From: Myxococcaceae bacterium
GTDB lineage: Bacteria > Myxococcota > Myxococcia > Myxococcales > Myxococcaceae
DNA length: 64,000 bases
Direction of reading: 5' to 3'
Assembly: GCA_016793095.1 (NCBI GenBank)
Contig: JAEUJQ010000046.1
Location: 1-64,000, forward strand
The notes under the pieces were generated by a model. The model did no database searches. It had not been told where the DNA came from and saw only the letters and a list, made by a program, of their open reading frames with translations. Below, in pieces: positions 1 to 64,000 of this stretch (the stretch's first letter is position 1; each line of letters begins with the position of its first letter). The position numbers and the translations under genes were made by a program.

Positions 1-123
<123 letters not shown>

Positions 124-632
124 AAGAGTTGTCTTGTGCTCTCTCGCGCCGTCTTGCGACGACTGCGAGGGATGCTGAAGCCGTAGCCTCAGCACTCAAA
201 TGAACTGCGTGTTACCCGCAGAACTTCTTGGGTTTGCTATCCAGTTTTCAAAGAACGAGCGGTTGAACCGCTTTGCTGCTTGCCGCTCCGAACCAGTGTT
301 CGGGGGGCGGCGCTTCTACATCTTCTGTCGCCGTTTGCAACCGGTTTCCCGTTTGCGTCAGCGCCGCTGTTCGTTGCCTCAGGACATCTCCGGAGGGCTT
401 CGTCCAGCGGGGAGGGCGAGTACTACATCGCCTTCCTCGAACTCGTCAAGCCTTTCGCTGTTTCGCGCCCGCCGAGCGGGGAGGCTTGTTGATCAGGTGA
501 TCAGCATCAAGGTGCTGAGCCTGGGCCGTATTCACCTGTGACTGCGGTGCTGCCGACTTCCTGACCTGCTTCGCTTCGTGCGACTCGCCCTGCCCCTCCT
601 GCCCGCCCGCCGGTTCCCTCCGTCAACGAGGG
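124..632 (-). other. rRNA operon leader (untranslated)
   Basis: About 510 bases lie between the rrn promoter and the 16S 5' end. No convincing coding region is present on either strand; the short open frames here lack start-site support and family resemblance. The stretch holds a boxA-like antitermination site (244-260) and is presumably a processed rRNA leader that pairs with sequence 3' of 16S to form the RNase III stem. That pairing cannot be checked here because the 3' end is out of the window. Confidence 0.75.
244..260 (-). promoter_or_regulatory. boxA-like rRNA antitermination site
   Basis: On the minus strand this reads GCTCGTTCTTTGAAAAC. It matches the TGTTCTTTGAAAAC-type boxA commonly found in rRNA leaders, where NusB/NusE (S10) bind nascent RNA to prevent Rho-dependent termination. 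It lies about 120 nt upstream of mature 16S, a usual position. The motif is seen directly; function is inferred from the family. Confidence 0.7.
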
Positions 633-638
633 GCGGCG

Positions 639-667
639 CATATACAGATCGGGACCTCGGGAGTCAA
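639..667 (-). promoter_or_regulatory. Putative rrn promoter (sigma70-type)
   Basis: On the minus strand TTGACT (-35, 667-662) is followed after exactly 17 bp by TATATG (-10, 644-639). Transcription would start near 632 and run into the 16S leader. This is the best -35/-10 pair seen in this GC-rich window. The -35 box begins only about 10 bp after the gmk stop codon, and no terminator is visible between them. Confidence 0.75.
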
Positions 668-677
668 CTCCCCTCGT

Positions 678-1349
678 TCACTTTTCCTGCGGCGCCCATT
701 TCTGAGCGAAATCAGGCGATTGCAGGTTGAGCCGACTCAAATCGACGCGGCCGCGCCGGGCCTGCTCTGCGATCACGATGGACCGGAGCTCGGTGAACGC
801 CGCCTCGAGGTCGTCGTTGATGATCAGGTAGTCGTAGGACTCGAGGCCCTTCTCGATCTCGGTGCGCGCCGCGAGCAGCCGGCGGTGAATCGTCTCGTCC
901 TTGTCGGTCCCACGCCCGCGGAGCCGGCGCTCCAGCTCCTCCATCGAGGGAGGGAGGATGAAGACGAGCACGGCGTCGGGGAACCTCGACTTGATCTTGA
1001 GGCCGCCCTTCACGTCGATGTCGAAGACAGCGATGCCGCGCGAGGTGAAGGCGCTGTCGATGATGCCCCGCGAGGTGCCGTAGTAGTTGTCGTGCACCTC
1101 GGCCCACTCGATGAAGTCGCCGCGGTTCACCATCTGCAGGAACGTCTTCGCGTCGATGAAGTGATAATCGACGCCGTTCTTCTCCTGGCCGCGCGGATCA
1201 CGCGTCGTGTAGCTGATCGAGAACTGGGCGCGAGGGAACTCCTGCTCGAGGCGTCGCGCGAGCGTCGTCTTCCCTGCTCCCGAAGGAGCAGAGAGGACCA
1301 GCAGCAGGCCGGGCGCGGGCGCGGCGGGGATCTCGGGGTTCGTCTTCAT
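678..1349 (-). CDS. gmk: Guanylate kinase
   Basis: This 223-aa protein phosphorylates GMP to GDP with ATP in the cytoplasm. It opens with the Walker A P-loop SAPSGAGKTTL (residues ~16-26), followed by the GMP-binding region SISYTTRDPRGQEKNGVDYHF, which is diagnostic of guanylate kinases. Length fits the family (~205-225 aa). The ATG at 1349 overlaps the yicC stop by 4 bp (ATGA), so the longer upstream open frame is rejected. yicC-gmk is a widespread pairing, but rpoZ, which often follows gmk, is absent here; the rrn promoter follows instead. Confidence 0.96.
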   Translation of the reverse strand: MKTNPEIPAAPAPGLLLVLSAPSGAGKTTLARRLEQEFPRAQFSISYTTRDPRGQEKNGVDYHFIDAKTFLQMVNRGDFIEWAEVHDNYYGTSRGIIDSAFTSRGIAVFDIDVKGGLKIKSRFPDAVLVFILPPSMEELERRLRGRGTDKDETIHRRLLAARTEIEKGLESYDYLIINDDLEAAFTELRSIVIAEQARRGRVDLSRLNLQSPDFAQKWAPQEK

Positions 1350-2224
1350 TCGACGTTCTGGACCTGTTCGCGAACCCGTTCGAGCTCGGCCTTGAGTTGG
1401 ACGACGTGCCCCGCGATCGCCGCGTTGGCGCTCTTGGAGCCGGTGGTGTTCACCTCGCGGTGCATCTCCTGCACGAGGAAGTCGAGCTTCCGGCCGGCTG
1501 GATCGGCCGCGGCGCACAAGGCGCGGAACTGCACGAAGTGCGACTTGAGCCGGGTGAGCTCTTCAGCCACGTCGCAGCGCTCCGCGAAGAACGCGACCTC
1601 CTGCGCGAGGCGCTGCGGGTCGATGGACAGCCCCTTGCTGAGCTCGGCGATGCGGTCGGACAGGCGCGCGCGGTACTCGTCGATGGACACCGGGGCCAGG
1701 CGTTCCACCTCGAGCACCGACTTCTCGACCGCCTCGAGGCGAGCGAGCAGGTCCTTCTCGATGGCGCGGCCTTCCGTCGAGCGCATCGCCTCGAGCGCGC
1801 TGAGCGCCTGATCGACGGCGGCGTCGAGCGCCTGGCTCACCTTCGAGAGGTCGACCTGGGGCTCCTCGAGGCGCATGACGTTCGGCAGCGCAGAGAGCTC
1901 ACGAACGGAGGCGGTGTCGGGGAGCCCGGTCACCCTCGCGAGCTCGGCGAACGCGGCGCGGTAGGCCTTCGCGAGGCCGGCGTCCACCACGGGGACCAGG
2001 GCGGTCGCGCCGCGCCCGGACCGCTTGACGGTGAGCTCCAGCGACCCCCGGGCGACGCGCTCCTTCACGCGGCGGACCAGCGCCGCCTCGAGGGCGGACA
2101 GCTCACGCGGCAAGCGGGCCTTCACCTCGCAGAACTTGTGGTTGACCGACTTCACCTCGACCACGACTTCCTCGTCGGTCACGACCCCGCGGCCACTCCC
2201 GAAGCCCGTCATGCTGCGCAGCAT
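1346..2224 (-). CDS. yicC: YicC/YloC family endoribonuclease
   Basis: This 292-aa protein starts with the family signature MLRSMTGFG and has the conserved VKSVNHKF segment near residue 25. Its C-terminal half is the DUF1732 region, ending in HREVNTTGSKS plus a helical tail. YicC proteins from E. coli and relatives have been reported as endoribonucleases. Its stop overlaps the gmk start by 4 bp, so the two are translationally coupled, and it lies 46 bp downstream of rfaE2. Coding and family are clear; the precise RNA target is not predictable. Confidence 0.93.
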   Translation of the reverse strand: MLRSMTGFGSGRGVVTDEEVVVEVKSVNHKFCEVKARLPRELSALEAALVRRVKERVARGSLELTVKRSGRGATALVPVVDAGLAKAYRAAFAELARVTGLPDTASVRELSALPNVMRLEEPQVDLSKVSQALDAAVDQALSALEAMRSTEGRAIEKDLLARLEAVEKSVLEVERLAPVSIDEYRARLSDRIAELSKGLSIDPQRLAQEVAFFAERCDVAEELTRLKSHFVQFRALCAAADPAGRKLDFLVQEMHREVNTTGSKSANAAIAGHVVQLKAELERVREQVQNVE

Positions 2225-2270
2225 GAGCGCTCCGTAGGCGCAACCCGCCCGCTGATCAACCGCAACGGCG

Positions 2271-2744
2271 TCACGGCTTCGGAGCCAGCGCCTTCACCAG
2301 CTCCGTGGTGCTGTGGTCCTTGGGATCGCCGGCGATGACGACCTGGCCTCCCCAGGCCTCGAGCTCGGCCCGCTCGGGCACCGTGTCGGGCGTGTAGTCG
2401 GTGCCCTTCACCTGAAAGTGGGGCTTGAGAGCGCGCAGGACCTGGCGCACGTCAGGCTCCGAGAAGATCAACACCGCGTCGGTGCAGGCGAGCGCCTCGA
2501 GCAGCTCGGCCCGTTCGCCCTCGGGGATCACGGGTCGCCCGGGTCCCTTCAGCGCGCGCGTCGAGGCGTCGGAGTTCACGGCGACCACGAGCCGATCGGC
2601 CAACGCCTTCGCGCCCTGGAGGTACCTGACGTGCCCGACGTGCAGCAGGTCGAACGCCCCGTTCGCGAGGGCGACCGTGAGGCCCCGCTCGCGCCACTGC
2701 CGGGTCAGGTCGGCCGCCTGCTCGAGGGTGACGCGCTTGTTCAC
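2271..2744 (-). CDS. rfaE2: D-glycero-beta-D-manno-heptose 1-phosphate adenylyltransferase
   Basis: This 157-aa nucleotidyltransferase transfers AMP from ATP to heptose-1-phosphate to make ADP-D-glycero-D-manno-heptose for the LPS inner core. It shows the cytidylyltransferase-like motif ANGAFDLLHVGHVRYL (HxGH) near residues 27-42 and the downstream ISTT-class motif as DHSTTELV. It corresponds to the C-terminal half of E. coli HldE, here a separate gene directly after the kinase half. The GTG start at 2744 overlaps the rfaE1 stop (GTGA). Confidence 0.93.
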   Translation of the reverse strand: MNKRVTLEQAADLTRQWRERGLTVALANGAFDLLHVGHVRYLQGAKALADRLVVAVNSDASTRALKGPGRPVIPEGERAELLEALACTDAVLIFSEPDVRQVLRALKPHFQVKGTDYTPDTVPERAELEAWGGQVVIAGDPKDHSTTELVKALAPKP

Positions 2745-3709
2745 CGGGACAGCTCCCGCGCGAGCTCGGGCCGGGTGACGGTCGCGGTGCCGGGCTTCTG
2801 AACCACGAGCCCCCCCGCGACGTTCGCGAGCCGCGCCGCCTCGACGAAGGACGCACCAGCGCCAACCGCGACGGCGAAGGTCGCGATCACGGTGTCACCC
2901 GCGCCGGTGACGTCCACCGCGTCCTTCGGTCCGTGAACGGGGAGGCGCACGGGGCGCTCGCCGGCCTGGTAGACCACCATGCCCTTGCGGCCGCGGGTCA
3001 CGAGCAGCACCTTGCAGCCGAGTCGCTCGAGGGCGGCGGAGGCGGCGCGGTCGACGTCCCGGTCCGTCGCGACTGGCAGGCCAGTGAGGGCGGCGAGCTC
3101 GGGCTCATTGGGCTTGACGACGGTGACTCCACCGAGCGTCGCCAGCGCGAACCGGGAGTCGGCACAGACGGGCACGCCGCGACGCGCGAGCTGGCGCACG
3201 ACCTCGCGGGTCTCGTCGCACACCACCCCGGCGCCGTAGTCGGACACCACCACGACGTCGGCGCTGCGAGCCGCGCGAATCAGGGCGCGCGCGAGGGCCG
3301 CTCGCACGGGCGGCGGCAGTGGACCCACCGCGCCGCGATCGACGCGCAACATCTGCTGGCGGGAGGTGCTGAGGCCGCCGGCGAGGATCCGCAGCTTGGT
3401 CTCCGTACGCAGGCCGCGCCCGCCCGCCGCCTCGATCCCGATGCCCTGCTCCTCGAAGAGCGCCCGCATGGCACGGCCCGTCTCGTCAGCTGCGAGCATG
3501 CCCACGGCGGTCACGCGCGCCCCGAGCGCCCGGGCGTTGGCAGCGGCGTTGGCGGCGCCTCCCAGCTTCACCTCGTCGCGCTCGTGCCGGACGATCAGCA
3601 CTGGCGCCTCGCGGCTGATCCGTTCGGTCTGGCCGTAGAGATAGTGATCAGCGACGAGATCGCCGACGACTACCACGCGCACCTTCGGGAACGACGAGAG
3701 CCGGTTCAC
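2741..3709 (-). CDS. rfaE1: D-glycero-beta-D-manno-heptose-7-phosphate kinase
   Basis: This PfkB/ribokinase-fold enzyme (322 aa) phosphorylates D-glycero-D-manno-heptose-7-phosphate at C1 in the ADP-heptose pathway. Visible are the N-terminal substrate region VVVVGDLVADHYLYG, the KLGGAANAAANARALG motif, the VKPNEPE segment and the C-terminal PfkB signature DVTGAGDTVIA with its catalytic Asp. The start is taken as the GTG at 3709 because it overlaps the lpxK stop (GTGA) and aligns with the family; the longer frame to 3757 lies inside lpxK. The protein pairs with rfaE2 immediately downstream. Confidence 0.93.
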   Translation of the reverse strand: MNRLSSFPKVRVVVVGDLVADHYLYGQTERISREAPVLIVRHERDEVKLGGAANAAANARALGARVTAVGMLAADETGRAMRALFEEQGIGIEAAGGRGLRTETKLRILAGGLSTSRQQMLRVDRGAVGPLPPPVRAALARALIRAARSADVVVVSDYGAGVVCDETREVVRQLARRGVPVCADSRFALATLGGVTVVKPNEPELAALTGLPVATDRDVDRAASAALERLGCKVLLVTRGRKGMVVYQAGERPVRLPVHGPKDAVDVTGAGDTVIATFAVAVGAGASFVEAARLANVAGGLVVQKPGTATVTRPELARELSR

Positions 3710-4713
3710 GGCGCGCCTTCTTCCACCGAGCCTGGAGGCGCACAAGCCGCAGGCCACCCGAGCGCGCGCGCGAGCGTGTCGAGCCCTCCAGCGACCGAGA
3801 GTCGGGTCTCGACGACCACGGCCGGAAACCCGGACGGCAGCCGCTCAGCGTCCTTCTCGGTGGTGACGATGCGGGCGGAGCGCCGGCCTGCCTCCGCACG
3901 CACCCGGTCGAGCTCACGCGTCGTGAAGCGATGGTGATCGGAGAACGCGACGTGGAGCTCGACGCGGGCCCCCAGGCGTTCGAGCGACGTGACGAAGCGA
4001 GCCGGGCGGGCGATGCCAGTCAGCGCCACCACGGCCTCACCAGAGAGCGAGGGGGCACCACGAAGGCCCGACACCACGAGGCCGCCACGGGGGTCCACCG
4101 ACGCCGGCCCGTTCCACACCACCGTCGCCCGACGGCGCGCCGACTGGCCCTCGCGACACGGGCCGAGGGGCAGGACCGCGCCTGACGCCTCAGGGACGTG
4201 GATCAGCAGATCGACGTCGCGGGCGAGGCGGCGGTGCTGGAAGCCGTCGTCGAGGAGCACCACCTCAAAGCCCTCGTCTCTCGCCCGGCGCGCGGCCCGC
4301 ACGCGATCGGCGTCGAGGTAGACCGGCACCCGGGCGCTTCGGGCGATCAGCCTGGGCTCGTCGCCGCTCTCGAGCTCGTCAGGCAGGGCGGCGGGGTCCA
4401 CCCGGAGCGGCGCGCTGCTGCGCCGGCCATAGCCGCGGGAGAGCACTGCCACGCGCTTGCCGGCGGCGGTGGCCCAGCGAGCGAGGAAGATGACGAGCGG
4501 CGTCTTCCCCGAGCCTCCGGCGACGAGGTTACCCACCGAGACGACCTGCAGCCCCTCCACGCGGTGCGTGCGGAACACGCCGAGGTCGAACAAGGCGTTC
4601 CGCGCCGCGGTCACGCCCCGCCACGCGAGCGACACCGGGCCGAGGAGCGCGGTCGCCACCACGCGCTCGAGCGGCAGGGCCTCGCCGTACCAGAGGCGCT
4701 CCAGGGTGCTCAT
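3706..4713 (-). CDS. lpxK: Tetraacyldisaccharide 4'-kinase
   Basis: LpxK (335 aa) phosphorylates the 4' position of the lipid A disaccharide at the inner membrane. It has the family N-terminus (MSTLERLWYGEA), the P-loop-like SVGNLVAGGSGKTP (~residues 58-71), the LSRGYGR segment, LLDDGFQHRRLARD, and the C-terminal ALTGIARPARF and FSDHHRFT motifs. The ATG at 4713 is chosen because it sits in an ATGA overlap with the upstream mini-ORF. Its first ~17 codons are the template of the 122-bp repeat immediately upstream. Confidence 0.95.
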   Translation of the reverse strand: MSTLERLWYGEALPLERVVATALLGPVSLAWRGVTAARNALFDLGVFRTHRVEGLQVVSVGNLVAGGSGKTPLVIFLARWATAAGKRVAVLSRGYGRRSSAPLRVDPAALPDELESGDEPRLIARSARVPVYLDADRVRAARRARDEGFEVVLLDDGFQHRRLARDVDLLIHVPEASGAVLPLGPCREGQSARRRATVVWNGPASVDPRGGLVVSGLRGAPSLSGEAVVALTGIARPARFVTSLERLGARVELHVAFSDHHRFTTRELDRVRAEAGRRSARIVTTEKDAERLPSGFPAVVVETRLSVAGGLDTLARALGWPAACAPPGSVEEGAP

Positions 4714-4835
4714 GACGCCGCTCCGTCGAGGTCGAGCAGGACGCTCCGTGTCGTCGGTACGCGGTGCCAGGACCATCCCGCCGCGCGCTCGAGCGACCGG
4801 GCCTCGCCGTACCAGAGGCGCTCCACGGTGCTCAT
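4710..4835 (-). CDS. Mini-ORF 3 of the lpxK junction repeat (41 aa)
   Basis: This 41-codon frame starts like LpxK (MSTVERLWYGEA) and ends RSVLLDLDGAAS, resembling the C-terminus of the upstream glycosyltransferase (ALRVLDLYGAAP). It overlaps lpxK by ATGA and mini-ORF 2 by ATGA. It differs from its sister copies by L4V and R21W. The frame is certainly open; whether the peptide has any role beyond handing ribosomes to lpxK is unknown. Confidence 0.4.
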   Translation of the reverse strand: MSTVERLWYGEARSLERAAGWSWHRVPTTRSVLLDLDGAAS

Positions 4836-4957
4836 GACGGCGCTCCGTCGAGGTCGAGCAGGACGCTCCGTGTCGTCGGTACGCGGTGCCAGGACCGTCC
4901 CGCCGCGCGCTCGAGCGACCGGGCCTCGCCGCACCAGAGGCGCTCCAGGGTGCTCAT
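4832..4957 (-). CDS. Mini-ORF 2 of the lpxK junction repeat (41 aa)
   Basis: This is the middle copy of the repeated 41-codon frame, coupled by ATGA overlaps at both ends. Compared with mini-ORF 1 it has Y9C and A40P. It contains no predicted membrane segment or known domain. All four nucleotide differences among the three copies change an amino acid, which argues against protein-level selection. Confidence 0.4.
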   Translation of the reverse strand: MSTLERLWCGEARSLERAAGRSWHRVPTTRSVLLDLDGAPS

Positions 4958-5079
4958 GACGCCGCTCCGTCGAGGTCGAGCAGGACGCTCCGTGTCGTCG
5001 GTACGCGGTGCCAGGACCGTCCCGCCGCGCGCTCGAGCGACCGGGCCTCGCCGTACCAGAGGCGCTCCAGGGTGCTCAT
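4954..5079 (-). CDS. Mini-ORF 1 of the lpxK junction repeat (41 aa)
   Basis: This is the first copy after the glycosyltransferase. Its ATG at 5079 overlaps the glycosyltransferase TGA (ATGA). It encodes MSTLERLWYGEARSLERAAG, then a 21-residue tail ending LDLDGAAS. The N-terminal third copies LpxK and the C-terminal end resembles the glycosyltransferase tail. Translation is likely by coupling; function is unknown. Confidence 0.4.
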   Translation of the reverse strand: MSTLERLWYGEARSLERAAGRSWHRVPTTRSVLLDLDGAAS

Positions 5080-6086
5080 GGCGCCGCTCCGTAGAGGTCG
5101 AGCACCCGCAGCGCGATCGCCTGCGGCGACTCCAGCGTCACCACGCGCCGCTCAGGGCCAAGCGCCGACGCCGCGATCCCCTCGGCCGAGCGCTCGACGA
5201 GCACATCGGCGAGCTGTGGGAGCGCCCCCTCATCGACGCCCATCACCCGCACCCCGCACGCGCGAGCCTGCGCAGCAGCACGCGCCGAGAAGTCGTTTCC
5301 GAGCCCGAGGAGCCACACCTCGTCGAGCGCCTGGAGCCAGCGAACGAAGTCTGCGCCCCGCTGGTAGCCCACGAAGTGCGTGCGCGCCGACAGCCCCCTC
5401 GCCTTCACCAGCGCCTGCACCCGCGGCACCAGCTCCCCATCGCCCATGAGGACCAGGTGGGCCTCCGGGCGCCGCTTCGTGAGCTGCTCGAAGGCGAGGA
5501 CGCCCAGCTCGTGGCGGCGAGAGGTCTGGAACGTCGAGATCATGCCGATGAGCGGCACGTCGGGGAGCTGCAGGGCGCGTCGCAGCGACACCCTGTCGAT
5601 GGGTGGCACGAAGGCCGGATCGACGACGGGCGGGAGCACGAGGACGCGTTGGCCGAGGAAGCGCCGGGCCAGGCCCTCGAAGGGCACCGTCCACCCGTCG
5701 GCGCGCGGCATCAGTCGGCGCACCGAGCGGGGCGCGTGGATCGACCTGATGAGCCGCGCCCCCTTCGGCGTGCCCCACCGCGCGAGCAGGTGATCGTGAC
5801 TGAAGTGGGCGTGCACCACGTCGACAGCCAGCCGCTTGAGCGTGCGGATGTCCCTCGTGACGGCGAGCGGAGACGACTTCACCGAGAGCTCGAGGCCTGC
5901 GCTGGACAACAAGCCCAGCGCTTCCAGCCTGGGGGCAGCGAGCTCCTCGGCGGGCGTGCTGACGCGCTTCCGATCGACCGCGACCGACACCTCATGGCCG
6001 AGGTCTCGCTGAGCGAGGGCGAGCTGGGTGAGCGACTCCGCCGGGCCGCTGAAGAAGGGCGAGGCGAGCAGATGCAGGATCTTCAC
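5076..6086 (-). CDS. GT4-family glycosyltransferase
   Basis: This 336-aa GT-B glycosyltransferase has an N-terminal acceptor domain beginning KILHLLASPFFSGPAES and VVHAHFSHDHLLARWG (~residues 90-106). The C-terminal nucleotide-sugar domain is of group 1 type (IGMISTFQTSRRHELGVLAF, LVLMGDGELVPRV). It sits between waaA and lpxK, with a GTG start overlapping the waaA stop (GTGA), so a role in adding a core or lipid A sugar is inferred. Donor and acceptor cannot be deduced. The usual C-terminal EX7E pattern is not obvious. Confidence 0.85.
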   Translation of the reverse strand: MKILHLLASPFFSGPAESLTQLALAQRDLGHEVSVAVDRKRVSTPAEELAAPRLEALGLLSSAGLELSVKSSPLAVTRDIRTLKRLAVDVVHAHFSHDHLLARWGTPKGARLIRSIHAPRSVRRLMPRADGWTVPFEGLARRFLGQRVLVLPPVVDPAFVPPIDRVSLRRALQLPDVPLIGMISTFQTSRRHELGVLAFEQLTKRRPEAHLVLMGDGELVPRVQALVKARGLSARTHFVGYQRGADFVRWLQALDEVWLLGLGNDFSARAAAQARACGVRVMGVDEGALPQLADVLVERSAEGIAASALGPERRVVTLESPQAIALRVLDLYGAAP

Positions 6087-7354
6087 GCCCGGCGCTCCGC
6101 GAGCAGCTTCGCCATCGCGTCGACGTTGCGATCGCTCGCGCCGGAGACCTGCCTGACGGCCTTGCGGGCCAGCTCGCCGAGCGACTCGATGGTGTCAGGC
6201 CGCGAGAACAGCTCGGAGAGCACCTTGAAGAGGTTGTCGGCGTCTTTCACCTGCAGCCCGCCTCGCCCCACGAGCACGCCAACGGAGTCGCGGAAGTTCT
6301 CCATGTGCGGGCCGAACAAGACCGGCCGACCCTGGGCAGCCGGCTCGAGGATGTTCTGACCGCCGCGGCTGGTGAACGAGCCCCCCACGAAGACCACGGT
6401 CGCGAGCCGGTAGGCGCGCGCGAGCTCCCCGATGCTGTCGAGCACCACCACCGGGGCCCCCTGCGGGTTCCCCGTCGAGCGCAGGCCCCCATGAAGGCCC
6501 GCGGCCTCGATGAGCGCGAGCACCTTCTGAGCGCGATCGATGTACCTGGGGGCGATCACGAGGCGCAGGTCGGGCACCTCGGACACGAGGCGCCTGTAGA
6601 CCTCGAGCAGCAGCTCCTCCTCGCCTTCATGGGTGCTGCCGGCAATCCACACGCGGCCGGCAGCGTCGAGGCCCAGCGCCGTTCGCAGGACCTGATCCTC
6701 GACCGCCTCGCCCGGCACGAGCGCGTCGAACTTCGTGTTGCCGGTCACCTGCACGCGCTCGCGCGAGGCGCCCAACGAGAGCGCGCGCTCGGCCTCGTCG
6801 TCTTCGCGCATGAGGAAGAGATCGACGTCGTCCAGCGGGTTGCCGATGAGGCTGAAGAAGGCGCGATAGCGCCCGAGGTGCGCCGCCGAGAAGCGCCCGT
6901 TGGTGAGGCAGATGCGCGCGCCCCGCTGGTGCGCCGCGCGGATGAGGTTCGGCCAGATCTCGGTGTACTCGAGCACGAGCAGATCCGGCGCGAGGGCCCG
7001 CGCGGCCCGGCGGGTGGCGCCGAAGAGATCCCACGGGGCATAGACGACCGCGTCGATCTTCTTCGAGAGACGTTCCCGCGCCATCAGCGCGCCGGTGTTG
7101 GTGATCGTCGAGATGATCACCTTCGCCTCGGGGAACCGCGCCCGCAGCCGATCGATCATGGGGCTGAGCGCCAACAGATCGCCCGCGCTCGCGCCGTGCA
7201 GCCAGATCCTCGGTGAGCCGCCCGAAGGAACGACGCCGGGCGCGTAGAAGCCGAAGCGCTGCGCCAGGCCGTCGCGCGTCTTCTTCATCAGCGCCAGCAC
7301 CGGGAAGAGGAACGTGAACGCGACCCAGGTCGCGAGGACGTAGAGCAGCCGCAT
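6083..7354 (-). CDS. waaA: 3-deoxy-D-manno-octulosonic acid (Kdo) transferase
   Basis: WaaA/KdtA (423 aa) transfers Kdo from CMP-Kdo to lipid IVA at the inner membrane. The N-terminus has a hydrophobic anchor (RLLYVLATWVAFTFLF), then the conserved IWLHGASAGDLLALSP motif with family-typical small residues, the ETEIWPN equivalent as EYTEIWPNLI, LTNGRFSAA, and the C-terminal FVGGSF...GGQNILEPAAQGRPVLFGPH signature. ATG 7354 is chosen; a GTG six codons upstream would overlap the msbA-like stop. In most homologues the first catalytic Glu lies in GEA; here the tripeptide reads GAS, so that residue differs. Confidence 0.92.
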   Translation of the reverse strand: MRLLYVLATWVAFTFLFPVLALMKKTRDGLAQRFGFYAPGVVPSGGSPRIWLHGASAGDLLALSPMIDRLRARFPEAKVIISTITNTGALMARERLSKKIDAVVYAPWDLFGATRRAARALAPDLLVLEYTEIWPNLIRAAHQRGARICLTNGRFSAAHLGRYRAFFSLIGNPLDDVDLFLMREDDEAERALSLGASRERVQVTGNTKFDALVPGEAVEDQVLRTALGLDAAGRVWIAGSTHEGEEELLLEVYRRLVSEVPDLRLVIAPRYIDRAQKVLALIEAAGLHGGLRSTGNPQGAPVVVLDSIGELARAYRLATVVFVGGSFTSRGGQNILEPAAQGRPVLFGPHMENFRDSVGVLVGRGGLQVKDADNLFKVLSELFSRPDTIESLGELARKAVRQVSGASDRNVDAMAKLLAERRA

Positions 7355-7365
7355 CGCCGCGCGCG

Positions 7366-9153
7366 TTAGCACGGAATCGACTGGGGCGAGGTTCCTCCAC
7401 GCGCTGCGCCCTGGGAGCGCCAGAGCCGTGCATAGGCGCCCTCGCGCGCCAGCAGGGCGTCGTGGGAGCCCTGCTCCACCACCCGCCCGCGATCCAACAC
7501 GACGATGTGATCGGCGCCGCGAATGCTGGCGAGGCGGTGGGCGATCACGATCGCCGTGTGGCCGGGCAGCGAGCGCTCGAGGGCCGCCTGCACGTCACGC
7601 TCGCTCTCGGGATCCAGGTTCGAGGTCGCCTCGTCGAGGATGAGCACCGGCGCGCGGCTGAGCAGCGCCCGGGCGAGCGCGAGACGCTGCTTCTGGCCGC
7701 CCGAGAGCGTCACCCCGCGCTCTCCGATCGGCGTGTCGAGCTGCTGGGGCAGCGCGCCGATGAAGTCCCACGCCTGCGCGGCGCGACACGCGGCTTCGAG
7801 CTCCGAGGGGTCGGCTCCAGGTCTCGCGACCAGCAGGTTGTCGCGCACGCTGGCCGAGAACAGCAGCGGCTCCTGGGTGACGAGCGCGAACTGGCGCCTC
7901 ACGCTCGCGAGTGACAGGCCCTCGACGTCCACCCCGTCGAGCAGGTACCGGCCGCCCGACGGCTGCTCGAAGCGCAGGAGCAGCGTCGCCAGGGTGCTCT
8001 TGCCGCTGCCGCTCTCGCCGACGAGCGCGGTCACCTTGCCGGCCTCGAAGGTCACGCTCACGCCGTCGAGCGCAGCCCGCCCGTCCCATGAGAAGGCGAC
8101 CTGCTCGAGGGTGATGGTCTTCGACAGGGGTGGCGCGTCGCGCAGCCCGGGCCTGGACTCGACGCGCACCGGCAGGCGGAGCACGGCCTCGAGCCGCTCG
8201 AGCGCGACGCCCGCGGTGATGGCGAACTGACTCACGCGACCGAGGTCCTTGGCGGGCTGGTAGAGGAGGATCACCGCGCCGAGGAACGAGACGAGCGCCT
8301 CGGGCTCGACGGCGCCGCTCGAGGCTGCCCAGCCCAGAGTGCCAGCGATGGCGATCGAGGCGAGGATCTCCATCACGCCTGGCACGGCTGCGCGCGCCCA
8401 GGCCGCCCGCGAGAGCGACACCTCGGCGGCGGCGGTGCGGCGCTCGAACCGGTGGGCCTCGGCCACCTCGGCGTTGAACGCCTGAATCGCGCGCAACGCG
8501 CCCAGCCCTTCCTGCACCTGGCCGGCGAGGGCGCCCAGCGCGGTCTGCCCCTCACGCGTCCGCGCCATCAGCGCGCGGGTGAGGCGTGACGCCGGCACCA
8601 CCGCGATCGGGACCGCCGTCAACGTCAGCAGCGCGAGCTTCCACGACAGCGCCACCGCCACGGCCGCGAGGATGGCGATCTGCAGGGTGTCGCGCAGCCA
8701 GGAGGCCACCGTCCAGGTCGCCGCCTGCTCGACGGCGGCCACGTCGGCCGTGAACCGGCTGAGCAGATCGCCCGAGAGCAGCCGCGCCCGCTGCCCCGGA
8801 GACAGCCCCAGCAGCCGCGCGAAGACCTGCCGCCGCAGGTCCTTCACCACCTGCTGGCCGAAGAGCCCGACGAAGTAGAACTGCCCGAGGTAGCCGACGC
8901 CCTTGATCGCGCCGACGATCACCACCACCACGGGCAGCGCGACCAGCACACGCTCGCGGGGCCAGGTGGCGATCTCGGGGAAGAGCCGGGACACCAGGCC
9001 GAGGCCCTCGACGCCGCCGGTGAGGAGGAACCGAAGGGCGGGCCCCATGAGGAAGGCGTAGGCCCCCGTGGTGAGGCCGACGAGGCCCATGCAGGCGAAG
9101 GCGACGACGAGCAGCGACCGGTGCCTCCGCCCGAGCGCGAGCAGCTTCAGCAT
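7366..9153 (-). CDS. MsbA-like lipid A/LPS ABC exporter
   Basis: This 595-aa half-transporter has an N-terminal six-helix membrane domain and a C-terminal ATPase domain. Motifs are complete: Walker A GESGSGKST, LSGGQKQRLALARALL, Walker B VLILDEATSNLD and the H-loop IAHRLASI. MsbA-type exporters flip core-lipid A across the inner membrane, which fits its place at the head of the waaA-lpxK run and divergent from lpxB. The ATG at 9153 is chosen because upstream sequence enters the lpxB promoter region. The substrate is inferred from context. Confidence 0.88.
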   Translation of the reverse strand: MLKLLALGRRHRSLLVVAFACMGLVGLTTGAYAFLMGPALRFLLTGGVEGLGLVSRLFPEIATWPRERVLVALPVVVVIVGAIKGVGYLGQFYFVGLFGQQVVKDLRRQVFARLLGLSPGQRARLLSGDLLSRFTADVAAVEQAATWTVASWLRDTLQIAILAAVAVALSWKLALLTLTAVPIAVVPASRLTRALMARTREGQTALGALAGQVQEGLGALRAIQAFNAEVAEAHRFERRTAAAEVSLSRAAWARAAVPGVMEILASIAIAGTLGWAASSGAVEPEALVSFLGAVILLYQPAKDLGRVSQFAITAGVALERLEAVLRLPVRVESRPGLRDAPPLSKTITLEQVAFSWDGRAALDGVSVTFEAGKVTALVGESGSGKSTLATLLLRFEQPSGGRYLLDGVDVEGLSLASVRRQFALVTQEPLLFSASVRDNLLVARPGADPSELEAACRAAQAWDFIGALPQQLDTPIGERGVTLSGGQKQRLALARALLSRAPVLILDEATSNLDPESERDVQAALERSLPGHTAIVIAHRLASIRGADHIVVLDRGRVVEQGSHDALLAREGAYARLWRSQGAARGGTSPQSIPC

Positions 9154-9194
9154 CGAGCCGACGAGTGGAGATGACGACACGGGCCGCGGCACTG

Positions 9195-9207
9195 TACACA
9201 CGGGCGC
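9195..9207 (+). promoter_or_regulatory. Possible -10 element of lpxB close to the start codon
   Basis: TACACA (9195-9200) lies 7 nt before the lpxB GTG, in the 54-bp gap between divergent lpxB and the msbA-like gene. This spacing would place the transcription start at or near the start codon, suggesting a leaderless mRNA. No clear -35 is seen. Confidence 0.35.
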
Positions 9208-10353
9208 GTGAGGCCGCCGAGCGTTCTCGTCGTGGCAGGTGAGGCGTCGGGGGACGGGCACGGCGCCGACGTCGTGCGGGCGCTCAAGCGGTCGCGGTCG
9301 GACCTCGCGTTCTTCGGCATGGGCGGCCCGAAGCTCTCGGCCGAGGGGCTCGAGCTGATCCACGGCTCGCACGAGATCTCGGTGATGGGCATCGCCGAGG
9401 TGCTGCCGAAGATCCCCCGCATCTTGAAGGTGCTGGGCGACCTCGAGCGCGCCGCGAAGGAGCGCCGGCCGTCAGTCGCCCTCCTCATCGACGTGCCCGA
9501 CTTCAACCTGCGCCTGGCCGCGAGGCTCAAGGCGCTGGGCATTCCCGTCGTGTACTTCGTGGCGCCCATGGTGTGGGCGTGGCGCGAGGGCCGGGCGCGG
9601 CGCATCGGCGCGCTGGTCGATGAGCTCTGCTGCATCCTGCCGTTCGAGGAGCCGTTCCTGCGGGAGCGGGGCGTCAACGCCATCTACGTCGGCAGTCCGG
9701 TGCTCGATCAGGTCCCAGGAGCGGCCGAGCCGGTGCACTTCCGTCGAGCGCTCGGGCTCGATCCGGCGCGGCCCGTGCTGGCGGTGCTGCCGGGGAGCCG
9801 GCGTTCCGAGATCGCTCGGCTGGCTCCGCTGATGCGCGAGGTGGCGCAGGCGCAGCGCGACGCGCACCCGGGGCTCCAGGTGGTCGTCCCGGTCGCGCCC
9901 GGGCTTCCGAAGGAGCTGCTCCAGGGCGCGTTCGCGGGGGTCGAGGCGACGCTCATCGACGGCCGCGCGCCCGAGGTGGTGGGCAGCGCCGACGTCGCGC
10001 TGGTGGCGTCGGGCACGGCGACGCTCGAGGCGGGCCTGATGCGGCGGCCGTTCGTCACCATCTATCGCGTGTCGCCGCTCACCTACGCGGTCGGCAAGGC
10101 GCTGGTGCGCATTCCGTACTTCTGCCTCGTCAACCTGCTCGCCCAGCGCCGGGTCGTGCCCGAGCTGCTTCAGGGGGACGTCACGGTGCCGCGGGTGGTG
10201 GCCGAGCTCGAGAAGCTGTGGGCCGGGCCGGAGCGGGAGGCGTGCCTGGTCGGCCTCGACCAGGTGCGCGCGTCGCTGGGGCCGCCGGGGGCCGCGGCGC
10301 GGGTGGCCGAGCGCGTGCGCTCGTACCTCACGAAGGAAGTTGCGGGGCCTTGA
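9208..10353 (+). CDS. lpxB: Lipid-A-disaccharide synthase
   Basis: LpxB (381 aa, GT19) joins UDP-2,3-diacylglucosamine and lipid X to form lipid A disaccharide. It begins with VLVVAGEASGDGHGADV and has FFGMGGPKL, the catalytic-region segment LIDVPDFNLRLA, YFVAPMVWAWREGRA, LAVLPGSRRSEI and the C-terminal ASGTATLEAGL. Its GTG start is followed at once by family sequence, and a possible -10 box lies 7 nt upstream. It is divergent from the rest of the lipid A genes. Confidence 0.96.
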   Translation: MRPPSVLVVAGEASGDGHGADVVRALKRSRSDLAFFGMGGPKLSAEGLELIHGSHEISVMGIAEVLPKIPRILKVLGDLERAAKERRPSVALLIDVPDFNLRLAARLKALGIPVVYFVAPMVWAWREGRARRIGALVDELCCILPFEEPFLRERGVNAIYVGSPVLDQVPGAAEPVHFRRALGLDPARPVLAVLPGSRRSEIARLAPLMREVAQAQRDAHPGLQVVVPVAPGLPKELLQGAFAGVEATLIDGRAPEVVGSADVALVASGTATLEAGLMRRPFVTIYRVSPLTYAVGKALVRIPYFCLVNLLAQRRVVPELLQGDVTVPRVVAELEKLWAGPEREACLVGLDQVRASLGPPGAAARVAERVRSYLTKEVAGP

Positions 10354-10376
10354 GTCCTCTGCTTTTCATCCCGCTC

Positions 10377-10811
10377 ATGCACCTTCCCACTCTGCTCCGC
10401 TCCGCCGTGGTCCTCGCCGTGCTCGCGCTGTCGGCCTGCAGCAACCCGATCGGCATCTACCGTGGCACCACCACGCAGACGCTGTCGGCCGGGGGAATGA
10501 CCCAGACCAAGACCATCGCGGGAGACCTCGTGACCGTCTTCGCGAGCAACGACCCCAACTCTCTCGTCTTCGAGTCCACCGGGCTCGCGTACACGGCGAC
10601 CAAGAGCGGTGACGCGCTCACCTTCCCTGGCGGGCAGGCGCAGACCATCACCGAGACGAACGGCATGAGCAGCACGACGCTCACCAGCGGCACCGGCACG
10701 CTCACCACGACGAGCCTGACGCTGAACCTGCTGCTCACCGTCTCGCAGACCGGCGGCGGGCAGACACAGAACACGAACGCGACGATCGCGTTCACCGGTC
10801 AGAAGATCTGA
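10377..10811 (+). CDS. Small predicted outer-membrane lipoprotein
   Basis: This 144-aa protein has a type II signal peptide with lipobox LSAC (Cys21) and Ser at +2, which predicts outer-membrane sorting. The mature part is rich in Thr, Ser and Gly (for example TLTSGTGTLTTTSLTL) and looks like a small beta-sheet protein. No named family is recognised. The ATG at 10377 is chosen for the lipoprotein signal. It lies 23 bp after lpxB on the same strand and may be cotranscribed. Confidence 0.75.
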   Translation: MHLPTLLRSAVVLAVLALSACSNPIGIYRGTTTQTLSAGGMTQTKTIAGDLVTVFASNDPNSLVFESTGLAYTATKSGDALTFPGGQAQTITETNGMSSTTLTSGTGTLTTTSLTLNLLLTVSQTGGGQTQNTNATIAFTGQKI

Positions 10812-10841
10812 GCAGCAGCTGAAGGGTTCGTGGAGGTCAGC

Positions 10842-12770
10842 TCAGGGCACCAGCGGCCCGAGGTTGACCTCCATGTCGTTTCCGGCCGAGACGCTCACCT
10901 TCTTCGGCTTCGACTTCACGCCCGAGAAGGCCGCGCTGATGGTGTAGGTCCCCTCGCACAGCGTCACCTCCCGGAGCGAGTTCGGCTTGCCCGGCAGCTT
11001 CCGGCCGTTGACGAAGAAGTCGCCCAGCGGCTCCACCTTGAGCGTCAGCCGGGCGCGCGCGTTGACCAGCTTCAGATCGACGGCGTCTCCCGGCTCGAGA
11101 TCGACCTCGGCTGACTTCGTGCACATGAAGGCGCCGTTGGTCGCCTCGATGAGGTGATGGCCCGGCGCGAGCTCGAGGACGGCGGGGGTGTTCCCGAAGT
11201 CATGGCCTCCGCTCGTCACCCGCATGACGATGTCGGAGGTCACGCGAACGACTGACGCCCGCGGGTCGCCCGCGTCAACCTCGGGGAACGTCGACACGAA
11301 CGCCGAGCCGGCGTCTTCGGCTGGCGACGCGGGCTCGACATCGGCGCCGGCGTCGACGACGGCGATCGGAGCGACCAGCGCAGCCCCCGCGTCCTGCGAG
11401 CTGGCGGCGGGGCGGCCTCCAGGGTTCAGCAGCAGGACCGACACGATCACCACCACCGCGAGCCCGCCCAGCACAAACCACTTCGTCAGCGAAGACTTGC
11501 CGGCGTCCTGCGAAGCGACGAGCTCGTCGGCGACGGCGTCGCGCACCCTCTTCCGGTCGCCGATGATGGCGGTCGACTGCAGCTGAGGCGGGAGCGGCGC
11601 GGGCAGCTGCGTCGTGGGCTTGAGGGCGTCTGGCTGCTCGGTCGGCAGCACCGGCTTCAGCGGCTCCGCTGGCGTGGCCTGCTGAACGGGAGGCGCGGTG
11701 ACGCGCATCGACGGGGCCGTGGGGGCGACGCCGAGGGCGAGGTCCGCGGTGGACGAGCGCGCGCCCGGATCCGAGGGGATCTCCTGCTCGGTACGCGCCC
11801 CGCCCCACGTGTGCTGCGCCCCGCCAGGCGAGAGGTGCGGTGGGGTGCCCGGCTCGAGGTGAGCGACCTCGGCCGCGACGACCCGGAACAGGCGCAGCAG
11901 ATCCTCCTGGCCGATCGGCTGCCCGACGAAGCGCAGGTACTTCTCGAGATCCTCCTTGAGCGCGAGCGCGGTCGGGTAGCGGCCCTCGCGGTCAGGGTGC
12001 ACGCAGCTGGCGAGGATCTGCCTGAGCGGCATCGGCAGGTTGGGCCGCAGCTGCTCGATGGGGCGAATGCGCGACGCGCGCGCGTTGTCGATCTGCTCGA
12101 CCTCGGTGTTGCCGGCGATCGCGCGCGTGTTGGTGAGCAGCTCGTACAGCACCAGCCCGAGCGCGTAGACGTCGACCCGCCGATCGATGTCCTGCCCGGT
12201 GATCTGCTCGGGCGCCATGTACGGGTACTTGCCCTTCACCAGCCCGGCCTGCGTGCGGTGGGTGGCGGTAGCGGCGCGCGCGACGCCGAAGTCGATCAGC
12301 TTCACCACGCCGGTCGTGGACAGCAGCACGTTGTGCGGTGAGACGTCGCGGTGCACGAGGTTCAGCGGCTGACCGGTCTTCGGGTGCTTCGCGTCGTGGG
12401 CCGAGTGCAGGGCGCCGGCGACGTCGGCGATGATGCGCGCGCACAGCTCGGGCGCCATCAGCTCGCCCTGGCGCTCGTGCTCGAGGCTGATCGTCATCAG
12501 ATCGAAGCCCGGCACGTACTCCATGGCCAGGTAGTAGGCGCCGTTGACCTGCCCGAGGTCGAAGATCTCGGCGATGTTGGGGTGGTGAACGCTCGCGAGG
12601 ATCGCGGCCTCGTCGAGGAACATGCGCACGAAGTCGGGGTTGGCGCAGAGGTGCGCGTGCGGCCGCTTGACGACACACACGCCGCGAGGCCCGTGGGCCA
12701 GAAAGACGTCGGCCATGCCGCCGGACCCGATGCGCTTGTCGAGGGTGTACGGCCCGAGCGTCTCAGCCAT
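10842..12770 (-). CDS. Ser/Thr protein kinase with C-terminal PEGA domains
   Basis: This 642-aa Hanks-type kinase has glycine loop GSGGMADV, Lys35, Glu54, HRD at 140-142 (as HRDVSPHN), DFG at 160-162 and APE at 186-188, so it should be active. The N-terminal kinase domain (~7-290) is followed by a Pro/Ala-rich linker, a single membrane helix near residue 440 (VVVIVSVLLL) and an extracytoplasmic part with PEGA-like repeats (VEPLGDFFVNGRKL). This layout is common in myxobacteria. ATG 12770 is chosen because kinase homology begins at once; the substrate is unknown. Confidence 0.9.
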   Translation of the reverse strand: MAETLGPYTLDKRIGSGGMADVFLAHGPRGVCVVKRPHAHLCANPDFVRMFLDEAAILASVHHPNIAEIFDLGQVNGAYYLAMEYVPGFDLMTISLEHERQGELMAPELCARIIADVAGALHSAHDAKHPKTGQPLNLVHRDVSPHNVLLSTTGVVKLIDFGVARAATATHRTQAGLVKGKYPYMAPEQITGQDIDRRVDVYALGLVLYELLTNTRAIAGNTEVEQIDNARASRIRPIEQLRPNLPMPLRQILASCVHPDREGRYPTALALKEDLEKYLRFVGQPIGQEDLLRLFRVVAAEVAHLEPGTPPHLSPGGAQHTWGGARTEQEIPSDPGARSSTADLALGVAPTAPSMRVTAPPVQQATPAEPLKPVLPTEQPDALKPTTQLPAPLPPQLQSTAIIGDRKRVRDAVADELVASQDAGKSSLTKWFVLGGLAVVVIVSVLLLNPGGRPAASSQDAGAALVAPIAVVDAGADVEPASPAEDAGSAFVSTFPEVDAGDPRASVVRVTSDIVMRVTSGGHDFGNTPAVLELAPGHHLIEATNGAFMCTKSAEVDLEPGDAVDLKLVNARARLTLKVEPLGDFFVNGRKLPGKPNSLREVTLCEGTYTISAAFSGVKSKPKKVSVSAGNDMEVNLGPLVP

Positions 12771-12832
12771 GGGTGCGGAGGGCTTAGCACGGTTCCCCAA
12801 AGGCACAGCGTGCGCTATGCGCGCGCTCGCTC

Positions 12833-13537
12833 ATGAACCCGGCTCTCGTCATCATCCCCACGTACAACGAGCGCGACAACCTCGGCCCCATCTCGACAGC
12901 GGTGCTCGCCGCCGATCCGCGCCTCGACATCCTCGTGGTGGACGACAACTCGCCCGACGGCACCGGGCAGCTCGCCGACGAGCTCGCCGCGAAGGAGCCG
13001 CGCATCAAGGTGCTGCACCGCGAGAAGAAGCAGGGCCTCGGCAGGGCGTACCTGCACGCGTTCTCGTGGGCGCTCGAGCACGGCTACCAGTACATCATCG
13101 AGATGGACGCGGACTTCAGCCACGACCCGCGGTACCTGCCGAAGCTGATCGACGAGGCGCAGGCGGGCACCGACCTGGTGCTGGGCAGCCGCTACGTCAC
13201 GGGCGGCGGCACGGTGAACTGGGGCGTCGGCCGGCAGCTGCTCTCGCAGGGTGGCTCGCTGTACGCCCGCACGATCCTCGGCGTGAAGATCCGCGACCTC
13301 ACCGGCGGCTTCAAGTGCTTCAACCGGCGCGTGCTCGAGGGCATCGACCTCTCCGAAGTGCTCTCCAGCGGGTACGGCTTTCAGATCGAGCTGACCTACC
13401 GCGCGCTCAAGAAGGGCTTCACGGTAAAGGAGATCCCCATCGTGTTCGAGGATCGCCGCGTGGGGCAGTCGAAGATGAGCCGGAAGATCTTCGTCGAGGC
13501 GTTCACCGTCGTCTGGAAGCTGCGCTTCACCGTGTGA
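12833..13537 (+). CDS. Polyprenol monophosphomannose synthase (GT2)
   Basis: This 234-aa GT2 enzyme resembles dolichol/polyprenol-phosphate mannosyltransferases, which make a lipid-linked mannose donor at the membrane. Motifs include IIPTYNERDNL at the N-terminus, VVDDNSPDGTG, the DXD region EMDADFSHDPRYLP, GSRYVTGGG and TGGFKCFNRRVLE. There is no C-terminal membrane domain, so it is the soluble Ppm1-like form. It overlaps nothing and is 5 bp from the next gene, so the two are probably cotranscribed. Confidence 0.9.
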   Translation: MNPALVIIPTYNERDNLGPISTAVLAADPRLDILVVDDNSPDGTGQLADELAAKEPRIKVLHREKKQGLGRAYLHAFSWALEHGYQYIIEMDADFSHDPRYLPKLIDEAQAGTDLVLGSRYVTGGGTVNWGVGRQLLSQGGSLYARTILGVKIRDLTGGFKCFNRRVLEGIDLSEVLSSGYGFQIELTYRALKKGFTVKEIPIVFEDRRVGQSKMSRKIFVEAFTVVWKLRFTV

Positions 13538-13541
13538 CGCG

Positions 13542-14168
13542 ATGTGGAGCACCTTCCTCATCGCGCTGCCGGCGGTGCTGTTCATCGTCGATCCGATCGG
13601 GGTGGTGCCGCTCTTCGTCGCGATGACGGCGAACGACGCGCCCGAGAAGTGCCGGGCCATGGCGCGGCGGGCCTGCGTGACGGCGCTCTTCGTGCTCGTC
13701 TTCTTCGCGATGTTCGGCACCGTCATCTTCAAGGTCTTCGGGGTGACGCTGGCGGCGTTCCGGGTGGCTGGCGGCCTGCTGCTGATGCTGACCGCGCTCG
13801 ACATGCTGCGCGCGCAGCACCCGGCGACGAAGACCTCGGCGGCCGAGGCCCAGGAGGGCGCCGAGCAGGAAGACATCGCCATCGTGCCGCTCGCCATGCC
13901 GCTGCTCGCGGGCCCCGGGGCGATCGCGACGGTGATGGTGCTGATGGCCGAGTACGGCGGTGAGTGGACGGGCGCCGCCATCGTGATCGGCTGCATCGCG
14001 ATCACGTTCTTCATCACCTACCTGCTCCTCCGCAGCGCGAACGTGGTGAAGCGCGTGCTGAAACAGACGGGCATCGCCATTCTCGAGCGCGTCTTCGGCC
14101 TCATCCTCGCGGCGATCGCGGTGCAGTTCGTCTTCGAGGGCGGCAAGGCGCTGCTGGCGACTTCGTAG
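13542..14168 (+). CDS. MarC family integral membrane protein
   Basis: This 208-aa protein has about six hydrophobic helices, with the family N-terminal DPIGVVPLF motif at residues ~17-25 and a second half-repeat motif PLLAGPGAIATVM near residue 120. The duplicated PxGxxP/GPGA pattern is typical of MarC/YchE/YhgN. A role as a small-molecule transporter is only presumed for the family. It ends directly against a convergent gene at 14169. Confidence 0.88.
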   Translation: MWSTFLIALPAVLFIVDPIGVVPLFVAMTANDAPEKCRAMARRACVTALFVLVFFAMFGTVIFKVFGVTLAAFRVAGGLLLMLTALDMLRAQHPATKTSAAEAQEGAEQEDIAIVPLAMPLLAGPGAIATVMVLMAEYGGEWTGAAIVIGCIAITFFITYLLLRSANVVKRVLKQTGIAILERVFGLILAAIAVQFVFEGGKALLATS

Positions 14169-14564
14169 TCAGGCTGTCTGCAGAATGCGTTCAACAAGCG
14201 CCGGAATCTGAAAGACCTGTGCCTTGATGGCGTCCATCAGCCCTGACAGGCCCCTTGCGTACTGGAAGTCGAACACTCGGTTCTGACCGTCAATGATCGA
14301 GCAGAGGATCTCTGGAACGAGCGTGTAGTCGTCTCGACCGCCATCGTACCAAACACGTCTGTCGTACTCGATCGCGGCGAACGTCGCGCCCTCCAGGGTC
14401 GCGCAGAAGGCGGCGCGCACAATGCCATCGCCGGGCACAAGCCCCGCAGCGCGCTCGAAGGGGAGCCTCGTCCACTTCAAGTCGGCAGAGACGGTCTTGC
14501 TACGGAGCTTCTCGAACAGTTGCTCGGTTTGTTCGCGTGAGATCTCGGAGGGCTTGTCAGTCAT
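14169..14564 (-). CDS. Hypothetical protein of a two-gene orphan cassette
   Basis: This 131-aa soluble protein is of no family I recognise. It has a charged N-terminal helix (EQTEQLFEKLRSK), a beta-rich middle (FAAIEYDRRVWYDGG) and a C-terminal helix. It overlaps the upstream membrane protein by 8 bp, so the pair is a unit. Third codon positions look less GC-biased than in neighbouring genes, which suggests later acquisition. Its stop abuts the MarC stop with no spacer. Confidence 0.65.
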   Translation of the reverse strand: MTDKPSEISREQTEQLFEKLRSKTVSADLKWTRLPFERAAGLVPGDGIVRAAFCATLEGATFAAIEYDRRVWYDGGRDDYTLVPEILCSIIDGQNRVFDFQYARGLSGLMDAIKAQVFQIPALVERILQTA

Positions 14565-14970
14565 GAAGCGCCTTCACCTTGTCTTCCATCTGCTTCACGG
14601 CATCTTGCATGAGTTCGTCAACTGACTCCAACTGGTCGAAGTTCCGGCGAACGACGAGGTCGTTCAGGGCAAGGACCCGAGTGGGCGGGACCTCAACCGG
14701 CTTTCCCATTCTCGCGAGTTCCCCAAGCAGCCTTTGAAACTCAAGGGCTTCCGGAACGCACGCTTGGCGGGAGCCCTGCCCCTTTGCGCTTCGAAACCTA
14801 CGGTGAGCCTGGGACATGTCAGAGAGGATCTGCGGGAGGCGCCGCTTCATGTGGATCTCGGCTCGCAGCTTCCTGGCTGTCACGAGGGTAACGAGCGTCA
14901 GGACGAAGCCGACCGATCCCAACAGGTCAGCGACCAGCGACAGCCATTCACGCGGGTTGTTCCAGTCCAC
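14557..14970 (-). CDS. Hypothetical single-pass membrane protein of the orphan cassette
   Basis: This 137-aa protein has one N-terminal membrane helix (SLVADLLGSVGFVLTLVTLV, residues ~11-30), then a basic cytoplasmic helical region ending in a probable coiled coil (LESVDELMQDAVKQMEDKV). No family is recognised. It is the first gene of the pair with 14169-14564. Codon use is less extreme than in the flanks. The function may be regulatory or defensive, but nothing in the sequence proves this. Confidence 0.65.
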   Translation of the reverse strand: MDWNNPREWLSLVADLLGSVGFVLTLVTLVTARKLRAEIHMKRRLPQILSDMSQAHRRFRSAKGQGSRQACVPEALEFQRLLGELARMGKPVEVPPTRVLALNDLVVRRNFDQLESVDELMQDAVKQMEDKVKALHD

Positions 14971-15026
14971 GGGCAGCTCATAGCACCCGTGACTGACACT
15001 CGGGTTTGTGGTGAGCAGGCGCCGCC

Positions 15027-16850
15027 ATGGCGCACGCGAACCACTACAAGCCCAACCTCCGCGACACCTTCTTCAACCTCTTCGAGTTCCTCGACATCGG
15101 GAAGGCGGCGCTCGGCAAGAAGCCGTTCGGCGATCTCGACGAGGCGACCGCGCGGCAGACGCTCGAGAGCTACAAGCAGATCTGCGTCGATCAGCTCGCG
15201 CCCTCGTTCAGCGCGGGCGATCACGAGCCGCCCCGCCTGGACCCGAAGACGGGCACGGTGACGCTGCCGGCCGAGCTCAAGAAGAGCTTCGCGGCCTACT
15301 TCGAGAACGGCCTCAACCAGCTCGAGCTGCCGACGCACCTGGGCGGCCTCGGCGCGCCGCCGTCGATGGCCTGGGGCGCGTTCGAGATGGTGCTCGGGTC
15401 GAACGCGGCGCTCGCGTTCTACTTCCTCGGCAACCTGCTGCCGCGCATCATCGATCGCACCGCCACCGAGGCGCAGAAGGCCCTGTACTGCCAGCGCATG
15501 ATCGACCGGCGCTGGGGCGGCACCATGGTGCTGACCGAGCCCGACGCCGGCAGCGACGTGGGCAACGCGCGGGCGAAGGCGAAGCACGTCAAAGATGACG
15601 TGTGGGAGATCGAGGGCGTCAAGCGCTTCATCACCAACGGCGACTTCGACGCGGTCGAGAACATCATCCACCTCGTGCTGGCACGGCCCGAGGGCGCGGG
15701 CGGCGGCACCAAGGGTCTGTCGATGTTCATCGTGCCGAAGTTCTGGGTGAACGCCGACGGCAGCCTCGGGGAGCGCAACGGCGTCTTCTGCACGAACCTC
15801 GCGAAGAAGATGGGCCTCAAGTCGTCAGCCACCTGCGAGATGACGTTCGGCGACGGCAAGCCAGCGCGGGGTCTGCTGGTGGGCAACGTGCACGAGGGCA
15901 TCAAGCAGATGTTCCACGTCATCGAGCACGCGCGCATGGCGGTCGGGCTGAAGTCGGCCGCCACCCTCTCGACGGCCTACCTGAACGCGCTCGCCTACGC
16001 GAAGGAGCGCGTGCAGGGCCCCGACCTGATGAACGCGCGCGACAAGAACGCGAAGAAGGTGTCGATCATCCACCACCCCGACGTGCGCCGCATGCTGATG
16101 CTGCAGAAGAGCCACGCCGAAGGCATGCGGGCGATGATCCTCTTCACCGCCTCGCTGCAGGACGAGGTCGAGCTGCTCGGCGGCCACCACGACGAACGCG
16201 CGGCCGCGGCTGACGCGCTGAACGATCTGATGCTGCCGCTCATCAAGGGCTACTGCTCGGAGAAGGGCTACGAGATCCTGTCGGTGTCGCTGCAGACGCT
16301 CGGCGGCTCGGGCTACCTGCAGGATTACCCGATGGAGCAGTACATCCGCGATCAGAAGATCGACACGCTCTACGAGGGCACCACGGGCATCCAGTCGCTC
16401 GATCTCATCTTCCGCAAGCTCGCGAAGGACGGCGGCGCGACGCTGCAGGTGCTGCTGGGGCGCATCCGCGCGACGATCGAGTCGAACGAGGGGGGCGAGG
16501 CGCTGGCGAAGGAGCGGGAGGCGCTCAGCGAAGCGCTCACCAACGTCGAGATGGCCTTCGGCCACCTGCTCGAGAAGCTGGGCGAGTCGCTGTACCACGC
16601 GGGCCTGCAGGGCAACCGGCTGCTCTTCGGGGCCGCCGAGCTCGTGATCGGCTGGCTCCTCATCCGCCACGCGGCGGTGGCGCTCTCGAAGCGCGCGGGC
16701 GCGAGCAAGGACGACGCGGCCTTCTACGACGGCAAGATCGCCTCGGCCCGCTTCTTCGCGCGCGAGGTGCTGCCGAACCTGGCGATGCTGCCGAAGCACG
16801 TCTCTGGCAGCACGCTGCAGCTCATGGAGCTGCCGGAAGAGGTGTTCTGA
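15027..16850 (+). CDS. Acyl-CoA dehydrogenase
   Basis: This 607-aa FAD enzyme carries out the first oxidation of fatty-acid beta-oxidation. The N-terminal helical domain is followed by the FAD-binding motif MVLTEPDAGSDVG (~residues 170-182) and RFITNGD. The C-terminal domain has the GGSGYLQDYPMEQYIRDQKI segment and DTLYEGTTGIQ, whose Glu is the expected catalytic base. A ~150-aa C-terminal extension matches the long FadE-like/ACAD subfamily. Electron acceptor and chain-length preference are not evident. Confidence 0.93.
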   Translation: MAHANHYKPNLRDTFFNLFEFLDIGKAALGKKPFGDLDEATARQTLESYKQICVDQLAPSFSAGDHEPPRLDPKTGTVTLPAELKKSFAAYFENGLNQLELPTHLGGLGAPPSMAWGAFEMVLGSNAALAFYFLGNLLPRIIDRTATEAQKALYCQRMIDRRWGGTMVLTEPDAGSDVGNARAKAKHVKDDVWEIEGVKRFITNGDFDAVENIIHLVLARPEGAGGGTKGLSMFIVPKFWVNADGSLGERNGVFCTNLAKKMGLKSSATCEMTFGDGKPARGLLVGNVHEGIKQMFHVIEHARMAVGLKSAATLSTAYLNALAYAKERVQGPDLMNARDKNAKKVSIIHHPDVRRMLMLQKSHAEGMRAMILFTASLQDEVELLGGHHDERAAAADALNDLMLPLIKGYCSEKGYEILSVSLQTLGGSGYLQDYPMEQYIRDQKIDTLYEGTTGIQSLDLIFRKLAKDGGATLQVLLGRIRATIESNEGGEALAKEREALSEALTNVEMAFGHLLEKLGESLYHAGLQGNRLLFGAAELVIGWLLIRHAAVALSKRAGASKDDAAFYDGKIASARFFAREVLPNLAMLPKHVSGSTLQLMELPEEVF

Positions 16851-16878
16851 GAACGGCGAGCCGGCCGCGCCGTCGTGC

Positions 16879-17382
16879 TCAGGGGGTCGCGGCCTGGCGC
16901 CGGAGCTGCGACTCGCGCAAGGCACCCGGCGGCACCTCGAGCCCCATCGCGCTGGCGAACGCGAGCGCGCCCTGGTGGTCCTTCCTCAGCTTCGCGCGCC
17001 AGATGACCTCGTCCGAACAGGTGGGAACGCCGTCGCAGGCAGTCGCCTCGCGCAGCGCTTCGTCGAGCTCGAGGAAGGTCTCGTAGGTCGCGTCGAGGAG
17101 CAGCCCGTCGATGACGGCGCGCACGTAGAACCTGCCGTGCACCGCCATCCCCGGCACGAACGGCTCCCCCCACGAGGTCACCTCGCCGCCGCGCCCCCGT
17201 GCCCAGCGAACGAAGCCCTCGAGCTGCCCGACGGGAAGCAGCACATCGGCGTCACCCAGCGCATAGCGCGACCGCAGCTCGGCGTGGCGCAGCAGCAGCC
17301 CCGCGGTGCCGAACGCCGCGAAGCGAACACCGCTCGCGGCGAGCGACCTCAGCAGCTCGAAGTGCCGGCCGTTGTCGATCAC
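16879..17382 (-). CDS. Nucleotidyltransferase-like protein of the oxygenase/radical SAM unit
   Basis: This 167-aa protein resembles small MNT/AbiEii-type nucleotidyltransferase-fold domains. It has a FGTAGLLLR segment followed by RYALGDADVLLP, where DAD could provide the two metal-binding acids, then LLLDATYE as a possible third acid. Catalytic activity is uncertain. The GTG at 17382 overlaps the radical SAM stop (GTGA), so it is the last gene of a coupled three-gene unit. Confidence 0.6.
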   Translation of the reverse strand: MIDNGRHFELLRSLAASGVRFAAFGTAGLLLRHAELRSRYALGDADVLLPVGQLEGFVRWARGRGGEVTSWGEPFVPGMAVHGRFYVRAVIDGLLLDATYETFLELDEALREATACDGVPTCSDEVIWRAKLRKDHQGALAFASAMGLEVPPGALRESQLRRQAATP

Positions 17383-18446
17383 TCGAAGTAGTTCCCCACG
17401 ACCTGCGCGTTGGGCACCCAGTCTCCGCACAGCTCACCGGTCGAGTGGAAGATCAGCTTCTGCAGCACCCCGCGCTGCACGCCCTCCGCGTGCGCGACGT
17501 AGCTCGCCGACTCGAACGTCACCTCGACTCCGCCGCGCCGGTAGACCTCGTTGCAGTAGTAGTAGCCGACCGTCATGCCCTCGAACGTCCAGCCCTCGCG
17601 CGGCGTCCGCTCGGGCATGAGGGCGTCGAGCAGCTCGCGCACCGACACGCGGTGGGCCTCGATCCACCGGGCCTCGCGGCCCTCGACGTAGAGCGTCCCC
17701 AGCTCGCTCAGCGAACGGAACACGACCTGCTTCACCCCCAGCCGGCTCGCCTCGTCGAGGTAGCGCTCGACGTCCTCGAGCGACCGCACGGCCTGCGAGT
17801 TGAGGATGCAGACGAGCTTGAGGCCAGGGCCGGCGCCGAGGATGCGGCGCACCGTCTCGTCGAACACCTCGCGCCGTCGAATCGCGACGCCCCGATCGAA
17901 GCGCATCACCCGGTGGTTTACGCCCTCATCGAAGTGACACCGCGACAGCTCCACCCGGTCGAAGCGCGCCGAGGCGAGGGCGGGGATCAACCGCTCGTCG
18001 CCCGCCAGGCCGGAGCCGTTCGTGTACAGCACGCGCCACGGGAACAGCGCGTCGTGCGCCCGCACGAGCTCGAGCAGCGTCAGCAACCACTGCGGGTGGG
18101 TCGTCGCCTCGAGGCCCGAGAGGCTCAACCCCATCGGAAAGCCCTCGAGCTCGCGCCACGCCAGCGCGAGGCCCCGGAAGTACCGCTCGTGATCGCCGAT
18201 GATGGCCTTCGCCGAGAGCCGGGCCGCGTCGGTGCGCAAGAGCTCTTCGCTGCAGAACGAACAGTGGGCGTTGCAGGGCGTGGGGTTCGCGTACGGCGTG
18301 AACGTGAGGCCCGGCCGCAACCAGTGGCGCCCACCACGCAGGAGCCGCTCCACCGGGGCGGGCGGCTCGAACAGGCGCCACCGGCCGTCGCGCAGCTCTC
18401 CAGGCGAGGTGATGTCTGCGGCGCGGCGGAACTGGTTCGGCGTCAC
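17379..18446 (-). CDS. Radical SAM enzyme
   Basis: This 355-aa protein has the [4Fe-4S]/SAM motif CNAHCSFC (CX3CX2C, ~residues 58-65). A partial TIM-barrel follows, with a SAM-binding GLEATTHPQ region and the strands VLYTNGSGL and LVCILNSQAV. It has a few more cysteines near the C-terminus (YYYCNEV, GELCGDW) but no clear SPASM domain. It overlaps the double oxygenase upstream by 4 bp (ATGA) and the nucleotidyltransferase-like gene downstream. Substrate is unknown. Confidence 0.85.
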   Translation of the reverse strand: MTPNQFRRAADITSPGELRDGRWRLFEPPAPVERLLRGGRHWLRPGLTFTPYANPTPCNAHCSFCSEELLRTDAARLSAKAIIGDHERYFRGLALAWRELEGFPMGLSLSGLEATTHPQWLLTLLELVRAHDALFPWRVLYTNGSGLAGDERLIPALASARFDRVELSRCHFDEGVNHRVMRFDRGVAIRRREVFDETVRRILGAGPGLKLVCILNSQAVRSLEDVERYLDEASRLGVKQVVFRSLSELGTLYVEGREARWIEAHRVSVRELLDALMPERTPREGWTFEGMTVGYYYCNEVYRRGGVEVTFESASYVAHAEGVQRGVLQKLIFHSTGELCGDWVPNAQVVGNYFE

Positions 18447-20485
18447 GGCGGCGGCCCCACGTCAACGACGCCGGCCATGGCCACGCCGAGTGTCCGCGGC
18501 CCGGAGTACGCCTCGCGCGAGTGCCCATACCGAACGTTGTCCACGAGCAGGACGTCGCCGGCGCTCCACGCGACCCCCTCGCGCGTCTCGAGGAACGCGT
18601 GCAACAGGAGGTCGAGCTCGAGCCTGGAGAAGGCCACGCCGTCGCCCCGTGGGTAGCGGCGATGCCCGTTGCGAACCGATGGCTCGTCGAGCGCGACGCG
18701 CGGGAACAGCAGGTGGCCGTCGCAGTACGCTGGCACCCGGATGCGCGTCATCAGGGTCGCGTGGCCCCCGCCCTCGTCTCTCCACCAACACTCGTCGAAC
18801 TGGTGCGTCGAGGCGCGACATCTCCGCTCGGCTTCGGTGCGATCCCCCGTGTCGAAGCGCTCCTGCCAGGACCGGAAGAAGTTGAGGTGTCGCTCGGGGT
18901 GGCCGTCGTCCACGAAGCCCATCTCGATCAGCAGGCCGCACCGCCGCAGCTCGTCGAGCAGCGCCCCTCCACCCAGCTCGCGCAGGGTCTGCTCGAGCAG
19001 CTTCGCCGAGTGCACGAAGGTTCGCCCGCCCTCGGCCTCCGCGAGCCGCCCTGCCGAGAAGAAGAGGAGCCGCGCAGGCATCGAGCGTTGGTACAGCACC
19101 TCGTTGTGGGGCAGGAGCCAGAGGTGGGCGGGGTACTGATCGGTCGCGCGCAGCTCCCTGCTCAACTGTCTGCGCGTCGTCCGCCCGCTGCTCATGCCAC
19201 CCCACGGGAACGCGGCCTCGCCGCCAAAATGCAGGGCGCGGAGGATCGGCTCGGGCAGGGCCCCCGCGTCATCGGCTGTGACGCCGGTGTTCTGCACGTG
19301 GACCGCACCGTGGCGCGAGAACTCCCGCCAGACGGCTGCCGCGGTCGCGTCATCGAGCCTGCCGCCGGCATCGAACACGCGCGCGCTGAAGCGCTGGCTT
19401 CGACGAACGAGCGCTGGGGGAAACGCGTAGCTGCCGCGGTCGTCGGCGAGCTGCTCCGCCGGGGCGGAGCGCCGGACGATCGGCGTCGGCCGAAGGGCCG
19501 GATCCCAGGTCTCGCCTGCCATGCCCACCAGCACATGCCGCGTGCCCGTGAAGGACTCGCGCGAGTGGCCGAAGCGCAGGTTGTCGAAGAGCACGAGATC
19601 GCCCTGGTGAAGCGCCAGCCCCTCAGCCGTCGAGAGCAGCGCCTCGCGAACCAACGCCTCCTCGGCGGGCGTGAGCGCGTCGCCGTTCCCCAGCGGGAAG
19701 CGACGAAAGCCGTTACGCGCGGTCGGCGCATCGAGCGCGACCCGGGGAAGCCGGAGGTGCATCGTGCCCCGCTCGTCGGGCCACCTCGCGGAGATCGTGA
19801 TGCGCGTCATCAACGTGCGCGCCTCACCCCACCAGCAGGCGTCGAAGTCGTCGGTCTCGGTCCGGGCGCGCCGAAGCGCCTCGTCGGCGTCAGCGGTGCC
19901 GAAGCGCTCCTGCCACGACTGGAAGGTGTTGCTGGCCTTCTCGGGGTGAGCTGCGTCGAGGTAGCCGGTCTCGATGGAGAAGCCGTGCCGCAGCATGCGG
20001 TCGAGGAGCTGCGGCGCTGTCTCGCGAAGCGCGCGCTCGACCGCGGCGGCGGGGTGCAACAGCGCGCGCCCGCCCTCAGCAGGTGCTTCGAGGCAGGCGA
20101 AGAGGACGTGGCGTGGGCTCGAGCGGCGGTACTGCACCTCGTTGTTGGCGAGCAGGTGCAGCTCGGGCGGGTAGTAGTCGAGTCGGCGCAAGCCCGGGGC
20201 GATCCACTTCTGCTGGGTCGCCCTGCTCGTCCGGCCGCCCAGCTCGAACCGCGCTGCCTCGCCAAAGCCCAGCGCTGGCAACAGCTCGACCAACCGCTCG
20301 ACGCTCGCGAGGCCGGTGTTGACGACGTGAAGCGCGCCATGGAGCCCCAGCTCCCGTCGGACGTCGGCGGCGATCGCGGCGGTCATCAACCCACCAGCGT
20401 CGAGCTGGCGACCGCTCACCCGCACGGCGCGGAGCTCGAGCGAGCGGCGCCTCCAGTGGTCCACGGGCGACGTCATCTGCCGCAT
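18443..20485 (-). CDS. Double TauD/TfdA-like 2-oxoglutarate/Fe(II) oxygenase
   Basis: This 680-aa protein is two tandem TauD/SyrP-like oxygenase domains (~residues 20-325 and ~365-675), about twice the usual family length. Domain 2 has the full iron triad: H460-N-E462 (LPHNEV) and distal H655 (RYGHSRE), with Arg664. Domain 1 has the same layout but reads ANNEV, so the first His is replaced by Asn114, while E116, H307 and Arg316 are kept. Domain 1 may be inactive or bind iron with two residues. The start is ATG 20485 or possibly ATG 20476. It is the first gene of an ATGA-coupled unit. Confidence 0.85.
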   Translation of the reverse strand: MRQMTSPVDHWRRRSLELRAVRVSGRQLDAGGLMTAAIAADVRRELGLHGALHVVNTGLASVERLVELLPALGFGEAARFELGGRTSRATQQKWIAPGLRRLDYYPPELHLLANNEVQYRRSSPRHVLFACLEAPAEGGRALLHPAAAVERALRETAPQLLDRMLRHGFSIETGYLDAAHPEKASNTFQSWQERFGTADADEALRRARTETDDFDACWWGEARTLMTRITISARWPDERGTMHLRLPRVALDAPTARNGFRRFPLGNGDALTPAEEALVREALLSTAEGLALHQGDLVLFDNLRFGHSRESFTGTRHVLVGMAGETWDPALRPTPIVRRSAPAEQLADDRGSYAFPPALVRRSQRFSARVFDAGGRLDDATAAAVWREFSRHGAVHVQNTGVTADDAGALPEPILRALHFGGEAAFPWGGMSSGRTTRRQLSRELRATDQYPAHLWLLPHNEVLYQRSMPARLLFFSAGRLAEAEGGRTFVHSAKLLEQTLRELGGGALLDELRRCGLLIEMGFVDDGHPERHLNFFRSWQERFDTGDRTEAERRCRASTHQFDECWWRDEGGGHATLMTRIRVPAYCDGHLLFPRVALDEPSVRNGHRRYPRGDGVAFSRLELDLLLHAFLETREGVAWSAGDVLLVDNVRYGHSREAYSGPRTLGVAMAGVVDVGPPP

Positions 20486-20519
20486 CGAAGCATGGTTCGC
20501 TGCCCGGGAACGTCCCCTG

Positions 20520-21644
20520 TCAGTACGGGCCCGGCACGTTCAGCCGCACGCGGTAGAGCCCGGTTCGCGCGGTGATGTAGAGCGTGCGCCTGTCCGGGTC
20601 GCCGAAGGCACAGTTCGCCGGCTGCTGCCCGACCTGGATCCGGCCGAGGTAGCCCGCGTCGGGCCGGTACACCTTCACGCCGACCGACGTGGTGACGTAC
20701 AGGTTGCCGTTCACGTCCACTGCGATGCCGTCTCCGCCGTTGCCGCCGGGGCCGCCGGCGCTGGTGAGGGTGAAGCGCGCGCCGTTCGAGGTGGTGCCGT
20801 CGGGCGCGACGTCGAAGCGCCGCACCTCGGAGAGCTGAGAGTCGGCGACGTAGAGGACTGACTCGTCAGGCGAGAGCGCGACGCCGTTCGGCTGCCCGGT
20901 GTTCGTCGAGTACAGGCGCGAGAGCTCGCCCGTGGCAGTCACCCGGTAGACGCCGCGCGTGCCGACGGTGCCGGTGCCGCCGTAGGTCGGGTCGGTGAAG
21001 TAGATGGTGCCGTCGCTCCGGACGATCGCGTCGTTGGGGGAGTTGAGGCGGCCGCCGTCGAACTGCGACGCGACCACGCTCGTCCCTCCATCCGGCTGGC
21101 GGCGGACGACCTGCCCCTGGTGCTGGCAGATGACGAGATCTCCGCTGGGGTGCAGCGCGATGCCGTTCGAGTTCCCGGTCGGCGTGAGGAACGTCGAGAT
21201 GGTGGTCGGCGGGGAGAGCAGGAAGATGCGGTCCGCGGGAATGTCGCTGAACACCAGCCCGCCGAGCCAGGGCACCCACTGCGGGCCCTCGGTGAACTGA
21301 AAGCCGCCATCGACGAGCACGGCCGGGCCTGCGTCCGCGAGGGGGTCGATTCCGGAATACGGGTTGCCGCCGGCACTCGAGCCGCCGCCCACCGCCGAGC
21401 CCCCACCTGTCGCGGAGCCACCGCCCGTCGCGGAGCCACCTCCCGTCGCGGAGCCACCTCCCGTCGCAGAGCCCCCACCGGTCGCCGAGCCTCCGGCCGC
21501 TGATCCGCCGCTCATCGCCGAGCCACCACCAGCCGTTGCCGAGCCGCCTCCGCCTCCGGCCCCCGCGTCGCCGGCAGATGGCGGAGCTCCACAGCCCAGC
21601 AGCAAGGTCAGGGCAACCAGCGGGGGTGTGCGCATGGCAAGCAT
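20520..21644 (-). CDS. SMP-30/gluconolactonase-like beta-propeller lipoprotein
   Basis: This 374-aa exported protein has a short lipoprotein signal (LTLLLGC), a long GGGSAT-repeat linker (~residues 25-95), then a six-bladed propeller of the SMP-30/gluconolactonase/LRE type. Conserved features are FTEGPQWVPWLGGLVFSD with the metal-ligand Glu, NSPNDAIV with the substrate-side Asn-Asp and VADSQLSEVRRF. Substrate (a lactone or ester) is unknown. The start is ATG 21644 or ATG 21635. The apparent longer frame upstream is the shadow of rodA. Confidence 0.85.
   Translation of the reverse strand: MLAMRTPPLVALTLLLGCGAPPSAGDAGAGGGGGSATAGGGSAMSGGSAAGGSATGGGSATGGGSATGGGSATGGGSATGGGSAVGGGSSAGGNPYSGIDPLADAGPAVLVDGGFQFTEGPQWVPWLGGLVFSDIPADRIFLLSPPTTISTFLTPTGNSNGIALHPSGDLVICQHQGQVVRRQPDGGTSVVASQFDGGRLNSPNDAIVRSDGTIYFTDPTYGGTGTVGTRGVYRVTATGELSRLYSTNTGQPNGVALSPDESVLYVADSQLSEVRRFDVAPDGTTSNGARFTLTSAGGPGGNGGDGIAVDVNGNLYVTTSVGVKVYRPDAGYLGRIQVGQQPANCAFGDPDRRTLYITARTGLYRVRLNVPGPY
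21378..21560 (-). repeat. 18-bp coding repeats (GGGSAT linker)
   Basis: Imperfect 18-bp units in the lipoprotein gene encode GGGSAT/GGGSAV hexapeptides, about eight in a row, the central ones nearly identical. They form a flexible linker between the lipid anchor and the propeller. Such in-frame repeats are prone to length change by slippage. Confidence 0.85.
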
Positions 21645-21772
21645 CACTGCACGCCAGGCCGCTCGGCACAACGAGGCTCCACGAAGTCGGCGTCGGGGAG
21701 GGCTGGCGGAGCCCCCTGCAGGGCCCGGCACCTGAGACACCAGGGACTCTCGTGCGTCCGGCTCGCTCGGGC
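21645..21772. other. Intergenic region between rodA and the SMP-30-like lipoprotein
   Basis: These 128 bases separate the rodA stop from the lipoprotein start on the same strand. No RNA gene or strong promoter is recognisable. Confidence 0.5.
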
Positions 21773-22933
21773 TCACAGCGTGCTGCGCTGGCGCTTGAGG
21801 CTCACGTTCACCAGCAACCCGATGCCGGTCAGCACCGACACCATCGAGCTGCCGCCGTAGCTCATCAGCGGCAGCGTGATGCCCGTGATCGGCAGCAGGC
21901 CCGTCACCATCCCGATGTTCTCGAACACCTGCCAGAAGATCATCGCGGCCACGCCTACGGCCACGAAGGCGCCGAACCGGTCCTTCGCAGTGGCGGCGAC
22001 CCCCAGGGCGCCGAGCAACAGCAGGGCATACAAGACGAGCAGGCCCACGCACTTCAGGTAGCCCTGCTCTTCGGCGAAGACGCTGAAGATGAAGTCGGTG
22101 TGCTGCTCCGGCAGGTAGCGCAGGCCGGTCTGGGTGCCCTCCATCCACCCCTTGCCGTTCACGCCGCCCGAGCCGACGGCGATCTTCGACTGCATCGCGT
22201 GGTAGTTCGACCCCTTCAGATCGCTCGTCGGGTCGAGCCAGCCGGTGATGCGCGCGTCCTGGTGCTTCTTGAGCTTGTGGCGGATGACGGTGAAGCGCGG
22301 CTCGGTCGCCTGGGTGCGCACGTAGTCGTTCCACAAGACGCCCACCCCCGCGAGCGCGAGCACGCCGAGCACGATCCACACTGCGACTGTCGGCCGCGCG
22401 AAGAGCAACACCGTCATGGTCGTGAACGCCATCATCAGCGCCGTGCCGAGGTCGGGCTGCACCAGCACCAGGCCAGTGGGGATCAGCGCGATGACGGCCG
22501 GCGGAATGAGGCGCAGGAACCCGTACGCCGGCTGCTGCGGCCGGAAGTCGTCCTGGAAGTACTTCGCCAGCATCAGCAGCATGCCGATCTTCATGAACTC
22601 GGCCGGCTGCACGCGCAGCGGCCCGAGCACGAACCAGCTCTCGGCGCCCTTGGCCTTGTGGCCGAAGAACTTGAGCGCCACCAGCGCGCCCAGGTTCACC
22701 AGGTAGATGGGGATCGCGAGGCGCTCGAGCAGCTTCGGATCGACCCAGGCCACGACCGCGGCGACCGCGGCGCCCACGAAGAAGTAGGCGATCTGCGAGC
22801 TCCACATCGGCGCGCTCGGAGGCCGCGACGCGCTCGCGAGGTTGTAGATGCCCACCGCCGCGGTGAGCACCGTCGCCAGCAGCACGAGCCACGGCATCTG
22901 AGAGACGCTGCGGCGCTCGGCCGAGAGCTCCAT
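21773..22933 (-). CDS. rodA: Rod shape-determining peptidoglycan polymerase RodA
   Basis: RodA (386 aa, SEDS family) polymerises glycan strands in the elongasome together with PBP2. About ten hydrophobic helices are visible, with WFVLGPLRVQPAEFMKI, the conserved LVQPDLGTAL (with the functionally important Asp) and the C-terminal GITLPLMSYGGSSM signature. The ATG at 22933 shares a base with the mrdA stop (TGATG), so the two are coupled. Genes run mreC-mreD-mrdA-rodA. Confidence 0.96.
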   Translation of the reverse strand: MELSAERRSVSQMPWLVLLATVLTAAVGIYNLASASRPPSAPMWSSQIAYFFVGAAVAAVVAWVDPKLLERLAIPIYLVNLGALVALKFFGHKAKGAESWFVLGPLRVQPAEFMKIGMLLMLAKYFQDDFRPQQPAYGFLRLIPPAVIALIPTGLVLVQPDLGTALMMAFTTMTVLLFARPTVAVWIVLGVLALAGVGVLWNDYVRTQATEPRFTVIRHKLKKHQDARITGWLDPTSDLKGSNYHAMQSKIAVGSGGVNGKGWMEGTQTGLRYLPEQHTDFIFSVFAEEQGYLKCVGLLVLYALLLLGALGVAATAKDRFGAFVAVGVAAMIFWQVFENIGMVTGLLPITGITLPLMSYGGSSMVSVLTGIGLLVNVSLKRQRSTL

Positions 22934-24978
22934 CACTGGCCACCTCCCGGCGCGGGCGGGCTCGCCTGCACGGTCGTCTCGGGCGGCGGCGGCACGTCAC
23001 CGGCGAGGCCCGGCTCGCTCACCTCGGGCGGCGCCGCGGCTGGCTTCGCGAAGAGCACCGGCTTCGGGGGCCTGGGCGGAATCCACTCCTCGCCCAGGGC
23101 GAAGCTGTCGGCCTTCTTCAGCTCGAAGTACTTCGCGAACACGGCGGCCGCCGTGGGCGCCGCGTCGCTGCCGCCGTGGCCACCATGCTCGTTCAGCACC
23201 ACCACCGTGAGCTCGGGATCCTCCGCTGGGGCGAACGACGCAAACCACGCGTGGTCGCGCTCGAAGTAGTCCATCTGCTCCTTCTTGAGGCGCACCTGCC
23301 CCAGCCTGGCGACCTGCGCGGTGCCCGTCTTGCCGGCGATCGTGTACTCGTTCGAGCGGATGCGGGTGGCGGTCCCGCCCGGCTCGTTCACCACCGAGAT
23401 CAGCGCGTCGATGAGCAGCCTGTGCTGATCGTCCGTCATCGGGATCTCGCGCACCAGCTTCGCGGAGAACGCCTCGAGCGTCTTGCCGTCGGGAGACTCG
23501 AGCCGCTGCACGATCTGCGGCTGAAGCACGCGGCCCTTGTTGCCGATGGCCGAGTACAACACCGCGAGCTGCAGCGGCGTGACGTTGACGTCGCCCTGGC
23601 CGATGGCGGTGTTGAGCGCCATGCCCTTCGTGTAGCCGCCGGGGGTCACCTTGTGGTGGTAGGCGCTGTCGGGCATCACGCCGGGCACCTCCGCCGCCAC
23701 GCCGAGGTTGGTGATGGCGCCCAGCCCGAAGGCTTTGCCCATCGTCGCGATGGGATCGATGCCGAGCTGGTCGGACGCCCGGTAGAAGTAGGTGTCGCAG
23801 CTCACCTGCACCGCGCGCTTCGCGTCCACCAGCCCGTGGCCGCGCTCGTTGTGACAGCGCCAACGCCGCGAGCCCAGGGTGTAGCCACCGTTGCAGCCCA
23901 CCTGCGAGCTCGGCGTGACGGTGCCAGCCTGGAGCGCAGCCAACAGCGTCACCAGCTTGAAGGTGGAGCCCGGGTGGTAGTGCTCGGCGCCCGCGCGGAA
24001 CACCATCGGCTGGAGCGGATCCTGGTTGAGCTGCCCGAGCCGCTTCGGCGAGACCCGACCGGTCATCTCGTTCGGGTCGAAGGCCGGGCGGCTGACGATC
24101 GCGCGGATGAAGCCCGTCTTCGTCTCGATGGCGATGACGGCGCCCGCGGTTCCCGGGAACGCCCGCTCGGCCTCCGCCTGCAGGCGCGCATCGAGGGACA
24201 ACACGACGTTCCGGCCTGGCGCGGGTGAGACGCTCTGGCCGCCACGCAGCACGTTGCCGCGGGCGTCACGCATCACCTCACCACGCGCGTTGACGACGTG
24301 CTTCACCCAGCCGTCCGTGCCGCGCAGCTCGTGCTCGAAGGACCGCTCGACCCCTCTGCGGCCGATGTAGTCGCCGAGCGCGTAGGGGGGCCGCTCCGCC
24401 GAGCCGTTCAGCCTGGTGAGCTCGTCCTGGGTGATCTCGTTCATGTACCCGAGGATGTGCGCCAGCGTCGGCCCGGCGCGGTAGCTGCGGTGGGGCACCG
24501 GCTCGAGATCGACGCCCGGGAGGAGGAACTGCCTCGCCAGCAGCTGATCGAACGCCTCGCGCGAGATGTCCACGGAGGCGATGAGGGGCTGGTAGCGCTG
24601 GGGCCCGTGCGCGGCCTTGACCAGCGCCTCCACGCGGGCGCGCTGCTCCTCGTCCCACTGGAGCACCTCGGCCAGCCGGGGGATCACCTCGGCGGCGCAC
24701 TTCTGACAGAAGGCGGGCGTGATGAAGACGTCGAGGCTGGGCCGCGCGTCCACCAGCACCTCGCCGCGGCGATCACGAATGAGCCCTCTGGGCGCGCGCA
24801 GCCGCACGTCCTTGAACTGGTTGTCCACCGAGAGCGCGTTGAACTCCTCGTAGCGCACGACCATCAACCGGTAGAGGTTGATGGACAACACGAGCAGCCC
24901 GACGACGAAGAAGACGCCCACGCCGATGATGCGCGGCCTGAGATCCTTCGCGTCGCTCTTCTGCCCGAGCTTGATCAC
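22933..24978 (-). CDS. mrdA: Penicillin-binding protein 2 (transpeptidase)
   Basis: PBP2 (681 aa) cross-links peptidoglycan during lateral growth and partners with RodA. It has an N-terminal membrane helix (~18-40), a dimerisation/pedestal region, and a transpeptidase domain with S338-TF-K341 (HPGSTFK), the second motif as SCD (393-395) and a C-terminal KTGTAQ. A Pro/Ala-rich tail of ~50 residues follows. It overlaps mreD by 4 bp at its start and rodA by 1 bp at its end. Confidence 0.95.
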   Translation of the reverse strand: MIKLGQKSDAKDLRPRIIGVGVFFVVGLLVLSINLYRLMVVRYEEFNALSVDNQFKDVRLRAPRGLIRDRRGEVLVDARPSLDVFITPAFCQKCAAEVIPRLAEVLQWDEEQRARVEALVKAAHGPQRYQPLIASVDISREAFDQLLARQFLLPGVDLEPVPHRSYRAGPTLAHILGYMNEITQDELTRLNGSAERPPYALGDYIGRRGVERSFEHELRGTDGWVKHVVNARGEVMRDARGNVLRGGQSVSPAPGRNVVLSLDARLQAEAERAFPGTAGAVIAIETKTGFIRAIVSRPAFDPNEMTGRVSPKRLGQLNQDPLQPMVFRAGAEHYHPGSTFKLVTLLAALQAGTVTPSSQVGCNGGYTLGSRRWRCHNERGHGLVDAKRAVQVSCDTYFYRASDQLGIDPIATMGKAFGLGAITNLGVAAEVPGVMPDSAYHHKVTPGGYTKGMALNTAIGQGDVNVTPLQLAVLYSAIGNKGRVLQPQIVQRLESPDGKTLEAFSAKLVREIPMTDDQHRLLIDALISVVNEPGGTATRIRSNEYTIAGKTGTAQVARLGQVRLKKEQMDYFERDHAWFASFAPAEDPELTVVVLNEHGGHGGSDAAPTAAAVFAKYFELKKADSFALGEEWIPPRPPKPVLFAKPAAAPPEVSEPGLAGDVPPPPETTVQASPPAPGGGQ

Positions 24979-25478
24979 GCGAGGCCTCCGCGCGGCTCGC
25001 GCTCACCGGGCTCGATCTTCACCAGGAGCGGAAAGAGGAGCGCCGCGGCGCCCCCCGTGAGCAAGGCCTGCGCGGGCACCGCCGTCAGCGACAACACGCG
25101 CCCGTCGGCGCTCTTCGAGGTCAACCACATCAACAGGAACGCCAGGAGCGAGTGGCCCACCGTCGCCCCAGCCGAGAACAAGGCGAAGCCGAGCCGCGAC
25201 TTCCCGTCGAGCAGCTGGGCGGCGGCGCGGGCCAGCAGGAAGACGAGCACGCCGAGCGCGGGGAAGAGCCCCGACGGCCGACCCGTGAAGACATCGACGA
25301 GGTAGCCGATGGCGAAGGCGCTGAGGGCTCCTTCGATCGTCGTCGAACGCACGGCCAGGAAGACGATGAGCGCCACGGTGACGTCGATGCGCGTCACCTC
25401 GAAGCCGAAGGTGCGCACGAGCACCGCCTCGACTGACAGGAGCACCAGCGCGAGGCCGGTCATCAGGGCGCCCTTCAT
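24975..25478 (-). CDS. mreD: Rod shape-determining protein MreD
   Basis: This 167-aa protein has about five membrane helices. Weak sequence conservation is usual for MreD, but the segment GYLVDVFTGRPSGLFPALG (~residues 58-76) matches the family pattern. Position between mreC and mrdA, with 4-bp overlaps on both sides, makes the call firm. It belongs to the elongasome at the inner membrane. Confidence 0.85.
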   Translation of the reverse strand: MKGALMTGLALVLLSVEAVLVRTFGFEVTRIDVTVALIVFLAVRSTTIEGALSAFAIGYLVDVFTGRPSGLFPALGVLVFLLARAAAQLLDGKSRLGFALFSAGATVGHSLLAFLLMWLTSKSADGRVLSLTAVPAQALLTGGAAALLFPLLVKIEPGEREPRGGLA

Positions 25479-26329
25479 CGGCTCCCCTCCTTCGCGCGCA
25501 TCGCCGAGAGCTCGGTCACCGGCAGCACGAGCACCTCTTCCACGCGGCCGAGATCGACCGCGGGCTCCAACTGGCCGATCAGGAACAGGCCCACCGTCGG
25601 GCGGGAGACGCCTTTCACGGTTCCAACCTTGAGGCCGCGCGGAAAAATCCCGTCGGTGCCAGCGGTCACCACCACGTCGCCATCGACGATGTCGTCCTCG
25701 CGGCGCACGAAGTCGAGCAGCATCTTCTGGCCGTCACCCGCGCCCACCACCGTGCCGCGCACCCGCGAGCGCTGTACCAGCGCGCCGATGCGCGACTGCG
25801 GGTCGAGCATCACCATCACGTCAGCCGAGCCGCCCACCGACCGCACGACCTGGCCCACCACGCCCTTCGGCGTCACCACCGGCATGCCCACGCGCACCCC
25901 GTGCTCCTCGCCGCGGTTGATGCGGAAGGACTGGAACTGCGGGGTCGCGTTGAGGCCGATGACGCGCGCCATCACCGTCGGGCCGCTCTGCTGATCGACG
26001 AAGCCCAGCACCTCGCGCAGCCGCGTGTTCTCGGCCTTCGCCTCGGTGAGGGTGTTCAGCTCGGCCTGCGCCTCGGCCAGCTGCGCGCGGCACTGCCCCG
26101 CCTCGTCATGCGCACCGCGCAGCGCGACGTAGCCCCCCATCGTCGAGGTGACGCCCGAGAAGACCAGCGTGAGGCCAGACTGCAGCGGCGACGAGAGCGC
26201 CAGCACCGAGCGATCGAGGAAGTTCGGCTCGCGCCCCCGGCCACCCCGCGAGAGGAAGCTGATCAGCGGGACGATGATCAGCGCTCCGACGAGGAGCGGC
26301 TCGCGATATCGGTTGAGGAACGAGAGCAC
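25475..26329 (-). CDS. mreC: Rod shape-determining protein MreC
   Basis: MreC (284 aa) has an N-terminal membrane anchor after a short cytoplasmic piece, a periplasmic coiled coil (~residues 70-115) and a beta-rich core with VIGLNATPQFQSFRINRG, GVRVGMPVVTPKGVVGQV and GIFPRGLKVGTV. It connects PBP2 to the cytoskeletal elongasome. It is the first gene of the rod cluster; mreB, which usually precedes it, is not present, and a divergent gene starts at 26455 instead. Confidence 0.93.
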   Translation of the reverse strand: MLSFLNRYREPLLVGALIIVPLISFLSRGGRGREPNFLDRSVLALSSPLQSGLTLVFSGVTSTMGGYVALRGAHDEAGQCRAQLAEAQAELNTLTEAKAENTRLREVLGFVDQQSGPTVMARVIGLNATPQFQSFRINRGEEHGVRVGMPVVTPKGVVGQVVRSVGGSADVMVMLDPQSRIGALVQRSRVRGTVVGAGDGQKMLLDFVRREDDIVDGDVVVTAGTDGIFPRGLKVGTVKGVSRPTVGLFLIGQLEPAVDLGRVEEVLVLPVTELSAMRAKEGSR

Positions 26330-26454
26330 TGGGGAACGTGAGACGAACGGGCGAGCGAGGCGCGAGCTTTCCGCCCGAGCGGGAAAGCCCTTGCATGTTG
26401 TGGGGACCGATCCTACAGGTCAAGCTTTCGATTTTGCCAACCCCCTGAAAGTCC
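26330..26454. promoter_or_regulatory. Divergent promoter region between mreC and ppiD
   Basis: This 125-bp gap feeds two divergent units. On the plus strand a weak pair, TTGCAT then 17 bp and TACAGG (about 26391-26419), could drive ppiD. The region is clearly less GC-rich near ppiD. Nothing strong is seen for mreC. Confidence 0.35.
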
Positions 26455-28074
26455 ATGAGTAATTCAACCTCTTCCACCCCGCAGACCACCACCCCCGACT
26501 GGCGCCGCACCGGCTACTACGCGCTCATCGTCGCGCTCGCCGTGCTGTTCGGCCTGCAGTGGGGCCCCGGCTCCTCCGGGTGCGACCGCTTCGGCGCGCT
26601 GCAGGACCCGAAGGGCGAGGCTGTCGCGACGGTGAATGGGCAGACAGTGCCGCTGCGCGAGTTCGCCCAGGCGTACTCGAACCAGGCGCAGAACTTCCGC
26701 CAGCAGGGCATCCCCGCCGATCTCCTCAAGCAGTTCGGCATCCACAAGCAGGTCGTCGATCAGCTGGTGAACGGCGAGCTGCTCGCGCAGGCCGCTGAGG
26801 CCCAGGGCATTCGCGCGTCGGACGACGAGGTGGTCGCCCTCATCCTCAAGGACCCGTCGTTCCAGAAGGACGGCAAGTTCGACCAGGTCCGCTACGAGGA
26901 CATCATCAACCAGTACGAGGGCAGCACCACCGTGCAGTACGAGGAGAAGGTCCGTCGCCGCCTCTCGGCGCAGAAGCTCCTGCAGGTGGTCGAGGCGTCC
27001 GTCGCGGTGAGCGAGGACGAGGTGCGGGCGCGCTACCAGAAGGAAGGCAACTCGGCGAAGGCCACCTTCGTGCGCTTCACGCCCTCGATGTACGCCGACA
27101 AGGTGGCGGTGCCGAAGCCGGCCGACCTCGAGAAGTGGGCCGCCGCCAACGGCGACCTGCTGACGAAGGAGTACGAGGCGAACAAGTTCAAGTTCTTCAT
27201 CGACGAGCGCGTGAAGGCCCGCCAGATCCTCCTCCGGGTCGCGCGTGACGCCGAGGCGGCCGTGAAGGACGACGCGAAGAAGCGCCTCGAGAACGTGCGC
27301 AAGGAGATCGTCGACAACAAGAAGTCGTTCGCCGAGATGGCGAAGAACTTCAGCGAGGACACCGAGACGAAGGAGAAGGGCGGCGACCTGGGCTTCGTCG
27401 AGCGAACGCAGCTGCCCAGCGACTTCGCGGCGAAGCTCTTCGCGCTCAAGCCCGGCGAGGTGACCGAGGTGACCGAGTCGCCCATCGGCTTCCACATCGG
27501 CCTCATCGAGGACCGCAAGGCGCCCGAGACGAAGCCCCTCGAGGCGGTGAAGCTCGAGCTCGCGGGCCAGCTCTTCACGAAGGAGAAGGCGAAGGAGCTC
27601 GCGAAGGCCGACGCCGAGAAGACGCTCGCCGAGCTGAAGAAGGGCAAGACCCTGGTCGAGCTGTTCCCTGCCGATGCGAAGGAGGACAAGAACTTCAACT
27701 TCAAGGCCGAGACGCGGCCGGAGGTGAAGGAGACCGGAGAGTTCAACGCCAGCGCGGACTCGGCGCCGACCCTGGGCGGTGGCCCGGCGGTCTTCAAGCT
27801 GCTGATGGACCGCAAGGAGAAGGGCGTCGTCGATCAGGTGCTCACCATCGACGATGGGCCCACGGCGTCGACCTCGGGGCTCGCGGTGGTGACGATCGAC
27901 GAGCGCAAGCTGCCCTCGGACGAGGACTTCACCGCGAAGAAGGACCAGCTGCAGCTCGAGGCGGTCAAGGGCAAGCAGTTCGAGGTGCGTGAGGCGTTCC
28001 TCAAGGCGCTCAAGGCGAAGGGCACCGTCACCACCAACGACAAGGCCATCGATCGCGTGCTCGGCGAGGGCTGA
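26455..28074 (+). CDS. ppiD: PpiD/SurA-like periplasmic peptidyl-prolyl isomerase
   Basis: This 539-aa chaperone has a single N-terminal membrane helix (~20-38), a SurA-N-like helical domain beginning VATVNGQTVPLREFAQAYS, and a parvulin rotamase domain around residues 255-355 (ARQILLRVARD, GGDLGFVERTQLPSDFAAKLFAL, GFHIGLIEDRKA). A Lys/Glu-rich helical C-terminal part follows. The architecture matches PpiD-type foldases at the Sec exit. It starts a plus-strand run with maf and yggS. Confidence 0.88.
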   Translation: MSNSTSSTPQTTTPDWRRTGYYALIVALAVLFGLQWGPGSSGCDRFGALQDPKGEAVATVNGQTVPLREFAQAYSNQAQNFRQQGIPADLLKQFGIHKQVVDQLVNGELLAQAAEAQGIRASDDEVVALILKDPSFQKDGKFDQVRYEDIINQYEGSTTVQYEEKVRRRLSAQKLLQVVEASVAVSEDEVRARYQKEGNSAKATFVRFTPSMYADKVAVPKPADLEKWAAANGDLLTKEYEANKFKFFIDERVKARQILLRVARDAEAAVKDDAKKRLENVRKEIVDNKKSFAEMAKNFSEDTETKEKGGDLGFVERTQLPSDFAAKLFALKPGEVTEVTESPIGFHIGLIEDRKAPETKPLEAVKLELAGQLFTKEKAKELAKADAEKTLAELKKGKTLVELFPADAKEDKNFNFKAETRPEVKETGEFNASADSAPTLGGGPAVFKLLMDRKEKGVVDQVLTIDDGPTASTSGLAVVTIDERKLPSDEDFTAKKDQLQLEAVKGKQFEVREAFLKALKAKGTVTTNDKAIDRVLGEG

Positions 28075-28077
28075 GCG

Positions 28078-28656
28078 GTGAAGCCGTTCATCCTCGCGTC
28101 GGGCTCTCCGAGGCGGCGCGAGCTGCTGGGTCAGCTCGGGCTCGAGTTCGAGGTGATCTCGGCTGACCTCGACGAGGCAGTGCTGCCTGACGAGAAGCCG
28201 GCGAGCTACGTCGAGCGGCTCGCGCGCGCCAAAGCGGCAGCCGTGCAGCGCGAGCGGTCCGGAGCAGTGGTGCTGGCGGCCGACACCTCGGTGGTGATCG
28301 ACGGCGCGATCCTGGGGAAACCGGGTGACGACGTGCTCGCGGGCGCGGCGATGTTGAGGCGCCTCGCGGGGCAAACCCACCAGGTGCTGACCGGGGTGGC
28401 CGTCGCAGCCGGGCGCGTGGAGTCGCTCGTCGTCAGCACCGACGTCGTCTTCCGCGCGCTCTCCGACGAAGAGATCGACTGGTACGTGGCGACCGGGGAA
28501 GGCCGCGACAAGGCGGGCGGCTACGCGGTGCAGGGCCGGGCTGGCGCCTTCATCTCCGAGCTGAACGGCTCGGCGACCAGCGTCATCGGTCTGCCGCTCG
28601 CGGAGTCGGTGGAGCTGCTGCGTCGCGCCGGCGTCACGCTTCCCTGGGGGCGCTGA
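28078..28656 (+). CDS. maf: Maf family nucleoside triphosphate pyrophosphatase
   Basis: This 192-aa protein hydrolyses non-canonical or modified NTPs (dTTP/UTP/m7GTP type, subclass not decided). It shows the N-terminal [13 protein letters not shown] motif, the conserved ADTSVVIDG and GKP segments, and [16 protein letters not shown]. The GTG start lies 3 bp after the ppiD stop, and the TGA overlaps the yggS ATG by one base. Confidence 0.93.
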
Positions 28657-29333
28657 TGCTGAGCGACGAGGCGCTGCGCGCGAACGTGGCGGCCGTGGAG
28701 GCCCGCATCGCCGCCGCCTGCCACCGGGCGGGCCGGGCCCGCGACACGGTGCAGCTCGTCGCCGTCACCAAGAAGCAACCGGTCGAGGTGCTGCGCCTGG
28801 CGTACGGGCTGGGTTTGCGGCACTTCGGCGAGAACTACGCGCAGGAGCTGCGGGACAAGCACGAGGCGCTGGCCGACTGCGCGGGGCTGCGCTGGCACGC
28901 CATCGGCCCGGTGCAGCCGAAGAACGCGAAGTACGTCGCGAAGGCCGCCCACGTCTTCCACGCGCTCGAGCGTCTCGAGGTCGCTCAGGAGCTGTCGCGT
29001 CGCCGCACGGGCGCGCCGCTCGTCTGCTTCATCGAGGTGAACGTCGCTGGCGAAGCGTCGAAGGCGGGGCTGGCGCCCGACGCGGTGCGGGGCTTCCTGG
29101 CGCAGGTCAGCGCGCTGCCGAACCTCGAGGTCACCGGGCTGATGTGCATGCCGCCCCTCGAGGACGACCCCGAGCGGGTGCGGCCGGCGTTCAGGCAGCT
29201 CGCGGCGCTGGCGAAGTCCCTCGGGCTCGCGCACCTCAGCATGGGCTCGACGACCGACTTCGAGGTCGCCATCGAGGAGGGCGCGACGCTGGTGCGCGTG
29301 GGCACTGCGCTGCTGGGAGCCCGGCCCGCCTGA
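28656..29333 (+). CDS. yggS: YggS/PLPBP pyridoxal phosphate homeostasis protein
   Basis: This 225-aa single-domain TIM barrel binds pyridoxal 5'-phosphate and buffers it; it has no known enzymatic activity. The PLP lysine lies in LVAVTKKQP, followed by FGENYAQEL, WHAIGPVQPKNAKYV (family: HFIGxLQxNK), GLMCMPP and LSMGSTTDFEVAI with the phosphate-binding GST and MS-DF-AI motif. It is coupled to maf. Confidence 0.94.
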   Translation: MLSDEALRANVAAVEARIAAACHRAGRARDTVQLVAVTKKQPVEVLRLAYGLGLRHFGENYAQELRDKHEALADCAGLRWHAIGPVQPKNAKYVAKAAHVFHALERLEVAQELSRRRTGAPLVCFIEVNVAGEASKAGLAPDAVRGFLAQVSALPNLEVTGLMCMPPLEDDPERVRPAFRQLAALAKSLGLAHLSMGSTTDFEVAIEEGATLVRVGTALLGARPA

Positions 29334-29632
29334 GGCAGCTCGCCTCCCGAGCACGGGTCGGTGAGAGAGAGGGCGGCTTCGTCAACGAGCGCGGGCTCCG
29401 AGGTCGCGAGCCTCTGGCAGCCCGCCTCCGTCATCGTGCGGACGCGGAGCGCACAGCTCGGTCCGCGCCCTCAGCGCAGGCTCACGTGGGAGTTCACCGG
29501 GTGCGTGGGAAGTGGTTCATCCAGTCACTCCCCTCTCCTGATGGTCGGGTCGCGCGGCGCTGCCGGGAGCTGGAGCGCCTCGGTCCGGTGTCCGGGGAGC
29601 TCGCCACCACCACGCGAGCACGTCGAGCCTCG
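29334..29632. other. Intergenic region, no gene recognised
   Basis: This 299-base gap lies between convergent yggS and the zinc-ribbon gene. It contains a 112-codon plus-strand frame with random-looking Ser/Pro/Arg-rich composition that runs antisense into the zinc-ribbon gene; I do not accept it as coding. No tRNA-like fold or clear terminator was found by eye. Confidence 0.5.
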
Positions 29633-29860
29633 TCAGAGCTCCTTGAACCTGAAGCGGCCCTCGTCCGTCACCGTCACCTTGAACTCGACGCCGCAGTAGT
29701 TGCAGCGCAGCTCGGCGCCGCCCTTCTCGGGCACGAGCTCCTCGTTGGGGTTGTTGGCGTTACAGCTCGGGCAGTCCCAGTCCTTCAGCCGCTTGCCGGC
29801 GACGCCCCTGGGACGATCGTCGTCGTCATCCGCCCAGTCCTTGAGTCCACCACCGCTCAT
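29633..29860 (-). CDS. Small zinc-ribbon protein
   Basis: This 75-aa protein has an acidic N-terminus (DWADDDDDRPR), then CPSCNANNPNEE and CNYC, giving a CX2C...CX2C zinc ribbon over ~25 residues. No enzymatic domain is present. The start is ATG 29860; a GTG six codons upstream is possible. It lies 15 bp downstream of the cNMP-binding gene and probably shares its transcript. Function is unknown; similar ribbons bind nucleic acid or protein. Confidence 0.75.
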   Translation of the reverse strand: MSGGGLKDWADDDDDRPRGVAGKRLKDWDCPSCNANNPNEELVPEKGGAELRCNYCGVEFKVTVTDEGRFRFKEL

Positions 29861-29874
29861 ACGGCCTCCCTGCG

Positions 29875-30363
29875 TCACCAGCGATTGAGGAAATCGGCCA
29901 TCTCATCGAGCGCCTTCAGGCGCTGCGCCTGCAGCTCGCTCAGCCACTGCTCGAGCGCGCGGCTCACTGGCTGACCGAGCGAGAACAGGGGCGCCCGGTC
30001 GAGCTCGAGCAGCTCGACCACGCCGCTCGCCACCGCGGACATCACACGCAGGCCCTTGCCAGCAACCGCCTCGGCCTCGCCCACGACGTCGCCGGCGTGC
30101 GCCAACCCGATCTCGACGGTGTCCGCGTCCTTTCGCGCGAAGAGCCGAACATGCCCCGAGAGGACGAACACCAGGGACTCGCCCGGGTCGCCCTGCTGGA
30201 AGATCACGGCGCGATCACCGGCGCGTTTGGCCCGGCCCTGCTTGAGCACGTCACGCCAGCGGGGCCCGAGGGCCTTCACCAGCCGTGAGCCGGCGAGCAC
30301 GGGATCCTTCTCGACCCGCGTCGTCACGTCGGCGCGGACCAGCTCGATCTTCACCTGGTTCAC
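29875..30363 (-). CDS. Stand-alone cyclic nucleotide-binding domain protein
   Basis: This 162-aa protein is a single CRP/FNR-type cNMP-binding beta-barrel: VIFQQGDPGESLVFVLSGHVRLFA and GDVVGEAEAVAG, with helix SRALEQWLSE following. There is no helix-turn-helix DNA-binding domain. The usual phosphate-cassette Arg is not evident in GEAEAV, so ligand binding is doubtful. The GTG at 30363 overlaps the esterase stop (GTGA), so it is coupled to the esterase gene. Confidence 0.8.
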   Translation of the reverse strand: MNQVKIELVRADVTTRVEKDPVLAGSRLVKALGPRWRDVLKQGRAKRAGDRAVIFQQGDPGESLVFVLSGHVRLFARKDADTVEIGLAHAGDVVGEAEAVAGKGLRVMSAVASGVVELLELDRAPLFSLGQPVSRALEQWLSELQAQRLKALDEMADFLNRW

Positions 30364-32474
30364 CGGGCGTCCACCTCGGAGGCCGGGAGCGTGCGGTAGG
30401 TGGCGTCGATGTGGTCCATGAGCTCGAAGAAGGCGTCTCCGTACTTCGTGGCGTCATCGGGCGTGTAGCCGCGTCGGTTGATCCAGAACGTACCCGAGTT
30501 GCACTCGCGCTCCCACCCCGGGAGGTCGCCGAACTCGCGCCGCTCGTCATCCGTCTCGCGGCAGTCCTTCTGCCCCGCGGCGTTGACCCAGCAGCAACGC
30601 CCGTAGGGGAAGACGTAGATGAGCGGGCGGAGCGCCAGCGCGGGGCTGGCCACGTAGTTGTCGGCGACGAGCGCGCTCGGCACGAACGAGCTGGGGTCCA
30701 TGCCGTAGCCGTGCAACATGAAGACGACCGGGTAGCGGCGCGACGCGTTCTGAGCGTCGTGGTAGCCGGCCGGCAGCGCGATCGCGTACTCCCACTTCGC
30801 GCCGAGCGCCTTCGACTGGAACCACTCGGACTTCTGCACGCCATTGGCCTGCGTGGGCACCGGCGGCTTCTCGAGGCTGGGCCAGAGCGAGCCGGCCCAG
30901 TTGAAGATGGTGGCGAAGCGGAACAGGGCCTGCTCGTTGGTGCCGACGTGATCGCCCTCACCGTCGATGCGATCCTGATCGGTCGGGGTGGCCTTGCCGT
31001 AGAGCGTCACGAAGTTGCGGGGCATCTGGGCCCAGCGCTTCGTCCACGGATCGTACCGGCCCTGGCGATCGGCCATCCCGGGCATCTCGGTGAAGTCGCG
31101 ATACCAGCCGACCTGATCGGCGCCGAGCGCGTCGCGGACGGCCGAGAAGAGGTGCTGCGCCATCAGGCCGAGGTTGAAGATGTCGCGGGCGCCTCCATCG
31201 GCGACCACGTGCAGCCGCCGACGCCCCTCCGCGTCGAGCTTCCGGTAGTTGGTGCGCCCGTCGTACTGCTTGAGCCGCTGGCGGCCGCTCGTCTCGTCGA
31301 AGACCCCGTTCCCCTCGCCGATGTCCTGCGTCCCCGCGACGCCGTCCAGGCCGAGGTCCCTGAACGGCTCTCCCTCGTCGTGCACCCAGTTCTGCTCGGT
31401 GCCGGCGGCGTTCTTCTCGACGTCGTAGTCGTCCCTGTTCGGATCGACCGCGCCGGGAGTGACGGTGGTCGTGCAGCCGCCCTTCCCGTCTTCCCGCTCG
31501 TTGGGGCAGCCGTCTGCGCCCACGTCGTCGAAGCGCTCGTGGCCGTTGTTGACGATCGGCTCGCCGAAGTCGCGCCGGCCGTTCCCGTTGAAGTCGTAGG
31601 CCAGGACGATGCCTTGAGGCTTCGTCGGCTGCCGACAGGGGTCGCGGTAGCCGCCCAGATCGAGGAACTTCAGCTTCGCCTCGGAGTCCCCCTTGCCTGC
31701 CTTCGCCGCCCCGCCCTTCGACGCGCAGAAGCGATCGGCGAAGCTCTCTTCCTGGGCCACGGGCAGCGGGCTGGCGATGTTGGCCGGGGCGGAGCAGTAG
31801 TCCACGCGCTCGCCGGTCGCGCGGCAGTACCAGGTCGTCGGCTCGCCGTCGCAGAAGGTGATCGCGTCGTACGCGCCGTCGGGGTTGTACTCGGCGTTGC
31901 GCAGCCCGCGCACGCGGATGGGGTTGCTGCAGAAGTCGGCAGCGAAGCGGCGCACCTTCGCCGGATCGACGCCAGGCGGGGCAGCGGGCGAGGCCGGGTT
32001 CTCGGTGAAGAAGTTCCCGTAGGCGAGCGCGAGGTCGGTCATCATGCGCCCGTAGGACTCGCGGTCGAAGGTGCCGCCGTTGAGCGTGACGTGCCAGTGG
32101 TTGAAGTCCTGGCTGTGCTCGAAGGGCAAGGTGGCGGGCCGCTTCGAGCAGGCGGTGAACGCCCTCGGGTCGTTGAGCCGCACGGGATCCTGCCGGAGGA
32201 TCGCCTCGATCTCGGCCTTCGTGCAGAAGCCCCCAGTGAAGAACTGATCCATCGAGCGCGAGAAGAACGCGTAGTCGAGCGGGCCGCCGAGCGGCGCGAC
32301 GGCGTCGAAGCGCTCCGGGTTTGCGAGCCCGAGGGCGGCGCTCCCGATGCCGCCCATCGAGACGCCGGTGATCACCCGCCAGGTGGTGCGCACCTTCGGC
32401 TGCTGTGGAGGCGGCTGGGTGGGGGGCGCGCAGGCGCACACGACGACGAGGCTGAGCGGCACGAGACGGCGCAC
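30360..32474 (-). CDS. Large secreted lipoprotein esterase with circularly permuted alpha/beta-hydrolase order
   Basis: This 704-aa protein starts with a GTG and a lipoprotein-type signal (VVVCAC, Cys15). Almost immediately comes the nucleophile elbow ITGVSMGGIGS (Ser39) and FDAVAPLGGP. The part that normally precedes the elbow in esterase D/feruloyl-esterase-like folds is instead at the C-terminus: YPVVFMLHGYG (oxyanion HGYG at 588-591), IYVFPYG and a terminal helix MDHIDATYRT. Between them lies a ~500-residue Cys-rich insert with Asp/Asn-rich calcium-binding-like segments (DFNGNGRRDFGEP). Hydrolase class is secure; substrate is not known. Confidence 0.75.
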   Translation of the reverse strand: MRRLVPLSLVVVCACAPPTQPPPQQPKVRTTWRVITGVSMGGIGSAALGLANPERFDAVAPLGGPLDYAFFSRSMDQFFTGGFCTKAEIEAILRQDPVRLNDPRAFTACSKRPATLPFEHSQDFNHWHVTLNGGTFDRESYGRMMTDLALAYGNFFTENPASPAAPPGVDPAKVRRFAADFCSNPIRVRGLRNAEYNPDGAYDAITFCDGEPTTWYCRATGERVDYCSAPANIASPLPVAQEESFADRFCASKGGAAKAGKGDSEAKLKFLDLGGYRDPCRQPTKPQGIVLAYDFNGNGRRDFGEPIVNNGHERFDDVGADGCPNEREDGKGGCTTTVTPGAVDPNRDDYDVEKNAAGTEQNWVHDEGEPFRDLGLDGVAGTQDIGEGNGVFDETSGRQRLKQYDGRTNYRKLDAEGRRRLHVVADGGARDIFNLGLMAQHLFSAVRDALGADQVGWYRDFTEMPGMADRQGRYDPWTKRWAQMPRNFVTLYGKATPTDQDRIDGEGDHVGTNEQALFRFATIFNWAGSLWPSLEKPPVPTQANGVQKSEWFQSKALGAKWEYAIALPAGYHDAQNASRRYPVVFMLHGYGMDPSSFVPSALVADNYVASPALALRPLIYVFPYGRCCWVNAAGQKDCRETDDERREFGDLPGWERECNSGTFWINRRGYTPDDATKYGDAFFELMDHIDATYRTLPASEVDAR

Positions 32475-32619
32475 GGCACGACTCCACGGTGAAGGGTCGG
32501 CCGATCTTAGCCGACCCGGACGAGCTCCGTACGAAGGGGCTTCGATCGCACCACGAACCCGCTGGCCGCTGCTGCGTGCCATCCCCGAGCCCCGGACCTG
32601 ACCGGCTCGGGACATGGGC
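32475..32619. other. Intergenic region between the esterase and the epimerase relic
   Basis: These 145 bases lie between the minus-strand esterase start and the epimerase relic. An open frame runs through, but its translation is low complexity and unlike any family. The esterase promoter is probably here but no clear boxes were found. Confidence 0.45.
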
Positions 32620-32857
32620 TACCGCGTTCGACGTCGTGAACCTCTGCAGCGGAGTCGGCTCAAGCGTGGAGCAGATCCTCGAGCTCCTGGGTGAGCTGAC
32701 CGGCCACCGCCTGACCGTCACCGTCAACCCCGCGCTCGTCCGGAAGAACGAGGTCTGGCGGATCATCGGCGACGACCGGAAGCTCGGCGCGCTGACCGGG
32801 CTCCGCCCCCGCTTCAGCCTGCGCGACACCCTCGCCTGGATGATCGAGCGCCCGTGA
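32620..32857 (+). pseudogene. Relic of an NAD-dependent sugar epimerase/dehydratase (C-terminal end)
   Basis: In one plus-strand frame the text DVVNLCSGVGSSVEQILELL, then RKNEVWRIIGDDRKLGALTG and LRDTLAWMIE matches the C-terminal end of GDP-mannose 4,6-dehydratase-like SDR proteins (NLGSG...EVP.L.GD..KL...TGW.P...L..TL). The N-terminal Rossmann region with GxxGxxG and YxxxK is absent; the frame upstream to 32489 has no similarity. This is a gene remnant of about 75 codons. Confidence 0.7.
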
Positions 32858-32904
32858 TCTCCAGTTGGCGGGGGTGCTGCTTCCCCCCGGGCATCGACCC
32901 TGAA

Positions 32905-32910
32905 TAGCCT
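32905..32910 (+). promoter_or_regulatory. Possible -10 element of the DUF3108 gene
   Basis: TAGCCT lies 62 bp upstream of the chosen GTG. Transcription would start near 32917, giving a ~55-nt leader that contains the GGAGGAG ribosome-binding site at about 32959-32965. No clear -35 is seen. Confidence 0.35.
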
Positions 32911-32971
32911 CTGGCACGTGACGTCGGTGTCAGGCAGGGCGCGACAGACCTGCCCCATGGAGGAGTCAGCG

Positions 32972-33820
32972 GTGACGACGATTCGAACGCTGGTGGTGCT
33001 GATGAGCCTGGGCGGGACGATGGCGCTCGCGCAGGACGGCGGCGTGAAGGCGATCTCGCCCTTCCCCACCGACTCGCAGTGTCTGCCGCTGGGCAGCATC
33101 AAGCAGCCGATCGCCTTCGGCCCGGGCGAGACGCTCGAGTACGACCTCGATGCCCTCGGCGCGAAGGCAGGCACCATGACGATGCGGGTGCTCCCGGTCC
33201 GTGAAGGCCTGATGCCGATCGAGGTGCACGCGAAGACGAACACGTTCTTCTCGAAGGTGCGCCGCGTGGACGGCACCGGGACCAGCTTCCTGCAGCCCAG
33301 GACGCTGCGGCCGGCGCGCTACTACGAAGACGCGCAGGAGAACGAGTGGCACCGGGTGGCTGACGTCACGTTCCGCAAGAACAAGACGGCGAAGCTGGTG
33401 AGCAGCATCAACGGCCAGCAGTCCACCACTGAGCTCTCGTACGGCAACGACGTGACCGACGTGGCCGGCGCGATCTTCCTCATGCGGCAGCTCGAGCTGA
33501 AGGAAGGCAAGCGGCTGTGCTTCGACGTGTACGGCATTCGTCGCATCTGGCGCGTCTGGGGCACCGTGCAACCGAAGGAGCACGTCTCGCTGCCCGTGGG
33601 CGAGTTCGAGACGTGGCACCTCGCCGGCGAGGCGGCGCGCCACGACTGGCAGGACGCGCGGCGCGACATTCACGTCTGGATCACCGCGGACGAGCGACGC
33701 ATTCCCATCGCCGCCCTTGGCAGCATCGATCTGGGCGCGGTGCGGGCCACGCTGACGAGCTTCAGCCGTCCCGGCGACAAGGGCGCGAAGGCCGAGAACA
33801 AGGCGAACCTGAAGTGGTAG
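32972..33820 (+). CDS. DUF3108-family exported protein
   Basis: This 282-aa protein has a signal peptide (TTIRTLVVLMSLGGTMALAQ, cut after ALA-Q) and a beta-rich body. The FGPGETLEYDLDALGAKAGTMTM opening, the TFFSKVRRVDGTGTSF and RRDIHVWITADERRIPI segments match DUF3108 proteins, whose role in the periplasm is undefined. The GTG at 32972 is preferred over the ATG five codons earlier because GGAGGAG sits 6 nt ahead of it and the signal peptide then begins at residue 1. Confidence 0.8.
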   Translation: MTTIRTLVVLMSLGGTMALAQDGGVKAISPFPTDSQCLPLGSIKQPIAFGPGETLEYDLDALGAKAGTMTMRVLPVREGLMPIEVHAKTNTFFSKVRRVDGTGTSFLQPRTLRPARYYEDAQENEWHRVADVTFRKNKTAKLVSSINGQQSTTELSYGNDVTDVAGAIFLMRQLELKEGKRLCFDVYGIRRIWRVWGTVQPKEHVSLPVGEFETWHLAGEAARHDWQDARRDIHVWITADERRIPIAALGSIDLGAVRATLTSFSRPGDKGAKAENKANLKW

Positions 33821-33830
33821 TCAGCCGGGC

Positions 33831-34190
33831 ATGCCCATCGTCCTGAGCTACTCCGGCTGTCAGACCTGCAAGAAAGCGCTCGCCTGGCTGAAGGCGAAGA
33901 AGATCGACGTGTCTGTGCGGCCGATCGTCGAGCAGCCGCCCACCAAGGCCGAGCTCAACCGGTGGATCCCCGCGAGCGGCCAGCCGGTGAAGAAGTGGCT
34001 CAACACCTCGGGGCAGAGCTACCGCGCGCTCGGCAAGGCGAAGGTGGACGCCGCGACCGAGGCGACGCTGGTGCAGTGGCTCGCGGCCGATGGAAAGCTC
34101 GTGAAGCGCCCGGTGCTGGTGGACGGCAACCAGGTGCTGATCGGCTTCAAGGAAGACGCCTGGGCGGCGCACTTCTCGGGCTCGCGCTGA
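33831..34190 (+). CDS. Spx/ArsC-like thioredoxin-fold protein
   Basis: This 119-aa protein has an N-terminal CXXC (SGCQTCKKAL, Cys10 and Cys13), then the helical ArsC/Spx region (PPTKAELNRWIPASG, KKWLNTSGQSYR) and a C-terminal KRPVLVDGNQVLIGF strand pair. This is the YffB/Spx/arsenate reductase-like family. Arsenate reduction is not implied: YffB-like members act on other disulfides. It lies 10 bp after the DUF3108 gene. Confidence 0.88.
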   Translation: MPIVLSYSGCQTCKKALAWLKAKKIDVSVRPIVEQPPTKAELNRWIPASGQPVKKWLNTSGQSYRALGKAKVDAATEATLVQWLAADGKLVKRPVLVDGNQVLIGFKEDAWAAHFSGSR

Positions 34191-34221
34191 GCCGAATTCT
34201 TGCCGGGCCGCTGCACGCCTG

Positions 34222-34234
34222 TAGCGTCTGCTCC
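34222..34234 (+). promoter_or_regulatory. Possible -10 element immediately before the gene at 34235
   Basis: TAGCGT (34222-34227) ends 7 nt before the ATG at 34235 and no Shine-Dalgarno sequence is visible in that gap, so the transcript may be leaderless. Confidence 0.3.
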
Positions 34235-34585
34235 ATGCCCGCGATGCAGACAGCCCGCACGGTCGTTCCCCTCTCCCGCTCCGTCGACGCGATCCGCGAG
34301 TCCGTGGATCGGCTCGAGGAGCACCTGCCCCGCCGTGAAGACACTGCCGTGATGCTCGACTTCCTCGAGGACGATCTCCGCGAGGGCCTCGACGCGATCG
34401 CCGAGGTGGAGGCGCACTTCACCGACATCCTCGATCTGCTCCGCAACGAGCAGCCGGCCCCGATCGCCCTGATGGAGGCCGCCGAGGACTTCCGCGTGCT
34501 GAACCGCCTCGAGTACCTGATGGTGGTGGTCGCCCAGCTCCGCCGCCGCCTCTCGCAGGCAGCCGGCAAGCTGCGCGAGGGCTGA
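34235..34585 (+). CDS. Hypothetical helical protein
   Basis: This 116-aa protein is predicted to be almost wholly helical, with heptad-like stretches (IRESVDRLEEHL, MLDFLEDDLREGLDAIAEVEAHFTDILDLL, EYLMVVVAQLRRRL). No family is recognised. It is followed by a terminator-like hairpin shared with convergent DUF507. Start ATG 34235 gives a compact protein; the longer frame upstream lies in the Spx-like gene. Confidence 0.65.
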   Translation: MPAMQTARTVVPLSRSVDAIRESVDRLEEHLPRREDTAVMLDFLEDDLREGLDAIAEVEAHFTDILDLLRNEQPAPIALMEAAEDFRVLNRLEYLMVVVAQLRRRLSQAAGKLREG

Positions 34586-34596
34586 GCTGCCTCGAC

Positions 34597-34632
34597 GAAA
34601 ACGGGGAGCGCCGTTCGCACGTGCGCTCCCCG
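34597..34632 (-). terminator. Intrinsic terminator of the DUF507 gene
   Basis: GGGGAGCG (34603-34610) and CGCTCCCC (34624-34631) form an 8-bp GC-rich stem with a 13-nt loop. On the minus strand the stem is followed by GTTTTCG, giving a short U run, so it best fits termination of the DUF507 transcript; it may also stop the convergent transcript. Confidence 0.65.
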
Positions 34633-34655
34633 CCGCCTCGTGATGCCGGGATCGA

Positions 34656-35174
34656 TCAGATGAGGCCGCGCGCGCGGCGGATCTGCTCCAGCGTCTTCTG
34701 GTACTCGATCTCGTACGCGCCGGTGCCCTCCTGCAGGTGCTTCAGGCGACCACGGGCTTCACGATCGATCTCTTCGTCGATGTCGAGGTGCTTCTTCATC
34801 ACCTGCAGGATCTTCGGCCGCATCTGGTGATCGTCGGCGAAGACCTCCTCGATGTTCCGCGAGATCAGCAGGAACTCGAGCATCTGGTTGATGAGGAACT
34901 CGATGCCTTCGTCACCCAGCTTGAAGCCGCGGACGTCGGCCATCTCTCGCTTCACCTGGCTGAACTTGGCCTGATCGTAGCCGCGTCGCTCCAGGGCCTC
35001 GCGGGTCGCCTGGTTCACGCGCTCCTCGTTGGCGAGGTACTCACGCATGATGGCGGCCATGTCGAGCTCGGCGTCGGCCATGCGAATCGGCTCGACTTCG
35101 ATGTCCTTGTCCTTGGCCAGTCGGTCGATGATCTCGCGCGCGATGAGCGGAACGAGCTTGGGATACAGCCGCAT
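34656..35174 (-). CDS. DUF507 family protein
   Basis: This 172-aa cytoplasmic protein matches DUF507 throughout: MRLYPKLVPLIAREIIDRL at the N-terminus, a long acidic helical middle and IRRARGLI at the C-terminus. DUF507 proteins (~90-185 aa) are common in Deltaproteobacteria and Aquificae and are of unknown function. It stands alone between its own promoter-like site and a terminator, which suggests a monocistronic, well-expressed gene. Confidence 0.85.
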   Translation of the reverse strand: MRLYPKLVPLIAREIIDRLAKDKDIEVEPIRMADAELDMAAIMREYLANEERVNQATREALERRGYDQAKFSQVKREMADVRGFKLGDEGIEFLINQMLEFLLISRNIEEVFADDHQMRPKILQVMKKHLDIDEEIDREARGRLKHLQEGTGAYEIEYQKTLEQIRRARGLI

Positions 35175-35213
35175 GGGAATCCTTCGGAGTGAGGGCTGAA
35201 AACGGACGGCGAT

Positions 35214-35242
35214 GTGTATGTCAGCCTCGCGTGGGGCGGCAA
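35214..35242 (-). promoter_or_regulatory. Putative promoter of the DUF507 gene
   Basis: On the minus strand TTGCCG (35242-35237) is followed after 17 bp by ATACAC (35219-35214), about 40 bp upstream of the ATG. An A/T-rich patch (ATTTTTCG) lies just upstream of the -35. Confidence 0.4.
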
Positions 35243-35270
35243 CGAAAAATCAGGGATTCCGGCGTCCTCC

Positions 35271-37172
35271 TCAGGTGGCGTCGTCGAGCGACGAGCTCCT
35301 GATGACGTCCTCGTCCGTCGCGCGCACCCTGGGCGCGTGGAGGAACGCATGCAGCCGCTCGGCCACGGCCGGGCCCACTCCCTCGACCTCGGAGAGCTCC
35401 TCGATGGACGCCTCCTTGAGGCGCTTGAGGCTGCCGAAGTGACGCAGCAAGGCCGAGCGCCGCGCCTCGCCGACCCCCGGCACCTCGTCGAGCGCCGACG
35501 CCAGGCCCCGCTTGCGGCTGAGCTTGCGCTGGTAGGTGATGGCGAACCGGTGCGCCTCGTCCCGCAGACGGGTGAGGGCGAACAGCTCGGGTGAGGTCTG
35601 CGGCAGGACGACCGGGTCCTTCCGGTTGAGGAGGAAGACGCGCTCAGGGCTGCGGTCCTGCTTCTCGTCCGGCGCCAGCGAGTCGAGATCGCGGCTCTTG
35701 GCGAGCGAGACCAGATCGACGCCCTCGACGCCGAGGTCACGCATCGCTGCGGCGGCCGCCGCGAGCTGGCCCTTGCCGCCGTCGATGACGATGAGATCAG
35801 GCAGATCGCCCTCTTCGAGGCCGCGCTTCAGGCGCCGCCCGAGCACCTCGTGCATCGAGGCGAAGTCGTCGTTCCCGGCCACGGTCTTGAGCCGGTAGTG
35901 GCGGTAGCGCGACGGATCCGGCTCCGTGTCGAGGCTCGAGACCTGCGAGGCCACGATCGCCGTGCCCTGGAGGTGGGAGATGTCGAAGCACTCCATGCGG
36001 TGCGGCAGCTTCGAGAGGTGCAGCCGGTCCTTCAGGCGCTCGAGCGTCTGTTCGACCTCGTCCCGGCTCCGCTTGCGCTCGCTGAAGGCACGCTCGGCGT
36101 TCTTCGAGGCGAGCCGCACGAGCTCGGTCTTCTCGCCGCGCTGGGGCACCAGCACCCGCACCTTCTCGCCCTTCCGCTCCGAGAGCAGCTCGCTGAGCGC
36201 CTCGGGCTCGTTGGGGCTGCCCGGCAGCAACACCTCCCTCGGCACGAAGGCGTCGTCGGCGTAGTACTGGTTGACGAACGAGGTGACGAGCTCGTCGTCG
36301 GGGAACTCGCTCTGGAAGTGGTGGGCCTGGCCGCCGGTGATGCGCCCGCCGCGCACGAAGAGGCTGAAGAGGGTGATGCGATCGCCCTCGCGGAACAGGC
36401 CGAAGACGTCTTGATCGATCGCCTCGGTGGTCGCGATCGCCTGCCGCTCGACGCTGCGCTCAATGGCGATGATCTGATCGCGCAGCCGCGCCGCCTCCTC
36501 GAACTCGAGCTTGCCCGACGCCGCCTTCATGCGCGCGCGGAGCGTCTCGAGCAGCGGCTCGCTGCGGCCTTCGAGGAAGAGGGCGACGGCCTCGACGTTG
36601 CGGGCGTAGTCCTCGGCGGGAATGGGCACCACGCACGGCGCGGGGCAGCGGCCGATCTGGTGCAGCAGGCAGGGGCGCTTCCGGGTCTCGAGCACGTGAT
36701 CCGAGCAGGTGCGCAGACCGAAGAAGCGGTTCACCACGCGCACCGTCTCGCGAATGGAGGCCGCCGAGGCGTAGGGGCCGAAGTAGCGCGCGCTGTCGCG
36801 CCTGGGGCGCCGGACCATCTCGAGCCGCGGGTAGCGGTGTTCGCTCGAGAGACGAAGGCAGAGGAACTGCTTGTCGTCCCGCCACTGCACGTTGAAGCGG
36901 GGCCGGTGCTTCTTGATCAGCTCGTTCTCGAGCAGCAGCGCTTCCTTCTCGCTGGTGACGACCACGGTCTCGAGGGCGCCCAGCAGACGATCGAGCAACG
37001 CCACGAAGGCGCGCGTGTCGGAGGTGCCCGGGTTGAAGTAGCTGCGCACGCGGTTCGCGAGGTTGACCGCCTTGCCGACGTAGATGACGCGGCCGGCCTT
37101 GTCCTTCATCAGGTACACGCCGGGCTGGTTCGGGAGCTGCGCGAGGCGCTGTTCGAGCTCGACGGGGGTCAT
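35271..37172 (-). CDS. uvrC: Excinuclease ABC subunit C
   Basis: UvrC (633 aa) makes both incisions in nucleotide excision repair with UvrAB. Visible are the N-terminal GIY-YIG domain ([19 protein letters not shown]), a cysteine-bearing region [12 protein letters not shown], the UVR-like segment [17 protein letters not shown], the RNase H-like domain ([23 protein letters not shown] with the catalytic Asp) and C-terminal helix-hairpin-helix motifs ([19 protein letters not shown]). ATG 37172 fits the family start; the longer frame is not needed. Confidence 0.96.
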
Positions 37173-37230
37173 CGCCACCACGCTGTCTGAACGGTTTGGG
37201 GACCGCGCGCAACGTGGTCGGGCGCCGCGG

Positions 37231-37242
37231 TACACTGTCCGG
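37231..37242 (+). promoter_or_regulatory. Possible -10 element of the 2OG oxygenase gene
   Basis: TACACT (37231-37236) ends 6 nt before the GTG at 37243, the spacing expected for a leaderless transcript. The upstream -35 is not consensus. Confidence 0.35.
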
Positions 37243-37833
37243 GTGAGCGGGTTGAGCGTCGCCGAGGTCGAGCAGCTGGGCGCCCGGGGCTTCTTCGTCA
37301 GAGCAGGCTTCCTGGGTCCCGCGCTCGCGACCGCTGCGTGCGCCGATGCCCGAGCCCGCCTCGAGGGCGGCGAGCTGCGCCGGGCCGGGGTCCGCCGCGG
37401 GGCCGACCACCGACTCGACGAAGCCGTGCGGGGCGACTCGATCTGCTGGCTCGACGAACACGTCACCGGCGTGTTTCACGACGTCTGGCGACGCTTTGAC
37501 GAGCTGCGGCTTCAGCTCAACGAGCTGGCGTGGCTGGGCCTGCGGCGCACCGAGCTCCAGCTCGCGCACTATCCGCCCAACGGCGCGGGCTACCAGCGGC
37601 ACCGTGACGCCTTCCCCGGAGACGACAACCGGCGCGTGACGGCCATCGTCTATCTGAACCCGGCGTGGGAGCCGACCCACGGCGGCCGCCTGACGCTCTT
37701 CGTCGAACCGCCGCTCGAGGTCGAACCCAGCCTCGACACGTGCGTCGTGTTCCGCTCCCAGGTGATCGAGCACGAGGTGCAGCCCTCGTTCGCCGATCGA
37801 TTCGCCGTGGCTGCCTGGTATTCCGCCCGATGA
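37243..37833 (+). CDS. 2-oxoglutarate/Fe(II) oxygenase (prolyl-4-hydroxylase-like)
   Basis: This 196-aa enzyme has the complete P4H-type active site: His120 and Asp122 (YQRHRD), His177 (VIEHEV) and Arg186 (DRFAVAAWY) for 2-oxoglutarate, with the strand [16 protein letters not shown] before the distal part. Length and layout resemble EGLN/Tpa1-type cytoplasmic hydroxylases. The target could be a protein; it is unknown. It is divergent from uvrC and overlaps the next gene by 4 bp (ATGA). Confidence 0.85.
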
Positions 37834-38147
37834 AGAAGGACGTGCAACGCGCACTCGCCGCAGACGCGGCGATGGCCGCCGAGATCAACCGCGAGAAGGC
37901 CTCGAGCCTGGGCCGCACCGGGCGCGTCATCGAAGAGGCGATCGCCGCCTGCGCCGCGCTCCGCAAGAAGCTCGAGCCGTGTCCGCCCGGGCCGAAGCGC
38001 AGGGAGCTGGTGAAGGAATACGCCGCCCAGCGGAAGATCGTCGTCGAGCAGCGCTGGAACCTGGAGGTCCAGCGCGAGGCGATGGGCTTGCGCAAGCACA
38101 CCGACCTCGACACGTTCTTCCCGATTCCACCCGTCGTCCGCGAGTGA
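37830..38147 (+). CDS. Hypothetical helical protein coupled to the 2OG oxygenase
   Basis: This 105-aa protein is helical and basic (RKKLEPCPPGPKRRELVKEYAAQRKIVVEQRW), ending in a conserved-looking TFFPIPPVVRE. No family is recognised. Because its ATG overlaps the oxygenase stop, the two are probably made together and it could be a partner or a substrate, which is inference only. Confidence 0.6.
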   Translation: MKKDVQRALAADAAMAAEINREKASSLGRTGRVIEEAIAACAALRKKLEPCPPGPKRRELVKEYAAQRKIVVEQRWNLEVQREAMGLRKHTDLDTFFPIPPVVRE

Positions 38148-38159
38148 GAGAAGCGCCCC

Positions 38160-38750
38160 ATGCGAGGCGTCGAGCAGATCCCCTGGGTGTACGACGCGAT
38201 GTGCAGCGTCATGGAGTGGACCGGACTGTCGCGCTGGCGCGAGTGGCTGGTGCGCGGCGCGCATGGCGTGACGCTCGAGGTGGGCTGCGGCACCGGGCGC
38301 AACCTGCCGCGGTACGACGCCTCGCTGACCGTGATCGGGCTCGAGCCCGACGCCGACGCGATCGCGAAGGCGAAGCGCAGGGCGCCCAACCGCCCGCTCG
38401 TCCGCGCCTCGGCCGAGGCCCTGCCGTTCCGCGAGGGGGTCTTCGACACCGTCGTCTCGAGCCTCGTCTTCTGCACCGTGCCCCGGCCAGACGTCGGCCT
38501 CGACGAGATCGGTCGCGTGCTCAAAGCCGACGGCCAGCTCCGCATGCTCGAGCATGTGCGCCACGAGTCGGCGCCGATCGGCTGGATGCAGGACACCCTG
38601 CAGCCCGCCTGGACGCTGGTCGCTGGAGGCTGCCACCCGAACCGACACACCGAGCACACCGTCGAGGCCAACGGCTTCGTCATTCACGAGGAAGGCCGCC
38701 GGCGAGACGGCTCGATGCGGCGCTTCGTCGCCTCGAAGAAGCGGCCGTGA
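38160..38750 (+). CDS. Class I SAM-dependent methyltransferase (METTL7/UbiE-like)
   Basis: This 196-aa enzyme has motif I LEVGCGTGRNL (~residues 39-49), the acidic motif II GLEPDADAI, motif post-II ASAEALPFREGVFD and the motif IV region VVSSLVFCTV. The C-terminal text LEHVRHESAPIGWMQD, WTLVAGGCHPNRHT and ANGFVI resembles METTL7-like small-molecule or thiol methyltransferases. It is 12 bp downstream of the helical protein and closes the oxygenase operon. Confidence 0.85.
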   Translation: MRGVEQIPWVYDAMCSVMEWTGLSRWREWLVRGAHGVTLEVGCGTGRNLPRYDASLTVIGLEPDADAIAKAKRRAPNRPLVRASAEALPFREGVFDTVVSSLVFCTVPRPDVGLDEIGRVLKADGQLRMLEHVRHESAPIGWMQDTLQPAWTLVAGGCHPNRHTEHTVEANGFVIHEEGRRRDGSMRRFVASKKRP

Positions 38751-38873
38751 CGGTTCCCCACCGCCCACTTGATTCGATTCCGTCGCGCCGGCGACCGGCA
38801 TGAGGCAGCGGCGCCCGCCGCGGCTCGACGGCATCGATGCAACTGCTCGGTGTGAGCGCGCGCTCTCCCGGTG

Positions 38874-39635
38874 TCAGAAGCCCACGCCCAACACGACGCC
38901 GAACTGCACGCCCTGCCCCACCGGGTTGAAGGCGAGGTACTCGACGAGCGCACACAGGTGGACGAGCAGGTTCGAGCTCGCCTGCCGGTTGCGGCCGCCC
39001 GTGCCGAGCTGCACGCCTCCGCGGAGCTGGAACACGCCCTCGGCCCAGCGCGAGCCCACCGTGAGCGGCGCCGGAGGCACGTTGACCCCGCCCACCTGCG
39101 CTGACAGCTCGCCAAAGAAGAAGCGCTTCAGCGCCACGACGCCGTCGGGCGTGCTCGTCCCCGTCGCGTGGCCAACCCGCGCGCTCGCCCCGCCCGTCCA
39201 TCGCTGCCCACAGAAGTCCGAGCCTGCGCAGACTGGTCCTGACAACCGCGACCACGCGCCCGTCAGGCCAGGCACGACGATCCACCCCGCCACCTCGCGC
39301 ACCCCGCTCGTCTCCGAGAGGACCTGCGGCGCCCCGAACGCGACGCCGGCGAAGACCTCGACCCCCGCGGTGAACTCCTTGCGGCCCGAGAGCGTGCCGG
39401 CGATCGAGATCGTCGCGCGTGGCCAGCGGGGCTCTCTGGGCGGACCAGGCTGCGCAAGCGACGCTGAAGGCGCGGGTTCGGCAGGCGTGCTCGTGAGCGG
39501 CGGGGGAGACAACGGGCGCGGGTCGGGAACGCCGGCGTCCACGGTGAAGCTTGGCAGCGCGAACTCGTCAGCGGGCTGGGCCTGTCCCGGGAGCGCGACG
39601 AGGAGGCCTGCCAGCAGCGCAGCGGGGAAGCGCAC
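38874..39635 (-). CDS. Hypothetical outer-membrane-like protein
   Basis: This 253-aa protein has a signal peptide (RFPAALLAGLLVALPGQAQ), a Pro-rich linker (~30-65) and then alternating hydrophobic strands ending VEYLAFNPVGQGVQFGVVLGVGF, with a terminal Phe typical of outer-membrane beta barrels. No family is recognised. GTG 39635 is taken as start because it begins the signal peptide; upstream sequence lacks coding character. Confidence 0.6.
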   Translation of the reverse strand: MRFPAALLAGLLVALPGQAQPADEFALPSFTVDAGVPDPRPLSPPPLTSTPAEPAPSASLAQPGPPREPRWPRATISIAGTLSGRKEFTAGVEVFAGVAFGAPQVLSETSGVREVAGWIVVPGLTGAWSRLSGPVCAGSDFCGQRWTGGASARVGHATGTSTPDGVVALKRFFFGELSAQVGGVNVPPAPLTVGSRWAEGVFQLRGGVQLGTGGRNRQASSNLLVHLCALVEYLAFNPVGQGVQFGVVLGVGF

Positions 39636-39744
39636 GGGCCGAATCTGCCTCAGCGCCCGCCCACCACGCCACGGCCTCACGGTGCCAGGCCTGGTAACGC
39701 AGCCGACGCGGCCGTCAACCCGGCCCGCCCTGCGCTGCGGTGCC

Positions 39745-39773
39745 TTGACAGCTCCCGATCCTGTCTCACGTTC
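39745..39773 (+). promoter_or_regulatory. Weak promoter candidate of hsp20
   Basis: CTTGACA contains a perfect TTGACA (39745-39750); 17 bp later the -10 position reads ACGTTC, which is poor. A CTTGA-type -35 is also used by heat-shock sigma factors, but a CCCCAT-type -10 is not at the right distance. Heat-shock control is therefore possible but unproven. Confidence 0.3.
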
Positions 39774-39823
39774 CCCGCGTTCCCGGGAGACCACTCCCGA
39801 TCACCACCAGAAGGAGCTGCACC

Positions 39824-40261
39824 ATGACCCTGACCCGAATGAACCGCTTCCCCTCTCTCTGGCGCGACTTCGACGAGCTGTTCCGTGACTTCGCGCCCGC
39901 GGCCTCGCAGCCCGAGAACGCCGCCCGGACGATGGTGCCGGCCACCGACGTCGTCGAGACCGAGAAGGCCATTGAGCTGAAGGTGGACATGCCCGGCGTC
40001 ACGCCCGAGGCCATCGAGGTGAAGCTCGACGGCAACGTGCTCACGCTGTCCGCCGAGCGGAAGGCCGAGGTGAAGGAAGAGAAGAACGGCTGGGTGCGTC
40101 AGGAGCGCAGCTGGGGCCGCTTCGCCCGCTCGTTCGTGCTCCCCGAGACCGTCGAGGGCACCACGCCCGAGGCGACCTACAAGCACGGCGTGCTGGTGGT
40201 GCGACTGCCCAAGAAGGAAGCCGCCCAGCCGAAGAGCTTCACGGTGAAGGTCGAGGCCTGA
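39824..40261 (+). CDS. Small heat shock protein Hsp20
   Basis: This 145-aa chaperone has an alpha-crystallin domain (residues ~38-135): VVETEKAIELKVDMPGV, EVKLDGNVLTLSAERK, WVRQERSWGRFARSFVLPE and the C-terminal KHGVLVVRLPKKE. The N-terminus SLWRDFDELFRDF is family-typical. It is monocistronic, with a GC-rich hairpin after it. Confidence 0.95.
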   Translation: MTLTRMNRFPSLWRDFDELFRDFAPAASQPENAARTMVPATDVVETEKAIELKVDMPGVTPEAIEVKLDGNVLTLSAERKAEVKEEKNGWVRQERSWGRFARSFVLPETVEGTTPEATYKHGVLVVRLPKKEAAQPKSFTVKVEA

Positions 40262-40287
40262 AGCACCAGCAGCCTCCGATCTCCGGG

Positions 40288-40315
40288 CGCCGGCCTCCTC
40301 CCCTGAAGGCCGGCG
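40288..40315 (+). terminator. Hairpin after hsp20
   Basis: CGCCGGCCT (40288-40296) pairs with AGGCCGGCG (40307-40315), a 9-bp stem with a 10-nt loop, followed by only a weak TTCG. It is probably the hsp20 terminator. Confidence 0.6.
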
Positions 40316-40392
40316 TTCGCGTAAGGTCGGGTGACCTGACCGATGTTTTCCATTTGCAGGACGCACCGCGGTGATTACTGAGGTGGGTCTGG

Positions 40393-42576
40393 ATGAGCAC
40401 CGGGGTCCCACCTTCTCAGAGTCCACCGGCACTTGCGTTCGGCCCTGCCGCCGACTCGCTGGTCTGGAGCCTCGAGCAGGTCGCGCACGTCGTCTCTCAC
40501 GAGCTCGATCCCGGCAAGCTGCGTGACGAGGCGCGGGCGAGCTTGAGCGCGGGCCCCATCACCGCCGCCACGCTGCTCGAGAGCTTCCGGATCTCGGCCA
40601 CCTCGTTGAGGCTGACCTGCCAGCCCGTCGCCCTGTCGGCCCACGACCTCGTCGTCCACACGCTGCCGTTCCCCCTGGTGACGGTGGCGGCTTCGCCGGA
40701 AGGGCCTCGCTGGCTCATCCTCACCGAGCGTCATGGCTTCCGGCTGCACGTGCAGACGAGCCACGGCCACGCCGAGTGGATGGACGAGACCCAGCTCGCC
40801 GCCGTGCTTGGCAGGGCTCCGGTCGCCTTCTTCCACTGCTCGCCCTCGACGCCGATGGAGTCGCTGTCGGTCACCTCGCACTCGGCGCAGGCCGTCCTCG
40901 GCGGTGAAGACGGCGAGGACCCCCACCACGTGCACCTGCGCCCGTGGGATCGGCTGTGGGCGCTGCTCACCCTCGAGCGTGACGACGTCTGGGTGGTCGT
41001 CATCTACAGCGCCGCGGTCGGCGTGCTGTCACTGGCGACGCCGGTCGCCGTGCAGTCGCTCGTCACCACGGTGGCCTTCGGCACGCTGCTGCAGCCGATC
41101 GTCGTGCTCTCGTTGCTCTTCCTCGTCGCCCTCGGGTTCCAGGCCACCTTGAAGGCGCTGCAGAGCCGGGTGATCGAGGCGCTCCAGGCGCGCACCTTCG
41201 CCAGGGCTGCGCTCGACATCGCGTGGCGGTTGCCGCGCGCGAAGCACGACGCACACCCCGTCACGCCCGAGCTCGTCAACCGCTTCTTCGACGTGATGAC
41301 GGTGCAGAAGACCCTCGCCACGGTGCTGACCGAAGGCGTGGGCGCCTTCATGCAGATCACCTTCGGGCTCCTGGTGCTGGGCTTCTACCACCCCGCCCTC
41401 CTCGCCCTCGACCTGGTGATCCTCGTCGCCGCGAACGCCGTGATCCTGCTCCCCTTGCGCCGCGGCGTTCGCACGGCGTTCGACGAGAGCAAGGCGAAGT
41501 ACGAGGTCGCCGCGTGGCTCCAGGAGCTCGCGCGCACGCCATCTGCGTTCCGCGGCTCTGGAGGGGCGGCGCTGGCGCAGAGCCGCGCCGACACGCTGAC
41601 GCGCAAGTACCTCTCGGCGCGTCGCCGTCACTTCAGGGTGATCTTCGGGCAGACCCTCGGAGCGCTGGGCGTCCAGGTGGTCGCCAGCGCGGTGCTGCTC
41701 GGGTTCGGTGGCTTCCTCGTCGTGAACGAGTCGCTGACCCTGGGCCAGCTGATCGCCGCCGAGTTGATCGTCGCCACCGTGACCGCGGCCATCACGAAGT
41801 TCGGCAAGATCCTCGAGGGCGCGTACGATCTGGTCGTCGGCCTCACCAAGGTCGGTCACCTCATCGATCTCGAGGTCGAGGGCAGCATGACCGGAGAGGC
41901 GCTCCCGGGGACCGGCCCCATCGGCGTGCGCGCAGCGGGTGTCGAGGTCGATGGCGTGCGCCTCGAGCTCGAGGTGAAGCCGGGCACGCGGCTGGCGCTG
42001 GTGGGGCACGACCGGCGTGAGCTGGCCGATCTGCTCGCCGCGGTGCGCCAGCCCGATCAGGGCGCGATCGAGCTCGCCGGGGTGGACGTGCGCCGCGCGA
42101 GCTCCTGCGCCGTCCATGACGAGGTCATGCTGATCCGTCCCGACGATCTCTTCTCGGGCACGGTGTACGAGAACGTCTCGCTCACGCGGGCCGGCATCAC
42201 GCCCCAGGAGGTGCGGAGCGCCGTCGAGCGGGTGGGTCTCGACGACGAGATCCGCTCGCTCCCGAGGGGCTACGACACGCAGCTCGAGTCGTCCGGCGCT
42301 CCGCTCTCGCGGGGGCAGGCGCTGAGGCTGGTGGTCGCGCGGGCGCTGGCGGCGAGCCCCCGGCTCATCGTGGTGGACGACACCCTCGACGCGCTCGATC
42401 CCGTCTCCCGCGCGCGCACCGTCGCTGCGCTCACCCGCAAGGACACGCCGTGGACGCTGATCGCCCTGGTGAGTGACCCCGGGTCAGCCCTGGCGCGAGC
42501 CTGCACCGAGGTCCGCGATCTCAACAGCGTCGTCACGCCACTGGCGCCCTCACCACCGGAGGCGCAGCACTCATGA
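40393..42576 (+). CDS. ABC-transporter-like membrane protein with a degenerate nucleotide-binding domain
   Basis: This 727-aa protein has the plan of a type I secretion ABC exporter: an N-terminal ~180-aa region like an inactive C39 peptidase, a six-helix membrane domain (~195-475) and a C-terminal ABC domain. The ABC domain lacks every catalytic motif: at the Walker A site it reads VGHDRRELAD (538-545) with no Lys, the Q-loop Gln is replaced (LIRPDDLF), the Walker B Asp is D662 but the catalytic Glu is D663, and the H-loop His is replaced by LVSDPG. The signature LSRGQ is kept. ATP hydrolysis is very unlikely. Confidence 0.85.
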   Translation: MSTGVPPSQSPPALAFGPAADSLVWSLEQVAHVVSHELDPGKLRDEARASLSAGPITAATLLESFRISATSLRLTCQPVALSAHDLVVHTLPFPLVTVAASPEGPRWLILTERHGFRLHVQTSHGHAEWMDETQLAAVLGRAPVAFFHCSPSTPMESLSVTSHSAQAVLGGEDGEDPHHVHLRPWDRLWALLTLERDDVWVVVIYSAAVGVLSLATPVAVQSLVTTVAFGTLLQPIVVLSLLFLVALGFQATLKALQSRVIEALQARTFARAALDIAWRLPRAKHDAHPVTPELVNRFFDVMTVQKTLATVLTEGVGAFMQITFGLLVLGFYHPALLALDLVILVAANAVILLPLRRGVRTAFDESKAKYEVAAWLQELARTPSAFRGSGGAALAQSRADTLTRKYLSARRRHFRVIFGQTLGALGVQVVASAVLLGFGGFLVVNESLTLGQLIAAELIVATVTAAITKFGKILEGAYDLVVGLTKVGHLIDLEVEGSMTGEALPGTGPIGVRAAGVEVDGVRLELEVKPGTRLALVGHDRRELADLLAAVRQPDQGAIELAGVDVRRASSCAVHDEVMLIRPDDLFSGTVYENVSLTRAGITPQEVRSAVERVGLDDEIRSLPRGYDTQLESSGAPLSRGQALRLVVARALAASPRLIVVDDTLDALDPVSRARTVAALTRKDTPWTLIALVSDPGSALARACTEVRDLNSVVTPLAPSPPEAQHS

Positions 42577-43949
42577 GCCCGCCCAGCCACGCTCCGTTGC
42601 TGCCGACCGCGACCGCCAGCTCGCTGGCCGAATCAGCGGCCATGACCCTCGTCCGGACGCCTCGGGCGCTGCGCGTGCTGGCGCGGCTGATGGCCACGGG
42701 CTTCGTGATCACGGCCCTCGCGCTGCTGATCGTCCCCTGGCAACAGTCCATCTCTGGCAAGGGGCGCGTCGTGGCCTTCGCGCCCATGGAGCGGCAGCAG
42801 GAGATCACCGCGCCCATCGAGGGCAACGTCACCGAGTGGTACGTGCAGGAAGGCACGGTGGTGAAGCAGGGCGACAAGCTGTTCAAGATCACGGACAACG
42901 ACCCGGCGATCCTCCAGCGCCTGATGGACGAGCGCAACGCCGTGGTCGCGAGGCGAGAAGCCGCGGCCGCCCGCGCGGCGTCCCTCGTGTCGCGGCAGAA
43001 GGCGCTCGAGTCGTCGCGCGCGGCGGCGGTGAAGGGCGCCTCGAGCCGCGTCGCGATGGCGAAGCAACGCACCGCCGCTGCCACCCGCGCCAAGGAGGCC
43101 GCAGAGGAAGCCGAGCGCATCGCGCGCCTCAACGTCGATCGCCAGAAGCAACTGCAGAAGCAGGGCCTCGCCTCTGATCGGACCGTCGAACTCGCCGAGT
43201 TCGAGGCGGTGCGCTCGGCGACCGAGGTGCAGCGCGCCTTCGCGAACCTGCAGGCGGCGATGGGTGAAGAGCTGGCCCTCGAGCAGGATCAGGCGCGCGT
43301 CATGAACGACGTCACCGCGTCGATCGACGACGCCCGCGCCTCCGAGGCCTCGGCCCGCGCCGAGGAGGCCAACGCGTCGGCCGAGCTCGCCCGCCTCGAC
43401 GTTCGGCTCGCCCGCCAGGCCACCATGGAGGTGAAGGCCGCGATGGACGGCACCGTGCTGCGGCTCCTCAAGGGCATGGGCAACGTCTTCGTGAAGGGCG
43501 GCGAGCCGCTGCTGGTGCTCGTGCCTGACACCGAGGTGCGGGCGGTCGAGCTGTGGATCGACGGCAACGACATGCCCCTCGTGAGCAAGGACCGCGACGT
43601 GCGGCTGCAGTTCGAGGGGTGGCCCGCGGTGCAGTTCACCGGCTGGCCCTCGGTCGCGATCGGCACCTTCGGCGGGAAGGTGGCGGTGATCGACGCCTCG
43701 GACGACGGCTCGGGCCACTTCCGTCTGCTCATCCTGCCGGATCCCACCGACGCGAACGGCGACGGGCAGCTCGATCACCCGTGGCCGACGGGCCTGTACC
43801 TTCGCCAGGGCGTGCGGGTGAACGGCTGGGTGATGCTCGAGCAGGTCAAGCTGGGCTTCGAGCTGTGGCGGCGCTTCAACGCGTTCCCGCCCACCGTGAC
43901 GCCGGCGGACGCGCAGCCGAAGTCCGGCAAGGGCAAGGCAAAGGGATGA
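42573..43949 (+). CDS. HlyD-family membrane fusion protein
   Basis: This 458-aa periplasmic adaptor has one N-terminal membrane helix (~38-56), a lipoyl/biotinyl half-motif (EITAPIEGNVTEWYVQEGTVVKQGDKLF), a long coiled coil (~100-280, rich in Ala, Arg, Glu) and the matching second half (VKAAMDGTVLRLLKGMGN). A C-terminal Lys/Gly tail follows. It would bridge the inner-membrane ABC-like protein and the TolC-like channel. Start and stop overlap its neighbours by 4 bp (ATGA). Confidence 0.9.
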   Translation: MSPPSHAPLLPTATASSLAESAAMTLVRTPRALRVLARLMATGFVITALALLIVPWQQSISGKGRVVAFAPMERQQEITAPIEGNVTEWYVQEGTVVKQGDKLFKITDNDPAILQRLMDERNAVVARREAAAARAASLVSRQKALESSRAAAVKGASSRVAMAKQRTAAATRAKEAAEEAERIARLNVDRQKQLQKQGLASDRTVELAEFEAVRSATEVQRAFANLQAAMGEELALEQDQARVMNDVTASIDDARASEASARAEEANASAELARLDVRLARQATMEVKAAMDGTVLRLLKGMGNVFVKGGEPLLVLVPDTEVRAVELWIDGNDMPLVSKDRDVRLQFEGWPAVQFTGWPSVAIGTFGGKVAVIDASDDGSGHFRLLILPDPTDANGDGQLDHPWPTGLYLRQGVRVNGWVMLEQVKLGFELWRRFNAFPPTVTPADAQPKSGKGKAKG

Positions 43950-45445
43950 TCGGGGTCGTGCTCGCGGTCCTGCTCGGCGCTCCCACCGAGCCGGCCCTCG
44001 TCGGCGCCCCACGGCCCGGAGCGGTGGTGCACCGGGTGGCGATGGTGCCCTCGTGGAGCGTGAGCTCGACGATCACCACGGCCCCGGGCGAGGGCGACGG
44101 CGCGCTGCGCCTCGAGGCGGTGCTTGCCGCCGCCGATCAGGCGTACCCGACCCTGGTAGGCGCGCGCGCCGATCTCGCTGCCGCCGACGCCGACGCCCTC
44201 ACCGCCGAGGGCGCGTTCGACCCGGCCTTCAAGGCCCGGAGCTTCCTCACACCCGATCGCCTGGGGCCCTACCCCCAGCTGCGTCTCGACTCGGCGGTCG
44301 AGGGAGCCATTCCAGGCACGGGCGTGACGGCGTTCGCCGGGTACCGCATCGGCCAGCCGCTCTCGACCATCGGCATTCAGGCCTATTACCGCGAGCGCGA
44401 GACGTACCCCGCGGGTGAGCTGAGAGCGGGGGTGACCGCCCCGTTGTTGCGGAACCTGTGGATCGACCGGCGTCGGGCGAACCTCTCACGGACCGCGCTG
44501 GGCCAGGAGGGCGCGAAGGAGTCGCAGGCGGTGCTGCGCCTCGAGGTGGCCCGGGTCGCGGCGTTCCGCTACTGGGACTGGGTCGCTGCCGGGCGCCGGC
44601 GGGAGGTGGCGCGGGAGCTGTTGCGCATCGCCCGCGATCGCGACCGGCAGCTCTCGGTGCGGGTGAAGTCAGGCGACGTGCCCTTCTTCGATCAGCAGGA
44701 CAACCTGCGCGCCGTCGCGCAGCGGGAGGCGTTCGTCGTTCAGCTGCAGCGTGGCCTCGAGCAGGCCTCGTTCGAGCTCGCCCTCTTCCTGCGCGACGAC
44801 CGCGGCGACCCCGTTCAGCCTGACGACGCCCGGCTCCCAGGCGCGCTGCCCGAGCCGAGTCCGACGTTCGGCGACGACGCGAGCCTCGACGACGCGCTCG
44901 CCCGTCGTCCAGACGTCAGGCGCCTGCTGGTGCAGCACCGCCAGCAGCAGATCGAGGTGTCGTTCCAGAAGAACCAGCTCTGGCCGGGGCTCGACGTCGG
45001 CTTCGTCTTCTCGCAGGACCTGGGCCGTGACCCGGGCACTGCGGACCCGAAGCTCGGTCAGGCCGAGGTCGAGTTCCTCGCGCTCCTCGACGTGCCCCTG
45101 CTGTACCGCGCCCCGATTGGCCGCATTCGAAGCGCCGAGGCGGCGATCTCGAAGCTCGACGCGCAGCTCCGCCTCGCCAGAGATCGGGTCGCGGCCGACG
45201 TGAAGGACGCCCGGTCGGCGCTGGCGGCTGCGCGGGAGCGCATCACCTTCGCGCGCAAGGAGGTCGAGGTGGCGCTGAAGCTCGAGCAGGGCGAGCGCCA
45301 GCGCTTCGAGCTCGGGGACTCCACCCTGCTCTTCGTGAACCTGCGCGAGCAGCAGACGGCCGAAGCGAAGCTGCGCGAGATCGACGCGCTGCTGGACTAC
45401 CACCGCGCGGTCGCCTCCTTCCGCGCGGCGGTCGGCGCGCTCTGA
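43946..45445 (+). CDS. TolC-like outer-membrane efflux protein
   Basis: This 499-aa protein has a weak signal peptide and the two OEP repeats, LRLEAVLAAADQAYPTLVGARADL and SLDDALARRPDVRRLLVQ, each starting the helical hairpins of the TolC fold. Start ATG 43946 overlaps the HlyD stop; the long upstream frame is the HlyD gene in another frame. With its neighbours it completes a three-part envelope export system. Confidence 0.88.
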   Translation: MIGVVLAVLLGAPTEPALVGAPRPGAVVHRVAMVPSWSVSSTITTAPGEGDGALRLEAVLAAADQAYPTLVGARADLAAADADALTAEGAFDPAFKARSFLTPDRLGPYPQLRLDSAVEGAIPGTGVTAFAGYRIGQPLSTIGIQAYYRERETYPAGELRAGVTAPLLRNLWIDRRRANLSRTALGQEGAKESQAVLRLEVARVAAFRYWDWVAAGRRREVARELLRIARDRDRQLSVRVKSGDVPFFDQQDNLRAVAQREAFVVQLQRGLEQASFELALFLRDDRGDPVQPDDARLPGALPEPSPTFGDDASLDDALARRPDVRRLLVQHRQQQIEVSFQKNQLWPGLDVGFVFSQDLGRDPGTADPKLGQAEVEFLALLDVPLLYRAPIGRIRSAEAAISKLDAQLRLARDRVAADVKDARSALAAARERITFARKEVEVALKLEQGERQRFELGDSTLLFVNLREQQTAEAKLREIDALLDYHRAVASFRAAVGAL

Positions 45446-45469
45446 GTTCCCCGTCCGTCAGCAGTTCAG

Positions 45470-45640
45470 GTCCTGACGGTCCTCGCGGCGGTGGCGCGCT
45501 GAGCCGCTCAGCGAACGGACGTCGGCCCGCCACCGAGCGACCTCGTCGAGACCGATGGATCAAGTCGCGACGGTGCTCCCGGGTCTCGCGGTTGGCGCGC
45601 TGTTCCGGCCAGCTCAGCGGATCGGGTCGCGACGGTCCTC
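45470..45640 (-). repeat. Decayed copies of a Arg/Asp-coding repeat downstream of the D/R-rich gene
   Basis: Reading the minus strand, the end of the D/R-rich gene (RETREDRRDPIR) is followed after its stop by a degenerate copy translating as RETREHRRDLI (about 45600-45560) and another as HRREDRQDLNC (about 45515-45470). The first shares about 25 near-identical bases with the gene end. They look like tail duplications that lost the reading frame. Confidence 0.6.
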
Positions 45641-46288
45641 GCGGGTCTCGCGGCGGTCCTCGCGGAGCTCGCGGCGATCTTCCCGCTGCTCCACCTTCGT
45701 GCGCTGCAGATCGCGCTGCGCGAGGGTCACCACCTCGGCGTAGAGGACACGCTTCTTCGCCGTCGCGGCGGGGTCCACGAGGCCCTGCAGCGGCGCGAGC
45801 TCAGTGCGGATGACGAAGAGCCGGTTGCGCGCGGCTCGCTCGCGGGCGGCATCGCCCTTGTCGTCAGCGAGGTTGGCCTTGTCGCGCGCGAGGTCGCGGG
45901 CGTCATCTGCGACGACACCGGGCCGCCGTCCGAGCGCGAGATCCTGCCCGAGCTCGCGTCGATCCGAGCGCACCTCCCGGCGGTCCTCACGGACCTCCTG
46001 CTGCGCCTGCGCGACCTCGCGGTTCGCCTCGACCGCCTCGCGCGCCAGGTACGCCTGGAACTGCGCGTCGGCCGCCTTGATGCCGGCAGCGTCGTTCTTC
46101 GACACGGCCTGATCGTACGCGGCGAGGAACGCGCTCACAGCGCCGAGGTCTCTCGCGTCGTCGGCGACCTGGCGACGATCCTGCCGCAGGTCCTTCCGAT
46201 CGTTCGCGCGCTCCACCCGGTTGCGAATGGGCTGGGCCGAGCTGGCGAACGCGACGCAGACGGCGAGCACTCCGAGGATTCCCTTCAT
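45614..46288 (-). CDS. D/R-rich exported repeat protein
   Basis: This 224-aa protein has a signal peptide (GILGVLAVCVAFASSAQ) and is otherwise extremely rich in Asp, Arg and Glu, with repeated (D/E)DRR(E/Q) units (REDRREVRSDRRELG, EDRRELREDRRETRED). It should form a long highly charged helix in the periplasm or outside. AAGGAG lies well placed before ATG 46288. No family function is known; Asp/Arg alternation suggests salt-bridge-stabilised helices. Confidence 0.75.
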   Translation of the reverse strand: MKGILGVLAVCVAFASSAQPIRNRVERANDRKDLRQDRRQVADDARDLGAVSAFLAAYDQAVSKNDAAGIKAADAQFQAYLAREAVEANREVAQAQQEVREDRREVRSDRRELGQDLALGRRPGVVADDARDLARDKANLADDKGDAARERAARNRLFVIRTELAPLQGLVDPAATAKKRVLYAEVVTLAQRDLQRTKVEQREDRRELREDRRETREDRRDPIR

Positions 46289-46347
46289 GGTGTGTTCTCC
46301 TTTGTCTTCACTGGAACCCGGCCGGGACCGGGAGGTTGCTGCGACCT

Positions 46348-47337
46348 TCACCTACCTGTCGGCTGGATCATGCGAATGAGGCGCTCGAGGTCGCCGTGGA
46401 CCTCCAGACCGGCGACCTCCCCCACTTCTTCAAACACCGTCCCGCCTCCCACCTCCGACAGCCGCACCTCGATTCGGGCGTCGAGCGACTCTTCGACGCG
46501 CTTGTGCATCTCGGTGCGCACGGGCGCGTGCAGCAGGCCTCCAGCGGGCCGGGTGCTCGTCAGCTCGAGGCGATGGCGACGATCGGCGAACGCCAGATGA
46601 ACACGCTCGTCCTCGAGCACGAGGCGTTCGAGGCGCGCACCGGTCCAGGTCGCGAAGCGGTAGAGCGTGCCCTTGACCCAGAGCCCCGCGATGAGGCCGG
46701 GGAAGCTGCCGGTCAGCCACGGGATGATCGCCGCCGACGCGAGCACGCAGGCCTCGCGCGTCGCGAAGTGGTTCGACTGCATCCACACGTAGCCCGCGGG
46801 GAAGGCCTGGCCCCAGTCCTTCTCGAGGTACCCGACGCCGCCATCGAACGAGACCTCACGACCCTCGACGCTGAGGGTCCCCGACAGGGAGTGCCAGAGG
46901 CTCACGACGCCGTGGTAGCACTCCATGAACGGCGCCCAGGCGAAGGGGCCCATGATGCCCGGAGCGGCGAGCGTCACCGGCCACGGGTTCAGCTCCGAGA
47001 ACGAGAGCTGGCCCTGGAGCGGCCCCTCACGCAAGGCGAGCGAGACGCCCTTCGCTGAGAACGAGTTCGGGCCGACGCGCACGTCGAACGAGCCGACCTT
47101 CGCGTCGAACTCGGTGCGCTCATACCGGCAGAACCAGCTGCGCTTCGTCGCGCCGTCGAGCACCTGCACGAACGCCTCGCCGCCGCCTTCGGGGCCAAGG
47201 AAGATCCCGGGGATCACCGCCCAGCGCTGGGCGCGATCGGCCGTCACGAGCTTGACGTACCAGCCCTCGAAGAAGCGGCGCGTGCGCCCGTGGCCGTGGA
47301 AGCCCTCGGGGTGGAGCAAGGACGTGAAGAACCCCAT
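46348..47337 (-). CDS. Tocopherol cyclase-like protein
   Basis: This 329-aa protein matches the tocopherol cyclase-like family: FHGHGRTRRFFEGWYVKLV near residue 15, SLWHSLSGTL, YLEKDWGQAFPAGYVWMQSNHF (~180-200, the family hallmark) and PWLTGSFPGLIAGLW. Plant and cyanobacterial members close the chromanol ring of vitamin E; bacterial members are mostly uncharacterised and may act on other lipids. Start ATG 47337. A vitamin E pathway is not evident nearby. Confidence 0.78.
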   Translation of the reverse strand: MGFFTSLLHPEGFHGHGRTRRFFEGWYVKLVTADRAQRWAVIPGIFLGPEGGGEAFVQVLDGATKRSWFCRYERTEFDAKVGSFDVRVGPNSFSAKGVSLALREGPLQGQLSFSELNPWPVTLAAPGIMGPFAWAPFMECYHGVVSLWHSLSGTLSVEGREVSFDGGVGYLEKDWGQAFPAGYVWMQSNHFATREACVLASAAIIPWLTGSFPGLIAGLWVKGTLYRFATWTGARLERLVLEDERVHLAFADRRHRLELTSTRPAGGLLHAPVRTEMHKRVEESLDARIEVRLSEVGGGTVFEEVGEVAGLEVHGDLERLIRMIQPTGR

Positions 47338-47353
47338 GCGCCGTGCAGCGTAC

Positions 47354-48181
47354 TCACGTCTCGAAGGAGACCGGACAGCTGTCTTCGAAGAAGCGCTCCG
47401 CATGGGACTCGCCCGGCAGCACCGGCTCCCATCGCGCCAGCATTCGCTCGAGGGCCAGGTGTGGGACGACGCGCTCGCGGGTGGAGTTGCGGACCTGCTG
47501 CAGCCGCGCGCTCACCTCGAGCGAGACGAAGGTGACGTGACACCCGGCGTGAACGAGCCAGTCGAACAACCCCCGCCGCTCGCGCGCTCGCAGCAACGTC
47601 GAGTTCCACGCGAAGGGTCGGCCTTCCGCGATCAGCGCCCGGGCTCGCGCGAAGGCCGCCTGCCTGATCCGCTGGGGCTCTTCGCCGTGACCGATGGAGA
47701 GCTCGGCGCGGAGCGCGTCGAGCGAGACGACGGGACGAGCCGGGCATTCGCGGGCGAGCCAGGTGTCCTTTCCGGCGCCCGGCAGCCCCGACATCACCAG
47801 CACCTGTAGCCCCTCGGGCGCGGGGGGACGGGGGACGCGGCACGTGTCCCAGGCTCCGCTGGCCTCGACCGTCGCCCGCGCCTCACCTGAGAGCGGCGCG
47901 ACCTCATTCAACATGCGCCACGTGACGACCCTGAGGGTGGCGGCCGCGGGCGCAGCGGCCGAACGCACCAGCTCGACGCACTGCTCCCGGTGCACGAAGG
48001 GCACGCCCGCCCGCCAGAGCGCGACCCGGAGCGCCAACGCCTGGCCGGAGCTCCGGGCCGCCTCGACCGAAGGCCACGTGGAGCGCACACGCCGTGCCGC
48101 CTCGATGGACCACTCCCTGGCCGCCACACCGCTCCAGTCCGGGAGCGGCGGCAGACGGACGGCTGACGGGCGAGCGCTCAT
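47354..48181 (-). CDS. P-loop polynucleotide-kinase-like protein of the RNA-repair locus
   Basis: This 275-aa protein has an uncharacterised ~125-aa N-terminal helical part and a C-terminal kinase: Walker A GLPGAGKDT (132-140), SLDALR with probable base Asp155, FAWNSTLLRARER and a lid with Arg231/235/237 (RNSTRERVV). This order matches T4 Pnk/PNKP-type 5'-OH kinases. Its ATG overlaps the RNA ligase stop (ATGA), so a role in phosphorylating 5'-OH RNA ends before ligation is inferred. Confidence 0.78.
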   Translation of the reverse strand: MSARPSAVRLPPLPDWSGVAAREWSIEAARRVRSTWPSVEAARSSGQALALRVALWRAGVPFVHREQCVELVRSAAAPAAATLRVVTWRMLNEVAPLSGEARATVEASGAWDTCRVPRPPAPEGLQVLVMSGLPGAGKDTWLARECPARPVVSLDALRAELSIGHGEEPQRIRQAAFARARALIAEGRPFAWNSTLLRARERRGLFDWLVHAGCHVTFVSLEVSARLQQVRNSTRERVVPHLALERMLARWEPVLPGESHAERFFEDSCPVSFET

Positions 48182-48951
48182 GGCCTGACCCCGGCGAGCA
48201 GGTTGGGCACCAGCGGCCGGCTCGCCCAGTGAGATCCCGACGACGCGATCGCCTGTCTGAACCCCGGGCGCACGAACTTGCAGCGGCTGACGAACCGGCC
48301 CTCGCGCTCGAGGCGGAAGGCGAGGCCCTCCATCACGCCCGAGAGCTCGGTCTGGGCGCGCTCGCGGTCGAGGTCGAGGCCCCGCGCGACGATGAGCGCC
48401 TCGAAGGCGTCCTGCAGCCTGGGCGACGCGAACCGGCTTCGCCCGAGCAACGCCTCGACCGGCGGCAGCTCACGACCCGGGCCGCGCCAGAGCTCCGGCG
48501 CCTCGACGAAGCCCAGGCCCGAGAGCAGCCCCCGACGCTCCGCGGTGCCCAGGAAGCGCTGCGCCCCCAGCTCGAGCGCGTCGAAGACGAAGAGGTAGGC
48601 GCTCAGCGAGTCATAGAAGACGGTGTGCTTCGCGTAGAGCCACTCACCGTACAGCACGTACCGATCGCCGAGCCGCGCGAAGCAGGCTGGCGCCGCGGCC
48701 GCGACCTGCGCCTTGAGACGATCGAACCAGGGCTCGTTGCCGAGCAGGTGGGCGCGCGAGAAGAGCCAGGGACGACCCGACGCGTCGAAGCGCAGCCCGA
48801 TGTTGATGCCGTCGAGCTTCTCGGTCACGACGACCTCACCCTCGAGCGCGCGGCGACGCATGCGAGGCACGTCGTCGTCGCCCGGCTGGAGCTCGGATCC
48901 TTCGAGGTGCGGCGTGCGCGGGAACTTCACGATGTCCAACGGCGCACCCAT
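48178..48951 (-). CDS. RNA ligase (Rnl2-like)
   Basis: This 257-aa covalent nucleotidyltransferase has motif I EKLDG with Lys45 as AMP acceptor, motif III YGEWLYAK (Glu103), IIIa FVFDAL, motif IV MEGLAFR (Glu208) and motif V CKFVR (Lys225). It joins RNA 3'-OH and 5'-phosphate ends. ATG 48951 fits the family start; the extra nine codons upstream are unneeded. It is coupled to the kinase and divergent from the 868-aa end-processing protein. Confidence 0.88.
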   Translation of the reverse strand: MGAPLDIVKFPRTPHLEGSELQPGDDDVPRMRRRALEGEVVVTEKLDGINIGLRFDASGRPWLFSRAHLLGNEPWFDRLKAQVAAAAPACFARLGDRYVLYGEWLYAKHTVFYDSLSAYLFVFDALELGAQRFLGTAERRGLLSGLGFVEAPELWRGPGRELPPVEALLGRSRFASPRLQDAFEALIVARGLDLDRERAQTELSGVMEGLAFRLEREGRFVSRCKFVRPGFRQAIASSGSHWASRPLVPNLLAGVRP

Positions 48952-49018
48952 GGCGGACTCCGAGCTCTTCGCGGCCACGCGTTCAGGGAACGGGTCCTGC
49001 TACCGTCCACCGCGCGTC
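48952..49018. promoter_or_regulatory. Shared divergent promoter region of the RNA-repair locus
   Basis: The 67-bp gap separates the ligase-kinase pair and the 868-aa gene, so both promoters must lie here or within the coding ends. TACCGT (49001-49006), 12 bp before ATG 49019, is a possible -10. No RtcR-type enhancer or sigma54 -24/-12 site was seen. Confidence 0.4.
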
Positions 49019-51625
49019 ATGGACAAGGACCCGGACAGACACCCGTTTCCTGACGGGCAGCGTGTCTACCACCAGCTCCGGTGGGATCCGCGGTTCGACG
49101 CCAGCGCGTGTGAGATCGTGCTGACCGATCGCCCCACTGGCACCAAGGTGATCGCGTTCCGCGACTTCCTGCCGAACGGCCCCATTCCCTGGCACCGCAT
49201 CGTCGGCTTCCGCTACCGCGGCGAGGTGCTGTGGGATCGCGCCGCGCGCGTCGATCGTCGCCACGAGGCGCTCGAGGGCACCCTGGGGAGCGGCGCACCG
49301 GTTGTGTCGGTCGAGCTGCTCGAGCCGCGCGAGGCCGAGGTGCTGCCTGCCTCTGCGCCGACGTCGGACCTCAGCGAGCGGCCCGTGGTGGTGACGTGGA
49401 ACGTGCTGAGCGACACCTGGCACGGCGAGCTGATCGATCACCCCGCGCGCTGGAAGCGGCTGCTCGACGAGACCCTGAGCGCCTCGCCAGAGCTCGTCGT
49501 CTTCACCGAAGCGACGCAGTCCTTCTTCGCGCTGCTGTGCGTGCACCCCGGGATCCGGGAGCGGTACACGATCGTGTCCAGCGAACACTCCGACGTGGTG
49601 TTGCTGTCGCGCGCCACCCCGCTGAAGACGGCTCGCTACGAGCTGGCGCCCGGCCGTGAGGTGCTCACCTGCGCGTTCGACGAGCTCGTGCTCGCCGGGG
49701 TTCACCTGCCCAGCGATCGGGAGGGCAGCCGGCGCGCCGAGCGGGAGCGCGACCTCGAGCGGATCTGCCAGACGCTCCTCGGCTCGGGCTCGCTCGTGAT
49801 CGCCGGCGACCTCAACGCAGCGGACGACGAGCTGCGGCGCCCGGGAGCGCTCGACGCATGGGCCACCGCCACCCCCTCAGCGCCCGGGCTCACCTATGAC
49901 GTCGAGCGCAACCCGCTCGCCGCCGCGCTCACGAAGCGGGGCCGCTCGGGTCGGCTCGATCGCATCCTCGTCTTCGGCGACCGGCTGACGGCGCGCGAGG
50001 CGCGGCTGCTCGGCACGGGGCCTCAGCACCTGTCAGATCACTTCGGGCTCGTCGCGTCGCTCGAACCCACGGCCCGGCGGGTGACGTCGCACCGCACCGC
50101 GGTCGTGCTGCTGCCGCCGGCCGAGGCCTGGGGCCCCCTGCAGAGGCTCCGCGCCCGCTTCGACGAACGCTTCGAGCGCTGGCCGCCGCACGTCACCCTG
50201 CTCTACGGCTTCGTCGAGGGACCGCAGCTCTCCCCCGCCATCACCCGACTGGCCGAGGCGGCGGCCGGCCTCACGCCGCTGGAGCTCTGCTTCGATCGCG
50301 TGATCACCTTCGAGCACGAGACGAGCACCACCGTCGCTCTCGCGCCGTCGAACCCGGCTCCGCTGCGCGCGCTCCAGGCGCGACTCGTCGAAGCGTTCCC
50401 GTTCTGCCTCGAGCAGAACCGCGGCGAAGGCGGCACCTTCACGCCGCACCTCTCGCTGGGGCGGGTGGGCAGCGCAGGTGACCTCCAGACCCTCCGTCGG
50501 GAGGCCGCCACCCTGGGCCTGACGTTCCCGGCCCACGCGCTCACCGTCCTCGAGCGACCGGCGAACACGTTCGAGGTGCGCGCGACCATCGACCTCGGAG
50601 CTCGCGGCGCTGAGCGCCCACCAGCCGTCCTGCGCCCGCCCGACGAGCTGGAGCGGACCGTCCGGGCGGCGGTGGAGGAGACCTTGCGCGAGCTCGACCT
50701 GGAGGCTTCCGTCGAGCCCTTCGGCTCCCGCGCCTGGGCGCCGAGCCTCACCGGCAGCGATCTCGATCTGCTCGTCACCTTGAAGCGAGGCGCGAACACG
50801 ATCCTCGACGTGCTTCAGCAACGGCTCGCGCCCGCGCGGCGCGTCTCGGCTCAGGTGCTGCGCGGCGAGCGCTTCGACGTCGTCGCCATCGACGCTGACG
50901 CCGGGGACGAGGACTCCCGACGCTTCTCGCTCGGGGTCGCCGACGCACGGCGGCTGCGCGACCGGCTCGAGCGGCACGGGCGCGCGCAGCTCTTCGATGC
51001 GGTCATTCCGCGGCTGAGGGCGTGGAGCCGGCGGCGCGCCCTCGAGGGCAACGCGTTCGGCTACTTCGGCGGCATCGGCTGGGGCGTGCTGCTGGCGAGC
51101 CCCCTGCTTCACGATCCAGAGCTCTGCGGCGTCGGGCCCGGTGACGCGTTTCAGGCCTGGGCGCGCTGGGCCGCGCGGCTCGACCGACGAGCCCTGGTGT
51201 GCCTGGACCCGTCGCCCCGCTTCGAGGCCGATGGCTTCACCGTGCTCAGCCCTGCCCAGCCCTGGCGACCGATCACCAGGGCCCTGATCGCCTCCACGTC
51301 CGCGACGCTGCTGGACGAGCTCGCCCATGTTGGGGAATGGGAGACAAGCGAGGCGATCGACGTGAACGCCTGGCTGACCTTCCGCGGCCCGGCGACCGAG
51401 GTGGGCGCCTGGCTGCAGCGGTGTCTGTCGATCGTCTCCGCCCTCGACCGCGAGCTGGGGCCGGTGCTCCGCGTGCGCGGGGAAGCGCCCCTCGTCCGCG
51501 AAGGCGAGTTCACCAGCCGCGTGGGGCTGCGCACGAACGACACTGCCAGGGCGCAGGCGCTCGCCTCGCGGCACTTGAAGCGGCTCGAGCTGTCGCAGGT
51601 CCGGGTGTTCGTCGACAGGCCCTGA
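49019..51625 (+). CDS. Multidomain RNA end-processing protein (DUF504-EEP-2H-PAP)
   Basis: This 868-aa protein has four domains. Residues ~10-78 match DUF504/MJ1316 (LRWDPRFDAS, IPWHRI, GEVLWDR). Residues ~122-348 are an endonuclease/exonuclease/phosphatase fold (TWNVLSD, Glu164, His229, GDLNA, LSDHFG). Residues ~357-525 are a 2H phosphoesterase (H391-V-T, H477-L-S). Residues ~540-868 resemble eukaryotic poly(A) polymerase: PFGSRAW...GSDLDLLV (D581, D583), GYFGGIGWGVLLA and SPAQPWRPITR. It can plausibly open cyclic phosphates, remove phosphates and add nucleotides at RNA 3' ends. It is divergent from a ligase-kinase pair. Confidence 0.85.
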   Translation: MDKDPDRHPFPDGQRVYHQLRWDPRFDASACEIVLTDRPTGTKVIAFRDFLPNGPIPWHRIVGFRYRGEVLWDRAARVDRRHEALEGTLGSGAPVVSVELLEPREAEVLPASAPTSDLSERPVVVTWNVLSDTWHGELIDHPARWKRLLDETLSASPELVVFTEATQSFFALLCVHPGIRERYTIVSSEHSDVVLLSRATPLKTARYELAPGREVLTCAFDELVLAGVHLPSDREGSRRAERERDLERICQTLLGSGSLVIAGDLNAADDELRRPGALDAWATATPSAPGLTYDVERNPLAAALTKRGRSGRLDRILVFGDRLTAREARLLGTGPQHLSDHFGLVASLEPTARRVTSHRTAVVLLPPAEAWGPLQRLRARFDERFERWPPHVTLLYGFVEGPQLSPAITRLAEAAAGLTPLELCFDRVITFEHETSTTVALAPSNPAPLRALQARLVEAFPFCLEQNRGEGGTFTPHLSLGRVGSAGDLQTLRREAATLGLTFPAHALTVLERPANTFEVRATIDLGARGAERPPAVLRPPDELERTVRAAVEETLRELDLEASVEPFGSRAWAPSLTGSDLDLLVTLKRGANTILDVLQQRLAPARRVSAQVLRGERFDVVAIDADAGDEDSRRFSLGVADARRLRDRLERHGRAQLFDAVIPRLRAWSRRRALEGNAFGYFGGIGWGVLLASPLLHDPELCGVGPGDAFQAWARWAARLDRRALVCLDPSPRFEADGFTVLSPAQPWRPITRALIASTSATLLDELAHVGEWETSEAIDVNAWLTFRGPATEVGAWLQRCLSIVSALDRELGPVLRVRGEAPLVREGEFTSRVGLRTNDTARAQALASRHLKRLELSQVRVFVDRP

Positions 51626-51629
51626 CCCG

Positions 51630-52451
51630 TCAGCCCTTCAGCTTGAGATCGATCTGCCGCGCCGCGGAGATGGAGTGCCCAAGGAAGCGGGCGCCCACCT
51701 CGAGGAAGCGGTTGGGCGTGTCGGTGACGAGGTAGTGCCGCTCGGTCGCCAACCGCTCGCGCTTGAGCAGGTCGCGCTCTTCGAGGATCTCGGCCACCCG
51801 ATCGGCGGTCGCGTGCGCCGAGTCCACCAGGGTCACCTTCGGCCCCGCGACCTGCTGGATCACCTGCGCCAGCAGCGGGTAGTGGGTGCAGCCCAGCACC
51901 AGCGTGTCCACCCCGCGGGTGAGCAGGTCACCGCCGAGGTACTTCTCGGCGACCAGGCGCGGCACCTCACCCTCCGTCCAGCCCTCCTCGGCCAGCGGAA
52001 CGAAGAGGGGGCAGGCCTGCGTGTGCACCTCGAGGTCGGTCCGGGTCGAGGCCAACGCGTCCTGGTAGGCGCCGGAGGCGATGGTGCCGGGTGTGCCGAT
52101 GACCGCGATCTTCCCCGTCTTCGTGGTGTGCGCGGCCACGGTGGCGCCTGGCGTGATGACGCCCACGACCGGAATGGGGAGCCGCTCCCGGAGCGCCGGC
52201 AGGGCCATCGCCGAGGCCGTGTTGCACGCCACCACCAGCATCTTCACGCCGTACTCGAGCAGCACCTCGGCGTTGGCCAGGCTGTACTTCGTCACCACCT
52301 CGGGCGACTTGGTGCCGTAGGGCACCCGCGCGGTGTCTCCCAGGTACACGGTGGACTCGATGGGGAGCCGCTCGATGAGGGCCTTCAGCACGGTGAGGCC
52401 GCCGACGCCCGAGTCGAAGACGCCGATGGGGCTGTGTTTGTCGAACCGCAT
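51630..52451 (-). CDS. murI: Glutamate racemase
   Basis: MurI (273 aa) makes D-glutamate for peptidoglycan. It begins IGVFDSGVGGLTVLKAL and has the two catalytic cysteines in VVACNTASA and LGCTHYPLL, plus YLGDTARVPYG. ATG 52451 starts the family sequence; the longer frame is rejected. Its stop is only 4 bp from the convergent RNA-repair gene. Confidence 0.96.
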   Translation of the reverse strand: MRFDKHSPIGVFDSGVGGLTVLKALIERLPIESTVYLGDTARVPYGTKSPEVVTKYSLANAEVLLEYGVKMLVVACNTASAMALPALRERLPIPVVGVITPGATVAAHTTKTGKIAVIGTPGTIASGAYQDALASTRTDLEVHTQACPLFVPLAEEGWTEGEVPRLVAEKYLGGDLLTRGVDTLVLGCTHYPLLAQVIQQVAGPKVTLVDSAHATADRVAEILEERDLLKRERLATERHYLVTDTPNRFLEVGARFLGHSISAARQIDLKLKG

Positions 52452-52556
52452 GGAGTCACGCCGTAGCACACCGCGGGCCGGGGGAGCGCCGAGGGCAGAA
52501 ACGGCGACGGGCGCAGGCTCCGAAGAGCCCACGCCCGCGTGACGACGACGCCAGGG

Positions 52557-53636
52557 CTACTGGAGGACGACCTGTTGGCCCATCGCCTCGGACTGGGCGA
52601 ACACGCCGGCCTGCACCTGGAGCACCGGAACGCCGCCCGTGCGCCCCGACTGGTACGTGTACGAGTTCCCCATGATGGGCGCCTGCAGGTACACCTCGTA
52701 GTTGCCCGCCTCGAAGTAGGGGAAGAACGTGCCCTGGAGGTTGTTGGGGCTCGTGCACGGGACCTGCTGGCCCGCGGTCGGGTTGCCCTGAGCGTCAGCG
52801 AACACGTAGCGCTGGGTCTGCTGGTTGCGGAAGTTCACGAAGACGCTCGGGACGTTCGCCTGCGTGCAGGTGAGCGTCACGCCCTGGTTCAGGAACGTCC
52901 AACGAATGGGCAGGCTGCCGACGATCCACTGCATCTGGAAGGTGTGAGCAACCGAGCCGCCGGGAGTCACCGTCACCGAGTGCGTCGCGCGCAGGTACGA
53001 GAAGCCGGTGCTGTCCTGCGCGATCAGATCGATGGTGTGCGCTGCACCACCGGTGAGGTTGTCGATGGTGATGGCCGCCTGGGGACTGGCCGCGGTCTGG
53101 TTGCCACGCACGCAGTCGATGGGCTGTGCGGTCGCGCTGTCGATGCTGACCAGCACGCGCGACACGGTGCGGCCTCCAGCCACGTCGCCGACCTGGTTGC
53201 ACGCGAGGTTGTTGGGGAACACCCACGAGATGAGCGCCGAGCCGGTGGCGTTCGCGGTCGGCTGCAGGGTCACCGACACCGAGACATCGCCGTTGACGAC
53301 GAGGCTCGAGGAGCCCGCGTAGATGACCCGTCCCGTCGCGTCGAGGCCCTCGACGGTCACGTCGTACCGGCCACCACGGAAGTTGTAGAGCGTGATGCCC
53401 GCGACGTTGTTCTGAATGCACGGATAGAGGCCGTTGTTCTCGAGCCGCGCGCCGGGGATCGACACCCGCACGGTCTGCACCTGGGGAACGAACATGCAGG
53501 GCTGCCCGTTGAACGACCACAGCACCGTGATGTCGCCGGCGCGGTTCGACCCTCCACCGCCTCCGACGATGATGCAGCCCGATGAGAGAACGGAGACCAG
53601 AACGACGGCCGCGAGCGAGTGGAGTGAGCGTGTCAT
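52557..53636 (-). CDS. Hypothetical lipoprotein with Ig-like beta domains
   Basis: This 359-aa protein has a type II signal (LSSGC, Cys21), a Gly-rich linker and about three repeating beta-sandwich-like segments (YDVTVEGLDATGRVIYAGSS, HTIDLIAQDSTGFSYLRA, YEVYLQAPIMGNSYTYQSG) that suggest carboxypeptidase-regulatory/Ig-like folds. Paired cysteines are spread through it. GGAGAGG precedes the ATG at 53636. No named family is recognised. It is divergent from tolQ. Confidence 0.75.
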   Translation of the reverse strand: MTRSLHSLAAVVLVSVLSSGCIIVGGGGGSNRAGDITVLWSFNGQPCMFVPQVQTVRVSIPGARLENNGLYPCIQNNVAGITLYNFRGGRYDVTVEGLDATGRVIYAGSSSLVVNGDVSVSVTLQPTANATGSALISWVFPNNLACNQVGDVAGGRTVSRVLVSIDSATAQPIDCVRGNQTAASPQAAITIDNLTGGAAHTIDLIAQDSTGFSYLRATHSVTVTPGGSVAHTFQMQWIVGSLPIRWTFLNQGVTLTCTQANVPSVFVNFRNQQTQRYVFADAQGNPTAGQQVPCTSPNNLQGTFFPYFEAGNYEVYLQAPIMGNSYTYQSGRTGGVPVLQVQAGVFAQSEAMGQQVVLQ

Positions 53637-53748
53637 GACCTCTCCTGACGAGGGTTCGTCGACGGTATTCAGATTCAACATGGCAAATGCCTGATTCTCC
53701 AGAGGTTTGTTGTAACCCCCGATCGCCTCTGGTAGCCCGGCGCCCCTG
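53637..53748. promoter_or_regulatory. Divergent promoter region of the tol operon and a lipoprotein
   Basis: This 112-bp gap is noticeably AT-richer than its surroundings. On the plus strand TTGTTG then 17 bp and TGGTAG (about 53708-53736) is a weak promoter candidate for tolQ. The minus-strand side carries AT-rich sequence suited to a promoter but no clear boxes. Confidence 0.35.
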
Positions 53749-54435
53749 ATGCTGGCCGCGATCAACTACCTGGATGTCCTGAAGAGTGCGTCGGCGATCG
53801 AGCTGGCGGTGCTGCTCCTGCTCGGGGGCGCGTCAGCCTGGTCGTGGGCGCTCATCGCCATGAAGTGGCTGCAGCTGCGCAAGGCGCGCACCGAGTCGGT
53901 CACCTTCCTCGACACGTTCTGGAAGTCGAATCGGCTCGACGCCATCTACACCTCGGCCCAGAAGCTCGAGGCCAGCCCCCTCTCCCGCGTCTTCCGCGCC
54001 GGCTACGAGGAGCTTTCGAAGCTCGCCCAGCAGAAGCAGAACGCCGAGGGCGCGATGAGCGAGCGGCTCGGCGGCATCGAGAACATCGAGCGGGCGCTCC
54101 AGCGCGCGTCGCTCCAGGAGATCACCACGCTCGAGGCGCACGTCTCGTTCCTCGGCACCGTCGGCAGCACCGCACCCTTCGTGGGCCTGTTCGGCACGGT
54201 GATGGGCATCCTCGGCGCCTTCAACGAGATCGCCGAGAAGGGCAACGCCACCATCGCGACGGTCGCCGCGCCCATCGGCAACGCCCTGCTCGCCACGGCC
54301 GCCGGCCTCTTCGCCGCCATTCCCGCGGTCGTTGCCTTCAACTCGTTCCTCTCGAAGATCAAGATCTTCGACACCGAGATGTCGAACTTCTCGAACGACT
54401 TCCTCAACATCGTGAAGCGCCACTTCTTCAAGTGA
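53749..54435 (+). CDS. tolQ: TolQ/ExbB proton channel protein
   Basis: This 228-aa inner-membrane protein has three helices: N-terminal (~18-40), FLGTVGSTAPFVGLFGTVMGILGAF (~140-165) and LLATAAGLFAAIPAVVAFN (~182-200). These match TolQ/ExbB with the conserved Thr and Pro positions of the proton path. With TolR it energises TolA. The assignment to Tol rather than Exb rests on the adjacent tolB. Confidence 0.92.
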   Translation: MLAAINYLDVLKSASAIELAVLLLLGGASAWSWALIAMKWLQLRKARTESVTFLDTFWKSNRLDAIYTSAQKLEASPLSRVFRAGYEELSKLAQQKQNAEGAMSERLGGIENIERALQRASLQEITTLEAHVSFLGTVGSTAPFVGLFGTVMGILGAFNEIAEKGNATIATVAAPIGNALLATAAGLFAAIPAVVAFNSFLSKIKIFDTEMSNFSNDFLNIVKRHFFK

Positions 54436-54445
54436 GGCCAACGCC

Positions 54446-54895
54446 ATGGGCATGAGCACCGGCAAGGGCGGCGGCCGCACCACGATGGCCGAGATCAACG
54501 TCACCCCGATGGTGGACGTGATGCTCGTGCTGCTGATCATCTTCATGGTGACCGCGCCCCTCATCCAGCAGGGCGTGAAGGTGAACCTGCCGGCGACGAA
54601 GGCGCAGCCGGTGGAGGCGTCGGACAAGAAGATCGTGCTGTCCATCGACGCCAACAAGAAGGTCTTCATCGGCGAGGTCGAGATCGAGCTGGCCGAGCTC
54701 GAAGAGAAGCTGAAGGCGAACGCGAAGCTGCAGGCCGAGAAGGAGCTGTACCTGCACGCTGACCGCGACCTGCCCTACGGCATCGTGGTGGACGTGATGG
54801 CGTCGGCCCAGCGCGCGGGCGTCACCAACGTGGGGATGATCACGGACCCGATGGGCACCCCGAAGGTGTCCAACGACAAGCCGAAGAAGCCGTGA
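54446..54895 (+). CDS. tolR: TolR/ExbD proton channel protein
   Basis: This 149-aa protein has one N-terminal membrane helix with the key Asp in MVDVMLVLLIIFMVTAPL and the family start MAEINVTPMVDV. The periplasmic domain carries LYLHADRDLPYGIVVDVM, typical for TolR/ExbD. It overlaps the next gene by 4 bp (GTGA). Confidence 0.93.
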   Translation: MGMSTGKGGGRTTMAEINVTPMVDVMLVLLIIFMVTAPLIQQGVKVNLPATKAQPVEASDKKIVLSIDANKKVFIGEVEIELAELEEKLKANAKLQAEKELYLHADRDLPYGIVVDVMASAQRAGVTNVGMITDPMGTPKVSNDKPKKP

Positions 54896-55644
54896 GCGCC
54901 CGAACCGAGAGCCTGCTGCAGCCACGCCCGACGCCCCTGAAGGGCTTCGTCGCGTTGTCCGTGGCGGCGCACATCGTCTTTCCGGTGCTCCTCACGATCA
55001 TCGGGTGGCTGATCGCGCCGCCGAAGGTGGCCCTCGACCCGCAGCCCATCAAGGCGTCGCTCGTCCGGCTCGGGAAGAAGCGTGACGAGAAGCTGCTCCC
55101 TCGGAAGGAGGAGCCGCCTCCCCCCCCTCCAGCCGCCGAGAAGACCGCGCCCGCCGTCACCCCCGCGCCGCCCGACAAGGCCGTCGCCATTCCCTCGAAG
55201 GACGCGAAGGCCGACCCGAAGAAGGACGCCGCGAAGGAACCGGCGAAGGACGCGAAGAAGAGCCTGTTCGACGCCTTCAACAAGACCGGTCGCCCCACGC
55301 CTGACGAGCCCGAGGGCGACCCCGATGGCGACAAGGACGGCGACTCGTCGAAGCAGGAAGGCGAGCGCTACTTCGGCCTGCTGAGCGCGGTCGTGAAGCG
55401 GAACTATGACGTGTCCGACACGATTCCCGAGGGCGAACGCCGCACCCTTCGGGCCACCGTCGTCATCAAGCTGGGCGTCACCGGCGAGCTGGTGGACGTC
55501 GAGCTGAGCAAGGGCTCGGGGAACGAGCTCTTCGACGCCGCCGTCGTCGGCGCAGTCAAGAAAGCAGCGCCGTTCGGCCCTCCCCCCGCGCACCTGCGTG
55601 ACTCCCTGAAGAAGAACGGTGTGGCGCTCGTCTTCTCGCCGTAA
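54892..55644 (+). CDS. TolA/TonB-like energy transducer
   Basis: This 250-aa protein has one membrane helix (~22-40), a long Pro-, Lys- and Asp-rich spacer (residues ~60-165) and a C-terminal TonB-like domain (YFGLLSAVVKRNYDVSD...LRATVVIKLGVTGELVDVELSKGSG). Position between tolR and tolB argues for the TolA role of linking the inner membrane to TolB/Pal. GTG start, coupled to tolR. Confidence 0.88.
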   Translation: MSARTESLLQPRPTPLKGFVALSVAAHIVFPVLLTIIGWLIAPPKVALDPQPIKASLVRLGKKRDEKLLPRKEEPPPPPPAAEKTAPAVTPAPPDKAVAIPSKDAKADPKKDAAKEPAKDAKKSLFDAFNKTGRPTPDEPEGDPDGDKDGDSSKQEGERYFGLLSAVVKRNYDVSDTIPEGERRTLRATVVIKLGVTGELVDVELSKGSGNELFDAAVVGAVKKAAPFGPPPAHLRDSLKKNGVALVFSP

Positions 55645-55686
55645 CCTCGCTCACCGACGTCGAATCTCCCTCTGGAGCCCCTGCCC

Positions 55687-56970
55687 ATGAAGACGCCGCT
55701 GCGCCTCGCCGCCCTTCTCGTCGTCACCGCTGTGCCCGCGCTCGCGCAACAACCCGTCATCGAGATCTCGGGCGCGAACTTCAGGCCGATGCCGCTGGCC
55801 CTGCCGGTGCCTCTCGCGCAGGACGACGGGGCGAAGGGGGCCACCGCCGAGTTCGACGCCGCGCTCCAGTTCGACCTGCAGGCGTGTGGCCTCTTCCAGG
55901 TCCTCGATCGCAAGTCGTACCTGTCGGACTCGAAGGAAGGCGTGACCGCGAGCACCATCACCTTCCAGAACTGGCTCAACGTCGGCGCCGAGTCCCTGGT
56001 GAAGACGCAGCTCTCGAAGGACGGTGAGAACCTGCGCGGCGATCTGCGCCTCTTCAACGTCAACGCGGGGCGCGAGGAGCTCAAGGTGAGCGAGGCCGTG
56101 CCACTCAAGGACGCGCGCCGCCTGGCCCACAAGCTGGCGAACGCCGTCTACAAGCACTTCACGAAAGAGACCGGCCCCTTCGAGTCCCGCATCGCCTTCG
56201 TGCGCAAGAGCGCCTCGGGGAAGGACGTGTACGTGGCCGACTGGGACGGGAAGAACGCCTCCGCGGTCTCGAACGGCAACATCAATGTGCTGCCCGCGGT
56301 CGCGCCCGATCGATCGGTGGCCTTCACCTCGTACAAGCGCGGCAAGCCCGAGCTCTTCATCGGGCGTGGCGGTGCAGAGGCCACCCTGCTCGTGTCGAAC
56401 GGGCGCATGGTGTCGGGGGTGGACTTCTCGCCCGACGGCAAGCGCATCGCGTACTCGGTCGCCGATGGAGAGAACGCCGAGATCTGGGTCGCGAACGCCG
56501 ACGGCAGCGGCGGCACGAAGGTGACCGACACGAAGTACTTCCTCAACTCGTCGCCGAGCTGGTCGCCGGACGGGAAGAAGCTCGCCTTCGTGTCGAACCG
56601 CGCCGGCTCGCCGCAGGTGTACGTCATGAACGCCGACGGGAGCGACGTGAAGCGCCTCACCTTCCAGGGCAACTACAACCAGACTCCCGCGTGGAGCCCG
56701 CGCGGCGACCTCATCGCCTTCACGGCGCGCGACGAGCGCAACGCGTTCGATCTCTTCACGGTCGAGGTCGCGACGGGGAAGATCAAGCGGCTCACCCAGG
56801 ACGCGAAGAACAACGAAGAGCCCTCGTTCTCGCCGAACGGCCGCCTCATCCTCTTCACCTCGACGCGGGGCGGCTCGAAGTCGCTCTACGTGATGACGTT
56901 CGAGGGGAACAACCAGGTCGCGCTGCCGCTCGACAAGGGCGACTTCACGACGCCCGACTGGGGCAGCTGA
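55687..56970 (+). CDS. tolB: Tol-Pal system protein TolB
   Basis: TolB (427 aa) has a signal peptide (LRLAALLVVTAVPALAQ), an N-terminal alpha/beta domain (~25-165) and a beta-propeller of WD40-like repeats, each with SPDGKRIAYS or SPSWSPDGKKLAFVSNRAG. It binds Pal in the periplasm. The start is ATG 55687. pal usually follows but here the next gene is on the other strand. Confidence 0.95.
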   Translation: MKTPLRLAALLVVTAVPALAQQPVIEISGANFRPMPLALPVPLAQDDGAKGATAEFDAALQFDLQACGLFQVLDRKSYLSDSKEGVTASTITFQNWLNVGAESLVKTQLSKDGENLRGDLRLFNVNAGREELKVSEAVPLKDARRLAHKLANAVYKHFTKETGPFESRIAFVRKSASGKDVYVADWDGKNASAVSNGNINVLPAVAPDRSVAFTSYKRGKPELFIGRGGAEATLLVSNGRMVSGVDFSPDGKRIAYSVADGENAEIWVANADGSGGTKVTDTKYFLNSSPSWSPDGKKLAFVSNRAGSPQVYVMNADGSDVKRLTFQGNYNQTPAWSPRGDLIAFTARDERNAFDLFTVEVATGKIKRLTQDAKNNEEPSFSPNGRLILFTSTRGGSKSLYVMTFEGNNQVALPLDKGDFTTPDWGS

Positions 56971-56973
56971 GGC

Positions 56974-57903
56974 TCAGCGCGAGAACGGCTTGAAGAAGCG
57001 CCAGAGCTCGGCCGAGGCGTCCATGTCCTGCGAGACGCGGCCCACGAGCCTCGCCGGCAGGTAGCGATCACCGCGCGGCCACGTGTGACCGCCGCCCTTC
57101 ACCACGTCGAGCCGCACCGCCGACCCGCCGCTGCAGCCGCTCACCTCGCGACGCTCGATCGTCGTCCCGTCGTCGGGCGCGGCGTCGGGCAGCGCGGTGA
57201 CCACGGGAGTCCCAGGACAACCGTCGAGCTGCAGCCACCGCGCGAAGGTCGCCTCGGCGCCGATGGCCCTGCCCCGCCCGCCCTGCAGCTCACCGCCGAC
57301 GAACGGGACGATGGGGTCGGTGTCTCCCGCGACGATCGCGACGGGCGTCGGCCTGGCTGGCACGCACCGGGTCGCGAAGTCTTCGCCCATGAAGCCGGTC
57401 ACGGTGCCCACGGCGGCGAGCTTCTCGGGGACGAGGCAGGCCAGCGTGAGGGCCATGAAGCCGCCATTCGACATGCCGGTGACGTAGACGCGCCGCGCGT
57501 CGGCCCGCCCGTTCTTCACGAGCTCGTCGATGAGGGCCGAGAGGAAGGCCACGTCGTCGACGCCCTCCTTCGAGGCCGGCGAGGTGCCGCGGCCGTCGGC
57601 CCACGAGCGCCCGATGCCGTCGGGGTACACGACGATGAAGCGCTCCTGCTCGGCCAGCGCGGTGAGCGACGTCAGCGTGAGCATCTGCGCGCCCGTGCCC
57701 AGCCGCCCGTGCAGCGCGAGCACGAGCGGGAACGGGCCCGGCCCATCGGGGCTCCACGAGATGTACGTGCGAACACGGCCACCGGACTCGAGCCGTCCCT
57801 GAGCGTGACCCGGGGCGGACGAGGGCCGGTGTGCGCACGTCCAGCAGAAGGCGCCGCTGAGCGCGACGACGGTGAGGGCGATGGGCAGCCGGAAGCGCTT
57901 CAC
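56974..57903 (-). CDS. PHB-depolymerase/LpqC-like exported esterase
   Basis: This 309-aa alpha/beta-hydrolase has a signal peptide (LPIALTVVALSGAFCWTC), LVLALHGRLGTG (oxyanion), FIVVYPDGIGRSWADGRG, the nucleophile elbow VTGMSNGGFMAL and a late Asp (AGDTDPIVPF) and His (GGGHTWP). The pattern is that of poly(3-hydroxybutyrate) depolymerase-like and LpqC-type esterases. GTG 57903 overlaps the fabH stop (GTGA). Confidence 0.85.
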   Translation of the reverse strand: MKRFRLPIALTVVALSGAFCWTCAHRPSSAPGHAQGRLESGGRVRTYISWSPDGPGPFPLVLALHGRLGTGAQMLTLTSLTALAEQERFIVVYPDGIGRSWADGRGTSPASKEGVDDVAFLSALIDELVKNGRADARRVYVTGMSNGGFMALTLACLVPEKLAAVGTVTGFMGEDFATRCVPARPTPVAIVAGDTDPIVPFVGGELQGGRGRAIGAEATFARWLQLDGCPGTPVVTALPDAAPDDGTTIERREVSGCSGGSAVRLDVVKGGGHTWPRGDRYLPARLVGRVSQDMDASAELWRFFKPFSR

Positions 57904-58967
57904 TCGCGCATCAACGTCGCGCCCCAGTGGTAGCCCGCGCCGAGGCCGACGAAGCAGACGAGATCGCCCTTCTTGATGCGGCCAGCCTTCCGGCACTCGT
58001 CGTACGCGATGGGGATCGTCGCGGCCGTCGTGTTCCCGTACCGCTGGATGTTGTTGTACACGCGGTCGTCGGGCAGCTTGAGCGCCTTCTGCACCCCCTC
58101 GGAGATGCGCAGGTTCGCCTGGTGCGGGATGAGCAGGTTGATGTCGTCGAGCTTCACGCCCGCCTTCGCGCAGACCTCGAGCACCGCCTCGGGCATTCGC
58201 GTCACCGCCATCTTGAAGACGTTGCGGCCGTCCATCACCGGCACGAACCGACCCTCGCGCACGTGCTCCTCGGAGAAGTACGGGCGATAGGCGAAGCCGG
58301 CCGACGGCACGTAGAGCGCCTCGGGGTTCTTGCCGTCCGAGTGCAGCGAGAAGCCCAGCAGGCCGCGCTGCGGATCATCGGTGGGGCCCATCACCACGGC
58401 GCCGGCCGCATCGCCGAAGAGGACGAGCAGGTGGCGGAACTTCGAGTTCCAGTCGCGCTCTTCCTGGCTGATCGCCTCGTTCGAACGGCCCATCACCACG
58501 TCCCACCCCTTCTTGCTGAAGGGCATGAACCCGGAGTGGATCTCGGCGCCGATGAACAACAGCCGCTTCGCCTGGCCGGCGCGGATGAGCGCGTCGCAGA
58601 CCTGCAGGCCGTAGACGAAGCCTGAGCACTGCTGGCGGATGTCGAGCGCAGGGATGTGGCCGAGGCCGAGCTTCGACTGCACCAGGCTGCCGAGGCCGGG
58701 GAAGTAGTAGTCCGGCGTCATGGTGGCGACGACGATGTAGTCGATCTCCTCGGCCTTCACGTTCGCGTCGGCCAGCGCCTTCTTCGCTGCCCCCACGGCG
58801 AGATCGCTCGTGGCCGTGCCCTCGTTCACGAAGTAGCGCTCCTGAATGCCCGAGCGCTCGCGGATCCACTCGTCCGACGTGTCACACACCTTCGACATGC
58901 GCTCGTTGGGCACCAACGTCTCGCCCGTGACGAAGCCCGACCCGAAGATCCTGGTGAACGCCTGCAT
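57900..58967 (-). CDS. fabH: 3-oxoacyl-ACP synthase III
   Basis: FabH (355 aa) condenses an acyl-CoA with malonyl-ACP to begin fatty-acid synthesis. The catalytic Cys is C114 (RQQCSGFVYGLQ), with the His in LIPHQANLRI and the Asn in RYGNTTAATIP. TSDEWIRERSGI is the usual N-terminal motif. ATG 58967 fits; the frame upstream overlaps a divergent gene. It stands apart from other fab genes, so a specialised KAS III (for example for branched or secondary lipids) is possible. Confidence 0.92.
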   Translation of the reverse strand: MQAFTRIFGSGFVTGETLVPNERMSKVCDTSDEWIRERSGIQERYFVNEGTATSDLAVGAAKKALADANVKAEEIDYIVVATMTPDYYFPGLGSLVQSKLGLGHIPALDIRQQCSGFVYGLQVCDALIRAGQAKRLLFIGAEIHSGFMPFSKKGWDVVMGRSNEAISQEERDWNSKFRHLLVLFGDAAGAVVMGPTDDPQRGLLGFSLHSDGKNPEALYVPSAGFAYRPYFSEEHVREGRFVPVMDGRNVFKMAVTRMPEAVLEVCAKAGVKLDDINLLIPHQANLRISEGVQKALKLPDDRVYNNIQRYGNTTAATIPIAYDECRKAGRIKKGDLVCFVGLGAGYHWGATLMRE

Positions 58968-59001
58968 GCCGACCTCGATTCCTGAGAAGAAAGACGGGCG
59001 G

Positions 59002-59030
59002 CTTATCGATTGACCCTGCTCATGGCGCAA
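59002..59030 (-). promoter_or_regulatory. Putative promoter of fabH
   Basis: On the minus strand TTGCGC (59030-59025), 17 bp, then GATAAG (59007-59002), with about 35 bp to the ATG. A GAGG-type ribosome-binding site lies just ahead of the start. Confidence 0.4.
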
Positions 59031-59094
59031 GCACCCCGAGACGACACGTTGCGTCAGCGCCTCCCATGGCCTGCGACCTGCAATCACCCTGCGC

Positions 59095-59478
59095 GTGAAG
59101 GCGAAGCGAGTCGTCGAGACCACGGTGGAAGAGAGCGGACCGGCCATGGGTGCGCAGGCGGAGTCGCTGCTGGCGTTGTGCGGCGCCAGCGTGCGGGACG
59201 GGCAGGTGTTGATCGTCCAGCGCGCGGGGGTGGTGCTGGGCGTTGGCGTCCTGCGGCTCGCGGCGCCAGACGCCGAGATCGTCGCCCTCGTCACCGATCC
59301 CAACTACCGACACCACGGCGTGGGCCGGCTGCTGGTTCGAGAGATGGCGCGCCGGGCGCGGGTCGCAGGCTGTGCCCGGCTGCGCGTGCGCCTGCGCCGC
59401 AGCGACGACGCTCCGCTCGCCTTCTTCGCGCGCCTGGGCTTCGAAGACACCCACGTCGCGTTCGATCTGCCGCTGTGA
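59095..59478 (+). CDS. GNAT family N-acetyltransferase
   Basis: This 127-aa protein has the acetyl-CoA motif A region IVALVTDPNYRHHGVGRLLVREMARRAR and a late motif B segment FFARLGFEDTHVAFDL. The substrate is not predictable. The start is GTG 59095; no better start with a ribosome site was found. The next gene starts 22 bp downstream. Confidence 0.8.
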   Translation: MKAKRVVETTVEESGPAMGAQAESLLALCGASVRDGQVLIVQRAGVVLGVGVLRLAAPDAEIVALVTDPNYRHHGVGRLLVREMARRARVAGCARLRVRLRRSDDAPLAFFARLGFEDTHVAFDLPL

Positions 59479-59500
59479 AGGTGGCAGAAGCGGTGGCCGC

Positions 59501-60670
59501 GTGAAGCACCTGTTCGCCCTCGACCCCGACGTCATCTTCCTGAACCACGGCAGCTTCGGCGCGTGTCCGAGGGTGGTGCTGGCGGAACAACAGCGCCTGC
59601 GGGACCGCCTCGAGGCTGAGCCCGTGCGCTTCTTCATGCGCGAGTACGAGCCGATGCTGGACAGCGCCCGAGCCGCCCTGGGGCGCTTCCTGGGCTGCCA
59701 GGCCGACGATCTCGCCTTCGTCACCAACGCCACCACCGCGGTGAACTGCGTGCTGCGCAGCCAGCCGTTCTCGCCCGGCGACGAGCTGCTGCTGACGAAC
59801 CATGGCTACAACGCCTGCACCAACGTCGCGCGCTTCGTGGCGGAGCGGACGGGCGCACGCGTGACCGTCGCCCCGGTGCCCTTCCCTGTCACGTCGCCGG
59901 AGCAGCTCGTCGAGGCCGTGCTGGCGGCGGTGACGGCGAAGACGAAGCTCGCGCTGATCGACCACGTGACGAGCCCGACCGCCATCGTCTTCCCCATCGC
60001 GCCGCTCGTCCGCGCGCTCGAGGATCGAGGCGTCAGGGTGCTGGTGGACGGCGCCCACTCGCCCGGGCAGACCGCGCTCGCGCTCGACACGCTCGGCGCC
60101 TCGTACTTCACGGGCAACCTGCACAAGTGGACCTGCGCACCGAAGGGCGCGGCGTTTCTCCACGTGCGGCGAGACCTGCAGGCGGAGATCAGGCCTGCCA
60201 CCATCAGCCACGGCGCCAACGCCCAGCGCACCGATCGCAGCCGCTTCCGCGTCGAGTTCGACTGGCAGGGCACCCACGACCCGACGCCCTTCCTCACCGT
60301 GCCGTTCGCGCTCGACGCCGTCGGGGCGCTGGTGCCCGGCGGCTGGGACGAGGTTCGCCAGCGAGGCCACACCCTCGTCCTCGAGATGCGCGCGCTGGTG
60401 CTCGAGGCGGTCGGAGGCGCGCCTGCGGTGCCCGACGCGCTGATCGGCATGATGGCGACCGTGCCGCTGCCCGACGCGAAGACGGGCCAGGGGGCGCTGC
60501 CCGGCATGGGCGCGCTCGATCCGCTCCAGAACGCCCTCTGGGAGCGCCACCGCATCGAGGTGCCGATCTTCACCTTCGAGGGCCGTCGGTGCCTGCGCGT
60601 GTCAGCCCACCTGCACTCGTGCCTCGACGACGCGCGGGCGCTCGCGGCCGCGCTGCCCTCGCTCCTCTGA
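59501..60670 (+). CDS. Class V aminotransferase-like PLP enzyme
   Basis: This 389-aa enzyme matches isopenicillin-N-epimerase/cysteine-desulfurase-like fold type I: FLNHGSFGACPRVVL at the N-terminus, FVTNATTAVNCVLR, VDGAHSPGQ (PLP-binding Asp and His) and the Schiff-base Lys in TGNLHKWTCAPKG. Substrate is uncertain; epimerase, lyase and desulfurase members share this architecture. GTG 59501 is taken as start because family similarity begins at once. Confidence 0.85.
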   Translation: MKHLFALDPDVIFLNHGSFGACPRVVLAEQQRLRDRLEAEPVRFFMREYEPMLDSARAALGRFLGCQADDLAFVTNATTAVNCVLRSQPFSPGDELLLTNHGYNACTNVARFVAERTGARVTVAPVPFPVTSPEQLVEAVLAAVTAKTKLALIDHVTSPTAIVFPIAPLVRALEDRGVRVLVDGAHSPGQTALALDTLGASYFTGNLHKWTCAPKGAAFLHVRRDLQAEIRPATISHGANAQRTDRSRFRVEFDWQGTHDPTPFLTVPFALDAVGALVPGGWDEVRQRGHTLVLEMRALVLEAVGGAPAVPDALIGMMATVPLPDAKTGQGALPGMGALDPLQNALWERHRIEVPIFTFEGRRCLRVSAHLHSCLDDARALAAALPSLL

Positions 60671-60727
60671 CGCGGCGTCGGGAAAACGATGGGCGCAGGA
60701 GGAAGCCGGGGTAGTCTGCCCCCTCTC

Positions 60728-61648
60728 GTGAGCCGCTACGCCGCCATCGACATTGGGACGAACTCGGTGCTCCTGCTCGTCGCCGAGCGCGAGGCCGACG
60801 GGCGATGGCGCGCGCTCGAGGAGCGGGCCGAGATCACCCGCCTCGGCAAGGGCGTCGATCAGACGAAGCTGCTGTCGGCTGACTCCGTCGAGGCGACGCT
60901 CGAGGTCGTGGAGCGCTTCGCGGCGGAGGCCCGCACGCTCGGCGCGAAGGGCATCGCGGTGAGCGCCACCTCGGCCGCGCGCGACGCGACCAACGGTCGG
61001 CAGTTCCTCGACGCGGTGAACGCCAGGGCGCAGGTGAAGGTCGAAGTGCTGGCCGGAGACGAAGAGGCGCGGCTGTCGTTCGCCTCGGCGCACGCTGACT
61101 TCGGCGGCAAGGCGCCCCTCGTCGTCATCGACATCGGTGGAGGCTCGACCGAGTTCATCTTCGGCGAGCCCTCGGGCGCCATCTCGTTCCGCAGGAGCTT
61201 CGACGTCGGCGCCGTGCGCATGACCGAGCGCTTCATCCGCTCCGATCCGCCCGCGCCCGACGAGCTCGCCTCGATGGAGGCGGCGCTCCGCGACACCTTC
61301 GCCGCCCTGCCCCGCCCGCCGGTCGGCTTCCAGCTCGTCGGCGTCGCAGGCACGGTGACGACGGTGTGCGCGGTGGCGAAGAAGATCGAGCCCTACGACG
61401 CCGCCCTGGTGCACGGCGCGACGCTCAGCCGCGCTGACGTCGAGGCGACCGTCCAGCGGCTGGCCCACCTGCCGCTGCCGCTGCGCCGCACGATCCCCGG
61501 CCTGCAGCCGAAGCGCGCGGACGTGATCGTGGCTGGAGGCCTCATCCTTCGAACCGCCATCGACTGCCTCGACGCTGCCGGAGTGACCGTGAGTGATCGC
61601 GGGCTGCGCTGGGGGCTCCTCACCGACCGGTTCGGGAACGCTCCGTGA
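60728..61648 (+). CDS. Ppx/GppA family exopolyphosphatase
   Basis: This 306-aa protein has the ASKHA phosphate-1 loop AAIDIGTNSVLLLV, RLGKGVDQT, the SAARDA region, VVIDIGGGSTEFIF and VAGTVTT. It hydrolyses polyphosphate or pppGpp; the short form lacks the C-terminal HD-like domain of E. coli Ppx. GTG 60728 is preferred because the first strand of the fold starts there. It overlaps the transporter by 4 bp. Confidence 0.9.
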   Translation: MSRYAAIDIGTNSVLLLVAEREADGRWRALEERAEITRLGKGVDQTKLLSADSVEATLEVVERFAAEARTLGAKGIAVSATSAARDATNGRQFLDAVNARAQVKVEVLAGDEEARLSFASAHADFGGKAPLVVIDIGGGSTEFIFGEPSGAISFRRSFDVGAVRMTERFIRSDPPAPDELASMEAALRDTFAALPRPPVGFQLVGVAGTVTTVCAVAKKIEPYDAALVHGATLSRADVEATVQRLAHLPLPLRRTIPGLQPKRADVIVAGGLILRTAIDCLDAAGVTVSDRGLRWGLLTDRFGNAP

Positions 61649-62907
61649 GCCCCCCGGCGGGCGCCCCGCCCGCGCGCTCCGCGGCGCCTGGGGCCGTGTT
61701 CGCGCTCATCGTCCTGACGGCGATGAACATGCTGAACTACGTCGATCGCTGGGTGCCGTCGGCGGTGAAGTCGCTCTTCAAGGAAGACCTCTCGCTCACC
61801 GACGCCGAGACGAGCTGGCCCCTCACCGCCTTCGTCTTCGTGTACATGATCGCGAGCCCGATCTTCGGCGCGCTCGCCGAGACGAAGAACCGCAAGGTGC
61901 TCATCGCCGCCGGCGTCGCCGCGTGGTCGCTCGCCACGGCCGCCGCCGGCCTCGCCACCGGCTTCTGGTCGCTCCTCGTCGCGCGCGCGCTGGTCGGCGT
62001 CGGCGAGGCGGCCTATGCGACCCTCGCGCCGTCGGTGCTCGCGGACTTCTTCCCCCCCGAGAAGCGAAACCGCGTCTTCACCGTCTTCTACGTCGCGATC
62101 CCCGTGGGCTCGGCGCTGGGCTTCGTGCTGGGCGGGCTGCTCGGCACCGCGTACGGCTGGCGCACGGCCTTCTATGCCGTCGGGCTCCCTGGCCTCGCGG
62201 TGGCTGGCCTCGCGCTGCTCATGAGGGACCCGGTGCGCGGCGCGTTCGACGAGGCCCCGCCCCGCCAGGTGCCCTTCTCCGAGGCCGTTCGACTGCTGGT
62301 GCGGAACCCGATCTACGTCAACACCGTCGCCGGCTACACGCTCGTCACCTTCGCCACCGGCGGCATCGGCGACTGGTTCGCCGAGTTCCTGCATCGGGTG
62401 CGCGGCATGGGGCTCGAGCAGGCGACCTCGGCCATCGGCGCGTCGGCGGTGATCGGCGGCCTGCTCGGGACCGCCCTCGGCGGGCTGGTGGCCGATCGAC
62501 TCGTCGGCGTGACGCGCCAACCCTACCTCGCCGTCTCAGGCCTCTTCATGGTTCCGGCCACGCTGCTGGTGTGCCTCGCCCTGTTCGTGCTGCGCGACCC
62601 CTTCGCGATCGTGATCGCCGTCGTCGTCGCGCAGGTCTTCGTCTGGGCCTACAACGCGCCGGTCAACGCCCTGCTGGTGAACAGCGTCGAGCCGGGGCTC
62701 CGCGCGCGGGCCTTCGGCCTGTCGATCCTCTGCATCCACGCGCTGGGTGACGCCATCTCGCCGCCGATCATCGGCACCATCTCGGACGCGACGGGCAACC
62801 TCACCGGCGCGCTCGTCATCGTCCCCATCACCCTCGCGATCGGCGCCGTCATCTGGCTCTGGGGCTGGCGGAAGCTCGCCGAGCCGAAGGCCGCCCCTGC
62901 TGGCTGA
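61645..62907 (+). CDS. MFS transporter (spinster-like)
   Basis: This 420-aa protein has 12 predicted helices, the MFS loop 2-3 motif (FGALAETKNRKVL), NYVDRW in helix 1 and the conserved ALVGVGEAAYATLAPSVLADFFPPEKRN. The latter resembles spinster-type lipid/organic-anion transporters. Substrate unknown. The GTG start is coupled to the Ppx/GppA stop (GTGA). Confidence 0.88.
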   Translation: MSPPAGAPPARSAAPGAVFALIVLTAMNMLNYVDRWVPSAVKSLFKEDLSLTDAETSWPLTAFVFVYMIASPIFGALAETKNRKVLIAAGVAAWSLATAAAGLATGFWSLLVARALVGVGEAAYATLAPSVLADFFPPEKRNRVFTVFYVAIPVGSALGFVLGGLLGTAYGWRTAFYAVGLPGLAVAGLALLMRDPVRGAFDEAPPRQVPFSEAVRLLVRNPIYVNTVAGYTLVTFATGGIGDWFAEFLHRVRGMGLEQATSAIGASAVIGGLLGTALGGLVADRLVGVTRQPYLAVSGLFMVPATLLVCLALFVLRDPFAIVIAVVVAQVFVWAYNAPVNALLVNSVEPGLRARAFGLSILCIHALGDAISPPIIGTISDATGNLTGALVIVPITLAIGAVIWLWGWRKLAEPKAAPAG

Positions 62908-62965
62908 CTCGTTCAACTCCGCCGTCGCTCGGTCGGGCGCCTCGCGAATTCCGCCCGCCCTGCGC

Positions 62966-64000
62966 TCAGGTGCTGGCGTCGTCGAGCTTCGGCTTGAGCT
63001 CCTGCACGAGCGACTGGATCTCTTCCTGCAACCGCTCGCCGTGGAAGAGCAGGTGCTGCCTCAGGCTCGAGCGGTTCCCGATGCGCAGGAACGCCAGGGC
63101 GTCGTTGAGCGCCGCGCGCCGTCGCTCGAGGAAGTAGCGGGTGAAGAGCGCCAGCGGCAAGGCGCCCACCAGCGCGACCACCAGCCCCACCGTGCCGCCG
63201 ATGGCCCAGCCCCCAACGGACACCAGCGTCCACCACGCCGGCACCATGACGAGGGCCGAGACGAGCTTCAGCGTCGCGACCCGATCGCGTGACACCGGCG
63301 CCACCATCGCCAGCAGCCGCAGCGCCATGAAGGGCACGAAATAGAGCGCCACGCCGAGCGCGAAGAGCGGGAAGCCGAGCACCAGCGCGCCGAGGTTCCG
63401 CACCACGAACCACCCCACCTGCCGGCCGCGGTAGGTCACCCGCAGATCGCCCGGTGAGGCGTTGATCACCTCGAGGCGCGCGCGGAACGAGAGGATGTCT
63501 TCCTTGAGATCGTCGAAGCGATCAGGCTGCTCGTTGCGCAGCAGCGAGGCCCCCTTCGAGAAGAGCCGCAGGCGCTCCGGGTCCTTCTCGCGGTGGCCGT
63601 TGCGGAGCGCGAAGAGCTGGTCGGCGGTCTCGATGAGGCCGAGATCCTCCCAGTGCTCGAGGTTGATCGTCACCGAGCGCAGCGCCTCACCCACGCGATC
63701 GGTGAGCGATCGCACCCACTCCTGCTCGGCCTCGGGCGTGAGCTCAGCGACGGCCTCGACGAGCAGGGCCTGGCCGACCTCGATGTGCACGCGGCTCTTG
63801 AACCGGTGCTTCTGCTCGTAGGTGAGCCCGATGGGGATGATGCGCATCGCCTTGCCCTGCTTCGCGACCTTCAGCGCGATGCGGGCGCAGCCGGTCTTGA
63901 TCTCCGAGAGCTGCGGCGCCGAGTGCGACTTGCCTTCGGGGAAGATAGTGATGGCGCGGCTCGCCGCGAGCGCGTTGGCCGCGGTGTCGAGCGTGCCCTC
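62966..64000 (-). CDS. PlsC-type acyltransferase with membrane extension (5' end outside window)
   Basis: The frame is open to the window edge; 345 codons incl. stop are present. At the right edge IFPEGKSHSAPQL gives the PlsC motif III (FPEGxxS), and the HX4D motif lies off the window. After the acyltransferase core come ~120 helical residues, two or more hydrophobic segments (GALVLGFPLFALGVALYFVPF, GGTVGLVVALVGALPLALF) and a coiled-coil tail. Members acylate glycerophosphates; this long form may have another lipid acceptor. Confidence 0.85.
   Translation of the reverse strand, partial: EGTLDTAANALAASRAITIFPEGKSHSAPQLSEIKTGCARIALKVAKQGKAMRIIPIGLTYEQKHRFKSRVHIEVGQALLVEAVAELTPEAEQEWVRSLTDRVGEALRSVTINLEHWEDLGLIETADQLFALRNGHREKDPERLRLFSKGASLLRNEQPDRFDDLKEDILSFRARLEVINASPGDLRVTYRGRQVGWFVVRNLGALVLGFPLFALGVALYFVPFMALRLLAMVAPVSRDRVATLKLVSALVMVPAWWTLVSVGGWAIGGTVGLVVALVGALPLALFTRYFLERRRAALNDALAFLRIGNRSSLRQHLLFHGERLQEEIQSLVQELKPKLDDAST

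Follow-up and report, generated by a model that had tools for sequence, protein, structure and literature searches.

Three neighbouring genes in a myxobacterial genome encode a 5'-kinase, an RNA ligase and a protein of four domains predicted to process RNA 3' ends, and to judge from their sequences they very probably constitute an RNA-repair module. They lie in a stretch of 64,000 nucleotides from a Myxococcaceae bacterium, here termed the window, in which the reading frames claimed in an earlier note on this DNA are all present (Table 1). The identity of the domains, the conservation of their catalytic residues and the occurrence of the genes as a unit across phyla are established. The kinase and ligase frames overlap by 4 nt and both diverge from the four-domain gene. 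Alignment of four genomes favours ATG 48951 over GTG 48978 as the ligase start, and reveals partial conservation of the region between the ligase and four-domain genes, in which a promoter scan found no sigma-70-type consensus.

Table 1. Predicted features of the RNA-repair locus, in window coordinates.
Feature	Position	Strand	Evidence
Pnkp-type polynucleotide 5'-kinase, 275 aa	47354..48181	-	AAA_33 3.6e-17; Pnkp profile matches
Rnl2-like ATP-dependent RNA ligase, 257 aa	48178..48951	-	PF09414 3.1e-21; four-genome alignment
Divergent intergenic region, ~67 bp, ligase / four-domain gene	48952..49018	.	Four-genome alignment
Four-domain 3'-end processor, 868 aa (MJ1316-EEP-2H-PAP)	49019..51625	+	ORF, Pfam, AlphaFold2
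MJ1316 (DUF504), RNA cyclic-end recognition domain, residues 14-74	49058..49240	+	PF04457 1.9e-12
EEP (endonuclease/exonuclease/phosphatase) domain, TDP2-like, residues ~119-352	49373..50074	+	Pfam Exo_endo_phos (PF03372), residues 125-341, 2.4e-9
2H phosphoesterase (cyclic phosphodiesterase) domain, residues ~356-527	50084..50599	+	Pfam 2_5_RNA_ligase2 (PF13563), residues 366-514, 8.8e-31
Canonical-PAP-like nucleotidyltransferase, residues ~541-868	50639..51622	+	Family profile

The 868-residue protein carries the domains that the earlier note had read in it, in the order DUF504 (MJ1316), EEP, 2H and PAP: Pfam recovers the first three, and the PAP domain, sub-threshold in the window's own sequence, is recovered with a family profile. 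Across 40 homologues, P57, W58, H59, R60, W72 and R74 of the MJ1316 domain are invariant, as are N128, E164, H229, D264, N266, S339, D340 and H341 of the EEP domain and both catalytic histidines of the 2H domain (H391, H477); the PAP aspartates D581 and D583 are likewise found in all 40, and D620 in 38, with Glu in the other two. Conservation of the active sites that is complete or almost complete in these homologues excludes a chance assembly of motifs. The MJ1316 domain is the only copy in the genome. An AlphaFold2 model of the protein has a mean pLDDT of 86; the structure matches listed for it were those of the EEP domain, with, beyond it, one Foldseek match each to PAP alpha and yeast Pap1. 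Because the EEP domain filled the structure comparison, it is from sequence profiles that PAP and 2H are assigned.

Profile comparison identifies the fourth domain as a homologue of canonical eukaryotic poly(A) polymerase. It comprises a palm (GS..DxD, with D620 as the third Asp), a PAP central domain and an RRM-like C-terminal part, and both human PAP gamma (4e-57) and yeast Pap1 (8e-50) are matched by the family profile, which was built from 37 homologues. The window's protein itself matches PAP_central at 6e-4 (residues 659-693), under that Pfam family's cut-off, and its Calothrix homologue does so at 1.7e-29. Within Myxococcota the PAP domain was found only in the MJ1316-EEP-2H-PAP architecture.

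The ligase is placed in the ATP-dependent RNA ligase family by its nucleotidyltransferase motifs (I, EKLDG; III, GEW; IV, EGL; V, CKFVR); E44, K45, D47 and G48 are invariant in 13 relatives, and the best PDB match of the family profile is T4 Rnl2 (E 0.0017). A search of phages for the ligase gave one weak match, with no linked four-domain gene. Profiles assign the kinase to the Pnkp family of 5'-OH polynucleotide kinases (C. thermocellum Pnkp kinase, 4gp6, 3e-15; T4 Pnkp, 9e-12; Pnkp1, 6e-6), and its Walker A and SLDxLR (D155/R158) motifs are invariant in the alignments. Its P-loop domain spans residues ~125-253; the N-terminal ~120 residues lie outside this, in a region for which the AF2 model is too poor to interpret. 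Searches of the three proteins with Pfam and NCBIfam detected neither the Pnkp metallophosphatase nor the Hen1 methyltransferase, bacter_Pnkp scoring E 0.018, far below its cut-off.

Within the window's genus the trio is retained in four genomes (G000, G003, G004 and G006), the only Myxococcota in which close ligase homologues were found. G001 presents an empty site: the TolC-like, DUF, cyclase and ABC-F genes that flank the locus are there and exactly the trio is missing. The trio is thus gained or lost as a unit in this genus. Contig searches with the single four-domain protein gave no match; an alignment-based search found homologues. RtcB, present in six of seven genomes of the genus, already seals cyclic-phosphate ends, an observation that counts against the module.

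At 48 of 50 distinct loci in Actinobacteria, the gene immediately upstream of the four-domain gene is a ligase-kinase fusion, the other two loci being without this neighbour; the stop of the fusion gene and the start of the four-domain gene mostly overlap or sit a few bases apart. Many Streptomyces-type bacteria encode the enzyme set in a compact operon of two genes, and 43 of 150 sampled Streptomycetaceae species carry the system. As far as sequence goes, then, a 3' healing enzyme for cyclic phosphate, the 2H domain, is linked to ligase and kinase in two phyla. One candidate for a Rosetta-stone fusion, a 1,585-aa ligase-kinase-MJ1316-EEP-2H-PAP frame (G737, L205), was rejected, its junction being the kinase C-terminus in a shifted frame. 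PADLOC defence models gave no match to ligase, kinase or fusion, and a weak nucleotidyltransferase match to a candidate model. No other neighbour recurs at the actinobacterial four-domain loci, nor does any toxin gene; the proposal of the earlier note that RNase toxins, for example anticodon nucleases, are the trigger is unsupported because no linked toxin gene was found. Its reading of the genes as an RNA-repair locus is backed, well beyond what the window by itself can offer, by the trio in the genus, the empty site and the actinobacterial operons of ligase-kinase and four-domain genes; the note had staked this reading, among other things, on conservation of the trio, which is kept in the four genomes, and on the domain searches, which also succeeded.

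The best explanation, and one we consider probable, is a self-contained RNA heal-and-seal module with 3' processor, kinase and ligase. MJ1316, described as a recogniser of 2',3'-cyclic RNA ends (PMC6514570), would bind the RNA end bearing the 2',3'-cyclic phosphate; the 2H domain would open the cyclic phosphate to a monophosphate, and the EEP domain would strip this to leave a 3'-OH; the PAP domain would add nucleotides, replacing those lost from the 3' end; the kinase would phosphorylate the 5'-OH side of the break; and the Rnl2-like ligase would join 3'-OH to 5'-phosphate. tRNA, for its part, is known to be healed by T4 Pnk and sealed by Rnl1 (PMC2610378). The activities on RNA, the order of the steps and the role of the PAP domain are what we infer, with tRNA or rRNA the most likely target; that all the steps run in the order given has, in our estimate, somewhat less than an even chance. 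A pathway that rebuilds the RNA as well as resealing it, with the PAP homologue re-extending nucleotide-depleted 3' ends before ligation, is a tentative suggestion that we rate as unlikely; should it hold, lesions beyond a plain ligase, such as the excision of the wobble nucleotide by RloC, could be mended, at least as regards continuity.

The EEP step admits another reading. ANGEL2, an EEP protein, converts 2',3'-cyclic phosphate to 2',3'-OH (PMC13247085), but the domain here is nearest TDP2 and not clearly a phosphatase, ANGEL2 being less close: TDP2 is the best sequence match of the family profile (E 3e-22) and the best among the structure matches listed (Z 25, rmsd 2.2, 221 residues aligned), in a comparison covering the fold and the general EEP residues. 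Because this nearest structure is a phosphodiesterase, and not ANGEL2, the phosphatase step is a guess; of the phosphatase/nuclease named in the earlier note, the EEP fold stands and the phosphatase role does not emerge clearly. Instead of serving as a 2'/3' phosphatase, the domain might handle the 5' side, or clear proteins or other groups from RNA ends in the manner of TDP2, which takes the VPg peptide off picornavirus RNA (PMC7077319), or trim as a 3' exonuclease ahead of rebuilding by PAP. This would still be RNA repair, a variant of the heal-and-seal module whose probability overlaps with that of the latter, and we hold it possible though doubtful: the rank of TDP2 may reflect how few general bacterial EEPs have been solved, with Nocturnin, CNOT6L and PDE12 following at Z 20-21, and the fusion with MJ1316 and 2H suggests 3' cyclic ends as the substrate.

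The four-domain protein occurs alone in most Myxococcaceae, with no ligase or kinase within ~8 kb and often with no similar ligase anywhere in the genome; the gene is also solo on a Calothrix plasmid. Being mostly solo in this family, the protein has a use independent of this ligase. It could be a surveillance or decay factor that clears cyclic phosphates and tails broken RNA for degradation, as the homology of its PAP domain to a true tailing enzyme would suit, with ligase and kinase as later additions in some lineages. We judge this improbable; it leaves unexplained both the near-obligate ligase-kinase neighbour in Actinobacteria and the gain or loss of the unit in the window's genus.

A ligase-kinase fusion with a 2H cyclic phosphodiesterase is also the activity set of yeast Trl1 (PMC5434554), and in tRNA ligation of the Trl1 or plant type the 2H domain would leave a 2'-phosphate, sealed in place and later cleared by Tpt1/KptA. 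This 2'-phosphotransferase family (PF01885) is absent from all seven genomes of the genus, the controls being positive, and removal of a 2'-phosphate would therefore need another enzyme, a role for which the EEP domain most readily suggests itself. The ligase here is, moreover, Rnl2-like, and Rnl2-class ligases are not known to need a 2'-phosphate; ligation of this type is thus a very remote prospect. A chance neighbourhood of unrelated RNA and DNA enzymes, a housekeeping gene beside a ligase operon, would fit the divergent arrangement in the window, which is not a single operon, and is rejected as next to impossible given recurrence across phyla with differing gene orders, the 48 actinobacterial loci, and the presence or absence of the trio as a unit, G001 included.

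A literature search found no experimental study of this enzyme combination, in agreement with the earlier note; the general class of MJ1316 RNA-repair proteins is already known in silico. If the proposed function is true, those 43 of 150 sampled Streptomycetaceae species and a myxobacterial genus possess a bacterial RNA-repair system that owns a 3'-end rebuilding enzyme; the MJ1316 domain would gain a function and the canonical eukaryote-type poly(A) polymerase a bacterial home; and one protein would make RNase-type 3' ends ligatable, which would be of use in sequencing methods.

Compared with known systems, the predicted module resembles phage T4 tRNA repair (Pnkp with Rnl1; Rnl2) in pairing a 5'-kinase with an ATP-dependent ligase that needs 3'-OH and 5'-phosphate, but 3' healing would fall to MJ1316-EEP-2H and not to a Pnkp phosphatase, and a PAP domain is added. 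With fungal and plant Trl1/RNL (ligase-kinase-CPDase) it shares the company of ligase, kinase and 2H cyclic phosphodiesterase, the first two fused in Actinobacteria; it differs in its Rnl2-like ligase, its extra MJ1316, EEP and PAP domains, and the lack of Tpt1/KptA in the genus. Like the bacterial Pnkp-Hen1-Rnl complex it would be a dedicated multi-enzyme heal-and-seal apparatus, and the kinase domains of the two are related (4gp6, 3e-15), but it has a different 3' processor and neither metallophosphatase domain nor Hen1 methyltransferase. Palm, central domain and the start of the RNA-binding domain align with Pap1/PAPOLA/PAPOLG over ~300 residues (E 4e-57), although PAP is here a domain inside a bacterial multi-enzyme protein and not a free polymerase. 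Burroughs and Aravind (NAR 2016) reportedly surveyed MJ1316/DUF504 RNA-repair proteins, among them animal LENG9, composed of MJ1316 and 2H, and predicted their recognition of cyclic ends. As in the surveyed proteins, MJ1316 is here joined to end-processing domains.

The three open frames lie where the earlier note had placed them, and Pfam recovers the domains which that note had read in the 868-aa product: MJ1316 (DUF504), EEP (endonuclease/exonuclease/phosphatase), 2H (cyclic phosphodiesterase) and a partial poly(A) polymerase (PAP) central domain. The 257-aa and 275-aa proteins match RNA_ligase and AAA_33, respectively. Ligase and kinase genes, both on the minus strand, share 4 nt, an alignment of four genomes indicating a better start for the ligase, and the four-domain gene begins ~67 bp from the ligase on the plus strand; its MJ1316 domain is the only one in the genome. 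A tocopherol-cyclase-like gene (PF14249) adjoins the kinase, and is a flank kept in five genomes of the genus, one of them without the trio.

Coordinates of the putative repair genes, their variants and neighbours
Feature	Location	Strand
Three-gene locus	window 47354-51625	
Four-domain gene, 868 aa	window 49019-51625	+
Preferred ligase start (ATG)	window 48951	-
PF14249 gene	window 46348-47403	
Gene inserted between ligase and kinase, G004	L034:3576-4784	
Ligase and kinase gene pair, G036	L208:5322-7219	
Apparent six-domain frame, G737	L205:2987-7744	
Tandem four-domain genes, Pyxidicoccus fallax	L061:4680-7856 and 7893-11273	
Tandem four-domain genes, G138	G138:C333:3215-9787	
MJ1316-2H gene, Streptomyces exfoliatus linear plasmid	L110:4298-5161	
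MJ1316-2H gene, Streptomyces plasmid	L111:7821-8501	

The four-domain protein, modelled by AlphaFold2 from 37 sequences at mean pLDDT 86, keeps its active-site residues. Those of EEP (N128, E164, H229, D264, N266, S339, D340, H341), the 2H histidines H391 and H477, and G569, D581 and D583 of PAP are invariant in 40 homologues, and PAP D620 is present in 38. TDP2 is nearest to the EEP domain in sequence (3e-22) as well as in structure (Z 25, rmsd 2.2, 221 aligned); structurally it is followed by neutral sphingomyelinase, Nocturnin, PDE12 and CNOT6L at Z 20-22. The PAP central match falls below the Pfam cut-off for the window protein by itself and reaches 1.7e-29 in a Calothrix homologue; the family profile matches canonical eukaryotic enzymes (PAP gamma, 4e-57; PAP alpha, 2e-51; yeast Pap1, 8e-50) through palm and central domain and into the beginning of the RNA-binding domain. 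Within Myxococcota this eukaryote-type central domain occurs only in the MJ1316-EEP-2H-PAP architecture, matches in 49 genomes all lying inside four-domain loci.

A profile of 13 ligase relatives finds T4 RNA ligase 2 as best match (E 0.0017). The kinase-domain profile (n=11) matches Clostridium thermocellum Pnkp kinase (3e-15), T4 Pnkp (9e-12), Pnkp1 and mammalian PNKP; 4gp6 and its relatives, titled 'Metallophosphoesterase' in the PDB, we take to be the CthPnkp kinase domain. Neither Asp nor Arg of SLDxLR varies, which fits their roles in polynucleotide kinases as general base and RNA-contacting residue, respectively. For the first 120 residues of the window kinase no fold was recognised, and the structure model is poor.

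The trio is present in four genomes of the genus (G000, G003, G004, G006), the four-domain gene of G003 being divided between two contig ends, and close ligase homologues among 195 Myxococcota genomes are confined to these four. In G006 the trio is flanked by TolC-like, small DUF and tocopherol-cyclase-like genes on one side and ABC-F on the other; in G001 the same flanks are joined without it. The three genes thus behave as one cassette, gained or lost together. In G004 the otherwise intact trio is interrupted by an unrelated gene, whose secreted, von-Willebrand-A-like product has a DSSGSM motif and glycine-rich repeats.

Four-domain proteins also occur in many Myxococcaceae and Archangiaceae, Actinobacteria, deltaproteobacterial MAGs and a conjugative Calothrix plasmid; in a quick tree the window genus, Myxococcaceae and Actinobacteria form three separate, well supported groups. 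In Actinobacteria a ligase-kinase fusion gene lies directly upstream in 48 of 50 distinct loci, mostly overlapping or nearly overlapping the four-domain start, and beyond it the wider neighbourhood holds no recurrent gene. The four-domain gene is carried by 43 of 150 sampled Streptomycetaceae genomes and 20 of 151 from the order to which Thermomonospora echinospora belongs; 396 genomes sampled evenly across the phylum held three full-length copies. An apparent six-domain fusion, a 1,585-aa frame in G737, was rejected, its junction being the frame-shifted C-terminus of the kinase: the frameshift merging the two genes is a sequencing error or recent mutation.

The two halves also occur apart. 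In Myxococcaceae, no ligase or kinase gene accompanies any of the four-domain loci that were read with ~8 kb flanks, and most genomes with the solo gene lack a similar ligase, so the 3'-end processor is separable. Conversely, ligase and kinase genes of these families are paired in G036, a genome in which no four-domain gene was found, which gives the sealing half another setting. Tandem, mutually diverged four-domain duplicates were seen in P. fallax and G138. Short open frames of Myxococcus vastator (L074), M. xanthus (L075), Myxococcus sp. (L076) and related genomes (L073, L037-L039) hold the MJ1316 part only, EEP, 2H and PAP appearing to have been lost. Two Streptomyces plasmids encode MJ1316-2H proteins, a domain pair also known from animal LENG9.

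Toxin-type RNases leave 2',3'-cyclic phosphate and 5'-OH ends. MJ1316 is credited with recognising cyclic ends (PMC6514570). Enzymes of the 2H class open the ring; ANGEL2, an EEP protein, can proceed to a free 2',3'-OH (PMC13247085). Tpt1/KptA is absent from seven genomes of the genus, which argues against a Trl1-like route, in which a 2'-phosphate stays behind, and makes the EEP domain the likely phosphatase. After 3' healing, kinase and ligase would complete repair as they do in T4 (PMC2610378). PAP might matter where nucleotides have been lost, as when RloC excises the wobble nucleotide (PMC2610378); no link between RloC and the three-gene locus was found. RtcB is present in six of the seven genomes, so the trio would be a second, chemically different route. 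The toxin trigger proposed in the earlier note finds no support in the gene neighbourhood.

Literature searches found no experimental study of this system. Burroughs and Aravind (NAR 2016), as cited in PMC6514570, reportedly describe ligase, kinase, phosphoesterase and nucleotidyltransferase in one unit and make a prediction for MJ1316, and may already list the MJ1316-EEP-2H-PAP architecture. Judged from sequence, the locus would follow the known heal-and-seal principle of RNA repair, and is set apart by a 3' processor bearing a canonical eukaryote-type PAP.
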